Shown here: positions 1-64,000 of the stretch, piece after piece
Position numbering within the stretch: the stretch's first letter is position 1
Layout of the letters: each line of letters begins with the position of its first letter
Assembly (NCBI RefSeq): GCF_030056795.1
Contig: NZ_JASHKQ010000009.1
Coordinates: forward strand, 1 to 64,000
Source of the DNA: Rhodococcus sp. IEGM 1381
Lineage (GTDB): Bacteria; Actinomycetota; Actinomycetes; Mycobacteriales; Mycobacteriaceae
Length of the DNA stretch: 64,000 nucleotides
Direction of reading: 5' to 3'
Program-made: the position numbers and the translations under genes
Notes under the pieces: model-generated
What the model saw: only the letters and a program-made list of their open reading frames with translations
The model's database searches: none
Told to the model about the DNA's origin: nothing

Positions 1-17
1 GCACTGACATTCATCGA

Positions 18-42
18 CACACTGTTGAGTTCTCAAAGAACA
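18..42 (-). promoter_or_regulatory. rRNA operon leader element (boxA-like antitermination region)
   Basis: Read on the minus strand this stretch contains TTTGAGAACTCAACAGTGTG, the conserved leader block found just upstream of 16S rRNA in mycobacteria, nocardiae and rhodococci. It marks the start of an rRNA operon whose 16S gene must lie beyond position 1, off the left edge. No rRNA gene body is visible here. The identification rests on remembered family sequence. Confidence 0.85.
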
Positions 43-98
43 CGCACACACCATTCACCTCCGAGCTGAAGCTCGTGGGTGTCCGGGGCAACCGTTCC

Positions 99-128
99 AG
101 CTTAGATCAGATGATCGAGCACAGTCAA
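99..128 (-). promoter_or_regulatory. proximal rRNA promoter (PCL1-like)
   Basis: On the minus strand there is a -35 TTGACT (128-123), an 18-nt spacer and a -10 TAAGCT (104-99), followed at 93-84 by GGTTGCCCCG. This order, including the GGTTGCCCCG block at the expected start of transcription, matches the conserved PCL1 promoter of mycobacterial rrn operons. It would drive the rRNA genes beyond the left edge. Confidence 0.8.
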
Positions 129-252
129 ACTGGCTTCTCATCTATGAAGGAGTCCAACCTTGCGGTTCAACTACCTTCATTGTGCCGAGCGAACTCCGCG
201 TTGCTCAGGCCTCGCGGTCTGGGCTGGCGTCCGTGTCGCTCTGACCTGGACA

Positions 253-281
253 AAGTTACGCCCCGGGCAACAACGCGTCAA
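253..281 (-). promoter_or_regulatory. distal rRNA promoter
   Basis: Minus strand: -35 TTGACG (281-276), 17-nt spacer, -10 TAACTT (258-253). It lies about 150 bp upstream of the PCL1-like promoter, so the operon has at least two tandem promoters. A weaker candidate with -35 TTGAAC lies between them, near 164-169. Between here and the tyrS stop at 405 I see no gene; the short frames there have no start signal. Confidence 0.7.
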
Positions 282-404
282 ATCCCCAGGTCGTTCGCAC
301 GCGAATTGTGTGAACAGCCTGGTCGCAACCGATCGACTACCCACCTGACGGGCGTAGTAACCAAATTACATGGATGTGACTCCGGCCACTGACAACAAGC
401 GAAG

Positions 405-1679
405 CTAGCTAGAGACCCGCGCGCCTGCGAAGTTCCGCTTTCCGCGTCGGACCACAAGCCACCGTCCGTGCAGAAGATCGTCCGCGGTGGGCGTCCAGTC
501 CTCGTCGGAAATCTTGACGTTGTTGACCGATGCGCCGCCCTCCTTGACCGCGCGTCGGGCAGCGCCCTTGCTCTCGCTCAACCCCGTAGCGACGAGCAGA
601 TCGACGATGGTGTTCGGTGCACCTGCTTCGATGTCCGCCACGGACGCTTCCTGTAGCGCGGCGGCGAGCGTCTTTTCGTCGAGTTCCGTCAGTTCGGCCC
701 GTCCGAAGAGCGCCTGGCTGGCGAGTTCGACCGATCGCGTCGCCGCTTCACCGTGAACGAGTGTGGTCATCTCGGCGGCCAGGCGCTTCTGCGCTTCGCG
801 CGCGTGCGGACGCTCGGTGGTCGCCAACTCGAGTTCTGCCAACTCGTCCTTCGGCAGGAACGTGAACCAGCGCAAGTACTTCACTACGTCCGCATCACCG
901 GTATTCACGAAGTACTGGTACCAGGCGTACGGGCTCGTCATCTCCGGGTCGAGCCACAGGCTGCCGCCTCCGGTGGATTTGCCGAACTTCTTGCCATCGG
1001 CGGACGTGACCAGGGGAACCGTCATGGCGTGGACCGACTCGGCGTCCTGTCGCCGGTTCAGTTCCACCCCGGCGATGATGTTTCCCCACTGATCGGAGCC
1101 ACCGATCTGGAGGCTGCAGCCGTACTGGCGGCGAAGCTGCACGTAGTCGTTCGCCTGCAGCAGCATGTAGCTGAACTCGGTGTACGACATTCCGTCGCTC
1201 TCGAGCCTGTTCTTGACCGTCTCGCGGGCGAGCATCACGTTGACCGAGAAATGCTTGCCGATGTCGCGTAGAAAATCGATGGCGGACAGCTCGCCCGTCC
1301 ACGACAAATTGTTCACCACCACCGCACCCGTAGGGCTTTCGTCCAAGTCGACGAACCGTTCGAGCTGACCACGGATACGCGAGGCCCACTCGGTGACGAC
1401 CTCGGGAGAATTCATGGTCCGCTCCCCCACGTCGCGAGGGTCACCGATCAGTCCCGTCGCACCGCCGGCGAGAATGATCGGCCGATGTCCGGCCCGCTGA
1501 AACCGCTTGAGAGCGAGCAACGGCACCAAGTGCCCTGCGTGCAGCGACGGACCAGTCGGATCGAAACCGGAATACAGCGTGATCGGACCCTCGGACGTCG
1601 CTTCCCTCAGCGCGTCCACATCGGTGGACTGCGCAATCAGCCCGCGCCAGGTCATTTCGTCGATGATGTTCTCACTCAC
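405..1679 (-). CDS. tyrS: tyrosine-tRNA ligase TyrS
   Basis: Charges tRNA-Tyr with tyrosine in the cytoplasm. The class I signature HAGH is at residues 47-50 and the KMSKS-type loop appears as KFGKS near 231-235. The last ~65 residues form an S4-like RNA-binding domain. The frame is open further upstream, but I chose GTG at 1679: it is preceded by a GGGAAG ribosome site, begins V-S-E-N-I-I-D-E as in relatives, and gives 424 residues, the usual actinobacterial length. mpg lies 38 nt upstream on the same strand, so the two are probably co-transcribed. No clear intrinsic terminator is seen between its stop and the rrn promoters. Confidence 0.97.
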
Positions 1680-1717
1680 GACGTCGATCTTCCCGCATGG
1701 ACGGATCGACCCGTCGG

Positions 1718-2371
1718 TCAGGCCCGTGGGCCACCGGGCGCAGCAGCGCGCGGACTGCGTTTGTAGCTCGATACCGCCGAAGATCCACGGATCCAGAAGC
1801 GCCACGGTCGATCGGCTGCCAGACTCACCCCGACGCGTGGGCCAGACGCGACAGCCTGGTCCGGCAGCGGGTGCTCGAGTATCCGAAGGGTGACAGCGGC
1901 CGAGGCGTCGAACAGTTCCGTTCCGTTGTCCGCCAGCGCGACGCCCAAGGCTCGACCGAGATTGCCCGGCCCACGGGCCCAGCCGGCCTCCACCCGTGCA
2001 GACCGTGGACTGCGGCCGGGGCGCCTGCTCTCGACGATGTCATGACCGGCCACCACTTCACCCGCACGGAGTAACACGGCGGCGGCCGTCCCGTCGGGAC
2101 CGCAGCTGACGTTCATGCACAAATGCAGGCCATAACTCAGGTACACGTACAGCCGGCCCGCCGGCCCGAACATCACCTCGTTGCGGGGTGTCGAACCACG
2201 GAAGGAATGCGCCGCCGGGTCGGGCCACGGACCATCGAGTGGACCGCCGTATGCCTCTACTTCCACGATGCGCAGAGACACCTCGCCTGCGTGGACGGTT
2301 CCCCCGAGAATGCGTCGGGCTGCATCGTCCGGCTCTCCGCTTTCCAAGTCAGCGACGTTCACCCGTCCCAT
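1718..2371 (-). CDS. mpg: 3-methyladenine DNA glycosylase (AAG/Mpg family)
   Basis: Base-excision repair enzyme removing alkylated purines. The product has 217 residues from ATG 2371. The AAG/MPG hallmarks are seen: an ARRILGG-type N-terminus, VEVEAY with the catalytic glutamate region, the [25 protein letters not shown] block (positions about 1980-2130 on the DNA) and the late [10 protein letters not shown] block. ATG 2371 has a GAGG ribosome site about 10 nt upstream; the open frame continues to 2530 without family similarity. It sits directly upstream of tyrS, the same pair as Rv1688-Rv1689 in M. tuberculosis. Confidence 0.92.
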
Positions 2372-2477
2372 GATGCTGCGCCCTCGACCACGACGCGCCG
2401 ACGGGGCTATGACTTCGACATCCGATGAAGTCTGGAGGCCGACATGGCGTTCACCGGGCAACATGCTGTCGAGGTAA

Positions 2478-2868
2478 CTCGCGATCACGATGCTCGGCAT
2501 CCTGCCGTTCGTCGTCATGTTTCTGATCACGTCGATCTATATGCAGCGCGAACAAACCTCGGGAACGCTCGAACGCCTGCTGATGACGCCGATGTCCAAG
2601 CTGGAGCTGCTGGCGACCTACGGCTCCGCGTACTCGCTCGCCGCGGTGGGACGAGCCCTGCTCGCGTGCGCTGTCGCAGTCAGATGCCGAGCTGGTTGAG
2701 CGCAGTCAGCAACGTTCTGCCGTTGACCTACCTGGTGGACGCTCTGCGGGAGATATCCCGCCACCAAACGTCACCGGGCGCATGGGGACCGATATCGCTG
2801 TGGTCGTGGCGTTCACCGTTGCCGCTCTGACCGGGGCGGCCGCGACACTACGTCGACGAACCCCGTGA
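2478..2868 (+). pseudogene. remnant of an ABC-2 type transporter permease
   Basis: Three short pieces in three frames match successive parts of one ABC-2 (DrrB-like) permease. 2478 to about 2675 encodes [14 protein letters not shown] and the SGTLERLL segment. About 2680-2785 encodes MPSWLSAVSNVLPLTYLVDA. 2782-2868 encodes the C-terminal membrane segment ending TLRRRTP and a stop. The N-terminal third is missing, an in-frame stop lies at 2475, and roughly 60-70 residues between pieces one and two are deleted. In M. tuberculosis this position and orientation carry the ABC transporter Rv1686c-Rv1687c and a TetR gene, so this looks like the last trace of that locus. Confidence 0.82.
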
Positions 2869-2881
2869 GCGACCGGGCGGC

Positions 2882-3088
2882 CTAGGAAGTGGCGCGGGCC
2901 AGAATCGACTCGTGCTCGGCGTCGTCGACATCACGCGCGTCGTCGGCGAGCAGCACCGGGATGCCGTTCTCTATCGGATATGCGCGACGCAGTCGAGGGT
3001 TGTAGAGCAGTTCGCCCTCGACCAGCAACAGCGAGCCCTTGTCCACCGGGCACGCGAGGATGGAAAGCAGTGTCGAATCGATTGCCAC
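2882..3088 (-). CDS. Trm112-like zinc-ribbon protein
   Basis: A 68-residue protein of the Trm112 family (UPF0434), starting L-L-S-I-L-A-C-P-V-D-K and ending with the YPI-x-x-GIPVLL pattern typical of these proteins. Eukaryotic and archaeal Trm112 activates methyltransferases; the bacterial role is less clear. Only one of the usual cysteines is evident, so metal binding is doubtful. The GTG start at 3088 has GAAGGA 7 nt upstream. It follows the hydrolase/acyl-CoA-synthetase gene, matching Rv1684 after Rv1683. Confidence 0.88.
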   Translation of the reverse strand: MAIDSTLLSILACPVDKGSLLLVEGELLYNPRLRRAYPIENGIPVLLADDARDVDDAEHESILARATS

Positions 3089-3175
3089 AAGTGTCCTTCG
3101 TTCTGCTCCGACCGAGTCGGAGTGATGTACTCGACCACGCTACCGAACCCGACTTTCGTCCTGCAGGCCGCAATC

Positions 3176-6100
3176 TCAGGATGACTTTTCGGCTGCCGCG
3201 TCCCTACCGACAAACCGCTCGGCAACAACAGCTTTGGTCAAACGTCGGTAACTGTTCGACTCCGAGTCGTAAAACCACGACCGGGCACTGGGCGTCGGGA
3301 TACCCGCTTCCTTCAGCGCCGTCGCATTGGGCCGATAGGCGCGGCCCACCGGGATTTCGGACACTACGTGCACGATCGCCGGACGCTCGGCCGGAAGCAG
3401 CGCACCGAGCGTGTCCGTCAACGCACGAGCGGTGATCACTGCTTCGGGTTGCAGCGAGATGGCGCAGACAGCAACCTCGGTGGCAGCCGCGTCGACACGA
3501 ACCGACCGTGGACGATCGGCAGTGACGTGTACACCGTAGACCACAGCCGAATCCACCTGGTCGAGATCGCCGACAGCATCGACGATGGGCTGGGTGTAGA
3601 CCGGGCCGCACGCCGACCGCACGACGGTGTCCTTGCGGTCGATCAGCCAGTAGTCTCCGTCGGAATCGCGTCGGAAGAGATTCTCGGTGGGAATCCATGC
3701 GTCCGTGGGCTCGAAAACACCGCGCATCACATGGCTGGTCGCTTCGCCCTCGCCACTCGGTCGGCCCAAGAGCAGCCCGATCTCGTCGTCGCGGCATTGC
3801 CGAACGAAACCGTCGTCGTCCTCTTCGAGTCGGCCGGTGATCGGGTCGTAGGCCGCAAGGGCAACCCGGGCACTGCCGGGCAGGGGGCGGCCTTTCGAGC
3901 CGATCTTCGATCCGGCCACGTTGGCCAGAATGACGTCGTTCTCGGTCGATGCGTAGAACTCGAGCACCCGAGCAGGGCTGAACCGAGCCAGCGTGCGGCG
4001 CCACAGTCCGACCGGCATACCGGAGCCGATGAACAGGCGAACCGGATGACCGGAATCTACTGGGAAACGACCGTCGTCGAGGATCTGCCGCATCATCGTC
4101 CACGTGTAACTGACCACGGTCACGCCGTAGCGGTAGACCTCTTCGCTGAATCGCTCGGGGTCGAGACCACGGGAGAGCGCAATCCGCGACCCACCCGCGA
4201 GCGCACCACCGATCGTGACCAGAATTCCCGCCGAATGATGTAGCGGGGCAAGGCAATACACGGTATCGCCAGGGCCGAGCGCAGCCGTGGTCGCGGTGCC
4301 GAAGGCCGAGAGCGCCCAACGGTGATTGGTGATGTACCGGGGTTCCAGGCCACGATCGGTCGTCGTGAACAGGATCATGGCCAATTCTCGAGCGCGTCCC
4401 GGATCGGGCTCGTACCACTGAGGCAGGCGCACACCGTCGGGATCGATGGCCTCGAGATCGGTCACCTCGTATCCGTTCGGTATCTCGAGTCGACGCGTCT
4501 CACCGCCACCGAGTACCAGAACATTCGGTGTCACCGGCACTGCGGCTGCGACGTTCTCGGGATCTGTGATCACGGTGTCGACATCGACCGTCCGCAGCGC
4601 TGCAGTCAGGTCGCTGCCCGGCTGCAGCAGAACCGGCACCGCCCCGATCCGCGACAGTGCAGCCATGGCGGCCAACGCACTGGGGCGCGTCTCCATCAGC
4701 ACTCCGATGCGAGACGCAGGGCGCACCCCGACACTGATCAGACCGCGAACGACATTGTCGATGCGTACGTTCACCGCGTCATAGGTGTGCACACGGTCGT
4801 CGAAGAGGAAGCACTCACCGTTCGGGGACTTGCGCCCCTGTTCGGCGATCAAGCGGCCCAACGAGACTCGACTGTGCGGCTGCATCTGCCCGAGGCGGGC
4901 GAGCCGCGGCAGCGTACGCACGGCCTCGGACGAAATTTCACGGGTACCTCGTACCGCGCCGGTCGCTGCCGATGCCAGCCCCCGGCCGACCCCGACGCCC
5001 ACCTCGGCAATGGAGGCCGCCGTGTGGATCAGTCGATTGGTGATCGACACTCCGCTGTCGGTGTCGCTGTGGTCCTCGCGCTCCATCACGCGGACAGCCT
5101 CCGGCTTCGGTCCGAGATCCTCCCGCCACCGAATCCAATTGCCCGTCGTCGGCCACGTCTGTGCAGCGGCTGTACTGCCGACGACAAGGCCGAAATGACC
5201 TGCGCGCAAGGTGGTCTCGAATACCTGTGCGCGCGGCGCCGCTCGCTGGATGCCGCGTACGGCCAAGGGCTGACCGATGTCGTCGACCTCTCCGACGAAG
5301 GCAAGCACCGGCACCGTCAGTTCGGCCAGAGTCAACAATCTGTCCTTGATGACGAACCCGCCGGTCATCATGCGGTTGTGCACGACGAACTGCTTCAGCA
5401 ACTCCGCCACGGCTGGGCCGGACCATGCCACCCACCCGTCCATCGCCAGAAAGCGTCGCTGCGGCTCGCGCGGCAACAATGCCTCACGGTCGTGCAACTG
5501 CCGCAGGAAATCCAGGCGGGATCGGACGGTTTTCGCCGGATCGAGAAGCTGAAATCCCGTCCGAGCCATCCAGCCCGAGACGGCCAGCCGGGTGAAGACG
5601 TGATCGGCGAGAAACTCTGCGCCCCGGGTGGCCACGCCGGCCGGGATTCCCAGCGGCAGACCGGCCAATGTGTCGACGGGAGCCCCGAACGTGATGAGGC
5701 TGGCCAGGTTTCGTCCACCCCGATAGGCAGCAGCCTGGTAGCAGAACATCCCGCCCTGCGAGTATCCACCGAGATGGACGTCTCGCCCGGTGTGCTCGTG
5801 CACCTTGTCGACGACCTCGCTGATCGCCACGACGTGATCGGCGAGAGTACGGCTCCACCCGCCCTCTTCGGTATCGGGCGAACCGAAATCGACCACCCAT
5901 GGATCCAGGCCCATCCCGTGCAGAATTCCGGCCGCACCCTGCTCGGTCGTGACGTCGTAGACATCCGCCGACACCATCATCGGCGGAATCAGCACAACAG
6001 GAGGGCTGTCCGCGGGTACGTCGTCGGGGAAGTACCGGCGCAACCGATACATGGGCTCGCGGTCCATCACCCGAAACGGCGACGGGTCCACCTCGGTTTC

Positions 6101-6193
6101 GAGGCCACCGAGACGAATGACCTCGAGACCGTTCTGGGCCGTGGCGATGGCACGCCGCAGTGGTCCACGTACGGCATCTGCATTCAGTCCCAC
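3176..6193 (-). CDS. alpha/beta hydrolase fused to an AMP-binding (acyl-CoA synthetase-like) domain
   Basis: About 1005 residues, the size of M. tuberculosis Rv1683, which is described as a lipase/acyl-CoA synthase fusion. Residues ~50-360 are a PhaC-like alpha/beta hydrolase with the nucleophile motif GGYSQGG near 143-149, serine in place of the cysteine of PHA synthases. Residues ~440-1000 resemble an adenylate-forming enzyme (ASTENDV, GRPLPGS, YWLIDRKDT). The usual TSGTTGxPK loop is degenerate (FTTTDRGLEPR), so ligase activity is uncertain. TTG 6196 and GTG 6193 are both possible starts; AGGAG ends 7 nt before GTG but only 4 before TTG, so GTG is preferred. Lipid turnover is an inference from the family. 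Confidence 0.88.
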   Translation of the reverse strand: MGLNADAVRGPLRRAIATAQNGLEVIRLGGLETEVDPSPFRVMDREPMYRLRRYFPDDVPADSPPVVLIPPMMVSADVYDVTTEQGAAGILHGMGLDPWVVDFGSPDTEEGGWSRTLADHVVAISEVVDKVHEHTGRDVHLGGYSQGGMFCYQAAAYRGGRNLASLITFGAPVDTLAGLPLGIPAGVATRGAEFLADHVFTRLAVSGWMARTGFQLLDPAKTVRSRLDFLRQLHDREALLPREPQRRFLAMDGWVAWSGPAVAELLKQFVVHNRMMTGGFVIKDRLLTLAELTVPVLAFVGEVDDIGQPLAVRGIQRAAPRAQVFETTLRAGHFGLVVGSTAAAQTWPTTGNWIRWREDLGPKPEAVRVMEREDHSDTDSGVSITNRLIHTAASIAEVGVGVGRGLASAATGAVRGTREISSEAVRTLPRLARLGQMQPHSRVSLGRLIAEQGRKSPNGECFLFDDRVHTYDAVNVRIDNVVRGLISVGVRPASRIGVLMETRPSALAAMAALSRIGAVPVLLQPGSDLTAALRTVDVDTVITDPENVAAAVPVTPNVLVLGGGETRRLEIPNGYEVTDLEAIDPDGVRLPQWYEPDPGRARELAMILFTTTDRGLEPRYITNHRWALSAFGTATTAALGPGDTVYCLAPLHHSAGILVTIGGALAGGSRIALSRGLDPERFSEEVYRYGVTVVSYTWTMMRQILDDGRFPVDSGHPVRLFIGSGMPVGLWRRTLARFSPARVLEFYASTENDVILANVAGSKIGSKGRPLPGSARVALAAYDPITGRLEEDDDGFVRQCRDDEIGLLLGRPSGEGEATSHVMRGVFEPTDAWIPTENLFRRDSDGDYWLIDRKDTVVRSACGPVYTQPIVDAVGDLDQVDSAVVYGVHVTADRPRSVRVDAAATEVAVCAISLQPEAVITARALTDTLGALLPAERPAIVHVVSEIPVGRAYRPNATALKEAGIPTPSARSWFYDSESNSYRRLTKAVVAERFVGRDAAAEKSS

Positions 6194-6301
6194 CAATACA
6201 CTCCTGCGTTCGGCCCGACGGAACGACCGGCATCGGTCTTCGCGTGACGAAAGCTTCTCACATCACACTCAAGGAAACCGGCGTGGATGTCCCTTGCTCG
6301 C

Positions 6302-8946
<2,645 letters not shown>

Positions 8947-8997
8947 GGTGTTCAAGCTCCTTCGTTGTTCTTGTTGCGCATGATGGGTAGCCGGATC

Positions 8998-11643
<2,646 letters not shown>

Positions 11644-11647
<4 letters not shown>

Positions 11648-12554
11648 GGCGTGACTCCTGACGTAGAAGAGTGATCGGGGGTGACCATGGTGCCGATCCC
11701 CTGGCCGGTGAACAGTTCCACCAGAACCGAATGTTCGACGCGCCCGTCGATGACATGTGCAGTCGGCACACCTGCTCGAACGGCGCGCAGGCACGCTTCC
11801 ATCTTCGGCACCATCCCGGCGTCGAGGGAGGGCAATAACGCATCGAGCGCGGACGCATCGATCTCGGACGTTAGCGAGGTGCGATCCGGCCACGCGGTGT
11901 AAAGACCCTCGACGTCGGTGAGCACGACCAGTTTTTCGGCACCGATAGCACTCGCCAGTGCGGCGGCTGCGGTGTCGGCGTTGATGTTGTGCACCACGCC
12001 GTCTCGGTCGGGAGCGATGGTGGACACCACCGGAATACGTCCGGCCGCAATGAGATCGAAGATCGCCGTCGGATCTACCGAGGTGACGTCGCCTACCAGA
12101 CCGATGTCGGTCTGGTCGCCGTCGACGAGCACGGTTCGCCGGGTAGCCGTGAACAGGTGCGCGTCCTCGCCGGAGATGCCGACGGCATACGGCCCATGAC
12201 TGTTGATCAAGCCGACGAGTTCACGGCCGACCTGCCCGAACAGCACCATTCGCACGACGTCCATGACCTCGGGCGTCGTGACGCGGAATCCGCCGCGGAA
12301 CTCGCCCGTCAACCCGAGCCTGGTGAGCATTGCCGAAATCTGCGGGCCACCACCGTGTACGACGACGGGATGGATTCCGACGGTACGCAGGAACACCATG
12401 TCGGCGGCGAACGCACGTTTGAGGTCATCGTCGATCATGGCGTTTCCGCCGTACTTCACCACGACGGTCTTACCCGAGAATCGTTGCAACCAGGGCAGAG
12501 CCTCGGCGAGCGTGAACGCCTTCTGCGCGGCCGTCAACTGCAGGTCTGCCGAGG

Positions 12555-12558
<4 letters not shown>
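11644..12558 (-). CDS. argB: acetylglutamate kinase
   Basis: Phosphorylates N-acetylglutamate, usually the arginine-controlled step in organisms with the cyclic pathway. 304 residues. The glycine-rich VVKYGGNAM motif is near residues 33-41, and VVHGGGPQI and the [12 protein letters not shown] segment are present. ATG 12558 overlaps the argJ stop in ATGA, and argB ends by overlapping argD. Confidence 0.97.
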
Positions 12559-14883
<2,325 letters not shown>

Positions 14884-14897
14884 ACGGGTCCGGTGTG

Positions 14898-15461
14898 TCA
14901 GGTTCCGCCCATGGACTTACGGATCTCGTCGAGCTTCTTGCGGCCGGCTTCCTGACGCTCGTTCCACTGCTTGTCCAGATCTCGACCGGCCCGGGACTCC
15001 CGGTCCAACTCCTCAGCCCCGACGGCCGTCCCCGAGCGATGGTCCACCTTGTCACGCACACCGGCCCAGGTGGGCACTCCCGATTCGGTGAAGTCGCCGA
15101 TCACGCTGCCGACAGCGTCGCCCGTGTATCCACCGCCTGCGCCGACGGGCATGTCGTCGACCAATTCCGCATCGATGATGCCCGGCACCGTGCCGCCCAG
15201 TGGAGCCCCTGGCGGCGGATCTCCGAGCGGCTGATCGATCCGAGGCCTCGTGACCTGCGGAACGTCGACATCGGGAACCGTTCCCGGTGGCGCACCGCGA
15301 TCGGGTCCAGTGGGTTCGGACTCGACGGTACCCAACTCGGCAGCCAGTGCCGACGCGGCAGCCGCCACCGAGGCCAGCCGCGGCCGACCGGCCACCGCCG
15401 CGAGTACGTGGTTCACAACCTGCAGATCGGACGCCGTGCCGTCTGCTCCGGATTCACTCAT
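14898..15461 (-). CDS. hypothetical protein, Pro/Gly-rich centre
   Basis: 187 residues, not recognised. The N-terminal ~45 residues are predicted helical and Ala/Val-rich. Residues ~50-110 are rich in Pro, Gly and Asp and probably disordered. The C-terminal ~50 residues are a charged helix (EELDRESRAGRDLDKQWNERQ) with no membrane segment or signal peptide. ATG 15461 has GGGAG 6 nt upstream. It lies between pheT and argC on the same strand, at the place where M. tuberculosis carries an unrelated PE-PGRS gene. No function is assigned. Confidence 0.8.
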   Translation of the reverse strand: MSESGADGTASDLQVVNHVLAAVAGRPRLASVAAAASALAAELGTVESEPTGPDRGAPPGTVPDVDVPQVTRPRIDQPLGDPPPGAPLGGTVPGIIDAELVDDMPVGAGGGYTGDAVGSVIGDFTESGVPTWAGVRDKVDHRSGTAVGAEELDRESRAGRDLDKQWNERQEAGRKKLDEIRKSMGGT

Positions 15462-15530
15462 GCGTTGCTCCCGTCACCGTGGGCGTTCGTGACTCCACGC
15501 TACGGAACCGACGGTCCGGCCGCCGACAGA

Positions 15531-18017
15531 TCAGCTACGCAGCTCGGCTCCGACGGCTCTGGCTGCAGCTTCGACCGCAGCATCACGCGCAGCAGTGGCC
15601 TGATCCTCGGTCAACGTGCCGTCGGTTCCACGGAACCGCAGCGCGAACGCCAGAGACTTGCGACCTTCGCCGACTTGTTCACCCTCGTACACGTCGAACA
15701 ACCGGATCGATTCGAGTAGATCGCCGCCGCCGATCGTCAGCGCCGCCTCGACGGACGCCGCAGGCACGGAAGCCTCGACCACGACGGCCACGTCCTGGAG
15801 CACCGCCGGATACGGCGACACCTCGGGGGCCGGGAGCGATTCGACAACAGGCAGAGCGCTCAGGCTCAGCTCCACGGCACAGGTACGCGGCGGCAAGCCG
15901 GCCCGCTCGAGCACTGCCGGGTGCAGTTCGCCTGCATATCCCACGACCTCGCCGTCGAGCAATACCTCGGCACACCGACCGGGATGCCACGGAAGATGTT
16001 GAGCGGCACGAAGATCGACGTGAACGCCGGCCGCCTCGGTCACTGTGCGTACCGCAGCGAAGGCGTCAGCTGCTTCAGCGGCGCGGCCCGGGCCCCACGG
16101 ACCCGACAGCTCACGCTGACCGGTGAGCACCACGCCCACATGTACCGGCTGCGCAGGCAAAGACCCTCGAAGCATGGCGATCTGGTCGTCAGTGGGACGA
16201 CGATCCACCGGCAGTGCGTCCACCGCAGCAGTGGCATCGTGCCGAAGCACCACCTGGGCAATTCCGAACAGCGACACGTCACGCTGACCGCGGGCGATGT
16301 TTCGGCTCAGCATCTCGAGCAGTCCAGGCAGCACGGTGGTCGCGAGCTCGGGGCGATCGGCCTCGAGCGGATTGAGGACCGACGTGGTGGCTCGCCGTGG
16401 ATCGTCCTTGTCCAGACCCCAGGTATCGAAGACGCCCTTGGGCAGGAACACCGGAGGCAGTACCTCGACGTACCCGGAGAACGCGAGCGCCTTGCCGACC
16501 GCTCGTCTACGCTTCTGCTCGGCGGTGAGGCCGCGACCTCCGGGGGCCGACGGCAGGACCGACGGGATCTTCTCGAGCCCCTCGAGTCGCAGCACCTCTT
16601 CCACCAGGTCGGCACGTTGCACCAGGTCAGGTCGCCATGACGGCGGCGTCACCGTCAGTTGACCGTGCCCGGCATCGTCGACGGACACGTCGACTCTGCA
16701 GCCGATCTGCGTCAACCGTCGCGCAGCGGTTCCGTTGGGGTACTGCACGCCGGCGATTCGGTCGGGCAGATCGAAATCCATCGTGACTGCGGGGTACTCG
16801 GCGGCCTCACCGATGTCGGTCAACACCGGCTCGATCCGGCCACCGGCGATCTCGACCAGCAACTGTGCCGCACGATCGAGGGCGGCGACCGGAAGAGCAG
16901 AATCCACGGTCCGCTCGAAACGCTTGCTCGCCTCGCTGGACAGCTTGTGGCGGCGACCGGTTCGGAACACCGCGAGCGGATCGAACGACGCTGCTTCGAG
17001 TACGACCTCGGTGGTCGCGTCGTCCACTTCGGTGGACGCCCCGCCCATGACGCCGGCCAACGAGATGGCTCCCGACCCGTCGGCGATGACGACGTCCTCA
17101 GGATCGAGTGACCGCTCGACTCCGTCCAATGTCGTCAGCTTCTCCCCCGCATTCGCACGGCGGACGGCGAGATCGCCGTTCAGCTTGGCCGCATCGAACG
17201 CGTGCAGCGGCTGGCCGAGCTCGTGGAGCACATAGTTGGTGACATCGACAGCAGCCGAGATCGGGCGCACACCGGCCAGGAGGAGGCGACGCTGCATCCA
17301 CCACGGAGTGGTCGCCGTGGGATCGGTGCCGACGATCTTGCGCAACGCGAATCGTGATGCGCCCGAGTTCGATTCGACGGTAACCGACCATGCCTCACCG
17401 GTGACCTCGGTGGACATCGTTCGTGCCGGGTCCACGTAGGGCAAGTCGAAGCTACACGCCAGCTCACGGGCGAGGCCGCGGACCGAGAAGGCGTAACCGC
17501 GATCCGGGGTCACGTTCAGCTCGATGACCGAGTCCTTCAGCCCCAGAACCTCTTTGGCGTCGTCACCCGGTGCGGCCGTGACCGCAGGCAGCACCAGAAT
17601 TCCGGAGTGGTCTCGGCCGAGTCCGAGCTCGAGCGTCGAGCAGATCATTCCGTTCGAATTGCGGCCGTACGTCGTGCGCGATGCGATGGCGAATCCGCCG
17701 GGCAGAACGCTGCCCGGCAGAGCGGCGACGATCAGGTCGCCTTCGGCAAAATTTCGTGCACCACAGACGATTTCCTGTGGCTCGTCGGCCCCGACGTCCA
17801 CCAGACAGAATCGAATCGGCTTCTTGAACTCGGTCAGTTCCTCGATCGAGCTCACTCGGCCCACCACCAGTGGTCCGGTCACGTTGTCCAGCGATTCGAG
17901 TTCTTCGACCTCGAAACCGACCCGCACGAAACCGGCGTCGAGCTCCTCGGGCGACACGGCCCAGTCGGGAGTCCCCGCGTGCAGGACCTCGGTCAGCCAG
18001 GATTGTGGGACTCGCAC
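15531..18017 (-). CDS. pheT: phenylalanine-tRNA ligase beta subunit
   Basis: Large subunit of the (alpha-beta)2 phenylalanyl-tRNA synthetase, 828 residues. It has an N-terminal tRNA-binding (EMAP/OB) domain around residues 40-150, then the B3/B4 editing domain, the B5 domain (ending before [10 protein letters not shown]) and the C-terminal FDX-ACB anticodon-binding domain starting near [15 protein letters not shown] 18017 is used. pheS ends 55 nt upstream, so the two form one transcription unit. Confidence 0.97.
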
Positions 18018-18072
18018 GTGTGCTCAGCTCTTTCTTGTATCCGAGAAGAAGTGGGGCGGGTGTGAAGCGGCG

Positions 18073-20020
<1,948 letters not shown>

Positions 20021-20058
20021 GGGTCGTTTCGGAGTTGAATCGTCGTACGGCGACTCGC

Positions 20059-20448
20059 TCAGGCTGCTTCTCCGGCAGGAGCGTTGACATCGGCAGGCAG
20101 TGCGGCCTTGGCGATGGCGACCAGGCTTGCGAAAGCCGCGGCATCCGACACAGCGAGCTCGGCGAGGATCTTGCGATCGACCTCGACGCCCGCGGCCTTC
20201 AGGCCCTGGACGAAGCGGTTGTACGTGATGTCGTTGGCCCGTGCTGCAGCGTTGATACGCGTGATCCACAGCTTGCGGAAATCACCCTTACGCGCGCGGC
20301 GGTCCCGGTACGCGTAGGTGAGCGAGTGGAGCTGCTGCTCCTTGGCCTTGGTGTACAGACGTGAGCGCTGTCCGCGGTAGCCCTTGGACGCTTCGAGAAT
20401 CGAACGGCGCTTCTTCTGGGCGTTGACGGCCCTTTTTACGCGTGCCAC
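20059..20448 (-). CDS. rplT: 50S ribosomal protein L20
   Basis: 129-residue early-assembly 23S rRNA-binding protein, beginning [15 protein letters not shown] with the conserved [11 protein letters not shown] and [21 protein letters not shown] blocks (DNA about 20250-20440). The GTG start is at 20448. It follows rpmI in the universal infC-rpmI-rplT order. In Firmicutes and E. coli L20 represses this operon through the leader mRNA, so the infC leader here is a possible target. Confidence 0.97.
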
Positions 20449-20534
20449 TGGTGAATCCTGTCGATCTGGGGGTGTGTGAAAACCCCGAATGGTAAGGGAT
20501 GAAGCCGACCGAGATCAGTCGGCGGCGGGCCGGA

Positions 20535-20729
20535 TCAGATACCGAGCAGGCGCTTGATCCGCGGCACGTCGGCCTTCTTGACAACGGCGACACCATCGAG
20601 GCGACGAGTCACCTTGGTGGGCTTGTGCTCGAGCAGGTGGCGACGGCCGGCCTTCTGGCGCAGGATCTTGCCGCTGCCGGACACCTTGAATCGCTTCTTG
20701 GCACCACTGTGGGTCTTCTGCTTGGGCAT
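20535..20729 (-). CDS. rpmI: 50S ribosomal protein L35
   Basis: 64 residues, [20 protein letters not shown] followed by GRRHLLEHK, the standard L35 sequence. ATG 20729 has AAGAGGA about 5 nt upstream; a longer frame to 20789 lacks similarity. It lies between infC and rplT. Confidence 0.97.
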
Positions 20730-20846
20730 GAAAATCCTCTTCTTCTGTAATAGCTCTTCGGTGTTGCATGGCACAGCCGTACAGCGCAACGGAAAAACTG
20801 TGCACCGAAGCAGTTGTAGGGCTGTCTTACTGGTAGAGCACGAGGC

Positions 20847-21506
20847 TCAGTTGGTCTGAGCCGGAGTAGCCGGAGCTGCTGCGGCCGGTGCCTCGGCAGC
20901 CGGGGCTGCCTCGGCGGGCTGTTCCGGCGCGGGAGCCGGTGCGCGTTGTGCGGGCGGTGCCGCTGCGCTCTCCTGTGCCTTGACGCGAGTCTTGGCACCC
21001 TTGTGCGGCGCCAGCACCATCGTCATGTTGCGGCCGTCCTGCTTGGCCGAGGTCTCCACGAAGCCGAGCTCCGCGACGTCCGCGCCCAAGCGCTGCAGCA
21101 GACGGAAACCGAGTTCGGGTCGCGACTGCTCACGACCGCGGAACATGATGGTGACCTTGACCTTCGAGCCGGCTTCGAGGAAGCGAACGACGTTGCGCTT
21201 CTTGGTCTCGTAGTCGTGCGCGTCGATCTTGGGGCGGAGCTTCTGCTCCTTGATGACGGTGAGCGTCTGGTTCTTGCGCGATTCGCGCGCCTTCTGCGCA
21301 GCCTCGTACTTGAACTTCCCGTAGTCCATGATCTTGCAGACCGGCGGACGTGCGTCGGGAGCTACTTCGACAAGATCGAGGTCGGCTTCGAGAGCCAAGC
21401 GGAGTGCATCTTCAACACGCACGATCCCCACCTGTTCACCGCCCGGTCCGACAAGCCGGACCTCGGGAACTCGGATGCGATCGTTGATGCGGGTCTCAGT
21501 GCTGAT
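20847..21506 (-). CDS. infC: translation initiation factor IF-3, with AUC start codon
   Basis: 219 residues. It binds the 30S subunit and rejects non-standard start codons. The family start [18 protein letters not shown] and the block [13 protein letters not shown] are present. The C-terminal ~30 residues are Ala/Pro-rich, an actinobacterial extension. No ATG, GTG or TTG fits the N-terminus. An ATC at 21506 follows a strong TAGGAGG site by 4 nt and begins exactly at the conserved sequence. E. coli infC likewise uses a rare AUU for self-regulation, so AUC here is very likely the true start. Confidence 0.93.
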
Positions 21507-21585
21507 GGGGCCTCCTAGGTAGTGCGGTGTGGTGTAACCCGACCGCCTGCCACTGGCACAGCCCGTTGCCGTCGATCCTCGACAT
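21496..21585 (-). CDS. possible 29-codon leader ORF overlapping infC start
   Basis: ATG 21585, preceded by GGGGA, opens a 29-codon frame running through the infC ribosome site and stopping at TGA 21496, about 10 nt inside infC in another frame. Ribosomes translating it would cover or uncover the infC start. No protein similarity is seen; this is only a positional argument and may be chance. Confidence 0.25.
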
Positions 21586-21610
21586 TCCCCGCAGCGACGC
21601 GAATCGCTAC

Positions 21611-21651
21611 AAAGAAAAAAACCCCGCTCTCGGTGTGAACCGATAGCAGGG
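21611..21651 (-). terminator. attenuator (intrinsic terminator) in the infC leader
   Basis: On the minus strand CCCTGCTATCGGT, a 4-nt loop and ACCGAGAGCGGGG form a 13-position stem with one mismatch, followed at once by TTTTTTTCTTT. This is a canonical intrinsic terminator. It lies about 105 nt upstream of the infC start and about 210 nt downstream of the likely promoter, so it stops transcription before the operon unless prevented. Attenuation is the natural reading. Confidence 0.85.
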
Positions 21652-21864
21652 CCCGATGTCGACCGGTCGAACCGCACGACAACTGTCGTCGTACAGTCTC
21701 CTCACAGGGAGGAAGCACGTCGGAAACCTGTGCGGATCTCCATCGTGCGACCGGACCGGAACGAGCTTGTTGAAGGCTACGTGCCGGTGGGAGTCGGGCT
21801 CCACTTGCTGCCTCCGTGCGGTGAACTCCATCGAGGAGCGCACGCCGAAGACGGTCGTAGAGTC

Positions 21865-21894
21865 ACGTTACCAGCAGATTCGATAAACCGACAA
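21865..21894 (-). promoter_or_regulatory. likely infC operon promoter
   Basis: Minus strand: -35 TTGTCG (21894-21889), 18-nt spacer, -10 TAACGT (21870-21865). It would give an infC leader of about 350 nt containing several hairpins, including ACGAC(GACAGTT)GTCGT near 21680-21700, and the attenuator. Confidence 0.55.
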
Positions 21895-21967
21895 TCGAGC
21901 CTGATCACCCCCGAACTCGTCGGCACCCGATTCTCCCGGCCGCGGGCGGCGTGGGATTCTCGTAGGT

Positions 21968-22354
21968 ATGACGAGCTCCCTCACTCCCGCCGATGGCGAT
22001 CCCGCGGGTGTCGACGCAGTCGGCACCGAGCCCGAAGTCCGTGAACTCGCCGAGGTCCCCGCGGTCGAGGTCATCAGCCGCGCTGCGGTCATGCTGATGA
22101 GTTCCGCAGCCGAGAAGTTGGGACTCTCCGAGCCGGATCCCTCCGAGAGCCCCTACCTGGACCTCGACGAGGCACGACGTGTCATCACCGCACTGGCAGG
22201 CTTGGTCACCGCGTCGGTGGAATACCTCGGCCCCCATGCCGGACCCATTCGCGATGGACTGCAAGCACTGCAGCGCGCATTTCGGGAAGCATCGGCCCAC
22301 CCGGACGAGCCAGGAAAGGGCCCCGGCGAGAAGTACACCGGTCCGGTGCACTGA
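21968..22354 (+). CDS. DUF1844 domain protein
   Basis: 128 residues. The central part, EVISRAAVMLMSSAAEKLGL through LDEARRVITALAGLVTASVEYLG, is the DUF1844 pattern; function is unknown. The tails are rich in Asp, Pro and Gly. It is divergent from infC and is often found near infC in actinobacteria. ATG 21968 has GTAGG just upstream. It converges on uvrA with a shared terminator between. Confidence 0.85.
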   Translation: MTSSLTPADGDPAGVDAVGTEPEVRELAEVPAVEVISRAAVMLMSSAAEKLGLSEPDPSESPYLDLDEARRVITALAGLVTASVEYLGPHAGPIRDGLQALQRAFREASAHPDEPGKGPGEKYTGPVH

Positions 22355-22386
22355 GCGAGAGCATCGACGACGACGCCCCGAACACG

Positions 22387-22421
22387 AACGCCGCATCCGG
22401 TGCGATACCGGATGCGGCGTT
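22387..22421. terminator. bidirectional terminator between DUF1844 gene and uvrA
   Basis: AACGCCGCATCCGGT and its exact reverse complement (22407-22421) form a 15-bp perfect stem with a 5-nt loop. It lies in the 82-nt space between two converging genes. Short T stretches only, but the stem is strong in either direction. Confidence 0.8.
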
Positions 22422-22436
22422 CTGCGTACACGGGCG

Positions 22437-25367
22437 CTACCGGACCGCGACGACCTTTCGCGGCCTGCGCTTCTTTGGGGCGGCTTTCACCGGCTGCGAG
22501 ACAACCGACTCACGAGTGAGCGCTTCCTGCAGGAACTTACCCGTGTAGCTTTCCGGCACGGCCGCTACAGCCTCCGGATCACCCTGCGCCACAACCATTC
22601 CGCCACCGGAGCCACCCTCGGGGCCCATGTCGATCACCCAGTCGGAGACCTTGATGACATCCAGGTTGTGCTCGATAACGATCACCGTGTTGCCCTTGTC
22701 CACCAAACCGTTCACCACGCCGAGCAGCTTCCGGATGTCCTCGAAGTGCAAACCGGTGGTCGGCTCGTCGAGAATGTAGACCGTGCGTCCGGTGGACCGC
22801 TTCTGCAATTCAGCCGCCAACTTCACGCGTTGCGCCTCACCACCGGACAACGTGGTGGCCGGTTGCCCGAGCCGCACGTATCCGAGACCGACCTCGACGA
22901 GCGTCTTGAGGTATCGGTGGATCGAGGTGATGGCCTCGAAGAAGTCCGCGGCTTCCTCGATCGGCATGTCCAGAACCTCGGCGATGGTCTTGCCTTTGTA
23001 ATGCACCTCGAGCGTCTCGCGGTTGTATCGCGCGCCCTCACAGACCTCGCACGGAACGTAGACGTCGGGCAGGAAGTTCATCTCGATCTTGAGAGTGCCG
23101 TCGCCGGAGCATGCCTCGCACCGCCCGCCCTTGACATTGAACGAGAACCGCCCGGGCTGGTAACCGCGCACCTTGGCCTCGGTGGTGGCTGCGAACAACG
23201 TACGAATCTTGTCGAAGACGCCGGTGTAAGTCGCGGCATTGGACCGTGGCGTGCGGCCGATGGGCGACTGGTCGACCCGAACGAGTTTGTCGAGCTGGTC
23301 GAGTCCGTTGATCCGGGTGTGCCGTCCGGGAACCTGACGAGCACCGTTGAGCTTGTTGGCCATCACGGTCGCGAGGATGTCGTTGACGAGTGTGGACTTG
23401 CCCGAACCGGAAACCCCGGTGACCGAGGTAAGCACACCGAGCGGGAAGCTGACGTCGACGCCGCGGAGATTGTGCTCGCGGGCACCGACCACTGTGACCT
23501 GACGCTTCTTGTCGACGACGCGACGGGTGTCGGGCAGCGGAATCTCCATCCGACCGGAAAGGTACGCGCCGGTCAGCGATTCTTCGTTGGTCAACAAGTC
23601 CTCGTACGAGCCGCTGTGCACGACGCGGCCGCCGTGCTCACCGGCCAACGGCCCGATGTCCACGATCCAGTCGGAGGTACGAATGGTGTCCTCGTCGTGC
23701 TCCACGACGATCAGTGTGTTTCCGAGGTCGCGCAGCCGGGTCAGCGTGTCGATCAACCGACGGTTGTCTCGCTGGTGCAGACCGATCGAGGGCTCGTCCA
23801 GAACATAGAGAACGCCGACGAGGCCCGATCCGATCTGGGTGGCGAGCCGGATGCGCTGGGCCTCGCCGCCGGACAGGGAGCCGGCGGTTCGAGCCAGCGA
23901 GAGGTATTCCAGGCCGACGTCGAGCAGGAAGCCGAGGCGCGCCTGTACCTCCTTGAGTACCTGGCCTGCGATCGCCTCCTCGCGACGACCGAGAGTGAGG
24001 CTGTTCAGGAAGTTCGCGGTATCGGCGATCGACAGCTCGCACACCTCGGCGATCGACTTGGGACCGAAATCGCCCGCCGCGATCGTGACCGACAAGATCT
24101 CGGGCCGCAGCCTGGCACCGTTGCAGGTGGGACACGGCACGTCGCGCATGTACCCGTCGTAGCGTTCCTTCATCTGCTCGGACTCGGTCTGCTCGAGACG
24201 ACGGTGGAGGAACGGCATCACACCCTCGAACTCGGCGTAGTACGAGCGCGTTCGGCCGTAGCGGTTCTTGTACTTCACGTGCACCTGGTGGTCGCTGCCT
24301 TCGAGGACCGCTCGCTTGACCTTGGCGGGCAACTTGTTCCACGGTGCATTCAGGTCGAACCCCATCGCGTCGGCGAGCCCGGACAGCAGGCGGCCGAAGT
24401 ACTCCGATGTCTGGCCCATCGACCACGGTGCGATGGCTCCGTCGGCGAGGCTGAGATCGCCGTCGGGAACGACCAGCTCCGGGTCGACCTCCTTGCGCAC
24501 ACCGAGTCCGACGCAGTCGGGGCAGGCACCGTACGGCGAGTTGAACGAGAAGGACCGCGGTTCGAGATCGTCGATGGACAACGGGTGACCATTGGGGCAC
24601 GCGAGCTTCTCGGAGAATCGGCGCTCGCGGTCGGCAGCGTTCTCGTCGCGGTCGACGAAATCCAGAACGACGATGCCGTCCGCCAGCCGGAGGGCGGTTT
24701 CGACCGAGTCCGTCAATCTCTGCTTCGAGCTGGACTTGACGGTCAGGCGGTCGACGACGACCTCGATGTCGTGCTTTTCCTGCTTCTTGAGAACGGGAGG
24801 ACTGGTGAGCTGGTGCACGACGCCGTCCACGCGCACACGGGAGTAGCCCTGCGTGTTGAGCGAGTCGAACAGGTCGACGAATTCACCCTTGCGGGTACGG
24901 ACCACCGGAGCAAGGACCTGAAACTTCAGGCCCTCCTCCATGTCCAGCACCTGATCGACGATCTGCTGCGGAGTCTGCTTCGCGATCTGTTCACCACACA
25001 CCGGGCAGTGCGCCGTACCGGCACGGGCGTACAGCAGCCGGAGGTAGTCGTAGACCTCGGTGATGGTGCCGACGGTCGACCGCGGGTTGCGGTTGGTCGA
25101 CTTCTGATCGATCGAGACCGCAGGCGAGAGCCCCTCGATGAAATCGACGTCCGGCTTGTCCATCTGGCCGAGGAACTGCCGTGCGTAGGCGGACAGCGAC
25201 TCCACGTAGCGACGCTGACCTTCGGCGAAGATCGTGTCGAAGGCGAGAGACGATTTGCCCGAGCCGGACAGACCTGTGAATACGATCAGCGCATCGCGAG
25301 GCAGGTCGATGTCGACTCCTCGCAGATTGTGCTCCCGTGCACCTCGCACTATCAGGCGATCCGCCAC
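22437..25367 (-). CDS. uvrA: UvrABC excision nuclease subunit A
   Basis: Damage-recognition ATPase of nucleotide excision repair, 976 residues. First Walker A GLSGSGKS is at residues 32-39. Zinc-binding cysteine pairs are at CPVCGEQ and CPTCNGARL in the first half and at [18 protein letters not shown] in the second. Two LSGGEAQR signatures and two Walker B motifs show the duplicated ABC architecture. The start is GTG 25367, with AAGGGA just upstream and similarity beginning at once; the frame is open to 25568. I saw no LexA-type TCGAAC-N4-GTTCGA box upstream. Confidence 0.97.
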
Positions 25368-25469
25368 TGTGTTCCCTTCTTTCCGAACGAGCACGTCCGA
25401 TCGAGCTGCTGCGGGGCGCAGCACTGCACGACTTTCGAGTCGCGTGATGACGTGTGGTGCCGATGCACC

Positions 25470-25488
25470 GGTTACACGTCGTGTAACC
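25470..25488. promoter_or_regulatory. perfect 19-bp palindrome between uvrA and a hydrolase gene
   Basis: GGTTACACG-T-CGTGTAACC is a perfect palindrome. It sits in the divergent 176-bp region, about 100 bp from the uvrA start and 55 bp from the hydrolase start. It has the form of an operator for a dimeric regulator (TetR- or GntR-like). The regulator is not identifiable from the sequence. Confidence 0.6.
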
Positions 25489-25543
25489 GACGACCCCACG
25501 TCGAAAACCTGTATTGGTGAGGGACGAACCTCACGCAGTCGCA

Positions 25544-26317
25544 ATGGTAGATCCAGGCACCGACACACTTTTCCACGTGCACGACCCCGACGCCCCTCGT
25601 CGGGCCGCCGACGGTAGCGTCCTCGAAATGGACGAGCACCTCTTGGTCATCGACGACGACTACACCGGCGTCGTCTCTCAGGGTTCGCCGCCGCAGCGGC
25701 GCACGATTCCCGGCGCGACGATCACGAAGATGTCGGTCGGCCCCATGGACAACAACACCTACTTGGTCGTCTGTTCCGCAACGGGTCATTCGGTGCTGAT
25801 CGACGCCGCCAACGAGGCCGAACGCATTTCGCTGCTCATCGACGAGAACGCACCGACGCTCTCGCTCATCGTGACGACGCATCAGCACGCCGACCACTGG
25901 CAGGCGCTGGCAGACATCGCCGGTGGTACGGATTCACCCACGGCCGCCCACGCTCTCGATGCCGAGCCGCTGCCGGTCGCTCCGGACCGCCTGCTGGCCG
26001 ATCGGGACACGGTGACGGTGGGCGAGCTCACGTTCGACGTGGTGCACCTGACCGGACACACCCCCGGTTCCATCGCACTCGCGCTGACCGACACCGACGG
26101 CACCCGCACCCATCTCTTCACCGGAGATTCACTCTTCCCCGGGGGCGTCGGAAAAACTGGAAGCCCCGAGGATTTCACCCAGCTGCTCGACGACGTGACG
26201 GCAAAGCTGTTCGACCGATTCGGCGACGACACCGTGGTCTACCCGGGCCACGGAAAGGACACCACACTCGGTGCCGAGCGCCCTCACCTGGCCGAATGGC
26301 GCGAACGGGGCTGGTGA
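25544..26317 (+). CDS. metallo-beta-lactamase-fold hydrolase
   Basis: About 257 residues. The glyoxalase II-like metal motif THQHADHW (HxHxDH) is clear, followed by [25 protein letters not shown] and VVYPGHG with the later metal ligands. It resembles M. tuberculosis Rv1637c, also next to uvrA, which supports a thioester or small-substrate hydrolase; the substrate is unknown. Start choice is uncertain: ATG 25544, an earlier GTG 25517 or ATG 25628 (which starts at the part most conserved in relatives) are all possible. None has a good ribosome site. Confidence 0.9.
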
Positions 26318-26373
26318 CGATCGGCGCGCTTGAGACCGCCGAACACGGGGTATGAATAGTGTGACAAAAGGAC

Positions 26374-26404
26374 GCACCGCGGTAGGTTTTCCCGACCGCT
26401 GTGC
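26374..26404 (+). promoter_or_regulatory. hairpin upstream of the DoxX-repeat gene
   Basis: GCACCGCGGT and ACCGCTGTGC form a 10-bp stem with one mismatch around an 11-nt loop that includes TTTT. It lies 47 nt before the start codon of the DoxX gene and 57 nt after the hydrolase stop. It could be a leader structure or a weak terminator of the hydrolase gene. Confidence 0.4.
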
Positions 26405-26450
26405 GATGTCCTAACGCCGATGACACGAGAAACTACGCAGGAGGCTGTCA

Positions 26451-27641
26451 ATGCTGGTCCGCCGTATCGCCCGTCCGTTGATGTCAACGATCTTCATCGC
26501 CGGGGGCGTCGACGCACTCCGTAACCCCAGTGGCAAGGCAAAGGTCGCCGCTCCGCTGATCGAGCAGGGCAAGGACGCGCTGCCGAACGAGGTCACCGCG
26601 AATGTGCCCGAGGACCCGGAGACGCTGGTTCGTATCAACGGCGGCATTCAGGTTGCGGGCGGCATTCTGTTGGCGACCGGCAAGGCACCGCGTATCGCAT
26701 CGATCGCATTGGCCGGCAGCCTCGTTCCGACGACGCTGGCCGGTCACGCCTTCTGGAACGAGACCGACCCGGAGGCAAAGGCTGCGCAGCGTATCCACTT
26801 CTTCAAGAACCTGAGTCTGCTCGGCGGACTGCTCATCGCAGCCGTCGACACCGAGGGCAAGCCGTCCGTCGCATGGCGTAGCAAGCGGGCAGCACGCCGC
26901 GCGCAGGAGACCGTCGTCTCGGCACTCCCCGGGCACTCCACCCACGAGACCGGTGAGCGCGTCAAGGAAATCGCAGCCGTCGCCGCGAGCCGCAGCGCCG
27001 ATCTCGCCGAGGCTGCCCAGCCGAAGCTGGCCAAGTTCGCCGACGCCGCCCAGCCCAAGTTGGCCAAGCTCGCCGACATCGCTACCGACAAGGGCTCGGA
27101 GCTGGCCGAGGTCGCTCAGCCGGCACTGAGCCGCTGGGCTCACGTGGCCGCCGACAAGGGTTCCGTGCTCGCCGAGGAAGCGCAGAAGCGCGGATCCAAG
27201 CTGGCCGGACTCGCCGCCGACCGCGGAAGCGACTTGGCCGACGAGGCACAGAAGCGCGGTTCCAAGCTCGCTGACAAGGCAGCGCACCGCGGAACCGACC
27301 TGGCCGAACTCGCACAGAAGCGCGGATCGAAGCTCGTCGACGTTGCCGCCGATCGTCGCGTCGAACTGGCCGACGTGGCGCAGAAGCGGGCATCCAAGCT
27401 CGCCGAACTGGCCGCCGAAAAGGGCTCCGTCCTCGCCGACGAGGCTCAGAAGCGCGGAGTCACCTGGGCCGATCTGGCGTCCGATCGGGTGGAGACACTC
27501 GGCAAGCGCGCTCGCAAGCGCGCCGAGAAGCAAAGCAAGGAGCTCGAAAAGGTCACCGAGCAGGCCCGCGCCAAGCTCGAAAAGCGAGTCGCCAAGGCTC
27601 AGAAGAACCTGGACAAGAAGATTCAGCAGTACGCCAAGTAG
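26451..27641 (+). CDS. DoxX-family membrane protein with sixteen 11-residue amphipathic repeats
   Basis: 396 residues. Residues 1-135 look like DoxX: four hydrophobic segments, early FIAGGVDALRNP and a conserved TLAGHAFWNE stretch. Residues ~140-175 are a basic linker. Residues 176-351 are sixteen consecutive 11-mers, none broken by an insertion, of form [DE]-x-A-x-[KD]-[RK]-G-S-x-L-A, with Lys/Arg-rich and Asp-rich copies often alternating (22-residue superperiod). Residues 352-396 are a Lys-rich helix ending YAK. AGGAGG lies 6 nt before ATG 26451. Eleven-residue amphipathic repeats are typical of apolipoprotein-, perilipin- and synuclein-type lipid-surface helices and of LEA proteins, so a role at membranes or lipid droplets is an inference. 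Confidence 0.9.
   Translation: MLVRRIARPLMSTIFIAGGVDALRNPSGKAKVAAPLIEQGKDALPNEVTANVPEDPETLVRINGGIQVAGGILLATGKAPRIASIALAGSLVPTTLAGHAFWNETDPEAKAAQRIHFFKNLSLLGGLLIAAVDTEGKPSVAWRSKRAARRAQETVVSALPGHSTHETGERVKEIAAVAASRSADLAEAAQPKLAKFADAAQPKLAKLADIATDKGSELAEVAQPALSRWAHVAADKGSVLAEEAQKRGSKLAGLAADRGSDLADEAQKRGSKLADKAAHRGTDLAELAQKRGSKLVDVAADRRVELADVAQKRASKLAELAAEKGSVLADEAQKRGVTWADLASDRVETLGKRARKRAEKQSKELEKVTEQARAKLEKRVAKAQKNLDKKIQQYAK
26976..27503 (+). repeat. sixteen tandem 33-bp coding repeats (11-mer helices)
   Basis: The DNA coding for residues 176-351 of the DoxX-family protein. Each unit is exactly 33 bp with no insertion or deletion, e.g. EEAQKRGSKLA, GLAADRGSDLA, DEAQKRGSKLA, DKAAHRGTDLA, ELAQKRGSKLV. 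Units 6-15 are the most alike, suggesting recent duplication of 66-bp pairs; the first units (EAAQPKLAKFA, DAAQPKLAKLA) form a separate sub-type. Confidence 0.9.
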
Positions 27642-27673
27642 TCCTCGCCGATAGAACGAGCGCACGTTCGTGC

Positions 27674-27720
27674 ACAGCGGCCCTGCCCCGGAACTCGAGG
27701 TTCTGCGGCGGGGCCGTTGT
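27674..27720 (+). terminator. GC-rich hairpin after the DoxX-repeat gene
   Basis: ACAGCGGCCC pairs with GGGCCGTTGT and an inner stem (GAAC/GTTC) closes a 5-nt loop. The hairpin starts 33 nt after the stop codon. There is no real T-run, so it would be an imperfect or factor-assisted terminator. Confidence 0.55.
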
Positions 27721-27746
27721 GCGGCGTAGACTGCTCTGGCTGATTT

Positions 27747-27767
27747 CGAGGCGATATCTTCGCCTCG
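27747..27767 (+). promoter_or_regulatory. leader hairpin before the HelD-like gene
   Basis: CGAGGCGA-TATCT-TCGCCTCG is an 8-bp perfect stem ending 22 nt before the TTG start. It is immediately followed by the GAGGAG ribosome site, so it may affect initiation. I looked for the rifamycin-associated element known upstream of some helR genes and did not find its sequence. Confidence 0.45.
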
Positions 27768-27789
27768 GCCGAACTCCCGAGGAGACCCT

Positions 27790-30111
27790 TTGCCGGACGA
27801 CGGCCACACATCGAGCGGCTCCGACATGCCGATCGAAGAAGACTTCGAGCAAGCGCATCTGACGAGGCTGTACACGCAGCTGGACGCGCTGCGCGAATAC
27901 GCGGCGAACCGATTGCGGGCCGTGCTGTTGGAGACCGGCGGAACACCGCAGGCCCGAAGCGAACGCGAATCGTTCAACCAGATGTACACCGAGGACATCG
28001 CCAAGTACGACGCCGCAGAGAACGGACTGTGCTTCGGACGTATCGACCTCGATCCGCATTCTCTCGACCCCAAGGTCGATGATCGTCCCGAACGCTACAT
28101 AGGCCGCGTCGGAATTCTCGACGACAAGAACGACTACGAGACGCTGCTGTTGGACTGGCGAGCACCGATGGCCCGGCCGTTCTACCTGGCGACACCGGCT
28201 GCACCGGAAAACGTGTTGCGGCGCAGGCACATTCGTACCCGCGGCCGCCGCGTGACTTCGATCGCCGACGAATTCCTCGATCTGAACTCTGCTCGATCGT
28301 CGAGCGATGCTGCCGTAGCAGGCGGCGTCGCAAGCGAAGGTGCGCTGCTCTCGGCACTGGATGCTGCCCGCACCGGCCAGATGAACGACATCGTGGAAAC
28401 GATCCAGAGCGAACAGGACGCGATCATCCGGTCGCAGCATCGCAGTGTGCTGGTCGTTCAAGGCGGACCGGGCACCGGCAAGACGGCCGTCGCGCTGCAC
28501 CGCGCCGCCTATCTGCTCTACACCTACCGCCAGCAGCTGGGTAAGAGCGGCGTACTCATCATCGGACCCAACGCGACGTTCCTCGACTACATCGGACAGG
28601 TGCTGCCCTCGCTCGGCGAGACCGGCGTGCTGTTGTCCACGATCGGTGACCTCTACCCGGGAGTCCGTGCGCAACGAGAGGATTCGGCCCTGGCCACCGA
28701 GGTCAAGGGCAGACTGTCGATGGTCGACGTGCTGAACCGAGCAGTACGCGACCGGCAGGAAGTTCCCGCGCAGCCGAGGCGGCTGAAGTTCGACACCTAC
28801 GACATCACGCTCGACCGCAAGATCGTCACCCGAGCTCGCGGACGCGCTCGCTCGTCGCGGCGACCACACAACCTGGCTCGGCCCCTGTTCGTGTCCTCGG
28901 TGATCGATCAACTGGCCAACCAACTGGCAGCGAAGCTGGGCCAGAATCTGGTCGACGGATCCAGCCTGCTCAGCGCCGACGACATAGCGGACATGCGCGA
29001 CGAGATGCGCGAAGACCAGGACGTCATGGCCGCTGTCGACGAGTTGTGGCCGGACCTGTCTCCCCAACAGGTTCTCCACGACCTGTTTGCGTCGCCCGAG
29101 AAGATCGCCTCGGCCGCACCGGAACTGGACGCGGAAGAGCGCGAATCGCTGACCCGTCGGGGCCGGGGTTTCTCCGCTGCCGACGCTCCCCTGCTGGACG
29201 AGCTGGCCGAGTTGCTCGGCGTGGACGATGCGGCCGAACGCGAGCAGGCACAACGTCAATGGCGCGGCCAGATCGCCGACGCCCAGGGCGCGCTGGACAT
29301 CCTGACCGGTTCGGCACCACAGGACCTCGAAGACGAACTCGACCCGGAGATCCTGATGGCCTACGACTTGATCGACGCCGATCAGCTTGCGCGGCGTCAG
29401 AATTCGGGTCAACGCCTCACCACCGCCGAACGGGCAGCCGGCGACCGGACCTGGACCTACGGGCACGTGATCGTCGACGAAGCTCAGGAACTGTCGACCA
29501 TGGCGTGGCGAATGGTGATGCGACGCATACCGAATCGGTGGATGACGCTGGTGGGCGACACTGCGCAGACCGGCGATCCCGCCGGAACGTCTTCCTGGAG
29601 TTCGGTTCTCGAACCGTATGTGGCACAGCGCTGGAAGCGGACCGAACTCACGGTCAACTACCGGACGCCGTCGGAGATCATGGTGGTGGCGCACGACGTG
29701 CTGGCCGCGATCGATCCAGACCAATCCGAGCCCCGTTCCATCCGCAGCACCGGCGTCACACCGTGGGCGCAACAAGTGCTGGAGGCAGACCTGTTCACCG
29801 CAGTGGAGAAGCGGGTCGCCGAGCACCCACGTCCCGGACTGAGCGCAGTGCTCGTCCCAGCCGGTCGCGTCCCCGACTTCCGACATCTGGCGTCGGACGT
29901 GGTGACCGTGTCATCGGTCAGGGACGCGAAAGGTCTCGAATTCGACTCGGTTCTCATCGTCGAGCCGAGTGCCATCGTGGCCGAGTCGCCCAAGGGGATG
30001 AACGACCTCTACGTGGCGCTGACCCGAGCCACCCAGCGACTCGGCGTGGTGCACGTCGACGCACTACCGAAGGAACTCTCGGCGCTGCAGCCGTTCGAGC
30101 CGGAAGCCTAG
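27790..30111 (+). CDS. HelD/HelR-type RNA polymerase-associated helicase
   Basis: 773 residues, superfamily 1 UvrD/Rep-like. The Walker A GGPGTGKT is near residues 226-233, Walker B-like VIVDEAQELS near 560, a motif III-type LVGDTAQTGDPAGTSSW follows, and YVALTRATQRLGVV is near the C-terminus. The N-terminal ~60 residues form a long coiled coil, the arm that enters the RNA polymerase secondary channel in HelD. HelD releases stalled polymerase; HelR relatives in Streptomyces and M. abscessus also displace rifamycins. Assignment to one of these roles is not possible from sequence. TTG 27790 is used because GAGGAG lies about 6 nt before it; ATG 27826 is the alternative. Confidence 0.9.
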   Translation: MPDDGHTSSGSDMPIEEDFEQAHLTRLYTQLDALREYAANRLRAVLLETGGTPQARSERESFNQMYTEDIAKYDAAENGLCFGRIDLDPHSLDPKVDDRPERYIGRVGILDDKNDYETLLLDWRAPMARPFYLATPAAPENVLRRRHIRTRGRRVTSIADEFLDLNSARSSSDAAVAGGVASEGALLSALDAARTGQMNDIVETIQSEQDAIIRSQHRSVLVVQGGPGTGKTAVALHRAAYLLYTYRQQLGKSGVLIIGPNATFLDYIGQVLPSLGETGVLLSTIGDLYPGVRAQREDSALATEVKGRLSMVDVLNRAVRDRQEVPAQPRRLKFDTYDITLDRKIVTRARGRARSSRRPHNLARPLFVSSVIDQLANQLAAKLGQNLVDGSSLLSADDIADMRDEMREDQDVMAAVDELWPDLSPQQVLHDLFASPEKIASAAPELDAEERESLTRRGRGFSAADAPLLDELAELLGVDDAAEREQAQRQWRGQIADAQGALDILTGSAPQDLEDELDPEILMAYDLIDADQLARRQNSGQRLTTAERAAGDRTWTYGHVIVDEAQELSTMAWRMVMRRIPNRWMTLVGDTAQTGDPAGTSSWSSVLEPYVAQRWKRTELTVNYRTPSEIMVVAHDVLAAIDPDQSEPRSIRSTGVTPWAQQVLEADLFTAVEKRVAEHPRPGLSAVLVPAGRVPDFRHLASDVVTVSSVRDAKGLEFDSVLIVEPSAIVAESPKGMNDLYVALTRATQRLGVVHVDALPKELSALQPFEPEA

Positions 30112-30127
30112 AGACCTGCACACACCA

Positions 30128-30162
30128 ACGGCCCGCTCCGTCGATTCGATGGAGCGGGCCGT
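30128..30162. terminator. bidirectional terminator between HelD-like gene and usp
   Basis: ACGGCCCGCTCC and GGAGCGGGCCGT form a perfect 12-bp stem around an 11-nt loop, 17 nt after the helicase stop and 19 nt before the usp stop on the other strand. It serves two converging genes. Confidence 0.8.
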
Positions 30163-30181
30163 AAGGCGTGTTCAGGATGAA

Positions 30182-30634
30182 TCAGCGGACGGTGTGCACG
30201 ATCAGGACATCGCAGGTGGACTTGCGAGCGGCGTCGGACGGAACCGAACCCAACAGGCGGCCGGTCAACGAGTTCAGTCCGCGGTTGCCGACGACGAGCA
30301 GATCGCCCTTCACCTCGTCCACGAGTGCCAGCAGCGACTCGACGGGGGCACCGACGATCGCCTTCTCCTCGATGTTCTTCGCACCGGCCTTGGTGGCGTG
30401 CTCGCGCGCAGTGCGCAGAATTTCACGCGTCGGTGCCGATCCGGTGATCTGGTAGGCGTCCTCACGCAATGCGTCGGCGGCAGCGGACGTGTCCTTCGGA
30501 TCGGCCGGGTAGTACGCGCAGGCGATCACCAGGGTGGCATCGGCGTCTCCCGCCAGAGCCGCGGCCTTCTCCACTGCCCGCAGTGACGATTCGGAGCCAT
30601 CGGTCCCGACGACGACGGTGCGGTAGGCGCTCAT
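30182..30634 (-). CDS. universal stress protein (single UspA domain)
   Basis: 150 residues, like M. tuberculosis Rv1636, which binds cAMP and ATP. The start TVVVGTDGSESSLRAVEKAA and the nucleotide-binding signature G-N-R-G-(x)9-G-S near residues 118-130 are present. ATG 30634 follows GGAGGA by a few bases. Its upstream region carries the inverted repeat GTCACA-N6-TGTGAC (30653-30670), which may be an operator. Confidence 0.93.
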   Translation of the reverse strand: MSAYRTVVVGTDGSESSLRAVEKAAALAGDADATLVIACAYYPADPKDTSAAADALREDAYQITGSAPTREILRTAREHATKAGAKNIEEKAIVGAPVESLLALVDEVKGDLLVVGNRGLNSLTGRLLGSVPSDAARKSTCDVLIVHTVR

Positions 30635-30652
30635 TCATTCCTCCATTGGTCG

Positions 30653-30670
30653 GTCACACACAGATGTGAC
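30653..30670. promoter_or_regulatory. inverted repeat upstream of usp
   Basis: GTCACA-CACAGA-TGTGAC is a perfect inverted repeat with 6-nt spacing, 19-36 bp upstream of the usp start codon. The half-sites are in the opposite orientation to a CRP site (TGTGA-N6-TCACA), so CRP binding should not be assumed. Confidence 0.5.
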
Positions 30671-30804
30671 ACTTCTGGTCGAACTCGATTGGTGCAAGTC
30701 ACAGGACCGAAAGACGGTGGTCCGGGGACTGATTCGCTGACATTAGCCGCAACCGGCCGATCGGCACGTGAACTTGGGGAACAACACGATCCGCGCCACT
30801 CACA

Positions 30805-30810
30805 TACATT
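30805..30810 (+). promoter_or_regulatory. -10 element of leaderless hydrolase-ABC gene
   Basis: TACATT, exactly 7 nt before ATG 30818. No ribosome site lies between. Transcription would start at or next to the A of the ATG. A clear -35 is not seen. Confidence 0.5.
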
Positions 30811-30817
30811 GGTTTGC

Positions 30818-33694
30818 ATGCCGATTCCCCGCCCGCCACTGCCGAGACGGGCCATGACCGTCGGAGCCGCAGTGATTGCAGTTCTGGCGGTAGCCGCTCT
30901 CGCATTCGTAGTCCTCCCCCAGGATTCGAGCGCCGACACATCCACTCGTGATGCGCGCATCACGCTACCGGAGAGCCCCGAGTCGACGGGCACCGTCGAC
31001 ATCGACGCGCGGCTCTACGCCCCGGCTGTCACACCAGCGCCGACGGTGCTCCTCGCCCACGGCTTCGGCGGCAGCAAGGACTCGGTCGACGGTGAGGCAC
31101 GTGACCTCGCGGCTCGCGGGTACACCGTGCTCGCCTACAGCGCACGCGGGTTCGGCGACAGCACGGGTTCGATCTCGATCAACGACCCCGATCGCGAAGT
31201 CGCTGACGCTCGCGGACTCATCGACTGGCTGGCCGAACAACCGGAGGTGGAACTCGACGCTCCCGGCGACCCGCACGTAGGAGTTGCCGGTGGATCGTAC
31301 GGCGGCGCGCTGGCGCTGAGTGCGGGCGGCACCGATCCCCGCATCGATTCCATCGCCGCCGCGATCACCTGGAACGACCTGGGTCAGGCCCTGTTCCCCA
31401 ACTACGGCGTCACCTCGACCGAGGGCCGAGAAGCCCTCGGCGACAAGGTCACTCCCGCGGCTGCGGAGTACGGCGGACCCGGCGTGCTCAAGCGTGGCTG
31501 GGCCGGTGTGTTCTTCGGAGCGGGCGCAGCGAGCACACCGCCCGGCGACGGCGGTGACGGCGGTGATGCAAGCACGGAAACATCGGGGACTGGTGACGGC
31601 GCGTCTGCATGCGGCAGGTTCTCACCCGAGTTCTGCGACGCCTATGCCCAATCCGCGGTGACAGGGATCCCCAGCCAACAGCTCCTCGATCTGCTGACCG
31701 CACACTCTCCCGTCGCGGTGGCGTCGAACATCACCGCACCGACCCTGCTGGTGCAGGGCACCCAGGACACACTGTTCGGCCTGGATCAGGCCGACGCGAC
31801 GGCGCGTCAGATCGCGGCGGCCGGTGGGAACGTCACGGTGCGATGGTTCGACGGCGGCCACGACGCAGGCGGAACGGACGGCACGAGCGATCGGGCCATC
31901 GCCGACTTCTTCGACAGGACGTTGCGTGACCGCGAGGCTGCCACCGGTAGCCAGCCGTTCGTCTACTCCACTCAGCGGGCAGCCGACGAGCGCGGCGGCG
32001 ACCGCAACCGCCGGATGACAGCTCCCGACTACCCGGGCCTGGCGGCCGATTCCGACGCCACGCAGACCGAATCCGTTACGTTCACTCCCAGGGCTGAGAA
32101 CCAGTCGATCATTCGTCCGCCCGGAGCGTCGCCGTCGGCGATCTCGTCGGTACCCGGTTTGGGCTCCGTGCTCTCGACTCTCGGATCGACCGGGGCCGGA
32201 GCAGCCCTGACCGCGGACCTGCCGGGCCAGTCGGCAACGTTCACCAGCGATCCCGTCGATTCGTCCGTAACGATCACCGGTGCACCTCGAGTGAACCTAC
32301 GAGTGGCGTCACTGGCCTCACCAGGTCAAGCCGTTCTGTTCGCAAAGCTCTACGACGTCGCACCGAACGGCACGAGAACGCTTCCCGGCGGCGCGGTCTC
32401 GGCGATCCGTCTCCCCGATACCGAGGGCATCGATCCCGTCGATGTCACCGTTGCGCTGCCTGGCATCAGCTACGCCGTCCAGCAGGGTCATCGCCTCGAA
32501 CTGAGCATCTCCACCACGGATCAGGCCTACGCCGTTCCGCTCGAACCGGCCCAGTTCAGCGTGGCCATGACCGACAACACCATTGCGTTGCCCACCGTCC
32601 CCGCAGAGGAGAGCGCCAACAGCACCGTTCCGGTGGCACCGCTGATCGGCATCGGGGTCGTCCTTCTCGCGGTTGCTGGTGCGATCGTGGCCGGAGCCGT
32701 GCGGACCAGACGCCGCGCGGTCGCCGAAGTGGACGAGAGTCTGATCGACACTCCCCTGGTGATCACCGATCTGGCCAAGACGTACTCCAACAGCTTCCGC
32801 GCGGTCGACGGCGTCAGCTTCGAGGTGAAGCAGGGCCAGGTCCTGGGTCTCCTCGGGCCCAACGGTGCAGGAAAGACCACCACCCTGCGGATGCTGATGG
32901 GCCTGATCACCCCCACCGGCGGTGATATCCGCGTCTTCGGCCACAAGGTGACGCCGGGCGCGCCGGTGCTGTCCAGACTCGGCTCGTTCGTCGAGGGATC
33001 AGGATTTCTTCCCCACCTGACCGGAACTCAGAACCTACGGTTGTACTGGGAGGCGACCGGGCGGCCGATCGAGGACGCCCACCTGGAAGAGGCGCTGGAG
33101 ATCGCCGATCTCGGCACCGCCATCGAACGCAAGGTCAAGTCGTACAGCCAGGGCATGAGGCAGCGGCTGGCCATCGCCCAAGCAATGCTGGGGCTGCCGG
33201 ACCTGATGGTTCTGGACGAACCGACCAACGGACTCGACCCACCGCAGATCAGGACAATGCGCGACGTGCTGATCAACTACGCGAAGACCGGGCGGACGGT
33301 GCTGGTGTCGAGTCACTTACTCGCCGAGGTCGAACAGACCTGTACCCATGTGGTCGTGATGAACCGCGGTTCGGTGATCAGCTCGGGCACCGTCCGCGAA
33401 CTGACCGCAGCGGGCGGGCAAACGGAGATCCGGGTCGACGACGCCACCCGCGCGCGGTCGGTGCTGGACGCCTCAGGTCACGACGGTGCAGTGATCGTCG
33501 ACGACGGCACGGTGACCGTCGACCTGACCGACGCGGATTCCGCCGTCGTGATCCGGGAGCTCGTCACCGCGGGGGTCTCGGTGCGCGGATTCTCGCAATC
33601 GACTCGCCTCGAAGACGTGTTCCTCGACCTCGTTCATCGAGATACACCGGGCTCTGTCATTCACGAGCCTGACACCAGCAAGGATCGCTCATGA
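30818..33694 (+). CDS. exported-type CocE/X-Pro dipeptidyl-peptidase-like hydrolase fused to an ABC ATPase
   Basis: 958 residues, an unusual fusion. Residues ~14-33 are a signal-anchor helix. Residues ~55-370 are an alpha/beta hydrolase with nucleophile S160 (GGSYGG), likely acid D317 and H348. A Gly/Ser-rich insert (~240-265) is followed by two cysteines (265, 273). Residues ~400-590 are a beta-rich X-Pro-type C-terminal domain. Residues ~606-628 are a second membrane helix. Residues ~645-958 are an ABC ATPase with GPNGAGKT (680-687), SYSQGMRQRL and LMVLDEPTNGLD. The layout places the hydrolase outside and the ATPase inside. The downstream permease overlaps by 4 bp (ATGA). It may export or remodel a substrate the hydrolase acts on; the substrate is unknown. 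Confidence 0.9.
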   Translation: MPIPRPPLPRRAMTVGAAVIAVLAVAALAFVVLPQDSSADTSTRDARITLPESPESTGTVDIDARLYAPAVTPAPTVLLAHGFGGSKDSVDGEARDLAARGYTVLAYSARGFGDSTGSISINDPDREVADARGLIDWLAEQPEVELDAPGDPHVGVAGGSYGGALALSAGGTDPRIDSIAAAITWNDLGQALFPNYGVTSTEGREALGDKVTPAAAEYGGPGVLKRGWAGVFFGAGAASTPPGDGGDGGDASTETSGTGDGASACGRFSPEFCDAYAQSAVTGIPSQQLLDLLTAHSPVAVASNITAPTLLVQGTQDTLFGLDQADATARQIAAAGGNVTVRWFDGGHDAGGTDGTSDRAIADFFDRTLRDREAATGSQPFVYSTQRAADERGGDRNRRMTAPDYPGLAADSDATQTESVTFTPRAENQSIIRPPGASPSAISSVPGLGSVLSTLGSTGAGAALTADLPGQSATFTSDPVDSSVTITGAPRVNLRVASLASPGQAVLFAKLYDVAPNGTRTLPGGAVSAIRLPDTEGIDPVDVTVALPGISYAVQQGHRLELSISTTDQAYAVPLEPAQFSVAMTDNTIALPTVPAEESANSTVPVAPLIGIGVVLLAVAGAIVAGAVRTRRRAVAEVDESLIDTPLVITDLAKTYSNSFRAVDGVSFEVKQGQVLGLLGPNGAGKTTTLRMLMGLITPTGGDIRVFGHKVTPGAPVLSRLGSFVEGSGFLPHLTGTQNLRLYWEATGRPIEDAHLEEALEIADLGTAIERKVKSYSQGMRQRLAIAQAMLGLPDLMVLDEPTNGLDPPQIRTMRDVLINYAKTGRTVLVSSHLLAEVEQTCTHVVVMNRGSVISSGTVRELTAAGGQTEIRVDDATRARSVLDASGHDGAVIVDDGTVTVDLTDADSAVVIRELVTAGVSVRGFSQSTRLEDVFLDLVHRDTPGSVIHEPDTSKDRS

Positions 33695-34548
33695 GCACCA
33701 CACACGCAGACGGGCGCGCTGCCGGATACACCGGCGGCAGCACCTTGCCGTTCCGTACCGAATTGCGCAGGCAACTGGGACGTCGCCGCACTCAGCTGGC
33801 CATCGGCTTTCTTGCCCTGCTTCCGGTGATCCTGGCCATCGCGTTCACCGTCGGCAGCTCGAGTGCCGACACGGACGCCGGTGGACTGATCGAACTCGGT
33901 ACTCGCGGAGGCATGAACTTCACCGTCTTCGCCCTGTTCATGTCGGTAGGGTTCCTGCTGATCGTGGTGGTGGCGCTGTTCTTCGGCGACTCGGTGGCAA
34001 GCGAGGCCTCGTGGTCGAGTCTGCGGTATCTCCTGGCCATCCCAGTACCTCGGAGTCGACTGTTGACGCAGAAGGCGTTGGTGTCGGCCACGTTGTCGAG
34101 TGTGGCGATCGTCGTGCTCGTCGGCGTTTCGCTGTTGATCGGCACCGTGATGTACGGCGCGGAGTCGCTCATCACCCCATTGGGTGAGGGTCTGTCGTAC
34201 GGAACCTCACTGGTGCGGCTACTGATCGCAGTCGCCTATATCGGCATCAACCTGCTGTGGGTGGCCGGCCTGGCCATGCTGCTGTCGGTGCTCACCGACG
34301 CCCCGCTCGGGGCCGTCGGCGGCGCCGTGATGACGTCGATTCTGATGCAGATACTCGATCAGATCACCGCTCTGGGATCACTTCGCAACTATCTGCCCGG
34401 GCACTACGCCAATTCGTGGATCGATGCCTTCGGGACGAGCATCGACTGGAACGACATGGTGGTGGGATCGTTCTCGGCCATCACGTACGCGGCCGTGTTC
34501 GGGTTGCTCGCGTGGCGACGTTTCGCCACCAAGGACATCACCAGCTGA
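33691..34548 (+). CDS. ABC-2 type transporter permease
   Basis: 285 residues with about six hydrophobic helices (ALLPVILAIAFTVGS, ALFMSVGFLLIVVVALFFG, LSSVAIVVLVGVSLLIGTV and others), preceded by a short cytoplasmic tail. ATG 33691 overlaps the stop of the hydrolase-ATPase gene in ATGA, so it is surely the membrane partner of that ATPase. It converges on the next gene with only 6 nt between stops and no terminator. Confidence 0.92.
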   Translation: MSTTHADGRAAGYTGGSTLPFRTELRRQLGRRRTQLAIGFLALLPVILAIAFTVGSSSADTDAGGLIELGTRGGMNFTVFALFMSVGFLLIVVVALFFGDSVASEASWSSLRYLLAIPVPRSRLLTQKALVSATLSSVAIVVLVGVSLLIGTVMYGAESLITPLGEGLSYGTSLVRLLIAVAYIGINLLWVAGLAMLLSVLTDAPLGAVGGAVMTSILMQILDQITALGSLRNYLPGHYANSWIDAFGTSIDWNDMVVGSFSAITYAAVFGLLAWRRFATKDITS

Positions 34549-34554
34549 GGCGGC

Positions 34555-35421
34555 CTACTTCTTCTGGAGCGCGGGTCCGAAGACGCCCTCGGGAATGACG
34601 CCCTGGCCGACGATCGACTCACGCCACGGCGTCGCGAGCGAGACCAGCCGAGCTGCACCGTCCTCGCCGAGGGCGGCCCACGGCGCAACGGCGAGGTCGT
34701 TGGTGATGTCCTCGACCAACGTGCGGAGATCTTTACCGTCCTGAGTCAGGGCACCGTCGGACGAAAGCAGCTCTCGGTCAGCCAGAGACGCGACTGCCCC
34801 GTCCCACTGCTCGGTAGACCATCCGCGACGCTTACGCGCGAACTCTTTCTCGAAGCCGTAGCCGGTGGCGGTGTGGGTGATCAGCGCTTCGAGACCGCTC
34901 AGGCCCGCTGTCTGCAGCGCCGCAATGTGACCGTCGCCGCGGTATTCGCGGATCAGAGTCAGGGCGTGCCACAGCACCAGATGCGGCGCAGTGGGCCAGT
35001 CGAGCTCGGCATACGCTGCGTACAGGGGTCGACCGTCGTCACCGGGAATTCCCCGGGCCGCGATCGATGCCAGGTCGGCAGCCTCGGCCATGTCCGCGGA
35101 CGTCAGAACCTCGGGGCCGAGCAGTCGGCCGAAGGCAGCGTCGAGAGTCTCGTACCGGATGGCCATGATCTCGTCGGGTGACGCGATGTCCCAGGCGGCC
35201 GGAACGAGCGGTGCCACCAGTTCACGGTTGAAGTTGTAAAACGTAGCGGTGACGACACCTGCGCCGACCCGTCCCAGGGGTGCTGCCCGGCCCGCGAAAT
35301 AGCAGGCCCGCGGAGGCAACCCCGCCGCGACCAGAGCATCCTGTGTCTCCGGAAGGAAATAGGTCATCGAGTGAATCAGTTCGAGCGCGCGAGAGGTGCG
35401 GCCGGCGGTCGTTGCGTCCAT
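34555..35421 (-). CDS. SCO6745/SalK-like family protein
   Basis: 288 residues resembling the SCO6745 (SalK-like) family of actinobacteria. Visible features are the start RTSRALELIHSMTYF, the ACYFAGRAAPLG segment, LVLWHALTLIREYRGDGHIAAL and a C-terminal winged-helix-like part (WDGAVASLADRELLSSDG). No catalytic motif is recognised and function is not known. It lies 29 nt after uvrB on the same strand. Confidence 0.8.
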   Translation of the reverse strand: MDATTAGRTSRALELIHSMTYFLPETQDALVAAGLPPRACYFAGRAAPLGRVGAGVVTATFYNFNRELVAPLVPAAWDIASPDEIMAIRYETLDAAFGRLLGPEVLTSADMAEAADLASIAARGIPGDDGRPLYAAYAELDWPTAPHLVLWHALTLIREYRGDGHIAALQTAGLSGLEALITHTATGYGFEKEFARKRRGWSTEQWDGAVASLADRELLSSDGALTQDGKDLRTLVEDITNDLAVAPWAALGEDGAARLVSLATPWRESIVGQGVIPEGVFGPALQKK

Positions 35422-35450
35422 CGCTGAACCGTATCGCGTCTCCAGCCTGC

Positions 35451-37613
35451 CTATTTGAGCCCGGCCGCATCCATCCCGCGCAGTTCCTTCTTCAGATCTT
35501 GAATCTCGTCTCGCAGCCGTCCCGCGAGCTCGAACTTCAACTCGCGCGCAGCGTTCATCATCTGGTCGGTCATGTTCTTGATCAGATCGGCCAGCTCTGC
35601 GCGCGGCATCGACGAGACGTCCTGCCCCTCGTAGACTCCGGAGCTGACCGACCGGCCCGCTTCGCCCTGAGCACGTCGACCCCGGCTGGCGTTGCGACCG
35701 GAACCACCGATCTCGACGACGTTGTCGGTGTCTTCTGCTTCCTGATACACCTGGTCGAGGATGTCGGCGATCTTTTTGCGCAGCGGCTGCGGATCGACGC
35801 CCCGCTCCTTGTTGTACGCGATCTGCTTCTCACGCCGTCGATCGGTTTCCTCGATCGCGTAGGTCATCGAGTCGGTCATCTTGTCGGCATACATATGCAC
35901 TTCGCCGGACACGTTTCGCGCGGCACGACCGATGGTCTGGATCAAGCTGGTGCCACTGCGGAGGAAGCCTTCCTTGTCGGCGTCGAGAATCGCCACGAGC
36001 GATACTTCCGGAAGGTCGAGGCCCTCACGGAGCAAGTTGATGCCCACCAACACGTCGTATTCGCCCAGTCGAAGTTGTCGGAGCAGCTCGACGCGGCGCA
36101 GCGTGTCGATATCGGAATGCAGATAACGCACGCGAATGCCCAGTTCGAGAAGGTAATCGGTCAGATCTTCCGACATCTTCTTGGTCAGAGTGGTCACGAG
36201 CACACGCTCGTCCTTCTCCGCGCGCTCCCGGATCTGGTGCACCAAGTCGTCGATCTGCCCCTTGGTCGGCTTGATCACGACCTGAGGGTCGACGAGTCCG
36301 GTGGGCCGAATGACCTGCTCGACGAACTCTCCACCGGTCTGGCCCAGCTCGTATTTTCCTGGAGTCGCGGAGAGGTAGACCGTCTGGCCGATCCGCTGCG
36401 TGAACTCTTCCCACGTCAGCGGACGGTTGTCGGTCGCGGACGGCAGACGAAACCCGAAATCGACGAGGTTCCGCTTACGCGACATGTCACCCTCGTACAT
36501 CGCCCCGATCTGCGGCACGGTCACGTGCGACTCGTCGATGACCATGAGAAAGTCCTCGGGAAAGTAGTCGATCAGGGTGGCGGGCGCGGTGCCGGCACCA
36601 CGGCCGTCGATGTGTCGTGAGTAGTTCTCGATACCCGAACAGAACCCGACCTGCTTGATCATCTCCAGGTCGTACTGCGTCCGCATGCGCAACCGCTGTG
36701 CCTCCAGCAACTTGCCCTTGCCTTCGAGCTCGGCCAGACGTCCTTCGAGCTCGGCCTCGATGTCCTTGACCGCTCGTTCCATCCGCTCCGGACCGGCCAC
36801 GTAGTGCGTGGCGGGAAAGATACGAACCGAGTCGACCTTGCGGACGATGTCCCCGGTCAGCGGATGCAGGTAGTACAGGGCCTCGATTTCGTCACCGAAG
36901 AACTCGATACGGATCGCCAGCTCCTCGTACGAGGGGATGATCTCGACGGTATCGCCGCGAACCCGGAACGATCCGCGGGTGAACGCCATGTCGTTGCGGG
37001 TGTACTGCACGTCCACCAGCAGCCTGAGCAGTGCATCACGCTGAACCTCGACGTTGACCTCCAGCTCGATCGACCGGTCGACATACGACTGCGGAGTGCC
37101 GAGGCCGTAGATGCACGACACCGAGGCCACCACCACCACGTCCCGTCGCGAGAGCAGAGATGCCGTCGCGGAGTGCCGAAGGCGTTCGACGTCGTCGTTG
37201 ACGGACGAGTCCTTCTCGATATAGGTGTCGGTCTGCGCGATGTACGCCTCGGGCTGGTAGTAGTCGTAGTACGACACGAAGTACTCGACTGCGTTGTTGG
37301 GCAACATGTCTCGCAGCTCGTTCGCCAACTGCGCCGCCAGAGTCTTGTTCGGTGCCATCACCAGGGTGGGGCGCTGCAACTTCTCGATGAGCCAGGCGGT
37401 GGTGGCCGATTTACCGGTACCCGTGGCACCGAGAAGCACGATGTCCTTCTCGTCCGCCTTGATCCGCCGTTCGAGCTCGGCGATAGCCGACGGCTGATCA
37501 CCGGCCGGGGTATGTTCGCTGACGACCTCGAACGCCGGCCCAGTGCGCTCGATCGCGCCCACCGGACGGTGTTCGGAGTGCGCGACAACGGGATGTTCGG
37601 ATGCAAACGCCAT
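35451..37613 (-). CDS. uvrB: UvrABC excision nuclease subunit B
   Basis: 720 residues. Helicase-like damage-verification subunit: Walker A GATGTGKS at residues 62-69, the beta-hairpin region [17 protein letters not shown], the QTIGRAARN motif VI and a C-terminal UVR domain ([38 protein letters not shown] about 35480-35590) for UvrC/UvrA contact. ATG 37613 is preferred; a -10-like TACGCT lies 6 nt upstream and there is no ribosome site, so the mRNA may be leaderless. No LexA box is seen. Confidence 0.97.
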
Positions 37614-37691
37614 TACACAAGCGTAGACGCGACCACCGACAAGTTCCGTCGGACAGACCCCGAAGGTGCGTTCCCGGTAGCTTCTACAGAC

Positions 37692-38237
37692 ATGGTCGCT
37701 CACACGTCAGCCGGTGCGCACACCGTCGTACATGCCCCCAAGCACGAGACGTTCGACCTCGTTGCCAAGACGAACGTGGATCCCAAAGGTTTCGTACGCG
37801 TGGTCGACGAATATCGCGTCGAGCCGTGGGGGCTCTACATGGCCCGACCGTCGGACCATGCCCACTTCGACTACCTCGAGTCCTGGCTACTGCCGGCTCT
37901 CGGGCTCCGCGCCTCGGTGTTCCATTACCTGCCGGCACACGCGAGGGACCAGGACTACTACGTCGACATCGGCGAGTACACGGCCGGGACCACCCGATGG
38001 ACTTCCGTCGACCACTACCTGGACCTCAGTGTCCGGACCGGCCGCGACTACGACCTCCTGGACGTCGACGAGCTGTTCGACGCACGAGTAGCGCAACATC
38101 TGGACACCCCGACGGCCGAGCGTGCGCTGTCCAGGTCGATCGCGGCCATCGAAGGACTGACGCGGCACGATTACGACCTGAACGCGTGGCTCGCGTCCGT
38201 GGGGATGCCGACGGAGTGGAACGGCAAACCGGCCTGA
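37692..38237 (+). CDS. DUF402 protein (possible nucleoside phosphate phosphatase)
   Basis: 181 residues. The DUF402 pattern is seen: [51 protein letters not shown]. Some relatives are metal-dependent nucleoside di/triphosphatases and others are fused to RNA-related domains, so this may clear nucleotides. ATG 37692 has no ribosome site; TAGCTT ends 8 nt upstream, consistent with leaderless transcription. It is divergent from uvrB. Confidence 0.85.
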
Positions 38238-38253
38238 TGCGCGCAGCTTTGCG

Positions 38254-39471
38254 TCAGGCAGTCCAGTTCGTCTCCTCTGCCCATTGCCACGCCCGCCGAT
38301 ACGCCACGTCGAACCAAGGTGCCTTGGCGTTCACGTAGGCGTCGATCGCCGGTTGGTAGTCGACGATTCCGGCAGCGGCCTCGGCGGCCCGTCGCTTGAT
38401 CGCGGCGTACTCCGTTGCGACCCCTGCGTCCGCTCGGAGCCAGTCGCGGAACAACAGGGCGAACTTCTGGTTCGGCCAACCGTCGACCCGAATGTGCACG
38501 TTGGCCGGTCGACCGGGGTCCGCGTTGCCGTGAAAACGCTTGCCCCACACCGCAGGATCTGCCTCACCGCCCATTCCGTATGCAGGCTTGGGTTCGTCGA
38601 AATTACTGGTCTCGACTCCGGGGAACCCGGCAAGACGTAACCGATCACCCACAGCATCCGCGTCGTCGAGCGAACGCACCGTGATTTGAATGTCGATGAC
38701 GTCCTTGGCGTCCAGACCGGGCACCGCGGTAGATCCCACGTGGTCGATTCGGACGGCGTCGTCCGCACACGCGAGAGCCATGCGGCCGATGATCCGGCGG
38801 GCCTGCAACTCCCATGCCGGGTCTGCCGTCACCTGTTCCGGATGCGTGCGGGCGACGATGCCCTCTCTGATGTTGCGCTCGAAGGGAATCAGGCGCTCGT
38901 TCCACAGGAGCCGAACCTGCTCGTCGACGCTTCCCGGCGCACCGGTGTTGTCGATCCATACGTCTGCTGCGGCTCGGCGGGCGTCATCGGTTGCCTGCGC
39001 GGCAATTCGCGCGCGGGCGTCGGCCTCGGGCATGTTTCGTGGGCCGGTGAGTCGGCGTACTCGTTCTTCGGCATCGACCCAGACGACCACGACAAGGTGG
39101 AAGAACGGACCCATCGAGCCTTCGACGAGCAGCGGAATATCTTGCACCACAATGGCATCCGAGGCCGCACCGTCGATGATTTCGGCAGTACGCTTGCCGA
39201 CCAACGGGTGGACGATGCCGTTGAGCTTCTTGCGGGATTCCTCGTTCCCGAACGCCACGGCCGCCAACGCCGGACGGTCCAACGAACCGTCCGGTGCGAG
39301 AATGTCGGCCCCGAACGTATCCGTCAGTTGTTGCAGGCCAAGCGTTCCCGGCTCCACGACTTCACGGGCGAGCACATCGGAGTCGACGAGAACTCCACCC
39401 AGCTCGGTCAGCACCTTGGCAACGGTCGATTTTCCGGCACCTATTCCACCGGTCAGTCCAAGTCTCAGCAT
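38254..39471 (-). CDS. coaE: dephospho-CoA kinase fused to GrpB/UPF0157 domain
   Basis: 405 residues, the size of mycobacterial CoaE. Residues 1-~200 are the kinase for the last step of CoA synthesis, with the P-loop GLTGGIGAGKS at 6-16. Residues ~225-405 are a GrpB (UPF0157) domain, with the family core DHVGSTAVPGLDAKDVIDIQI and YGMGGEADP. GrpB belongs to the nucleotidyltransferase fold; its role in the fusion is unclear. ATG 39471 is chosen; CAGACT, a possible -10, lies 6 nt upstream and no ribosome site is seen. Confidence 0.95.
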   Translation of the reverse strand: MLRLGLTGGIGAGKSTVAKVLTELGGVLVDSDVLAREVVEPGTLGLQQLTDTFGADILAPDGSLDRPALAAVAFGNEESRKKLNGIVHPLVGKRTAEIIDGAASDAIVVQDIPLLVEGSMGPFFHLVVVVWVDAEERVRRLTGPRNMPEADARARIAAQATDDARRAAADVWIDNTGAPGSVDEQVRLLWNERLIPFERNIREGIVARTHPEQVTADPAWELQARRIIGRMALACADDAVRIDHVGSTAVPGLDAKDVIDIQITVRSLDDADAVGDRLRLAGFPGVETSNFDEPKPAYGMGGEADPAVWGKRFHGNADPGRPANVHIRVDGWPNQKFALLFRDWLRADAGVATEYAAIKRRAAEAAAGIVDYQPAIDAYVNAKAPWFDVAYRRAWQWAEETNWTA

Positions 39472-39600
39472 GCACCCAGTCTGACACTCGAACACGCCGA
39501 AGCACACCAGCCCCAAATGCACCGGTTTCGGAGGTCTGTCGGTTATCTTCGACGAGCGCTACCTCGATGTGCCGACCCACAGCTATTGAAAAGGACACCC

Positions 39601-39810
39601 ATGCGAAGCAATCAGATCCAACCGGGTCGGCACCGCCTTGGCATGGATGCAGGCGTACATTGCGTTCTCATTCCGGAAGTTGCCTCGGCGTTGGCCGACC
39701 ACCGGCGTAACTGGTTCACCAACCTCCTGACCCCCGCCCGCCACAGCTTCGCCAGCATGCGCAAGCGCACGGAGAGCGTCGGTCAGTGGAGTCCAGCCAC
39801 CGCCGCGTAG
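39601..39810 (+). CDS. small conserved-looking protein, 69 residues
   Basis: ATG 39601 with AAAAGGA 6 nt upstream, encoding MRSNQIQPGRHRLGMDAGVH and onward to SVGQWSPATAA. It is basic (Arg/His-rich) with one short hydrophobic stretch (VHCVLIPEVASALA) and no signal peptide. It has its own terminator-like hairpin 23 nt downstream and lies divergent from coaE, which supports a real gene. Function is unknown. Confidence 0.65.
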   Translation: MRSNQIQPGRHRLGMDAGVHCVLIPEVASALADHRRNWFTNLLTPARHSFASMRKRTESVGQWSPATAA

Positions 39811-39832
39811 TTCGCACTTCCCCCTCACACAT

Positions 39833-39858
39833 GGGCCCGGTTCATCGGAACCGGGTCC
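39833..39858 (+). terminator. hairpin after the 69-residue gene
   Basis: GGGCCCGGTTC and GAACCGGGTCC form an 11-bp stem (one G-U) around ATCG. It is followed by a T-poor tail (ATTGTCGT). It probably ends the 69-residue gene. Confidence 0.65.
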
Positions 39859-39904
39859 ATTGTCGTATCGCCAGCTGAGCATGTCCGCTCGACTGCTTCG
39901 AACG

Positions 39905-39939
39905 AAAAAGCCCCGGTTCTCACGAAGAGAACCGGGGCT
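39905..39939 (-). terminator. rpsA intrinsic terminator
   Basis: On the minus strand AGCCCCGGTTCTC/GAGAACCGGGGCT forms a 13-bp perfect stem with a 5-nt loop and is followed by TTTTT. It lies 33 nt after the rpsA stop. Confidence 0.9.
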
Positions 39940-39971
39940 GCGGTCACACCCTCACGGGTGGACAACTTCTA

Positions 39972-41450
39972 TCAGGCGTTGCCCGACAACTTCTCGCGAA
40001 GTGCAGCAAGCTGCGCATCGCTGGCCAGCGATCCACCGGTCGAGGCCGGAGCCGACGCTGCGGGAGCATCGCCTTCTGCATCGGCGGGGGCCTGACCCGA
40101 CTCGGAGGAGTAGTTGGTGTTTGCGGCTTCGGCAGCTTCGTCCTTGGCCGTCTTCTCCATCTGAGCGGTGTGCATCTTGTGGCGACGCTCGGCCTCGGCG
40201 TAGCGACCTTCCCACTCTTCACGCTGCTTCTCGTAGCCTTCGAGCCATTCGTTGGTCTCGGAGTCGAAGCCCTCGGGGAAGATGTAGTTGCCACCCTCGT
40301 CGTACGAGTCGGCCATGCCGTACTTGGACGGATCGAACTCTTCTGCGTAGTCCTCGTTGGCCTGCTTGAGGCTCAACGAAATCCGGCGACGCTCGAGATC
40401 GATGTCGATGACCTTGACGAGTGCGTCGTCGCCGACACCCACGACCTGGTCCGGAACCTCCACGTGGCGCTCGGCCAGCTCGGAGATGTGCACGAGGCCC
40501 TCGATGCCCTCTTCGACGCGCACGAATGCACCGAAGGGAACCAGCTTGGTGACCTTGCCGGGCACGATCTGGCCGATCGCGTGGGTACGAGCGAACTGGC
40601 GCCACGGATCTTCTTGAGTTGCCTTGAGCGACAGAGAAACACGCTCGCGGTCCAGGTCGACATCGAGAACCTCGACGGTGACCTCGGTGCCGACCTCGAC
40701 AACCTCGGACGGGTGATCGATGTGCTTCCAGGACAGCTCGGAGACGTGCACGAGGCCGTCGACGCCACCCAGGTCCACGAAGGCACCGAAGTTGACGATG
40801 GAGGACACGACGCCCTTGCGGACCTGGCCCTTCTGGAGCTGGTGCAGGAACTCGCTGCGGACCTCGGACTGGGTCTGCTCGAGCCATGCGCGGCGCGACA
40901 GGACCACGTTGTTGCGGTTCTTGTCGAGCTCGATGATCTTGGCCTCGATCTCCTTGCCGACGTACGGCTGGAGGTCGCGGACGCGACGCATCTCGACGAG
41001 CGAGGCAGGCAGGAAGCCGCGGAGACCGATGTCCAGGATGAGTCCACCCTTGACGACCTCGATGACGGTGCCCTTGACGGCCTCGTCCTTCTCCTTGAGC
41101 TCCTCGATCGTGCCCCAAGCGCGCTCGTACTGAGCTCGCTTCTTGGACAGGATCAGGCGGCCTTCCTTGTCCTCCTTGGTGAGGACGAGTGCTTCGATCT
41201 CATCTCCCACGGAGACGACCTCGTTGGGGTCGACGTCGTGCTTGATGGAGAGCTCGCGAGAAGGGATGACGCCTTCGGTCTTGTAACCGATGTCGAGTAG
41301 AACCTCGTCGCGATCGACCTTGACGATGGTGCCTTCGACGATGTCACCATCGTTGAAGTACTTGATCGTCGCGTCGATGGCTGCGAGAAAATCCTCTGCG
41401 GAGCCGATATCGTTTACGGCCACCTGCGGTGAGGTTGTGGTTGAGGGCAT
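39972..41450 (-). CDS. rpsA: 30S ribosomal protein S1
   Basis: 492 residues from ATG 41450. Four S1 OB-fold repeats are seen, beginning near GDIVEGTIVKVDRDEVLLDIGYKTEG, then DEAVKGTVIEVVKGGLILDIG, KGQVRKGVVSSIVNFGAFVDLGGVDGLVH and IGQIVPGKVTKLVPFGAFVRVEEGIEGLVH (within DNA 40450-41360). The C-terminal ~120 residues are acidic and Ala-rich, the region discussed for pyrazinoic acid in mycobacterial RpsA. GGAG lies 11 nt upstream of the ATG. S1 brings structured mRNAs to the 30S subunit. Confidence 0.97.
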   Translation of the reverse strand: MPSTTTSPQVAVNDIGSAEDFLAAIDATIKYFNDGDIVEGTIVKVDRDEVLLDIGYKTEGVIPSRELSIKHDVDPNEVVSVGDEIEALVLTKEDKEGRLILSKKRAQYERAWGTIEELKEKDEAVKGTVIEVVKGGLILDIGLRGFLPASLVEMRRVRDLQPYVGKEIEAKIIELDKNRNNVVLSRRAWLEQTQSEVRSEFLHQLQKGQVRKGVVSSIVNFGAFVDLGGVDGLVHVSELSWKHIDHPSEVVEVGTEVTVEVLDVDLDRERVSLSLKATQEDPWRQFARTHAIGQIVPGKVTKLVPFGAFVRVEEGIEGLVHISELAERHVEVPDQVVGVGDDALVKVIDIDLERRRISLSLKQANEDYAEEFDPSKYGMADSYDEGGNYIFPEGFDSETNEWLEGYEKQREEWEGRYAEAERRHKMHTAQMEKTAKDEAAEAANTNYSSESGQAPADAEGDAPAASAPASTGGSLASDAQLAALREKLSGNA

Positions 41451-41664
41451 GTGTTGAGTTGCTCCGGACGGGTTGGGTATCGGTTGATGGATGTTCGGTC
41501 GGACTTGTAGAGCATGTGCAGCACGAGTGTCTACGACGAAATTGCTGCCGACTCCGCGAACGCCGAGGACGGGCGGACCCGACCTGAGCGCAGCATGAGC
41601 ACACTCGCGGTGATCAGGGTACGCGATGCCGCAGTACCAGCACAAACCCGGTTAGAGTCGGCGG

Positions 41665-42492
41665 GTGAGCGATCTTCCTGTGCCGTCGTCCACTCCCGGC
41701 CGCGGCCGTGTCGATTCGGCCACGAGCGACCGCGCCAGCAGACTCTGGTGGGACTCCGACGCCGACAACTACCACCGTACGCACGGCGCGTTTCTCGGTG
41801 TGTCGACCGACACCGGCGAATTCGTCTGGTGCCCCGAGGGACTGCACGAGGGCGATGTGCACCTGTTGGGCGACGTCGCAGACAAGGACGTCCTCGAAGT
41901 GGGATGCGGCAGTGCACCGTGTGCCCGCTGGCTCGGCGCTCAGGGCGCCCGCGCGATCGGTCTCGACATCTCGATGGGCATGTTGCAACGAGGCGTCGAT
42001 GCCATGACTGCGGGCGGGTCGACAGTTCCGCTGGTGCAGGCCAGTGCCGAGTCCCTGCCGTTCGCCGACGAGCGGTTCGACATTGTGTGCTCGGCCTTCG
42101 GTGCGGTTCCGTTCGTCGCGGACTCCGCCAATGTGATGAAGGAAGTGGCGCGGGTCCTGCGGCCGGGCGGCATCTGGGTGTTCGCCGTCAATCACCCGAT
42201 GCGCTGGGTGTTCCCCGACGATCCAGGGGTCGCCGGGCTGACTGCGACGATTCCGTACTTCGACCGGACCCCATACGTCGAATACGACGCGCACGGAGTC
42301 CCGAACTACGTCGAGCATCACCGCACGATCGGTGACCGGGTGCGCGAACTGGTTGCCGCCGGCCTCGAGGTGCGTGACATCGTGGAGCCGGACTGGCCGG
42401 AGTGGCTGGACCGAGAGTGGGGGCAGTGGAGCCCGCTGCGTGGGCAACTCTTTCCCGGCACCGCGATCTTCAGCAGCCGAAAACCGCGCTGA
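41665..42492 (+). CDS. class I SAM-dependent methyltransferase
   Basis: 275 residues. Motif I is VLEVGCGSAPCARWL, followed by GLDISMGML and the post-motif FDIVCSAFGAVPF; the fold resembles small-molecule methyltransferases (UbiE/Methyltransf_11). The substrate is unknown. GTG 41665 has a TAGAGT -10-like hexamer 6 nt upstream and no ribosome site, suggesting leaderless mRNA. It is divergent from rpsA across a 214-bp space in which I see no other gene, and it converges on the next gene with 12 nt between stops. Confidence 0.88.
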   Translation: MSDLPVPSSTPGRGRVDSATSDRASRLWWDSDADNYHRTHGAFLGVSTDTGEFVWCPEGLHEGDVHLLGDVADKDVLEVGCGSAPCARWLGAQGARAIGLDISMGMLQRGVDAMTAGGSTVPLVQASAESLPFADERFDIVCSAFGAVPFVADSANVMKEVARVLRPGGIWVFAVNHPMRWVFPDDPGVAGLTATIPYFDRTPYVEYDAHGVPNYVEHHRTIGDRVRELVAAGLEVRDIVEPDWPEWLDREWGQWSPLRGQLFPGTAIFSSRKPR

Positions 42493-42504
42493 GTCCGTCG
42501 TCGA

Positions 42505-43602
42505 TCAGCGCCGGTGCACCCGCGCCTCGACGGTCTCGGTGAAGGCACTGGTCGACGCCTGCCCACCGAGGTCCGCTGTCGCTACGCCGGATTCGACGGT
42601 GTCGTCGACCGCGTGTCGGATCCGCCCGGCGGCTGCCGCGAGCCGGTCGTGTCCGTGCCGATCGGCGAGCCACTCGAGCAGCATCGCTGCCGACAGGAAC
42701 AGCGCCGACGGGTTGGCGCGATTCTTGCCGGCGATGTCCGGGGCGGAACCGTGTGACGCCTGCGCCATGGCCTGTGATTGCGAGGAATTGATCGACGGGG
42801 CGGTACCGAGCGAGCCGGACAGCTCTCCCGTGAGATCCGACAGGATGTCGCCGAACATGTTCTCGGCCACGATGACGTCGTAGTTCTCACCGCGTCGAAC
42901 CAGGTGTGCGGCCAGCGCGTCGACGTGTTCCTCGGTGACCTCGACGTGCGGAAACTGCTCGCCCACGGCGCGGCACGCATCGCGGAACAATCCCGTCGTC
43001 ATCGACAGCACGTTGGTCTTGTGGACGATGGTGAGCTTGCGGCGGCGTCTGTCTGCCAGCAAGAACGCCTCACGCGCAATGCGTTCGCATGCCCGGCGGG
43101 TGAACACCCCGACCGCGAGTGCCACATCGGGAGTAGGCATGAATTCTCCGCTGCCGACGAACATGTTGCGATCGGCATAGAACCCCTCGGTGTTCTCCCG
43201 CACCACAATCAAGTCCATGTTCGGCGACATCGCTCGCACGCCGGCAAGGGCTTTCGCAGGCCTGATGTTGGCGAACAGGTCGAAATCCTTCCGAATCCGC
43301 CCGCCTGGGGTCAGCTGCGAACGAAACGGCTCCGGATACGAGGCACTGTCGTGTGGCCCCAGAATCCAACACTCGAGCTCGCCCAGTGCGTGCAGCGTGC
43401 TCTCGGGTATCGGCGTGCCGTACTCGTCGATGGCACCGCGACCGAGCGGGAGGTGCACCCACTCGACCGCCGATCCCCCCACCGCCGCGAGTGCTGCGTC
43501 GACCACTCGAATCGTGGCGGGCACGATCTCGTGACCGATCCCGTCGCCGGTCATGGCCCCGATCCGTAGCGTCGTTGTATTCCGGCCGTCCGTCTGCGAC
43601 AT
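42505..43602 (-). CDS. isocitrate/isopropylmalate dehydrogenase-family oxidoreductase
   Basis: 365 residues. NAD(P)-dependent beta-decarboxylating dehydrogenase fold: GDGIGHEIVPA, RENTEGFYADRNMF, KTNVLSMTTGLF and NMFGDILSDLTG (Mg-binding Asp region). It may act on isopropylmalate, tartrate or a related acid; it is outside a leucine cluster, so LeuB is not assumed. Three ATGs cluster at 43602-43614; 43602 is preferred because GGAGG lies about 5 nt upstream. Confidence 0.88.
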   Translation of the reverse strand: MSQTDGRNTTTLRIGAMTGDGIGHEIVPATIRVVDAALAAVGGSAVEWVHLPLGRGAIDEYGTPIPESTLHALGELECWILGPHDSASYPEPFRSQLTPGGRIRKDFDLFANIRPAKALAGVRAMSPNMDLIVVRENTEGFYADRNMFVGSGEFMPTPDVALAVGVFTRRACERIAREAFLLADRRRRKLTIVHKTNVLSMTTGLFRDACRAVGEQFPHVEVTEEHVDALAAHLVRRGENYDVIVAENMFGDILSDLTGELSGSLGTAPSINSSQSQAMAQASHGSAPDIAGKNRANPSALFLSAAMLLEWLADRHGHDRLAAAAGRIRHAVDDTVESGVATADLGGQASTSAFTETVEARVHRR

Positions 43603-43612
43603 CATGGCCTCC

Positions 43613-44119
43613 ATGGTGCAGTCCGCAGAACTTCTACTCGACTCCGGCCTCGATGCTGCGGTTCGCCGCGAGTGGGCGGCGCTGTCGGATGCCGGCCTCC
43701 CGAGCCAGAACCGGCACCGCGGCGAATCGAACCGACCGCACATCACCGTCGCGGTGGCAGCGTCCATGCCCGTCGCGGTGGACGACGGCGCAGCCGTTCG
43801 CTTCGATCCGTTCGATGTGCTCCTCGGTGGCCTCGTCGTGTTCGGTGGTCGCACGATCACCCTGGCACGCCTGGTCGTTCCGACCAGCGAGTTGCTCGAT
43901 CTGCACGCCCGGATGCACGAGGCCGTAGGCGAAGATTCGCTCGATCACCTCGACCTGGGCCGATGGACACCGCACGTGACACTGGCCCGGCGATTGACAT
44001 CCGAGGAAGCGGGATCCGCCGTACGACTGCTCTCGACGAGCATCGAGGACCTGGTGGGCTCTGCCGTGGCCCTTCGTCGATGGGACGGCGAGGCCAAGCG
44101 CGAGTGGCGAATCGGCTGA
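43613..44119 (+). CDS. 2'-5' RNA ligase / cyclic phosphodiesterase-like (2H) protein
   Basis: 168 residues. Two HxT/S-type motifs of the 2H phosphoesterase superfamily are seen: HITV near residue 43 and HVTL near 122. LigT-like proteins act on cyclic or 2'-5' phosphodiester bonds of RNA or small substrates. ATG 43613 starts only 10 bp from the divergent dehydrogenase start, so its promoter would have to overlap that gene. Confidence 0.85.
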   Translation: MVQSAELLLDSGLDAAVRREWAALSDAGLPSQNRHRGESNRPHITVAVAASMPVAVDDGAAVRFDPFDVLLGGLVVFGGRTITLARLVVPTSELLDLHARMHEAVGEDSLDHLDLGRWTPHVTLARRLTSEEAGSAVRLLSTSIEDLVGSAVALRRWDGEAKREWRIG

Positions 44120-44127
44120 CCGCAACG

Positions 44128-44244
44128 TCAGAAAGTGAAGTCGCCGAACTGTGTCACCTCCGCGTGGGTGTCGGGAGCGAAGCCAGCGACCACCAGGGCA
44201 TCGATGGCCAGGAACGACAGCACAACTACCAATACAAGTGTCAT
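44128..44244 (-). CDS. possible 38-residue single-pass membrane micropeptide
   Basis: ATG 44244 opens a frame encoding MTLVLVVVLSFLAIDALVVA, one hydrophobic helix, then GFAPDTHAEVTQFGDFTF. The nearest ribosome-like sequence is AGGAC 10-14 nt upstream. It lies in the gap between the 2H protein gene and the divergent AraC-type regulator, and stops 8 bp from the 2H gene. The hydrophobic bias is notable, but it may be chance. Confidence 0.35.
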   Translation of the reverse strand: MTLVLVVVLSFLAIDALVVAGFAPDTHAEVTQFGDFTF

Positions 44245-44279
44245 GCTCCTAGCGTCCTGCCTGCGGAGAGTCCCCACGA

Positions 44280-44295
44280 GTGGCAGTAATGCCAC
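44280..44295. promoter_or_regulatory. inverted repeat upstream of AraC/DJ-1-type regulator
   Basis: GTGGCA-GTAA-TGCCAC, a perfect 6-bp inverted repeat with 4-nt spacer, about 20 bp upstream of the -10-like CATACT (44314-44319) of the regulator gene. Its position near the -35 region fits an operator, perhaps for autoregulation. Confidence 0.5.
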
Positions 44296-44326
44296 ATATA
44301 CTCGAATTCCTGCCATACTGGTTCAC

Positions 44327-45325
44327 ATGCTGAAACGAGTGGTCGTTGCGCTGATGCCGTTGACCGAACAGTTCGAGCTCGGCGTCGCATGCGAGGTGTT
44401 CGGATTCGACCGCTCGGACGAGGGCCTTCCCACCTACGACTTCTCCCTGATCGCCGGTGTCCCCCAACCGATCCGCACCCGCGTCGGCTACACCATCGAC
44501 GTGCCGCACGATCTCGACAGTCTCGACAGCGCCGACCTGATCATCATTCCGGCCGGCGGCACCGAGGCGGCTGACGACGGCAGCTATGTGTGCGGCACCG
44601 GATACAACTCGTCCATCGAGCCCTTGCTGGCCAAACTCCGTGCGGCGGTGGACCGAGGTGCCATGGTCGCAAGCCTGTGCAACGGTGCGTTCGTGCTGGG
44701 CCAGGCAGGGCTGCTCGACAATCGGCCGTGTACGACGCATTGGCGGCATTCGGCCTCGCTGGCCGCGAAATACCCGCTGGCTCAGGTGGATCCGAACGTC
44801 CTCTACGTGGACGCAGGCAACGTACTCACCAGCGCAGGCACGGCCGCCGGAATCGACCTGTGCCTGCACATCGTGCGCAAGTACCAGGGCAGCGTCGTGG
44901 CCAACGGAATCGCCCGCAGAATGGTCGTCCCGCCGCATCGCGACGGTGGCCAGGCCCAATTCGTCACCAGTCCCCTACCCGCCACGCACACCGAGACGTT
45001 GGCCCCACTGCTGGACTGGATGACCGAGAACCTCGACTCCGAACTGACGATCGGGCGACTGGCAGCACGGGTGAACATGTCGGCACGCACCTTTGCTCGT
45101 AAGTTCGCAGCCGAAACCGGAACGACGCCCGCGCGGTGGCTCAACGATCAACGCGTGCTGGCGGCGCAGCAGTTGTTGGAGAACTCCGATCTGCCGATGG
45201 ATTCGATCGCCGAGGTGGTCGGCTTCGGCAATGCCGCCGCTCTCCGACAGCATTTCGTGAGATTGCGATGCACCACACCGAACTCGTACCGTCGGACGTT
45301 CCGGGCCACTCCCCAGCCCGCGTGA
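44327..45325 (+). CDS. GlxA-type transcription regulator (DJ-1/PfpI-like + AraC HTH)
   Basis: 332 residues. The N-terminal ~190 residues are DJ-1/PfpI-like (class I glutamine amidotransferase fold) with the elbow cysteine in ASLCNGAFVLGQAG. The C-terminal ~110 residues are an AraC helix-turn-helix pair (SARTFARKFAAETGTTPARWL and SIAEVVGFGNAAALRQHF). Such GlxA-type regulators respond to small metabolites. ATG 44327 has CATACT 7 nt upstream and no ribosome site, so leaderless transcription is likely. Confidence 0.92.
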   Translation: MLKRVVVALMPLTEQFELGVACEVFGFDRSDEGLPTYDFSLIAGVPQPIRTRVGYTIDVPHDLDSLDSADLIIIPAGGTEAADDGSYVCGTGYNSSIEPLLAKLRAAVDRGAMVASLCNGAFVLGQAGLLDNRPCTTHWRHSASLAAKYPLAQVDPNVLYVDAGNVLTSAGTAAGIDLCLHIVRKYQGSVVANGIARRMVVPPHRDGGQAQFVTSPLPATHTETLAPLLDWMTENLDSELTIGRLAARVNMSARTFARKFAAETGTTPARWLNDQRVLAAQQLLENSDLPMDSIAEVVGFGNAAALRQHFVRLRCTTPNSYRRTFRATPQPA

Positions 45326-45411
45326 CGACGCCTGTCCGATGCGGTCGGGATGATTCCGACGAAGGCCTGTGTTGACACACGCAAGAAGCGCAATCAATCG
45401 AAAGGGACCGC

Positions 45412-45783
45412 GTGGCCACTCAGACTTTGACTCAGCAGAACTTCGACGACATCGTCACCAACAACGACGTGGTGTTGGTCGATTTCTGGGCCTCCTGGTG
45501 CGGCCCCTGCCGCCAGTTCGCTCCGACGTTCGAGAAGTCGTCGGACGCACACCCCGACGTGGTGCACGCCAAGGTCGACACCGAAGCCGAGCAGGGACTT
45601 GCTGCAGCAGCGCAGATCCAGTCGATCCCGACGATCATGGCGTTCCGCGAGGGAATTCTCGTCTACGCACAGCCCGGTGCATTGCCTGCACCGGCGCTCG
45701 AAGACCTTGTCGGACAGATCAAGGCACTCGACATGGACGTCGTGCGCCAGCAGATTGCCGAGCAGGCTCCCGCAGCGGAGTAG
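45412..45783 (+). CDS. thioredoxin
   Basis: 123 residues with the active site WCGPC (Cys30, Cys33) after VLVDFWAS. The cis-proline segment SIPTIMAF is present. Close in layout to M. tuberculosis Rv1471 (TrxB1) as I recall. A C-terminal extension (DVVRQQIAEQAPAAE) follows the fold. The GTG start at 45412 has AAAGGGA upstream. It ends at a strong terminator. Confidence 0.95.
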   Translation: MATQTLTQQNFDDIVTNNDVVLVDFWASWCGPCRQFAPTFEKSSDAHPDVVHAKVDTEAEQGLAAAAQIQSIPTIMAFREGILVYAQPGALPAPALEDLVGQIKALDMDVVRQQIAEQAPAAE

Positions 45784-45801
45784 CTCGTCACACAGCACGA
45801 C

Positions 45802-45841
45802 GCGAAGGGCCGCTCGCCGGGTTCGGTGAGCGGCCCTTCGC
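45802..45841. terminator. bidirectional terminator between thioredoxin and polA
   Basis: GCGAAGGGCCGCTC and GAGCGGCCCTTCGC form a 14-bp perfect stem, 19 nt after the thioredoxin stop and 17 nt from the end of polA. It sits between converging genes. Confidence 0.85.
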
Positions 45842-45857
45842 GGTGCCACGGGTCGAA

Positions 45858-48599
45858 TCAGTGAGCTGCGGCATCCCAGCTTCGACCGGTACCGACCGAC
45901 ACCTCCAGGGGCACCGACAATTCGATCGCCGCCGACATCTTGTTCCGCACCAGCGCTTCGACTTCCTCGCGCTCGGAGGCGACGACCTCGAGCACCAGTT
46001 CGTCGTGCACCTGCAACAACATGCGCGACTTCAGAGTCGACTCGGCGAGTGAGTGGTGCACATCGATCATCGCGACCTTGATGATGTCGGCGGCGGTGCC
46101 CTGAATGGGGGCGTTGAGTGCGGCGCGCTCGGCTACCTCGCGCCGCTGACGGTTGTCACTGTTGAGATCCGGCAGGTACCGGCGCCTGCCGTACAGCGTC
46201 GAGGTGTACCCCACCTTGCGCGCTTCCTCGACGGCGTTGCGCAGGTAGTCGCGGACGCCACCGAATCGCGCGAAGTACGCCTCCATCTGCTGCTTCGCCT
46301 CCTCGGTGGAGATCTTGAGCTGCGCGGCGAGGCCGAATGCGCTGAGCCCGTAGGCCAATCCGTACGACATCGCCTTCACTCGACGACGCAGTTCGGGGGT
46401 GACCTCCTCGATCGGCACCCCGAATGCGCGGGAACCGACAAAGCTGTGGAGGTCCTCACCGGTGTTGAAGGCCTCGATCAGACCCTCGTCACCGGACACG
46501 TGCGCCATGATGCGCATCTCGATCTGGCTGTAGTCGGCGGTGAGCAACGAGTCGTAGCCGGCACCGACAACGAAACCGTCTCGGATGTGCCGTCCCGCCT
46601 CGTTGCGCACCGGAATGTTCTGCAAATTCGGTTCGGTGGACGACAGTCGCCCGGTGGCCGCAACGGTCTGGTTGAACGTGGTGTGAATACGACCGTCGTC
46701 GGCGACGGATTTGAGCAGGCCGTCGACCGTCACCTTCATGCGTGTCGCGTCCCGGTGATCGAGCAGGAACTTCAGGAAGGGATGCTCGGTCTTCTCGAAC
46801 AACCCCTGCAGCGCATCGGCATCGGTGGTGTAACCGGTCTTGGTCTTCTTGGTCTTGGGCATGTCGAGTTCCTCGAACAGCACCACCTGCAACTGCTTCG
46901 GTGACCCCAGGTTGATCTGCTTGTCGATCACGCCGTACGCGGAGTTCGCGGCCTCGTCGACCTGCGCGGCGAAACCGGACTGCAGCGAGCGAAGGTGGTC
47001 ACTGTCGACAGCGATGCCGGTCGCTTCGACATCGGCCAAGACCGTCAGCAACGGCAACTCCATCTCGGAGAGCAACGTGGTCGATTCGATGGCAGCCAGT
47101 TCGGCGTCCAGGGCCTCGGCCAGGTCGATGACGGCCCGTGCCTTGAGAATCTCGCCCTCGGCGAATACAGCATCAGCGGTGTCCTCGGTATCGAGCAACG
47201 ACAACTGGCCTTCACCGGCATCCTCGACGCGGAGCTCTCGCTTGAGGTAGCGCAGCGACAGGTCATCCAGATTGAACGAACGCTGACCCGGCCGCACGAG
47301 ATACGCGGCCAGCGCAGTGTCGGTGGTCAAACCTGCGAGAGTCCAACCCCGCCCGCGCACCGCGTGCAACGCCCACTTGGCCTCGTGCAGAGCCTTGGGT
47401 TGCGCCGAATCTGCAAGCCAGGCAGCGAGTGCGCGCTCATCGGATTCGTCGAGGGCCGTCGTCATGACGAACGCACCTTCACCGTCGGCCGCAGCGATCG
47501 CCACCGAGGTTGCATCGCTGTCGAAGGGCCTGCGTGGTCCCAGGACGGAGAGACCACTACGTCGACCGTCCGACGCGTGTTCTTCCAACCACGCGGCCAA
47601 CTCACCCGGGGCGACGATTCCACCGCGGACGTCGAAGCCTTCCTCGGCTTCGGGCTCGACCGACGCGAGAGTCTCGAACAGTCGGTCCCTCAAAATACGG
47701 AATTCGAGATCGTCGAACAGCGCGTGGATCTTCTCGCGGTCCCACGGAGCCAGTTCGAGCTGATCGGGGGTGTACGGCAACGGCACATCGCGAACCATCT
47801 CGGTGAGCTCGCGGTTGAGCACCACACTCGACAGGTTGGCGCGCAGTGCATCTCCCACCTTGCCCTTGACCTTGTCCACGTTGTCGACAAGAGCGGTGAG
47901 CGAACCGTATTCGACGATCCACTTGGTCGCCGTCTTCTCCCCGACCCCGGGAATGCCGGGAAGGTTGTCACTCGGGTCTCCGCGAAGGGCTGCGAAATCC
48001 GGATACTGAGACGGCGTCAGCCCATATTTACCGGCGACCTCCTCGGGGGTGAACCTGGTGAGATCCGAGACACCCTTGCGCGGGTACAACACCGTCACGT
48101 TGTCGGTGACCAACTGCAGAGCGTCTCGGTCACCGGTGACCACGAGCACGCGATAGCCGAGCGCCTCTGCCTGCGTCACCAAGGTGGCAATGATGTCGTC
48201 CGCCTCGAATCCGGCCTCCGCCATCACGGGAATACCCATGGCCCCGAGAACATCCTTGGTGATGTCGACCTGGCCGGCGAACTCGTCGGGAGTCTTGCTC
48301 CGGTTGGCCTTGTATTCAGGGAACCGCTCGGCGCGGAAGGTCTGCCGCGAGACGTCGAAGGCCGCGGCGATGTGCGTCGGCTTCTCGTCCCTGAGCAGAT
48401 TGATCAACATCGAGGTGAACCCGTACACGGCATTGGTGCACTGCCCGCTCGTGGTCTTGAAGTTGTCCGCAGGCAGCGCGAAGAAGGCACGGAACGCCAT
48501 GGAGTGACCGTCGATCAGGAGCAACGTGGGACGCTCCCCACCCGCCCTCGCGTCGGTTCCGGCCGCGGGCGCTGCACTTTTCTCGGTTACTGGGCTCAC
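45858..48599 (-). CDS. polA: DNA polymerase I
   Basis: 913 residues. N-terminal ~310 residues are the 5' nuclease (LLLIDGHSMAFRAFFALP; YSDNLPGIPGVGEKTA-type H3TH region). The middle is a 3'-5' exonuclease fold that appears to lack the full set of catalytic acids, as in mycobacteria. The C-terminal ~400 residues are the polymerase with motif A DYSQIEMR and motif C VHDELVLEV. GTG 48599 is chosen: similarity starts shortly after, and TAGACT lies 8 nt upstream, consistent with a leaderless start. The frame is open to 48953 without similarity. Confidence 0.97.
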   Translation of the reverse strand: MSPVTEKSAAPAAGTDARAGGERPTLLLIDGHSMAFRAFFALPADNFKTTSGQCTNAVYGFTSMLINLLRDEKPTHIAAAFDVSRQTFRAERFPEYKANRSKTPDEFAGQVDITKDVLGAMGIPVMAEAGFEADDIIATLVTQAEALGYRVLVVTGDRDALQLVTDNVTVLYPRKGVSDLTRFTPEEVAGKYGLTPSQYPDFAALRGDPSDNLPGIPGVGEKTATKWIVEYGSLTALVDNVDKVKGKVGDALRANLSSVVLNRELTEMVRDVPLPYTPDQLELAPWDREKIHALFDDLEFRILRDRLFETLASVEPEAEEGFDVRGGIVAPGELAAWLEEHASDGRRSGLSVLGPRRPFDSDATSVAIAAADGEGAFVMTTALDESDERALAAWLADSAQPKALHEAKWALHAVRGRGWTLAGLTTDTALAAYLVRPGQRSFNLDDLSLRYLKRELRVEDAGEGQLSLLDTEDTADAVFAEGEILKARAVIDLAEALDAELAAIESTTLLSEMELPLLTVLADVEATGIAVDSDHLRSLQSGFAAQVDEAANSAYGVIDKQINLGSPKQLQVVLFEELDMPKTKKTKTGYTTDADALQGLFEKTEHPFLKFLLDHRDATRMKVTVDGLLKSVADDGRIHTTFNQTVAATGRLSSTEPNLQNIPVRNEAGRHIRDGFVVGAGYDSLLTADYSQIEMRIMAHVSGDEGLIEAFNTGEDLHSFVGSRAFGVPIEEVTPELRRRVKAMSYGLAYGLSAFGLAAQLKISTEEAKQQMEAYFARFGGVRDYLRNAVEEARKVGYTSTLYGRRRYLPDLNSDNRQRREVAERAALNAPIQGTAADIIKVAMIDVHHSLAESTLKSRMLLQVHDELVLEVVASEREEVEALVRNKMSAAIELSVPLEVSVGTGRSWDAAAH

Positions 48600-48814
48600 G
48601 GTTGACCAGTCTAGGTAGCGGGTCCGACAACCCGTAGTCGGATGCTCGCTCCGCGACGCGAACGCCCTCACGACGCGCGTCGCGGGCCGCGAAACACAAC
48701 CGATACTTTCCGGAAATCTCAGTCGCCGATTTTGCGTCGTTTCAACGGATAGAGTCCGACAATTGCAGTAAATCCCCAACCCGTGACTCAACGACAACCG
48801 TCCGGAGGACGTGC

Positions 48815-50200
48815 GTGGCTCCAAATGTTCGATGGACCAGAAAGGTGCAACCGCCGAGGTTGCGCGCAAGATCTGCCGTTCGGCTCCTTCAGCGAACACT
48901 CCTACTCGCCGTTCTGAGTTCGATTGCCGCGCTGCTGTTCGGTGCGCCGGCATTGGCCCAGGAACCTACCCCCACTCCCCCGGCCTCTCCGGGGACCAGT
49001 GTCGAACAAGCACCGCCCGCAGACGCAGTCAGCGTCGCGGGATCTCTCAACAACGGCGGCGAGCGCCTCGTCGGCGTCGATGTCGCAGCGCTCGACGCGA
49101 GCGGCACCGAAGTAGCCCGCACCACCAGCGAAACCGGTGGCCGGTGGACTCTCGAATTGTCCCCAGGGACATACACATTCCAGGTAGTGCAGGAAACGCT
49201 TCCCGACGGGGTGAGCGTCCAGGCAGAAGTCCAGCGCGACGTTCAGGCCGGGCGTTCCAACACCGTCATCTTCTCGTTCGGTGAAGCCAGAACTGCCACC
49301 AGCATTCCATTTTACGAGAAGTTCGTCCGCACCACAGTCGACGGTTTCCGTTTCGGCCTGGTCATCGCACTGGCGGCGGTAGGGCTGAGCCTGATCTTCG
49401 GCACCACCGGCCTCACCAACTTCGCGCACGGCGAACTCGTCACCCTCGGTGCCGTCGCGGCGTGGTTCTTCAACGTGAGCCTCGGAATACAACTGATTCC
49501 GGCCACGGTGCTGGCAATCATCGTCGGAGTCGCGATCGGATGGCTCAACAATGCCTTGATCTGGCGACCACTGCGCAAGCGTCGCACCGGCCTGATCGCA
49601 CAGCTCGTGGTGACGATCGGTCTTGCGATCGCATTGCGCTACCTCATCCTGATCTTCTTCTCGGATCGCTCCGAGCCCTTCGACGACTACCAGGCCCAGA
49701 CCGAGAACAACTGGGGCCCGCTGTCGATCACGAACGTCAATCTGGCGTGCATCATCATCAGCGTCGTCGTCCTGGTCGGCGTTGCACTGATGTTGCAGCG
49801 CACCAAGATCGGTAAGGCCATGCGAGCGGTGGCCGACAACCGTGACCTCGCCGCATCCTCGGGCATCAACGTCGAGCGCGTGGTCACGTTCGTCTGGTGC
49901 CTCGGTGGCGGCCTGGCCGCACTCGGTGGCGTGCTGTTCGGGTTATCCGAACTCGGCGGACGCGTCCAGTGGGAGATGGGATTCAAGCTCCTACTGCTGA
50001 TGTTCGCCGGAATCACGCTCGGTGGACTGGGGACGGCCTACGGCGCGTTCCTCGGTTGCGTCATCGTGGGTCTGCTCGTGCAGTGGTCGACACTGGTCAT
50101 CAATCCCGATCTCAAATACATCGGAGGGTTGCTCGTCTTGATTCTCATCCTCGTCGTCCGCCCACAGGGCATCCTCGGCTCGCGACAAAGGATCGGGTGA
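48815..50200 (+). CDS. livH: LivH-type permease with N-terminal secreted ectodomain
   Basis: 461 residues, longer than the usual ~300. Residues ~22-48 look like a signal peptide ending ALA|QE. Residues ~70-155 are a carboxypeptidase-regulatory-like beta domain (VSVAGSLNNGGERL, SETGGRWTLELSPGTYTFQV). Residues ~165-461 are the LivH permease of a branched-chain amino-acid ABC transporter, with GTTGLTNFAHGELVTLGA and the EAA-like GKAMRAVADN loop. GGAGG lies 6 nt before GTG 48815. The ectodomain probably faces the cell-wall space and may help capture ligand or anchor the binding protein; this is an inference. Confidence 0.93.
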   Translation: MAPNVRWTRKVQPPRLRARSAVRLLQRTLLLAVLSSIAALLFGAPALAQEPTPTPPASPGTSVEQAPPADAVSVAGSLNNGGERLVGVDVAALDASGTEVARTTSETGGRWTLELSPGTYTFQVVQETLPDGVSVQAEVQRDVQAGRSNTVIFSFGEARTATSIPFYEKFVRTTVDGFRFGLVIALAAVGLSLIFGTTGLTNFAHGELVTLGAVAAWFFNVSLGIQLIPATVLAIIVGVAIGWLNNALIWRPLRKRRTGLIAQLVVTIGLAIALRYLILIFFSDRSEPFDDYQAQTENNWGPLSITNVNLACIIISVVVLVGVALMLQRTKIGKAMRAVADNRDLAASSGINVERVVTFVWCLGGGLAALGGVLFGLSELGGRVQWEMGFKLLLLMFAGITLGGLGTAYGAFLGCVIVGLLVQWSTLVINPDLKYIGGLLVLILILVVRPQGILGSRQRIG

Positions 50201-50207
50201 CCACCAC

Positions 50208-51197
50208 ATGGATATCATCGGCGCACTTCAGATCTCACTCGCTCAGCTGGTCGGCCCGTCGGCCATCTTCTACGCTCTGCTCGCCATCGGCCTGAACCTG
50301 CACTTCGGTTACGCCGGGCTGCTCAACTTCGGCCAGATCGGCTTCGCGCTTCTCGGCGGCTACGGCGTCGGCATCACCACGATCACCTACGAGCAGCCGC
50401 TGTGGCTCGGCATTCTGGTCGGTCTCGCCGCGGCAGGGTTGCTTGCTCTGGTTCTCGGTATTCCGACTCTGCGACTGCGAGCCGACTATCTCGCGATCGT
50501 CACCATCGCGGCATCGGAAATTCTGCGATTGGTGTTCCGTTCGACCGCAACGGATTCGGTGACCAAGTCCACCAACGGCATCACCGGCTTCGCCGGCCCG
50601 TTCACCAGCATGAGTCCGTTCGAGGGCGGCAAGTCGTACAGCTTCCTCGGCGTTCGCTTCCTGGGTAACGACCTGTGGGCCATGCTCGTCGGCTGGACAC
50701 TGGTGCTGCTGCTGTGTGGAGTGATCTACCTCCTGACTCACAGCCCATGGGGACGCGTCCTCAAGGCCGTCCGTGAGGACGAGGACGCGGCCCGCTCACT
50801 GGGCAAGAACGTCTTCGTCTACAAGATGCAGGCACTGGTTCTCGGCGGCGTCATCGGCGGTATGGGTGGTGTGTTCAACGCACTGCAGACCCAGTCCATC
50901 AACCCCGATTTCTACTCGACCGCACAGACGTTCTTCGCCTTCGGCGCGCTGATTCTCGGTGGGGCGGCAACAGTGTTCGGCCCGGTACTGGGCGCAATGC
51001 TGTTCTGGTTCCTGCTGTCCATTCCCGATGCGATTCTGCGGCAATTGATCTCCGGCGACGACCCGGTGCTCAACCTCACCGGCGCCCAGGTCGGCGCCAC
51101 GCGATTCGTGCTCCTGGGAATCCTGATCGCCGTGTTGATGGTGTTCAGACCTCAGGGCATTCTCGGCAACAAGCGAGAGGTTCAACTCAATGCCTGA
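50208..51197 (+). CDS. livM: branched-chain amino-acid ABC transporter permease
   Basis: 329 residues with about eight hydrophobic segments and the LivM hallmark LHFGYAGLLNFGQIGFALLG near residues 32-51. The EAA-like loop GRVLKAVREDEDAARSLG contacts the ATPases. It starts 7 nt after livH and overlaps livG by 8 bp. Confidence 0.95.
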   Translation: MDIIGALQISLAQLVGPSAIFYALLAIGLNLHFGYAGLLNFGQIGFALLGGYGVGITTITYEQPLWLGILVGLAAAGLLALVLGIPTLRLRADYLAIVTIAASEILRLVFRSTATDSVTKSTNGITGFAGPFTSMSPFEGGKSYSFLGVRFLGNDLWAMLVGWTLVLLLCGVIYLLTHSPWGRVLKAVREDEDAARSLGKNVFVYKMQALVLGGVIGGMGGVFNALQTQSINPDFYSTAQTFFAFGALILGGAATVFGPVLGAMLFWFLLSIPDAILRQLISGDDPVLNLTGAQVGATRFVLLGILIAVLMVFRPQGILGNKREVQLNA

Positions 51198-52284
51198 CCT
51201 GAGCAAGGATGCTGCTGCAACGGCCGCACCGAGCAAAAAAGCAAGCACACTCGAATCACGCGCTGCCCAAGCGCTGTCGAGCGATCAACGCGCGTCGCTG
51301 TTCGCCGGTGTGCCCAACGAACCCGGCGCACCGAAACCAGACGCCACCATGGTGGTCGACGGAGTCTCGCGGACCTTCGGCGGCCTCAAAGCCGTCGACG
51401 TGGCGCACCTCGAAATTCAACGCGGCTGCATCACCGGCCTCATCGGGCCCAACGGTGCAGGCAAGACCACGCTGTTCAACCTGCTCACCGGATTCGATCG
51501 CCCCGACACCGGGACCTGGTCGATGGATGGCCAGGAGCTGGGCCGGATGCACCCGCACCAGGTGGCCCGCAAGGGTGTGGTGCGCACGTTCCAGTTGACC
51601 AAAGCACTGTCGAAACTGACTGTGCTGGACAATGTTCGGTTGGGCGCGACAGGTCAACGCGGCGAGCGCATGATCAACACGTTCATGCCGTGGACGTGGA
51701 AGGCCCAGGAGCGTCAGATCACCGAACGCGCCTATGAACTGCTGGGGCGCTTCAAGCTCGACGTCAAGGCCGACGATCTGGCCGGCTCACTGTCGGGCGG
51801 CCAGCGCAAACTGCTGGAGATGGCACGTGCGCTGATGACCGATCCGTCGGTGGTCATGCTCGACGAGCCGATGGCCGGGGTCAATCCCGCTCTGACGCAA
51901 TCACTTCTGGGGCACATCAAGTCGCTGCGCGACGACGGTATGACCGTGGTGTTCGTCGAACACGACATGGACGTCATCCGCGACATCAGCGATTGGGTGG
52001 TGGTGATGGCTCAGGGCAGCATCATCGCCGAGTCCACGCCGGAGGAACTCTCCAACAACGGTGCTGTCGTCGACGCGTACCTCGGCAGCCACCACGATCA
52101 GGCTCTCGAGTTCGACGCCGACGGCAATCCGGTCGGGGCGACCGCCGAACTGGCGGAGGCACTGAAACAGGCCGAGAAGGAAGAACTCGAAGCGGGAGGC
52201 GATCTTTCGGACCCGGAGTTCGTCAGCCCAGTGACGCCCGACGTCGCCGAGGGCGGCTCGCACCGGGCCAAGGAGGACAACTGA
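51190..52284 (+). CDS. livG: branched-chain amino-acid ABC transporter ATPase (LivG-like)
   Basis: 364 residues. Walker A GPNGAGKT is at 86-93; the signature LSGGQRKLLEMARAL and Walker B VVMLDEPMAG follow. The core is flanked by a ~50-residue N-terminal extension rich in Ala/Ser/Lys and a ~55-residue acidic C-terminal tail; both look disordered. GAGAGG lies 9 nt before ATG 51190. Its stop is joined to the livF start (TGATG). Confidence 0.95.
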   Translation: MPDLSKDAAATAAPSKKASTLESRAAQALSSDQRASLFAGVPNEPGAPKPDATMVVDGVSRTFGGLKAVDVAHLEIQRGCITGLIGPNGAGKTTLFNLLTGFDRPDTGTWSMDGQELGRMHPHQVARKGVVRTFQLTKALSKLTVLDNVRLGATGQRGERMINTFMPWTWKAQERQITERAYELLGRFKLDVKADDLAGSLSGGQRKLLEMARALMTDPSVVMLDEPMAGVNPALTQSLLGHIKSLRDDGMTVVFVEHDMDVIRDISDWVVVMAQGSIIAESTPEELSNNGAVVDAYLGSHHDQALEFDADGNPVGATAELAEALKQAEKEELEAGGDLSDPEFVSPVTPDVAEGGSHRAKEDN

Positions 52285-53087
52285 TGAGCGAACAGACATT
52301 GACGCCGGCGGAATTCGCCGCCACACCCGAGGAGCACGCTCGCCTGGCCGAAGGTGCACTCTTGCGCGCCGACGGATTGGTGGCCGGTTACATCCCCGGC
52401 GTCAACATCCTCAGCGAATGCAACTTCTTCCTCAACGACGGCGAGATCGTCGGCATCATCGGGCCCAACGGCGCCGGAAAGTCGACCTTGCTCAAAACGC
52501 TCTTCGGGCTCGTTGCGGTCCGCGAGGGCAGCGTGAAGCTACGCGGTGACAACATCACCTCTGCCGAGGCGCACGTACTGGTCACCAAAGGTGTCGGATA
52601 CGTTCCGCAGACCCAGAACGTGTTTCCGTCGCTGACCATCGAGGAGAACCTCGAAATGGGAATCTATCTGCGTCCCAAGAAGTTCGGTGAGCGTTTCGAG
52701 TTCGTCAGCGAGTTGTTCCCCCTGCTCGGAGAACGCAAGAAGGTCAAGGCAGGCGCACTGTCCGGTGGCGAACGACAGATGGTCGCCATGGGACGCGCAC
52801 TGATGATGGAGCCGTCGGTACTGCTGCTCGACGAACCGTCGGCCGGGCTGTCACCGATGTTCCAGGACGAAGTGTTCATCCGCTGCAAGAAGATCAACGC
52901 GGCGGGCGTCTCGATCATCATGGTCGAGCAGAACGCCCATCGCTGCCTCCAGATCTGCGACCGCGGCTACGTTCTCGATCAGGGCCGCAACGCGTATACC
53001 GATACCGGTCCTGCGTTGATGAACGACCCGAAGGTGATCGAGCTGTACCTCGGCACACTGGCCGGAAGCAAAGAGAAGAAGACGTAG
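52284..53087 (+). CDS. livF: branched-chain amino-acid ABC transporter ATPase (LivF-like)
   Basis: 267 residues. Walker A GPNGAGKS at 60-67, signature ALSGGERQMVAMGRAL and Walker B VLLLDEPSAGLSP. A 25-residue N-terminal extension precedes the core. AAGGAGG lies 8 nt before ATG 52284, which overlaps the livG stop. An earlier in-frame region is shadow of livG. Confidence 0.95.
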   Translation: MSEQTLTPAEFAATPEEHARLAEGALLRADGLVAGYIPGVNILSECNFFLNDGEIVGIIGPNGAGKSTLLKTLFGLVAVREGSVKLRGDNITSAEAHVLVTKGVGYVPQTQNVFPSLTIEENLEMGIYLRPKKFGERFEFVSELFPLLGERKKVKAGALSGGERQMVAMGRALMMEPSVLLLDEPSAGLSPMFQDEVFIRCKKINAAGVSIIMVEQNAHRCLQICDRGYVLDQGRNAYTDTGPALMNDPKVIELYLGTLAGSKEKKT

Positions 53088-53099
53088 ATCTTCTTCGAC

Positions 53100-53142
53100 G
53101 ACGAAGCCCCGGTTCGACTCGATGTCGAACCGGGGCTTCGTC
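53100..53142 (+). terminator. liv operon terminator
   Basis: GACGAAGCCCCGGTTCGAC and its exact reverse complement form a 19-bp perfect stem with a 5-nt loop, followed by TTTG. It starts 13 nt after the livF stop. Confidence 0.9.
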
Positions 53143-53171
53143 TTTGCACCCGCATCGACGGATACACACAA

Positions 53172-53210
53172 CACTGGGCCCGAGTCCTGATCGAGGACTC
53201 GGGCCCAGTG
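53172..53210 (-). terminator. terminator of the binding-protein gene
   Basis: CACTGGGCCCGAGTCCT and its reverse complement form a 17-bp perfect stem with a 5-nt loop, 20 nt after the stop of the minus-strand binding-protein gene. Together with the liv terminator it insulates two converging units. Confidence 0.85.
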
Positions 53211-53229
53211 CGTGTGTGGCAGTTACAGA

Positions 53230-54564
53230 TCACTCACCGACGACGATGTATCCGTCCGTCGTCAGCGTGTTGTCCGGTCCGAAGACCAGGTTGCCGTAAG
53301 AACCCGTGGCGGGCTCACCTGCGTCACTGAAGTTCAGCGCGCCGGTGATTCCGTCGTAGTCGATATCGGTTCCGGCCTTGACGAGCGGAAGGCACTCGGC
53401 GTAGCTGGTGCACTTGGTGCCGTCCTTGGTGACGCTGTTGATGTTGGCAGCGATATCGGTGCCTGCCGTCGACTTCGCCTGCTCGGCAGCGAGTGCCGAG
53501 ATGACGACTGCGTCGTAGGACTCACCGGCATAGTTGAAGTCCACCAGGGCCGGGTTCACGGCCTTGAGGCGGTCCTGGAAAGCAGTGCCGACATCCGTCA
53601 GCGGGGTGGTGCCGCGCATCGTGTCCAACAGGCCTGCTGCCACCGATTCGCCCAGGGCGTTACCCATGTTGCCGTCGACGCCGTAGACCAACGTGCCGTC
53701 GGACGGTCCGATGCCGATCTCGTGCATGCGCGTGATGATCTTCGCGGACTCCTCGAAGCCGATGATGGCGACGGCATCCGGGTTGAAGTTCTTCACGCCG
53801 TCGACCTCGGCGTTGAACGACTGTGCGTTCGGGTCGTAGATGGTCGTCTGAATCTGGTCTGCCGCGATGCCTGCCTCTTCGAGGTTGTCCGCGGTGTTCT
53901 TGGCCAGGCCCGTGCCGTACGGGTCGTTGAGAGCGAGGATGGCCACGCGCTGTGCGCCGTCCTCGGCGATCAGCTGCGAGAGTGCCTGTGCCTGCAGCAC
54001 GTCGGTGGGAGCGGTACGGAAGTACTGTCCCTTGTCCGGGTAGCAGACGAACTGGTCCGAGGTGTTGGCGGGCGAGAACTCCACGACGCCTGCACTGGCG
54101 ATCTTGTCGATGACCTTGAGCGAGACCGAGGACGATGCTGCACCGACGATGACGTTCGAGCCGCCGGCGAGCAGGCGGTCGACCGTGGTGTTGGCGGTAT
54201 CGGTCGTCGTGTCGCCGGAGTCACCGGGGATGAGGGTGGCGGGCTGATCGAGGACGCCACCGGCACCGTTGACGTCGTTGACAGCCAACTGGACACCGGC
54301 AACCTCGGGCGGGCCGAGGAAGGCCAGGGTTCCGGTCTCGGGGAGAAGGGTTCCCACCACCAGAGGCGACGTGTCGGGGGTTGCCCCGGCAGTGGCCTGC
54401 TCGGGCGTGCAGTCGGTGGAGACGGTCGTTTCCGCGGCTGCAGTGCCGCCGCTGGCACTGGTGGTATCGGTCGAGCCGGAGTCGTCGCTCGACGAACAGC
54501 CGAACAGTGCGAGCGAGGTGACGCTCAGCACCGCAGCCGTGCGGACATAGGTCCGAATTGCCAT
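53230..54564 (-). CDS. branched-chain amino-acid-type substrate-binding lipoprotein
   Basis: 444 residues. A lipoprotein signal with lipobox LFGC (Cys23) is followed by a Ser/Thr/Gly-rich linker. The mature part is a LivJ/LivK-type (periplasmic-binding fold I) protein: PLVVGTLLPETGTLAFLGPP, VIVGAASSSVSLKVID, VAILALNDPYGTGLAKNTADN. It very likely feeds the LivHMGF transporter on the opposite strand. AAGGAG lies just before ATG 54564. Upstream direct repeats suggest nitrogen- or phosphate-type control. Confidence 0.94.
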   Translation of the reverse strand: MAIRTYVRTAAVLSVTSLALFGCSSSDDSGSTDTTSASGGTAAAETTVSTDCTPEQATAGATPDTSPLVVGTLLPETGTLAFLGPPEVAGVQLAVNDVNGAGGVLDQPATLIPGDSGDTTTDTANTTVDRLLAGGSNVIVGAASSSVSLKVIDKIASAGVVEFSPANTSDQFVCYPDKGQYFRTAPTDVLQAQALSQLIAEDGAQRVAILALNDPYGTGLAKNTADNLEEAGIAADQIQTTIYDPNAQSFNAEVDGVKNFNPDAVAIIGFEESAKIITRMHEIGIGPSDGTLVYGVDGNMGNALGESVAAGLLDTMRGTTPLTDVGTAFQDRLKAVNPALVDFNYAGESYDAVVISALAAEQAKSTAGTDIAANINSVTKDGTKCTSYAECLPLVKAGTDIDYDGITGALNFSDAGEPATGSYGNLVFGPDNTLTTDGYIVVGE

Positions 54565-54606
54565 CTAGGTTCTCCTTGAAATTGCTCGTCGTTGAAGCGC
54601 ACCTGA

Positions 54607-54693
54607 GTTACATGTGGCTCACGTGTGGATCAGACGCTAATGCTCGGAGTCGATTCGCAAGGCCTAGAACGACGCTCGTGACCTGACTGTGAC
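54607..54693 (-). promoter_or_regulatory. GlnR/PhoP-like direct repeats upstream of the binding-protein gene
   Basis: On the minus strand GTCAC-AGTCAG-GTCAC (54693-54678) and GTGAG-CCACAT-GTAAC (54622-54607) are pairs of five-base elements repeated with 6-nt spacing. GlnR sites have the form GTnAC-N6-GaAAC and PhoP sites use 11-bp direct repeats, so either OmpR-type regulator could bind. A possible -10/-35 pair lies between (TAGCGT and TTGCGA, spacing 15, weak). Confidence 0.45.
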
Positions 54694-54737
54694 CTAGAGA
54701 GACGAAGTGTTACGTGGCCGTAGCTTTCCCGAGCCGA

Positions 54738-55370
54738 TCAGCCCTCTGCCGCAGGCTTGTTCGCAGGAGTACCGAGTGTCTCGATCACAACTTCGGCAAC
54801 AGCCTTCATCGTCGTTCTGCGATCCATCGCGGCGCGTTGAATCCACTTGAACGCCTGCGGTTCTGTGAGCGATTGCGACTCCATCAGAATGCCCTTGGCC
54901 TTCTCGATCAACTTCCGTGTCTGCAGTCGATCCTGCAGATCGGCTATCTCGGATTCGAGTGCAGAGATCTCACTGAAACGACTGGCCGCCAACTCCACCG
55001 CGGGCATCAGATCCGCTTTGGTGAACGGCTTGACCAGATACGCCATCGCTCCGGCGTCGCGTGCCTTCTCGACCAGCTCACGCTGACTGAACGCGGTGAG
55101 AATGACGACGGGGGCGATGCGTTTCTCGGCGATCTCCGACGCCGCATCTATCCCGTCTCGACGCGGCATCTTGACGTCCATGATGACCAGATCGGGACTC
55201 AGTTCGACGGCCAGGTCCACCGCCTGCTGACCGTCCGCGGCCTCCCCGACCACGTCGTAGCCCTCTTCGCGGAGCATCTCCACGAGGTCCAATCGAATCA
55301 GGGATTCGTCCTCTGCCACCACCACACGAAGCGGGGGCTTGCCAGTACCGTGCGCACCAGGAGCGTTCAT
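54738..55370 (-). CDS. pdtaR: ANTAR-domain response regulator PdtaR
   Basis: 210 residues. N-terminal receiver with the phosphoacceptor Asp65 in LVIMDVKMP, acidic pocket AEDES and the Lys in LVKPF. The C-terminal ANTAR domain (LIEKAKGILMESQSLTEPQAFKWIQRAAMDRRTTM region, DNA about 54780-54900) binds paired-hairpin RNAs and stops termination. M. tuberculosis Rv1626 is the counterpart, usually phosphorylated by PdtaS. No histidine kinase is next to it. AAAGGAG precedes ATG 55370. Confidence 0.95.
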   Translation of the reverse strand: MNAPGAHGTGKPPLRVVVAEDESLIRLDLVEMLREEGYDVVGEAADGQQAVDLAVELSPDLVIMDVKMPRRDGIDAASEIAEKRIAPVVILTAFSQRELVEKARDAGAMAYLVKPFTKADLMPAVELAASRFSEISALESEIADLQDRLQTRKLIEKAKGILMESQSLTEPQAFKWIQRAAMDRRTTMKAVAEVVIETLGTPANKPAAEG

Positions 55371-55490
55371 CTGTATGGGTCTCCTTTGACAGTCATCGCC
55401 CATCAGGGCCGTCGAGCATCTGAAGGGTACCGGTGCGCGCCCCCGAAAGCGCATCTTCTAAACTCGTCAATCGTTGCTTGAAAGACGCCA

Positions 55491-55567
55491 GCCCTCGTAT
55501 CCCAATTGGCAGAGGAAACGGATTCAAAACCCGTCCAGTGTGAGTTCGAGTCTCACCGAGGGCACCA
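55491..55567 (+). tRNA. tRNA-like gene with CAA (Leu) anticodon and short variable loop
   Basis: 7-bp acceptor GCCCTCG/CGAGGGC, discriminator A and encoded CCA. The D arm is tRNA-Leu-like (3-bp TCC/GGA stem, 11-nt loop with TTGG). Anticodon loop TTCAAAA gives CAA, reading UUG (Leu). T arm GTGAG-TTCGAGT-CTCAC is perfect. However, only 5 nt (CCAGT) lie between anticodon and T stems, whereas bacterial tRNA-Leu normally has a long class II variable arm. The anticodon stem also has an A-C mismatch next to the loop. It may be a degenerate, non-standard or regulatory tRNA. Confidence 0.8.
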
Positions 55568-55630
55568 CAGCAACACAGGCGAGTCGCCACGACGGTAAAC
55601 GCTGCCCACGATCGCGCCTACAGTGGAGTG

Positions 55631-55807
55631 ATGTACATACCCAGCAGTCTTCGTTGCCATGACACCAGTGCGGGCAGTTTGTGCGCAGCGAAGGTCGACC
55701 ATCGTTTCGGGGATTCGGCGGACCAGTCCGCTCAGTGGGTCTACTACACCTGCAGTGCGGACTCCGCTCACGAGACCGGTTACGTCGACCGCCTGGTCAC
55801 TGCCTGA
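55631..55807 (+). CDS. small protein, 58 residues
   Basis: ATG 55631 to TGA 55807. Hydrophilic, with two cysteines (SLRCHDTSAGSLCAA) and one more in YYTCSADS; no signal peptide or membrane helix. TACAGT, a possible -10, lies 6 nt before the ATG, which fits leaderless transcription seen elsewhere in the window. It ends 3 nt before the ATPase gene, so the two are probably co-transcribed. Not recognised as a known family. Confidence 0.6.
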   Translation: MYIPSSLRCHDTSAGSLCAAKVDHRFGDSADQSAQWVYYTCSADSAHETGYVDRLVTA

Positions 55808-55810
55808 ATC

Positions 55811-56542
55811 ATGTTCGTAGAACGCGCCTATGTCCACGCCGACGATGTCGGATCGGACTGGCCCTTCACCGTGCCTGCAGTCGCCGACCTCGCTCGCGAC
55901 GGACTCGAGTTCCTCGCACCGGTCACAATTCTGGTCGGCGACAACGGTTCCGGTAAATCGACCCTCGTCGAGGCAATCGCCGAGGGTTTCGGAATCGATG
56001 CCCGCGGCGGTCGGGCGGCGCAGCAGTCGCGTCGGCTCGACGAGGTGACCAGCGCCCTCGGCGAGGTACTCGAACTCGAGACCACGCCGCGGGGTTCTCG
56101 AATGCTTCGTGGCCCACGACTGCAGAAGCGCGGCTTCTTCCTGCGCGCCGAGACCGCGTTCGACATGGCCGAGAACCTCGGCGGCATACCGGGTTTCTGG
56201 GACGAGAACACCGCCGAGATGAGCCACGGCGAAGGGTTCCTGACCATGTTCGGTGCGATGTTGACCGAGCCCGGTTTCTACGTTCTGGACGAGCCGGAAT
56301 CGCCCCTGTCGTTCACCGCGAGCCTGCAGCTCGTTGCACTGATGTCCGAGCTGGGCAACGAGGGCGCGCAGATCGTCTGCGCCACCCACTCACCGATTCT
56401 GGCGTCGACCCCCGGTGCCGACATCGTCGAAGTCGGCGAACACGGTCTACGCCGAAGTACCTGGGACGAGCTCGAATTGGTACAGCACTGGCGTCGCTAC
56501 CTCGACGACCCGAACAGCTACCTTCGTCATCTGCTCGACTGA
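55811..56542 (+). CDS. small ABC/SMC-like AAA ATPase
   Basis: 243 residues. Walker A GDNGSGKST near residues 43-51, an ABC signature-like MSHGEGFLTMF, Walker B FYVLDEPESPLS and the H-loop ATHSPIL. It resembles stand-alone AAA ATPases related to RecF/SMC heads, without a coiled coil or membrane segment. The partner is unknown. It overlaps the converging AraC gene by 16 bp. Confidence 0.88.
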   Translation: MFVERAYVHADDVGSDWPFTVPAVADLARDGLEFLAPVTILVGDNGSGKSTLVEAIAEGFGIDARGGRAAQQSRRLDEVTSALGEVLELETTPRGSRMLRGPRLQKRGFFLRAETAFDMAENLGGIPGFWDENTAEMSHGEGFLTMFGAMLTEPGFYVLDEPESPLSFTASLQLVALMSELGNEGAQIVCATHSPILASTPGADIVEVGEHGLRRSTWDELELVQHWRRYLDDPNSYLRHLLD

Positions 56543-57519
56543 CCGTCGGCCATCGACACCGCTTCTCGACGGCGCACACTTCCCGGGGAGATGCCCGTCG
56601 CGCGTTTGAACGCCTTACCGAACGCAGCCTCCGACAGATATCCACTGCGCCGGGCCAATTCGGCCAACACCACATCCTCGGATCGCAATGTCTCGTAGGC
56701 GACCTGCATCCGCCACGTTGCCAGATAGCTCATCGCAGAGTCGCCGACCAGCTCGGTGAACCGTGCCGAGAACGCCGAGCGGGACATGTTCGCCCTCGAT
56801 GCCAGAGCCGCAACGGTCCACCGCTCATGAGGGTGTCGATGAATCAGCGCCAACGCCGCTCCGATCCGATCGTCCTGCAATGCGCCGAGCCAACCCGACT
56901 GCGCGCCCGGCGTGTTCGCGATCCACGACCGTAACGCGTGGATCACCAGAATGTCGGACAGCCGGGTGATCACCGCTTCTCCCCCGGGCTCGAGCACGCG
57001 CGCTTCCTCCGCGACCATGGCCAGCACGCTCTGCATCCTCGATTGCCTCGGGCCGGGATCGGCGTCGACCACCACCAGCGCGGGCAGCAGGCGAACGAGC
57101 TTCTGCGCTGCAGGATGATCCAATCGAACCGCCCCGCAGACGAGGCTCGCAACATGGCCGGCACCGCCCGCGTCGTGAGTGATCACCGCGTAGCGATCGC
57201 TGATGTACTCGTGCGGGAGGTCGTGGACGCTCGTCGCGCGAACCGACGCATCGACCCCTGCTGCGAGCACATGCCCTCGCCCGTGCGGTACCAACGCGAA
57301 ATCGCCGGGCACCAGCTCCCGCGTCCGCTCGCCGGGAACCGACAGCAGGCACCGACCGTCCACCACAGTGTGAAACCACAGCGCATCCTCCATGGCGGGC
57401 AGTGCGAGACCCCAGGATCCGCTCAGCTCGGAGCGGACGTAGAACGATCCGGTCATTCGTAGAAAGTGCAGCGCTTCACCCAAGGGGTCGGACGACTTCC
57501 ATGGATCCGCGCCACGCAT
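56527..57519 (-). CDS. AraC-family transcription regulator
   Basis: 330 residues. An N-terminal cupin-like (AraC-binding) domain covers ~20-190 (ELVPGDFALVPHGRGHVL). The C-terminal HTH pair covers ~225-320 (ALASRANMSRSAFSARFTELVGDSAMSYL; LAELARRSGYLSEAAFGKAFKRATGISP, DNA about 56560-56840). It is divergent from the DUF1772 gene, and the 122-bp space carries two operator-like structures, so it very likely controls that gene and itself. The ligand is unknown. ATG 57519 has no clear ribosome site; internal M22 is an alternative. Confidence 0.92.
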   Translation of the reverse strand: MRGADPWKSSDPLGEALHFLRMTGSFYVRSELSGSWGLALPAMEDALWFHTVVDGRCLLSVPGERTRELVPGDFALVPHGRGHVLAAGVDASVRATSVHDLPHEYISDRYAVITHDAGGAGHVASLVCGAVRLDHPAAQKLVRLLPALVVVDADPGPRQSRMQSVLAMVAEEARVLEPGGEAVITRLSDILVIHALRSWIANTPGAQSGWLGALQDDRIGAALALIHRHPHERWTVAALASRANMSRSAFSARFTELVGDSAMSYLATWRMQVAYETLRSEDVVLAELARRSGYLSEAAFGKAFKRATGISPGSVRRREAVSMADGQSSR

Positions 57520-57522
57520 ACG

Positions 57523-57550
57523 CCGATCGTCTCACGAGATGGACGATCGG
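57523..57550. promoter_or_regulatory. 9-bp inverted repeat at the AraC-gene start
   Basis: CCGATCGTC and GACGATCGG, exact reverse complements separated by 10 nt, begin 4 bp upstream of the AraC-family start codon. It could be an operator for autorepression or a hairpin in the leader mRNA. Confidence 0.55.
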
Positions 57551-57560
57551 ACATCGAATA

Positions 57561-57595
57561 CAGCTTTTCGGGCATTGCCCATCCAGCTTTTCGGG
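57561..57595. promoter_or_regulatory. tandem direct repeat CAGCTTTTCGGG (AraC operator)
   Basis: Two identical 12-bp copies at 57561-57572 and 57584-57595, start-to-start 23 bp, about two helical turns. This geometry is typical of AraC-type activator sites, which are contacted by two monomers on one face of DNA. The repeats lie about 45-80 bp upstream of the DUF1772 start. Confidence 0.75.
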
Positions 57596-57641
57596 GTCAC
57601 AGTGGACTACAGAACGCCATTGGACGAAAGGAACCACCCTG

Positions 57642-58130
57642 ATGGACCGAATGCTCGCGGTCGCCACCGCCGTTGCCGCCGTCGGATGCGGGCTCGTCGC
57701 AGGAGTGCTGCTCGCCTTCTCCATCAGCGTGCTTCCCGGCCTGGCAACATTGCCGGTGCCCGACGCGATCTCCGCGATGCAGAGATTCAATGCGGCGATT
57801 CTCAATCCGGTGTTTCTCGGCCTGTTTTTCGGGACGGCCGTATCGTGCACTCTCGCAGCAGTTCTCGCCGTGTCGACCGGTCGGGGTTCACCCGTGCTCG
57901 TGGTGAGCAGTGCCGTTCTCTACGTTCTCGGATGCTTCGCGATCACGACTGTTCTCAACGTCCCCCTCAACGACGCGTTGGCCGGTGTGGATCCCGGCAG
58001 TGCTGCCGGCGCCCAGGTGTGGCAGAACTTCACCGACAAGTGGACGCGATGGAACAACGTCAGGACGGTTGCTGCGACTGCCGCCTGCGCCGTCCTGATC
58101 TTGGGTCAGGGCAGATCGGCACTGGGCTGA
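57642..58130 (+). CDS. DUF1772 membrane protein
   Basis: 162 residues with four hydrophobic helices (AVATAVAAVGCGLVAGVLLAF; FLGLFFGTAVSCTLAAVLAV; LVVSSAVLYVLGCFAITTVLNV; VRTVAATAACAVLIL) and the conserved WNNVRT stretch of the DUF1772 (anthrone-oxygenase-like) family. AAAGGA lies 9 nt before ATG 57642. It is paired with a divergent AraC regulator. Its last 25 bp overlap the converging small gene. Confidence 0.88.
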   Translation: MDRMLAVATAVAAVGCGLVAGVLLAFSISVLPGLATLPVPDAISAMQRFNAAILNPVFLGLFFGTAVSCTLAAVLAVSTGRGSPVLVVSSAVLYVLGCFAITTVLNVPLNDALAGVDPGSAAGAQVWQNFTDKWTRWNNVRTVAATAACAVLILGQGRSALG

Positions 58131-58318
58131 TCGGACACCGAATCCTGGTGTCGCTTGCGGATTTCTTCCTCGAACCGCGCGATGAGGTGGTCGGTGTCGG
58201 CGGTCGAGACATCCCGCGCGCCTTCGTCCATCGCGGCGTCACGCCCCCGGCGCAGTGCGGCGAGTTCGGCTTCGAGTTCGTTGTTGTCGAGTACGCGTGG
58301 ATCCAACATGACATCCAT
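58106..58318 (-). CDS. small DUF6158-like protein, 70 residues
   Basis: Encodes LDPRVLDNNELEAELAALRR onward, a helical, strongly charged protein of the length and pattern of DUF6158 proteins in actinobacteria (LDDxxLxxEL...TRR...LExEYxRR); this family match is from memory and moderate. ATG 58318 has GGGGGA 5-6 nt upstream. It overlaps the end of the converging DUF1772 gene. Function is unknown. Confidence 0.65.
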   Translation of the reverse strand: MDVMLDPRVLDNNELEAELAALRRGRDAAMDEGARDVSTADTDHLIARFEEEIRKRHQDSVSDQPSADLP

Positions 58319-58366
58319 TGTGGTCCCCCGTCCGCCGCCCCCGCGGGGATTTGCTGTAATCACGGA

Positions 58367-58885
58367 ATGAACGTCGTGCACAGCTTCGAGCCGATAGTCG
58401 GACCGGACGCAACCATCCTGATCCTGGGGTCCATGCCCGGCGTCGCGTCGCTGACCGCGCAGCAGTACTACGCCCACCCACGAAATGCGTTCTGGCCGAT
58501 CATGGGAACGGTATTCGGTGCCGGCCCCGAGCTTCTCTACGACGATCGAACCGAGCGCCTTCGCAGCCACGGGATTGCGGTCTGGGACGTACTGAAACTG
58601 TGCACGCGTGCGGGAAGTCTGGACTCGGCGATCGTCGAATCCTCCATCGTGGCAAACGATTTCGAGAATCTGTTCGCCGAGAATCCCGGCATCGACAGGG
58701 TGTTCTTCAACGGAGCCAAGGCCGCCGAGAGCTACCGTCGCCACGTGACGACGGTGACACCCCACGTGACATTCACACGACTACCGTCGACCAGCCCGGC
58801 GCACGCCTCACTGAACCTCGATGCGAAGACGCGCGCGTGGTCGGATGCACTCAGGCGCGGACCCGCGTCGGGAAGTGGCGAATGA
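58367..58885 (+). CDS. DNA-deoxyinosine / uracil-DNA glycosylase family (HDG-like)
   Basis: 172 residues. Uracil-DNA-glycosylase superfamily, family 6-like: ILILGSMPGVASL, QQYYAHPRNAFWPIM and the late LPSTSPAHA loop. Family 6 enzymes remove hypoxanthine from DNA. ATG 58367 has TGTAAT 6 nt upstream and no ribosome site, so it may be leaderless. It overlaps the end of the converging tesB by 35 bp. Confidence 0.88.
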   Translation: MNVVHSFEPIVGPDATILILGSMPGVASLTAQQYYAHPRNAFWPIMGTVFGAGPELLYDDRTERLRSHGIAVWDVLKLCTRAGSLDSAIVESSIVANDFENLFAENPGIDRVFFNGAKAAESYRRHVTTVTPHVTFTRLPSTSPAHASLNLDAKTRAWSDALRRGPASGSGE

Positions 58886-59780
58886 GACCTTCCTGCACGA
58901 CGGTAGCCAGCAACAGACCGTCCATCGAAAAGAAGCGGCCGGTGGCCAGGCCTCGCGAGCCGGCGGCCACGGGCGATTCGGTGGCATAGAGGGCCCACTC
59001 GTCGAATCGGAACGGGCGGTGGAACCAGATGGAATGGTTGACCGTCGCCGCAACGATGCGGTCGAGTCCCCACGACAGGCCGTGAGTGGTGATGATCGAG
59101 TCGAGCACCGTCGTGTCCGACGCGTAGCCCATGGTCGCGGCATGGAAGATAGAGGCGTCGGGCAGATCCCCGTCGGCCTTCATCCACACGCGATTGTGGT
59201 TGAGCTTCTCGCCGGTGCCGTGCATGATCCACGCCGGATCGTTCGCGTAGCGCATGTCGATCGGTTTGAGGGCGTCGACGAACATCTGTAGCCGGTCCTC
59301 GTACCCGACAAAGTGATCGCCGAGCGGAGGCAGTGCGTCGGGGTACGGAACCTCGGGCACCTCGACGCTGTGCTCGAGTCCCTTGCCGAAATCCTGGAAG
59401 GCCGCGAGCATGACGAACAGCTCGTTGCCGTCCTGCACCGCGGTGACCTGGCGGTTGGCGAAGGCTCGGCCATCGCGTTGACGAGAGACCCGGTACTCGA
59501 TGGGCTTCTTGACGTCACCACCGCGGATGAAATGAGCATTGATCGCATGCACGTCCCGCGAGGTACCGGAGACGGTGCGGCCGGCCGCGATCAGGCCCTG
59601 AGCAACGAGTTGCCCCCCGAACGTACGGCTCCCCACCTGCTCGGGGTGAACGCCGACGAACACGTCCTCCTCGATCTCCTCCAGTGCGAGGAGATCGAGG
59701 AGCGTCTCGAGATCGGTCTTGCGTACAGCTGTACTGCTCGACGCGCTTTCGCTGACGCCGGTTCCCCCCGCTTCGACCAC
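58851..59780 (-). CDS. tesB: acyl-CoA thioesterase II
   Basis: 309 residues, double hot-dog TesB type: FVGVHPEQVGSRTFGGQLVAQ near residues 41-61, HAINAHFIRGGD and the C-terminal HSIWFHRPFRFDEWALY half. It hydrolyses medium/long-chain acyl-CoA. GTG 59780 starts immediately after the pyk TAA, with GAGGA inside the pyk end, so the genes are translationally linked as in M. tuberculosis Rv1617-Rv1618. Confidence 0.95.
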   Translation of the reverse strand: MVEAGGTGVSESASSSTAVRKTDLETLLDLLALEEIEEDVFVGVHPEQVGSRTFGGQLVAQGLIAAGRTVSGTSRDVHAINAHFIRGGDVKKPIEYRVSRQRDGRAFANRQVTAVQDGNELFVMLAAFQDFGKGLEHSVEVPEVPYPDALPPLGDHFVGYEDRLQMFVDALKPIDMRYANDPAWIMHGTGEKLNHNRVWMKADGDLPDASIFHAATMGYASDTTVLDSIITTHGLSWGLDRIVAATVNHSIWFHRPFRFDEWALYATESPVAAGSRGLATGRFFSMDGLLLATVVQEGLIRHFPTRVRA

Positions 59781-61199
59781 TTACCGGTCCTCTTCTCCGA
59801 TTCGGTGCACATGGATCAAGTTGGTCGAGCCTACTGTGCCGGGAGGGGCACCGGCCACGATCACGACCTGATCGCCCTTGTTGTACCGACCGAGTTCGAG
59901 CAGCGCCTTGTCGACCTCTTTCACCATCGCGTCCGTCGAGCCCACGTCGGGGACCAGGAACGTTTCGGTTCCCCAGCTCAGCGACAGTTGGCTCCGGACC
60001 TCGGAGATGGAGGTGAAGGCGAGCAACGGAAGCTTGGTGTGCAGACGAGCCAACCGTCGAACGGTGTCACCCGACTGGGTGAACGCCACGAGTGCCTTCG
60101 CATCCAGGCGCTCGCCGATGTCACGGGCGGCGTACGAGATGACGCCACGCTTGGTGCGCGGGACGTGCGTCAGCGGAGGAACACTGTCGCCCTCGGTCTC
60201 GACCGTCTCGACGATGCGGGCCATCGTCCGCACGGTTTCCATCACGTACTTACCGACCGAGGTCTCACCGGAGAGCATGACCGCGTCGGTACCGTCGAGC
60301 ACGGCGTTGGCGACGTCGGACGCCTCGGCGCGCGTCGGGCGGGAGTTCTCGATCATCGATTCGAGCATCTGGGTCGCCACGATGACGGGCTTGGCGTTGG
60401 CGCGGGCGATCTGGATGGCGCGCTTCTGCACCAGCGGCACCTGCTCGAGCGGCAACTCGACGCCGAGGTCACCGCGGGCGACCATGATCGCGTCGAACGC
60501 GAGCACGATGGCTTCGAGGTTGTCGACGGCCTCGGGCTTCTCGAGCTTGGCGATGACCGGAACTCGGCGGCCGACGCGGTCCATCACGGCGTGGACGAGT
60601 TCGACGTCCGCGGGCGAACGCACGAACGAGAGCGCGATGAAGTCGACACCCAGGGCGAGGGCGAACTCGAGGTCGGCGATGTCCTTCTCGCTCATGGCGG
60701 GAACGGACACGTCCATGCCCGGCAGGGACACACCCTTGTTGTTGCTGACCGGTCCACCTTCGGTGACACGGCACAACACGTCGTTGCCTTCGACACCGGT
60801 GACCACGAGGCCGACCTTGCCGTCGTCGACGAGCAGGCGGTCGCCTTCCTTGGCGTCCTGGGCCAGCTCTTTGTAGGTGGTCGACACCCGGTCGTGAGTG
60901 CCCTCGCACTCTTCGACGGTGATGCGGATCAGCTCGCCGGCCGCCCAGGTGGTCGAGCCCTCGGCGAAACGCCCGAGACGAATCTTCGGTCCCTGCAGGT
61001 CGGCCAGAATGCCCACGGCTTTGCCGGTGGCGTCCGATGCTGCTCGAACCCTCTCGTAGTTGGCCTGATGATCGGGATGATCACCATGGCTGAAGTTCAG
61101 TCGTGCGACATCCATTCCACTCTCGACGAGTTCGCGGATGCGCTCTGTGGTTGCGGTTGCGGGTCCAAGGGTGCAGACAATCTTCGTACGTCGGCTCAC
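59781..61199 (-). CDS. pyk: pyruvate kinase
   Basis: 472 residues. Glycolytic kinase: the start RRTKIVCTLGPAT, metal/substrate segment MDVARLNFSHG, ADLQGPKIRLG, the signature IAKLEKPEAVDNLEAI with the catalytic Lys and MVARGDLGVE. GTG 61199 has a TAGGCT -10-like hexamer 7 nt upstream and no good ribosome site, consistent with leaderless mRNA. A 14-bp palindrome lies further upstream. Confidence 0.97.
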   Translation of the reverse strand: MSRRTKIVCTLGPATATTERIRELVESGMDVARLNFSHGDHPDHQANYERVRAASDATGKAVGILADLQGPKIRLGRFAEGSTTWAAGELIRITVEECEGTHDRVSTTYKELAQDAKEGDRLLVDDGKVGLVVTGVEGNDVLCRVTEGGPVSNNKGVSLPGMDVSVPAMSEKDIADLEFALALGVDFIALSFVRSPADVELVHAVMDRVGRRVPVIAKLEKPEAVDNLEAIVLAFDAIMVARGDLGVELPLEQVPLVQKRAIQIARANAKPVIVATQMLESMIENSRPTRAEASDVANAVLDGTDAVMLSGETSVGKYVMETVRTMARIVETVETEGDSVPPLTHVPRTKRGVISYAARDIGERLDAKALVAFTQSGDTVRRLARLHTKLPLLAFTSISEVRSQLSLSWGTETFLVPDVGSTDAMVKEVDKALLELGRYNKGDQVVIVAGAPPGTVGSTNLIHVHRIGEEDR

Positions 61200-61206
61200 G
61201 AAAGCG

Positions 61207-61272
61207 AGCCTAGCCGCTGGACGCCGCGTTCTCTATCGCAGACGCATCCAGCTCAATACTACCGATCGGTAG
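61207..61272 (-). promoter_or_regulatory. pyk promoter region with 14-bp palindrome
   Basis: Minus strand: -10 TAGGCT (61212-61207) 7 nt before GTG. The perfect palindrome CTACCGATCGGTAG (61259-61272) lies about 47 bp upstream of it. The palindrome is TetR-operator-like; the regulator is unknown. A clear -35 is not seen. The remainder of the 122-bp gap to gltD holds no gene. Confidence 0.5.
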
Positions 61273-61321
61273 CCTCGCTACCCTGCTGCTGGGACGGTCT
61301 GTACCGGTTCAGAGACGGGGG

Positions 61322-62827
61322 TCACACCACCGCGAGAGGCAGTGCAGTCGGGTGCACCGGCGACGGTAATTCCGAGTGTCCGGTGAGGAAAGCATCGACT
61401 CCGTGGGCCGCCGAACGACCCTCCGCGATCGCCCACACGACCAACGACGCACCGCGATGCGCATCCCCGCACACGAACACCCCGGGTGCCGTGGTCTGCC
61501 AGTCGGGACCACACGAGAGCGCGCCCCGCTTGGTCAGCGCCAGGCCGTACTCGTCGAGTAGCGGACCGTGCTCGACGCCCTCGAAACCGATGGCGAACAA
61601 CGCCAGATCACAGGGCAATTCGATCTCCTCCCCGATGGGCGTGACGATGCGTCGACCGTCCGCGTCGCGCTGCACCTCCACCTCGGCGAGCACCATCGCG
61701 CGAACGTGCCCGCGCTCGTCACCGAGGAATCGCTGGACCGCGACCTGATGACGCACGACGCCACCCTCGGCGTGGGCAGGCGAGGTGCGCAGTACCAACG
61801 GCCACGACGGCCACGGCGAGAGACTCTCGTCGCGAGCCCCCGGCAGCGCGGGGTTGTAGTCGAGTTGCGTCACCGACGCAGCGCCCTGCCGGTGGGCAGT
61901 TCCCAGGCAGTCGGCTCCGGTATCGCCACCGCCGATGATGACCACATGCTTGTCCGCAGCGGAGATGGAGGTGGGACCGTCGCCCTCGCATTCCTTGTTC
62001 GACGGCACCAGATGCTCCATGGCCAGGTGAATGCCGTCGAGATCACGACCGATGACCTCGGCGTTGTCACGAGCCCGCAGAGCTCCGACCGCGAGAACGA
62101 CTGCGTCGAAGGATTCGCGGAGTTGCTCGACGGTGAAGTCGATGCCGACCTCGCAGTCGGTCACGAAATGCGTTCCCTCGGCCCGCATCTGCATCAGGCG
62201 CTGATCCAGCACCGACTTCTCGAGCTTGAACTCGGGAATGCCGTACCGGAGCAGCCCGCCGAGGCGGTCATCCCGCTCGTACACCGTGACGTCGTGTCCG
62301 GCGCGTGTGAGCTGTTGTGCCGCAGCCAATCCCGCAGGACCGGATCCCACGACGGCGACTCGCTTGCCGGTGGTGATCGTCGGCGGCTGCGGAACGATGC
62401 TGCCCTCTTCCCAAGCCAGATCCGCGATGGTCTGCTCGACCCGCTTGATCGTGACGCTACCGCCGGTGGCCGCCTCGGAAATCGAGAGCACACAGGCCGA
62501 TTCACACGGTGCCGGGCACACCCGACCGGTGAATTCCGGGAAGTTGTTGGTCGCGTGCAGTCGGTCACTCGCCGCATCCCAGCGGTCACGACGAACCAGA
62601 TCGTTCCACTCGGGAATCAGATTGCCCAGCGGACAGCCCGCAGTTCCGGAGTGGCAGAACGGAATTCCGCAGTCCATGCAGCGACGTGCCTGATCGGAGA
62701 CCTCCGCGGCCCGTTCGCTCGTCGGCTGGTGCGAATACACTTCTTTCCAGTCCTTCACGCGCTCGCCGATCGGACGCTTGACTGCCTCGCGCTTGACGAC
62801 TTTCAGAAATCCCTGTGGATCAGCCAC
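61322..62827 (-). CDS. gltD: glutamate synthase small subunit
   Basis: 501 residues. FAD- and Fe-S-containing subunit that passes NADPH electrons to GltB for making glutamate from glutamine and 2-oxoglutarate. N-terminal cysteine motifs are CMDCGIPFC...GCPLGN and [12 protein letters not shown]-binding [15 protein letters not shown] and the second GGGDTGADC nucleotide site are present. GTG 62827 is chosen: GGAGG lies 6 nt upstream, and it overlaps the gltB stop by 8 bp, indicating coupling. Confidence 0.96.
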
Positions 62828-64000
62828 GTGCAGCCTCCATGATCGCAGCATCGACGTCGCGCCCTTCGGCACGCGCCATTCGAGTCGCTTCCAGCACCCG
62901 CTGGTAGTCGACGGGCATGACTTTGGTGAACAGCGCGGACCGGCGAGGCCAGTCGGCCAACAACGAGGTCGCGACAGTGGACCCGGTCCACCGCCGGTGA
63001 TTCTCGACGGTCTCGCGCAGCCACACCAGGTCGTCCGGGTTGGGGACCTGCAGCTCGACCATCGCCATGTTCACGTCGGCGGGATCGAGACCGAGGACGA
63101 ACGCGATACCGCCGGACATCCCCGCCGCCATGTTGCGACCGGTCGGGCCAAGCACGACAACCCGGCCACCGGTCATGTATTCGAACGCGTGGTCACCCAC
63201 GCCCTCGTTCACCGCGACGGCTCCCGAGTTCCTGACGGCGAAACGCTCCCCTGCCTTGCCCCGCAGGTATACCTCGCCCGAGGTTGCGCCGTACAGAATG
63301 GTGTTGCCGGCGATCACGTTGTCCTCGGCGACGAAGGGCACATCGTCGGCCGGGCGCACGACGATGCGACCACCCGACAGCCCCTTGCCGACATAGTCGT
63401 TCGCGTCACCGACCAGATCGATCGTGATCCCCGGCGGCAGGAAGGCACCGAGCGACTGCCCTGCCGATCCGGTGAACGCAATGCGAATGGTGTCGTCCGG
63501 GAGTCCACCCGCGCCGTAGCGTCGGGTGACCTCGGACCCCAGAAGCGTCCCGACGGTGCGGTTGACGTTACGTACCGGCAGCTCCAGCTTGACCGGATGG
63601 GCATCCTCGAGCGCTCCCTCCGCCAACTGGATCAGCGTTCGATCCAGCGCGAGATCGAGACCGTGATCTTGCCCGCGGAGGCGTCGACGCTGCGTCATGG
63701 GGGCACCGTGCCGGTCGACGGGCATCGCGAAGATCGGAGCCAGATCCAGGCCCTTGCTCTTCCAGTGTGCGACGCCGGCCGCTGTCTCGAGTACGTCGGC
63801 GTGGCCTACTGCTTCGTCGATACTGCGGAAACCGAGCTGCGCGAGGTACTTTCGCACGTCCTCGGCAATGAACTTGAAGAAGTCCTCGAGAAACTCGGGC
63901 TTGCCGGTGAACCGCTTGCGCAGCTCTGGGTTCTGTGTCGCCACCCCGACCGGGCACGTATCGAGGTGGCAGACACGCATCATGATGCATCCCGCCACGA
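62820..64000 (-). CDS. gltB: glutamate synthase large subunit, C-terminal part (cut by window edge)
   Basis: Partial: about 393 residues of a protein usually ~1500. The visible part opens with the 3Fe-4S cysteine segment [19 protein letters not shown] and continues into the glutamate-synthase beta-helix (GXGXG) domain, including [15 protein letters not shown] and [21 protein letters not shown]. The glutaminase and FMN domains lie off the right edge. It ends by overlapping gltD. Confidence 0.97.

Follow-up and report, generated by a model that had tools for sequence, protein, structure and literature searches.

Helices of 11-residue units that lie on lipid surfaces are best known from eukaryotic lipoprotein, droplet and desiccation proteins. 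In apolipoproteins such as apoA-I, proline punctuates units of 11 or 22 residues, and the class A amphipathic helix of Segrest has its basic residues where the polar and nonpolar faces meet and its acidic ones in the middle of the polar face. The exchangeable apolipoproteins are secreted and have no anchor, perilipins join an 11-mer helix to a C-terminal four-helix bundle, and no DoxX-anchored LEA protein is known to us. Plin4 has 29 repeats of 33 residues, rich in valine, threonine and alanine, and the part of the source available names no transmembrane anchor (PMC5889406). Its polar-face pattern has been proposed to let Plin4 helices assemble on the surface (PMC8064757).

Group 3 LEA proteins likewise consist of 11-mer repeats with a weak hydrophobic face and belong to a stress context; their motif is TAQAAKEKAGE (PMC6559209). 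A tardigrade LEA protein binds negatively charged membranes by a change from disorder to helix, and homologues show similarity to apolipoproteins (PMC10808001). Among DoxX proteins, Rv3005c and Rv2617c of the SodA-SseA redox complex share the DoxX domain and a redox or stress setting with the protein described here, but the available text of that report mentions no 11-mer tail (PMC10943396). In M. abscessus, doxX genes were needed in one infection screen (PMC12519085); they are not assigned to the tailed family. Among the literature matches listed, no title or abstract dealt with the combination of a DoxX domain and an 11-mer tail.

The window analysed here is a stretch of 64,000 nt from Rhodococcus sp. 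IEGM 1381. One of its genes (Table 1) encodes a DoxX domain followed by a long tail of 11-residue repeats, a fusion proposed in a sequence-only reading of the same DNA and borne out by Pfam: PF07681 (DoxX) matched with 33.4 bits against a cut-off of 23.6 (E 7e-8), and matched 17 of the 17 members of alignment A1 at E <= 1 (best 4.8e-11). No NCBIfam model matched the window protein. The gene order is uvrA (minus strand), a metallo-beta-lactamase (MBL)-fold protein, the window gene, a UvrD-like helicase and a universal stress protein (minus strand). Of the named loci, 50 of 80 (the best 80 of 530) kept this order, as did 11 of 20 further loci of the family; the others may include loci cut by contig or locus ends. 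This conserved neighbourhood tells little about function beyond old linkage.

Table 1. Features of the DoxX-repeat gene and its upstream region (positions in the window; residues of the encoded protein)
Feature	Position	Strand	Basis or remarks
Gene for DoxX-domain protein with long 11-residue-repeat tail	26451..27641	+	396 aa; ATG start; stop codon counted in
SigF-type promoter-like element GCTT-N16-GGGTA	26328..26352	+	about 98 nt upstream of start codon
Ribosome-binding site GGAGG	26440..26444	+	sequence; invariant in alignment of 16 upstream regions
DoxX membrane domain, residues 1-133, predicted N-in/C-in	26451..26849	+	Pfam PF07681, AlphaFold helices, basic-residue counts
Conserved DTEGKPSxxWR motif and variable linker, residues 134-171	26850..26963	+	alignment A1
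Degenerate extra 11-residue unit, residues 172-182	26964..26996	+	profile scan, giving 17 consecutive units
16 uninterrupted 11-residue units, residues 183-358	26997..27524	+	consensus S-K/D-L-A-D-x-A-A/Q-D/K-R-G; omega 0.077
Basic C-terminal helix, residues 359-396, net charge +6	27525..27638	+	charge count; AlphaFold (pLDDT blocks 90-95)

We compared the protein with the family models of the systems above. PF01442 (Apolipoprotein A1/A4/E) reached 11.3 bits with the window protein against a gathering cut-off of 90; weak matches to it occurred in 7 of the 17 A1 members (best E 6.8e-4), and to ApoLp-III in 2 of 17 (best 3.6e-5). Neither a perilipin family, among the Pfam matches listed, nor LEA_4, among 25 of 35 families listed for the 17 A1 members, was found, and DUF2205 (E 0.18) was the only coiled-coil family among the Pfam matches listed. 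The order of parts also differs from that of perilipins: the DoxX domain is N-terminal, and the tail ends in a helix instead of a C-terminal four-helix bundle. By the tests run, the tail protein is not a member of the apolipoprotein or perilipin families. In the whole genome of the window, PF01442 gave five matches, none above the cut-off, the best being an HBHA-like protein. Relatives of the tail elsewhere in this genome were limited to chance-level matches (E 0.04 and 0.07), and three further DoxX matches were all without repeats.

The repeat block described earlier, 26976-27503 (residues 176-351), comprised 16 × 11 = 176 residues with no insertion or deletion and had a net charge of +1. Its identity to itself was 0.43 at lag 11 and 0.53 at lag 22, compared with a top value of 0.23 at any lag from 2 to 44 in the shuffle control (n=2000). 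The periodicity is thus far beyond chance and the block is real; its cleanest register starts seven residues downstream (Table 1), where a weaker 17th unit adjoins it on the N-terminal side. Over the proteins of the family (by which we mean the taxonomic family of the window's genome), 1373 units were detected, while no shuffled tail contained more than 2 (median 0). Proline stood at position 1 in 13% of units, and 63 of 93 successive pairs of these prolines were two units apart, as in the 22-mers of apolipoproteins.

The alternation of Lys- and Asp-type units, also part of the earlier description, was confirmed in the close relatives of the window protein. In 21 proteins sharing its identical first 19 residues, position 9 and the following unit's position 2 carried charges of one sign in 178 of 197 instances, with this sign flipping between successive unit junctions in 252 of 269. 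In other proteins of the family it flipped in just 53 of 465. These counts come from related sequences and are not independent events. The resulting alternation of like-charge patches in the 21 relatives recalls the polar-face assembly proposed for Plin4 (PMC8064757).

We then examined the chemistry of the units on a helix. Over the 1373 units, the nonpolar face consisted of Leu/Trp/Phe3 (79% of units), Ala7 (89%), which forms its centre, Gly/Ala11 and Ala4. Positions 2, 5 and 9 were mostly acidic and lay 128-166 degrees from the nonpolar centre, and the basic positions 8 and 10 (the latter Lys/Arg in 86% of units) lay at +101 and -63 degrees. This placement of charges is that of a class A helix, with the qualification that the basic position at -63 degrees falls partly inside the nonpolar face. 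The consensus helix is close to class A.

The Fauchere-Pliska moment had a median of 0.288 over 105 runs of at least 55 residues and was 0.279 for the window protein; the same 105 runs had a hydrophobic fraction of 0.42, an aromatic fraction of 0.023 and a charged fraction of 0.36, and the mean hydrophobicity of the tails was very low (median 0.07). Moment and composition are near the values published for apoA-I (0.39; charged fraction 0.35), Plin3 (0.35), alpha-synuclein (0.30) and Plin4 (0.257), a comparison that is approximate as the published moments are Heliquest means over consecutive helices (PMC5889406, Table 1). The window tail resembles Plin4 in being a long indel-free array of weakly amphipathic 11-mers but differs in its charged residues (34% vs 15%), and it resembles apoA-I in its 11/22-residue units, class A charge pattern and content of about 35% charged residues.

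Between 85 and 115 degrees the moment peaked at 97.5-99.0 degrees in 86 of 86 runs of at least 88 residues, as expected from the 11/3 amphipathic character proposed earlier. An 11-residue period by itself produces a moment at each harmonic, and the 3/11 harmonic was stronger than 4/11 in just 37 of the 86 tails. Scanned from 60 to 140 degrees, the window tail peaked at 131 on the Fauchere-Pliska scale and at 98 on another. The sequence-only reading had held that coiled-coil packing without 11/3 character would speak against lipid binding. The 11/3 character is present, but Ala7 and the small residues at positions 11 and 4 fit a hendecad face too. Alanine at the centre of the face is not called for by deep lipid insertion; it is equally compatible with a weakly binding Plin4-type helix and with a packed hendecad. 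A Lys/Arg position just 63 degrees from that centre is likewise more easily reconciled with packing or an exposed helix than with deep insertion.

AlphaFold returns long single helices by default. With 17 sequences, it modelled the tail as helices 167-258 and 260-395 (pTM 0.38), with a pLDDT mostly of 50-70 across the repeats and 86-95 at the C-terminal end. At this modest confidence the model favours the extended helix proposed earlier over a globular fold, and nothing beyond that. The DoxX part was a helical bundle with a mean pLDDT of 83.2 (helices 2-24, 26-43, 56-76, 80-97 and 107-132). No solved relative of the whole protein was found at E <= 1, and the two structure matches of the DoxX profile (E 0.87 and 1) were to a chitinase-like protein. 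Averaged over the 16 sequences of alignment A2, with segment borders set by hand, basic residues per residue numbered 0.38 at the N terminus, 0.33 in loop 2 and 0.24 after the last helix; in loops 1 and 3 they were sparse (0.11 and 0.12) and acidic residues were more frequent. Because basic residues cluster in the first three segments, both ends of the protein, and hence the tail, should be cytoplasmic.

The sequence-only reading knew of no described DoxX protein with this architecture. The architecture is a trait of the family and no peculiarity of a single protein, and the repeats are wider in distribution than had been known to that reading. Homologues of the DoxX part were present in 136 of the 151 genomes sampled from the family (28 of 31 genera) and in 76 of 101 genomes sampled from the order. 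Relatives include Rhodococcus, Gordonia, Williamsia, Prescottella, Skermania, Tomitella and Mycolicibacterium, in a sample that leans towards close relatives because it holds the best 80 of 530. Of 119 distinct proteins of the family, whose tails were 82-286 residues long, 114 had a best lag of 11, 22 or 33; the remaining five (L129, L131, L138, L146 and L168) had long tails that were not 11-periodic. Left out of these counts were duplicate proteins, L091 (contig end), L108 and L115 (Flexivirga). L108, a Kitasatospora record, is probably a Williamsia contaminant.

Outside the family, 28 of 30 orthologues picked from the order-wide match list had tails of 0-52 residues, and two, both of one family, had long tails of 196 and 283 residues. 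One weak match (L175) may be another DoxX protein. In an unrooted tree, 43 of 50 in-family rows and Flexivirga formed one branch (support 90/98), and the other 7 in-family rows stood outside it, near short-tailed rows from outside the family. The Flexivirga copy, which groups inside the family, was probably acquired sideways; the tail may have arisen once or more often.

Tails carried from 0 to 21 units. Among pairs of proteins with different lengths, the difference was a multiple of 11 in 33 of 35 pairs at a DoxX identity of at least 95%, in 50 of 62 at 90-95% and, by subtraction from the overall 99 of 363, in 16 of 266 at 80-90%, where the rule no longer applies; the pairs overlap and are not independent, and total lengths take in the linker and the end. 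As linker and end also vary in length, unit-wise change is shown between close relatives only. In nine equally long orthologues, omega was 0.077 for the repeats, 0.070 for the DoxX domain and 0.045 for the last 38 residues. By position, it was 0.018 at position 10 (Lys/Arg) and a relaxed 0.47 at position 1, and position 7 was Ala in 144 of 144 cells at a synonymous divergence of 0.82. Orthologous units were 93% identical, compared with 43% between units of one protein, indicating that single units are kept in place and not homogenised. We conclude that single repeat units are under strong purifying selection.

Upstream of the gene, the boxes of GCTT-N16-GGGTA, in which GCTT is a variant of the GTTT consensus of SigF-type promoters, were constant in 19 of 19 closest relatives (L036-L054; DoxX 81-99% identical) across 16 different spacers. 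Random 200-nt stretches of the closest-relative loci matched in 4 of 5504 cases, and random stretches over the 80 named loci in 67 of 8000. In an alignment of 16 upstream regions (the window and 15 others), both boxes were the main invariant blocks besides the ribosome-binding region and the start codon. The strict pattern was absent from the more distant relatives L055, L056, L058 and L059; an uncontrolled, looser pattern gave GATT-N16-GGGTA at L055, L056 and L059 and at four R. jostii/opacus-type loci. In 8 of 8 Mycobacterium-type loci (L101, L106, L122, L126 and L169-L172), GTTT-N15/16-GGGAA or GGGTA ended 10-11 nt before the ATG, a distance that would suit a leaderless transcript, and two loci of other genera (L128 and L140) had the same element at the same spacing. 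Altogether, 35 of 106 distinct upstream regions contained the strict pattern, compared with 0.9% after shuffling; the majority of the Rhodococcus, Gordonia and Williamsia loci among the 106 were without it. A single SigBFG gene scored above the cut-off in the window's genome. With a predicted element at the window gene, the regulatory evidence points to general stress (SigF).

Gene order and promoter, as opposed to protein sequence, also indicate a probable orthologue in M. smegmatis, the DoxX-subfamily protein MSMEG_3255. At two named mycobacterial loci the next gene, read in the same direction, encodes an RDD protein, which matches the MSMEG_3255-3254 operon, one of those chosen for RT-PCR and confirmed (MSMEG_3254 is an RDD protein; PMC5741613). 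MSMEG_3255 is published as a gene of the SigF regulon and, like the window gene, has a SigF-type element upstream; Mycobacterium-type loci (L169-L172) differ in being without the uvrA-MBL-DoxX-helicase order. In a delta-sigF strain, MSMEG_3255 was down by 3.16/5.18 log2, with GTTT-N15-GGGAA at 36 (PMC4694148). In log-phase cells cycled through spray drying it had a ratio of +1.3 and stood beside trehalose and osmolyte-transport genes (PMC5445863, Appendix Table 5); the sign is ambiguous in the caption and may be read as higher in cycled cells. In cross-linked cells the protein was caught only with tagged FhaA, in at least 4 of 5 replicates, and the table of that report gives it two transmembrane helices and Rv2458 as its M. 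tuberculosis orthologue (PMC11898655). Two transmembrane helices do not fit the four-helix DoxX domain of the window protein. The assignment to Rv2458 is presumably wrong.

A further part of the sequence-only reading was a tie to triacylglycerol droplets, and here the results were least favourable. Over 36 genomes, tails with more units tended to go with more WS/DGAT genes (Spearman 0.39, p 0.02, kinship uncorrected), but with WS/DGAT presence or absence p was 0.12. Four genomes without WS/DGAT had 0, 3, 5 and 5 units, and three of them belong to one genus. The window's genome has 17 units, the second-highest number of the 36, yet 2 WS/DGAT genes. DoxX is not named in the main text of the lipid-droplet papers searched; the R. 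opacus droplet protein MLDS carries PF01442 (PMC3902926). Lipid-droplet specificity is thus weakly supported and is the weakest part of an earlier interpretation that is partly supported overall. The broader idea of a membrane-anchored lipid-surface helix remains plausible: the class-A-like amphipathic chemistry agrees with it, but the regulatory evidence concerns general stress, not droplets.

Several other explanations account for parts of these data. With alanine at the middle of the nonpolar face in nearly every unit, a hendecad coiled coil is a serious rival, although we consider it unlikely. The tails of several molecules would pack through the small-residue face into a membrane-anchored cytoplasmic rod or sheet, with Leu3, Ala7, Gly11 and Ala4 as d, h, a and e and an 11-residue stagger matching plus and minus patches. 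Ala7 with its small neighbours, the lack of any replacement at position 7 in nine close orthologues, the alternating patches of the 21 relatives and the length steps of whole hendecads would all follow, and the capture of MSMEG_3255 only with tagged FhaA would suit a scaffold (PMC11898655). However, the alternation is confined to the window's close relatives, Lys/Arg10 lies beside the presumed core, proline occupies position 1 in some units, the Pfam matches listed include no coiled-coil family but DUF2205, and no solved relative was found at E <= 1. A membrane-anchored LEA-like protectant, disordered in growth and helical on drying or osmotic stress, when it would shield membrane and proteins, seems less likely still. 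It would agree with the 11-mers of Group 3 LEA proteins (PMC6559209), with the membrane binding and apolipoprotein similarity in the tardigrade case (PMC10808001), with the low hydrophobicity and high charge of the tails, and with a probable orthologue that is SigF-dependent (PMC4694148) and in the spray-drying list (PMC5445863). The window consensus nevertheless differs from TAQAAKEKAGE, position 3 being more hydrophobic, LEA_4 was missing from the families listed, and a DoxX-anchored LEA protein would have no precedent that we know of.

We regard it as improbable that the tail spans the gap between the membrane and triacylglycerol droplets and governs how these bud or how large they grow. 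Chemistry close to that of perilipins, the correlation with WS/DGAT number, the weak PF01442 and ApoLp-III matches and the PF01442 domain of MLDS (PMC3902926) are in its favour. Against them stand the few WS/DGAT-free genomes, mostly of one genus, the uncorrected kinship, the silence of the droplet papers' main text on DoxX and the small number of WS/DGAT genes beside 17 units in the window's own genome, and a polytopic, four-pass DoxX domain would need a bilayer and should not sit in a monolayer. Least credible, and in our view very improbable, is a slippery alanine-rich spacer or nucleic-acid-binding tail with no lipid function. The C terminus is rich in Lys/Arg, and 33-bp units would favour gain and loss by slippage, but the low omega, the column-specific constraint, the greater identity of orthologous units than of units within one protein and the net charge of just +1 in the repeat block speak against this reading.

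We tentatively favour a stress-linked, membrane-tethered lipid-surface helix on the cytoplasmic leaflet, a reading to which we give slightly less than an even chance and in which we infer lipid binding, topology and protective role. It builds on what was computed here, namely the repeats with their conservation and register, the helix chemistry, the family distribution and the promoter-like element in two lineages; SigF dependence, the expression change after drying and cross-linking to the FhaA complex are carried over from papers on the probable orthologue. In such a protein, which might work like perilipin, apolipoprotein or LEA helices, the DoxX domain would be a plasma-membrane anchor with both ends in the cytoplasm. 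The 11-residue units would form one long class-A-like helix of 3-11 geometry, weakly hydrophobic and with many charges, lying on or folding against the cytoplasmic leaflet; each unit would contribute little to binding but the whole array much, as in Plin4 and alpha-synuclein. In the window's close relatives, alternating charge patches could align neighbouring tails. The membrane would be coated and stabilised at stationary phase, on drying and under other SigF-type stress, and contact with lipid droplets would be possible but secondary.

A wider proposal, which we consider somewhat unlikely, is that mycolate-containing actinobacteria have their own counterpart of apolipoprotein, perilipin and LEA helices, a DoxX-anchored coat of the inner leaflet, made under SigF-type stress in at least some genera, with its reach tuned by 11-residue units and, in the window's close relatives, its tails interlocked through the 22-residue charge alternation. 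If the favoured reading is true, the protein would be a membrane-anchored, stress-linked bacterial version of such helices across the family that includes Rhodococcus, Gordonia and Mycobacterium. The natural series of unit numbers could then show how repeat number sets lipid binding, and the gene would give a simple genetic handle on the protection or organisation of the plasma membrane in dormancy and drying.

The DoxX-tail gene, encoding a DoxX domain followed by 11-residue repeats, lies in a five-gene neighbourhood (table). The full order from uvrA to the universal stress protein gene was kept in 50 of the 80 named loci (the best 80 of 530), and this arrangement reaches relatives with small genomes. 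A fused ORF elsewhere in the window combines an S15 peptidase/alpha-beta hydrolase, a PepX C-terminal domain and an ABC-transporter ATPase.

Features and their coordinates
Feature	Position	Strand
uvrA / MBL-fold hydrolase / DoxX-tail / UvrD-like helicase / universal stress protein	window 22437-30634	uvrA (-), universal stress protein (-)
Fused hydrolase-transporter ORF	window 30689-33694	
HBHA-like protein (L183), window's genome	C30:11835-12107	

Long or periodic tails also occur in DoxX orthologues outside the family. Two from family f8 of the order (L151 and L159) carry tails of 196 and 283 residues with identity at lags 11 and 22, and one from f11 (L123) has a 52-residue tail with lag 11 (0.54) and a different composition. 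These periodic tails are possibly independent in origin.

In genus g3 (L129-L131), which has no WS/DGAT genes, tails of similar length show a slight or absent 11-residue register and contain DNKDDW-type acidic motifs. The best match to the apolipoprotein model in the window's genome, below threshold, was the HBHA-like protein, whose tail is rich in lysine, alanine and proline.

A 403-residue copy (L108) on a Kitasatospora arboriphila contig equals that of Williamsia muralis (L109) in length, with an almost identical lag profile; the Kitasatospora assembly is probably contaminated. Flexivirga meconopsidis, itself outside the family, has a repeat-tailed copy (L115) that grouped within it, and acquisition by horizontal transfer is probable.
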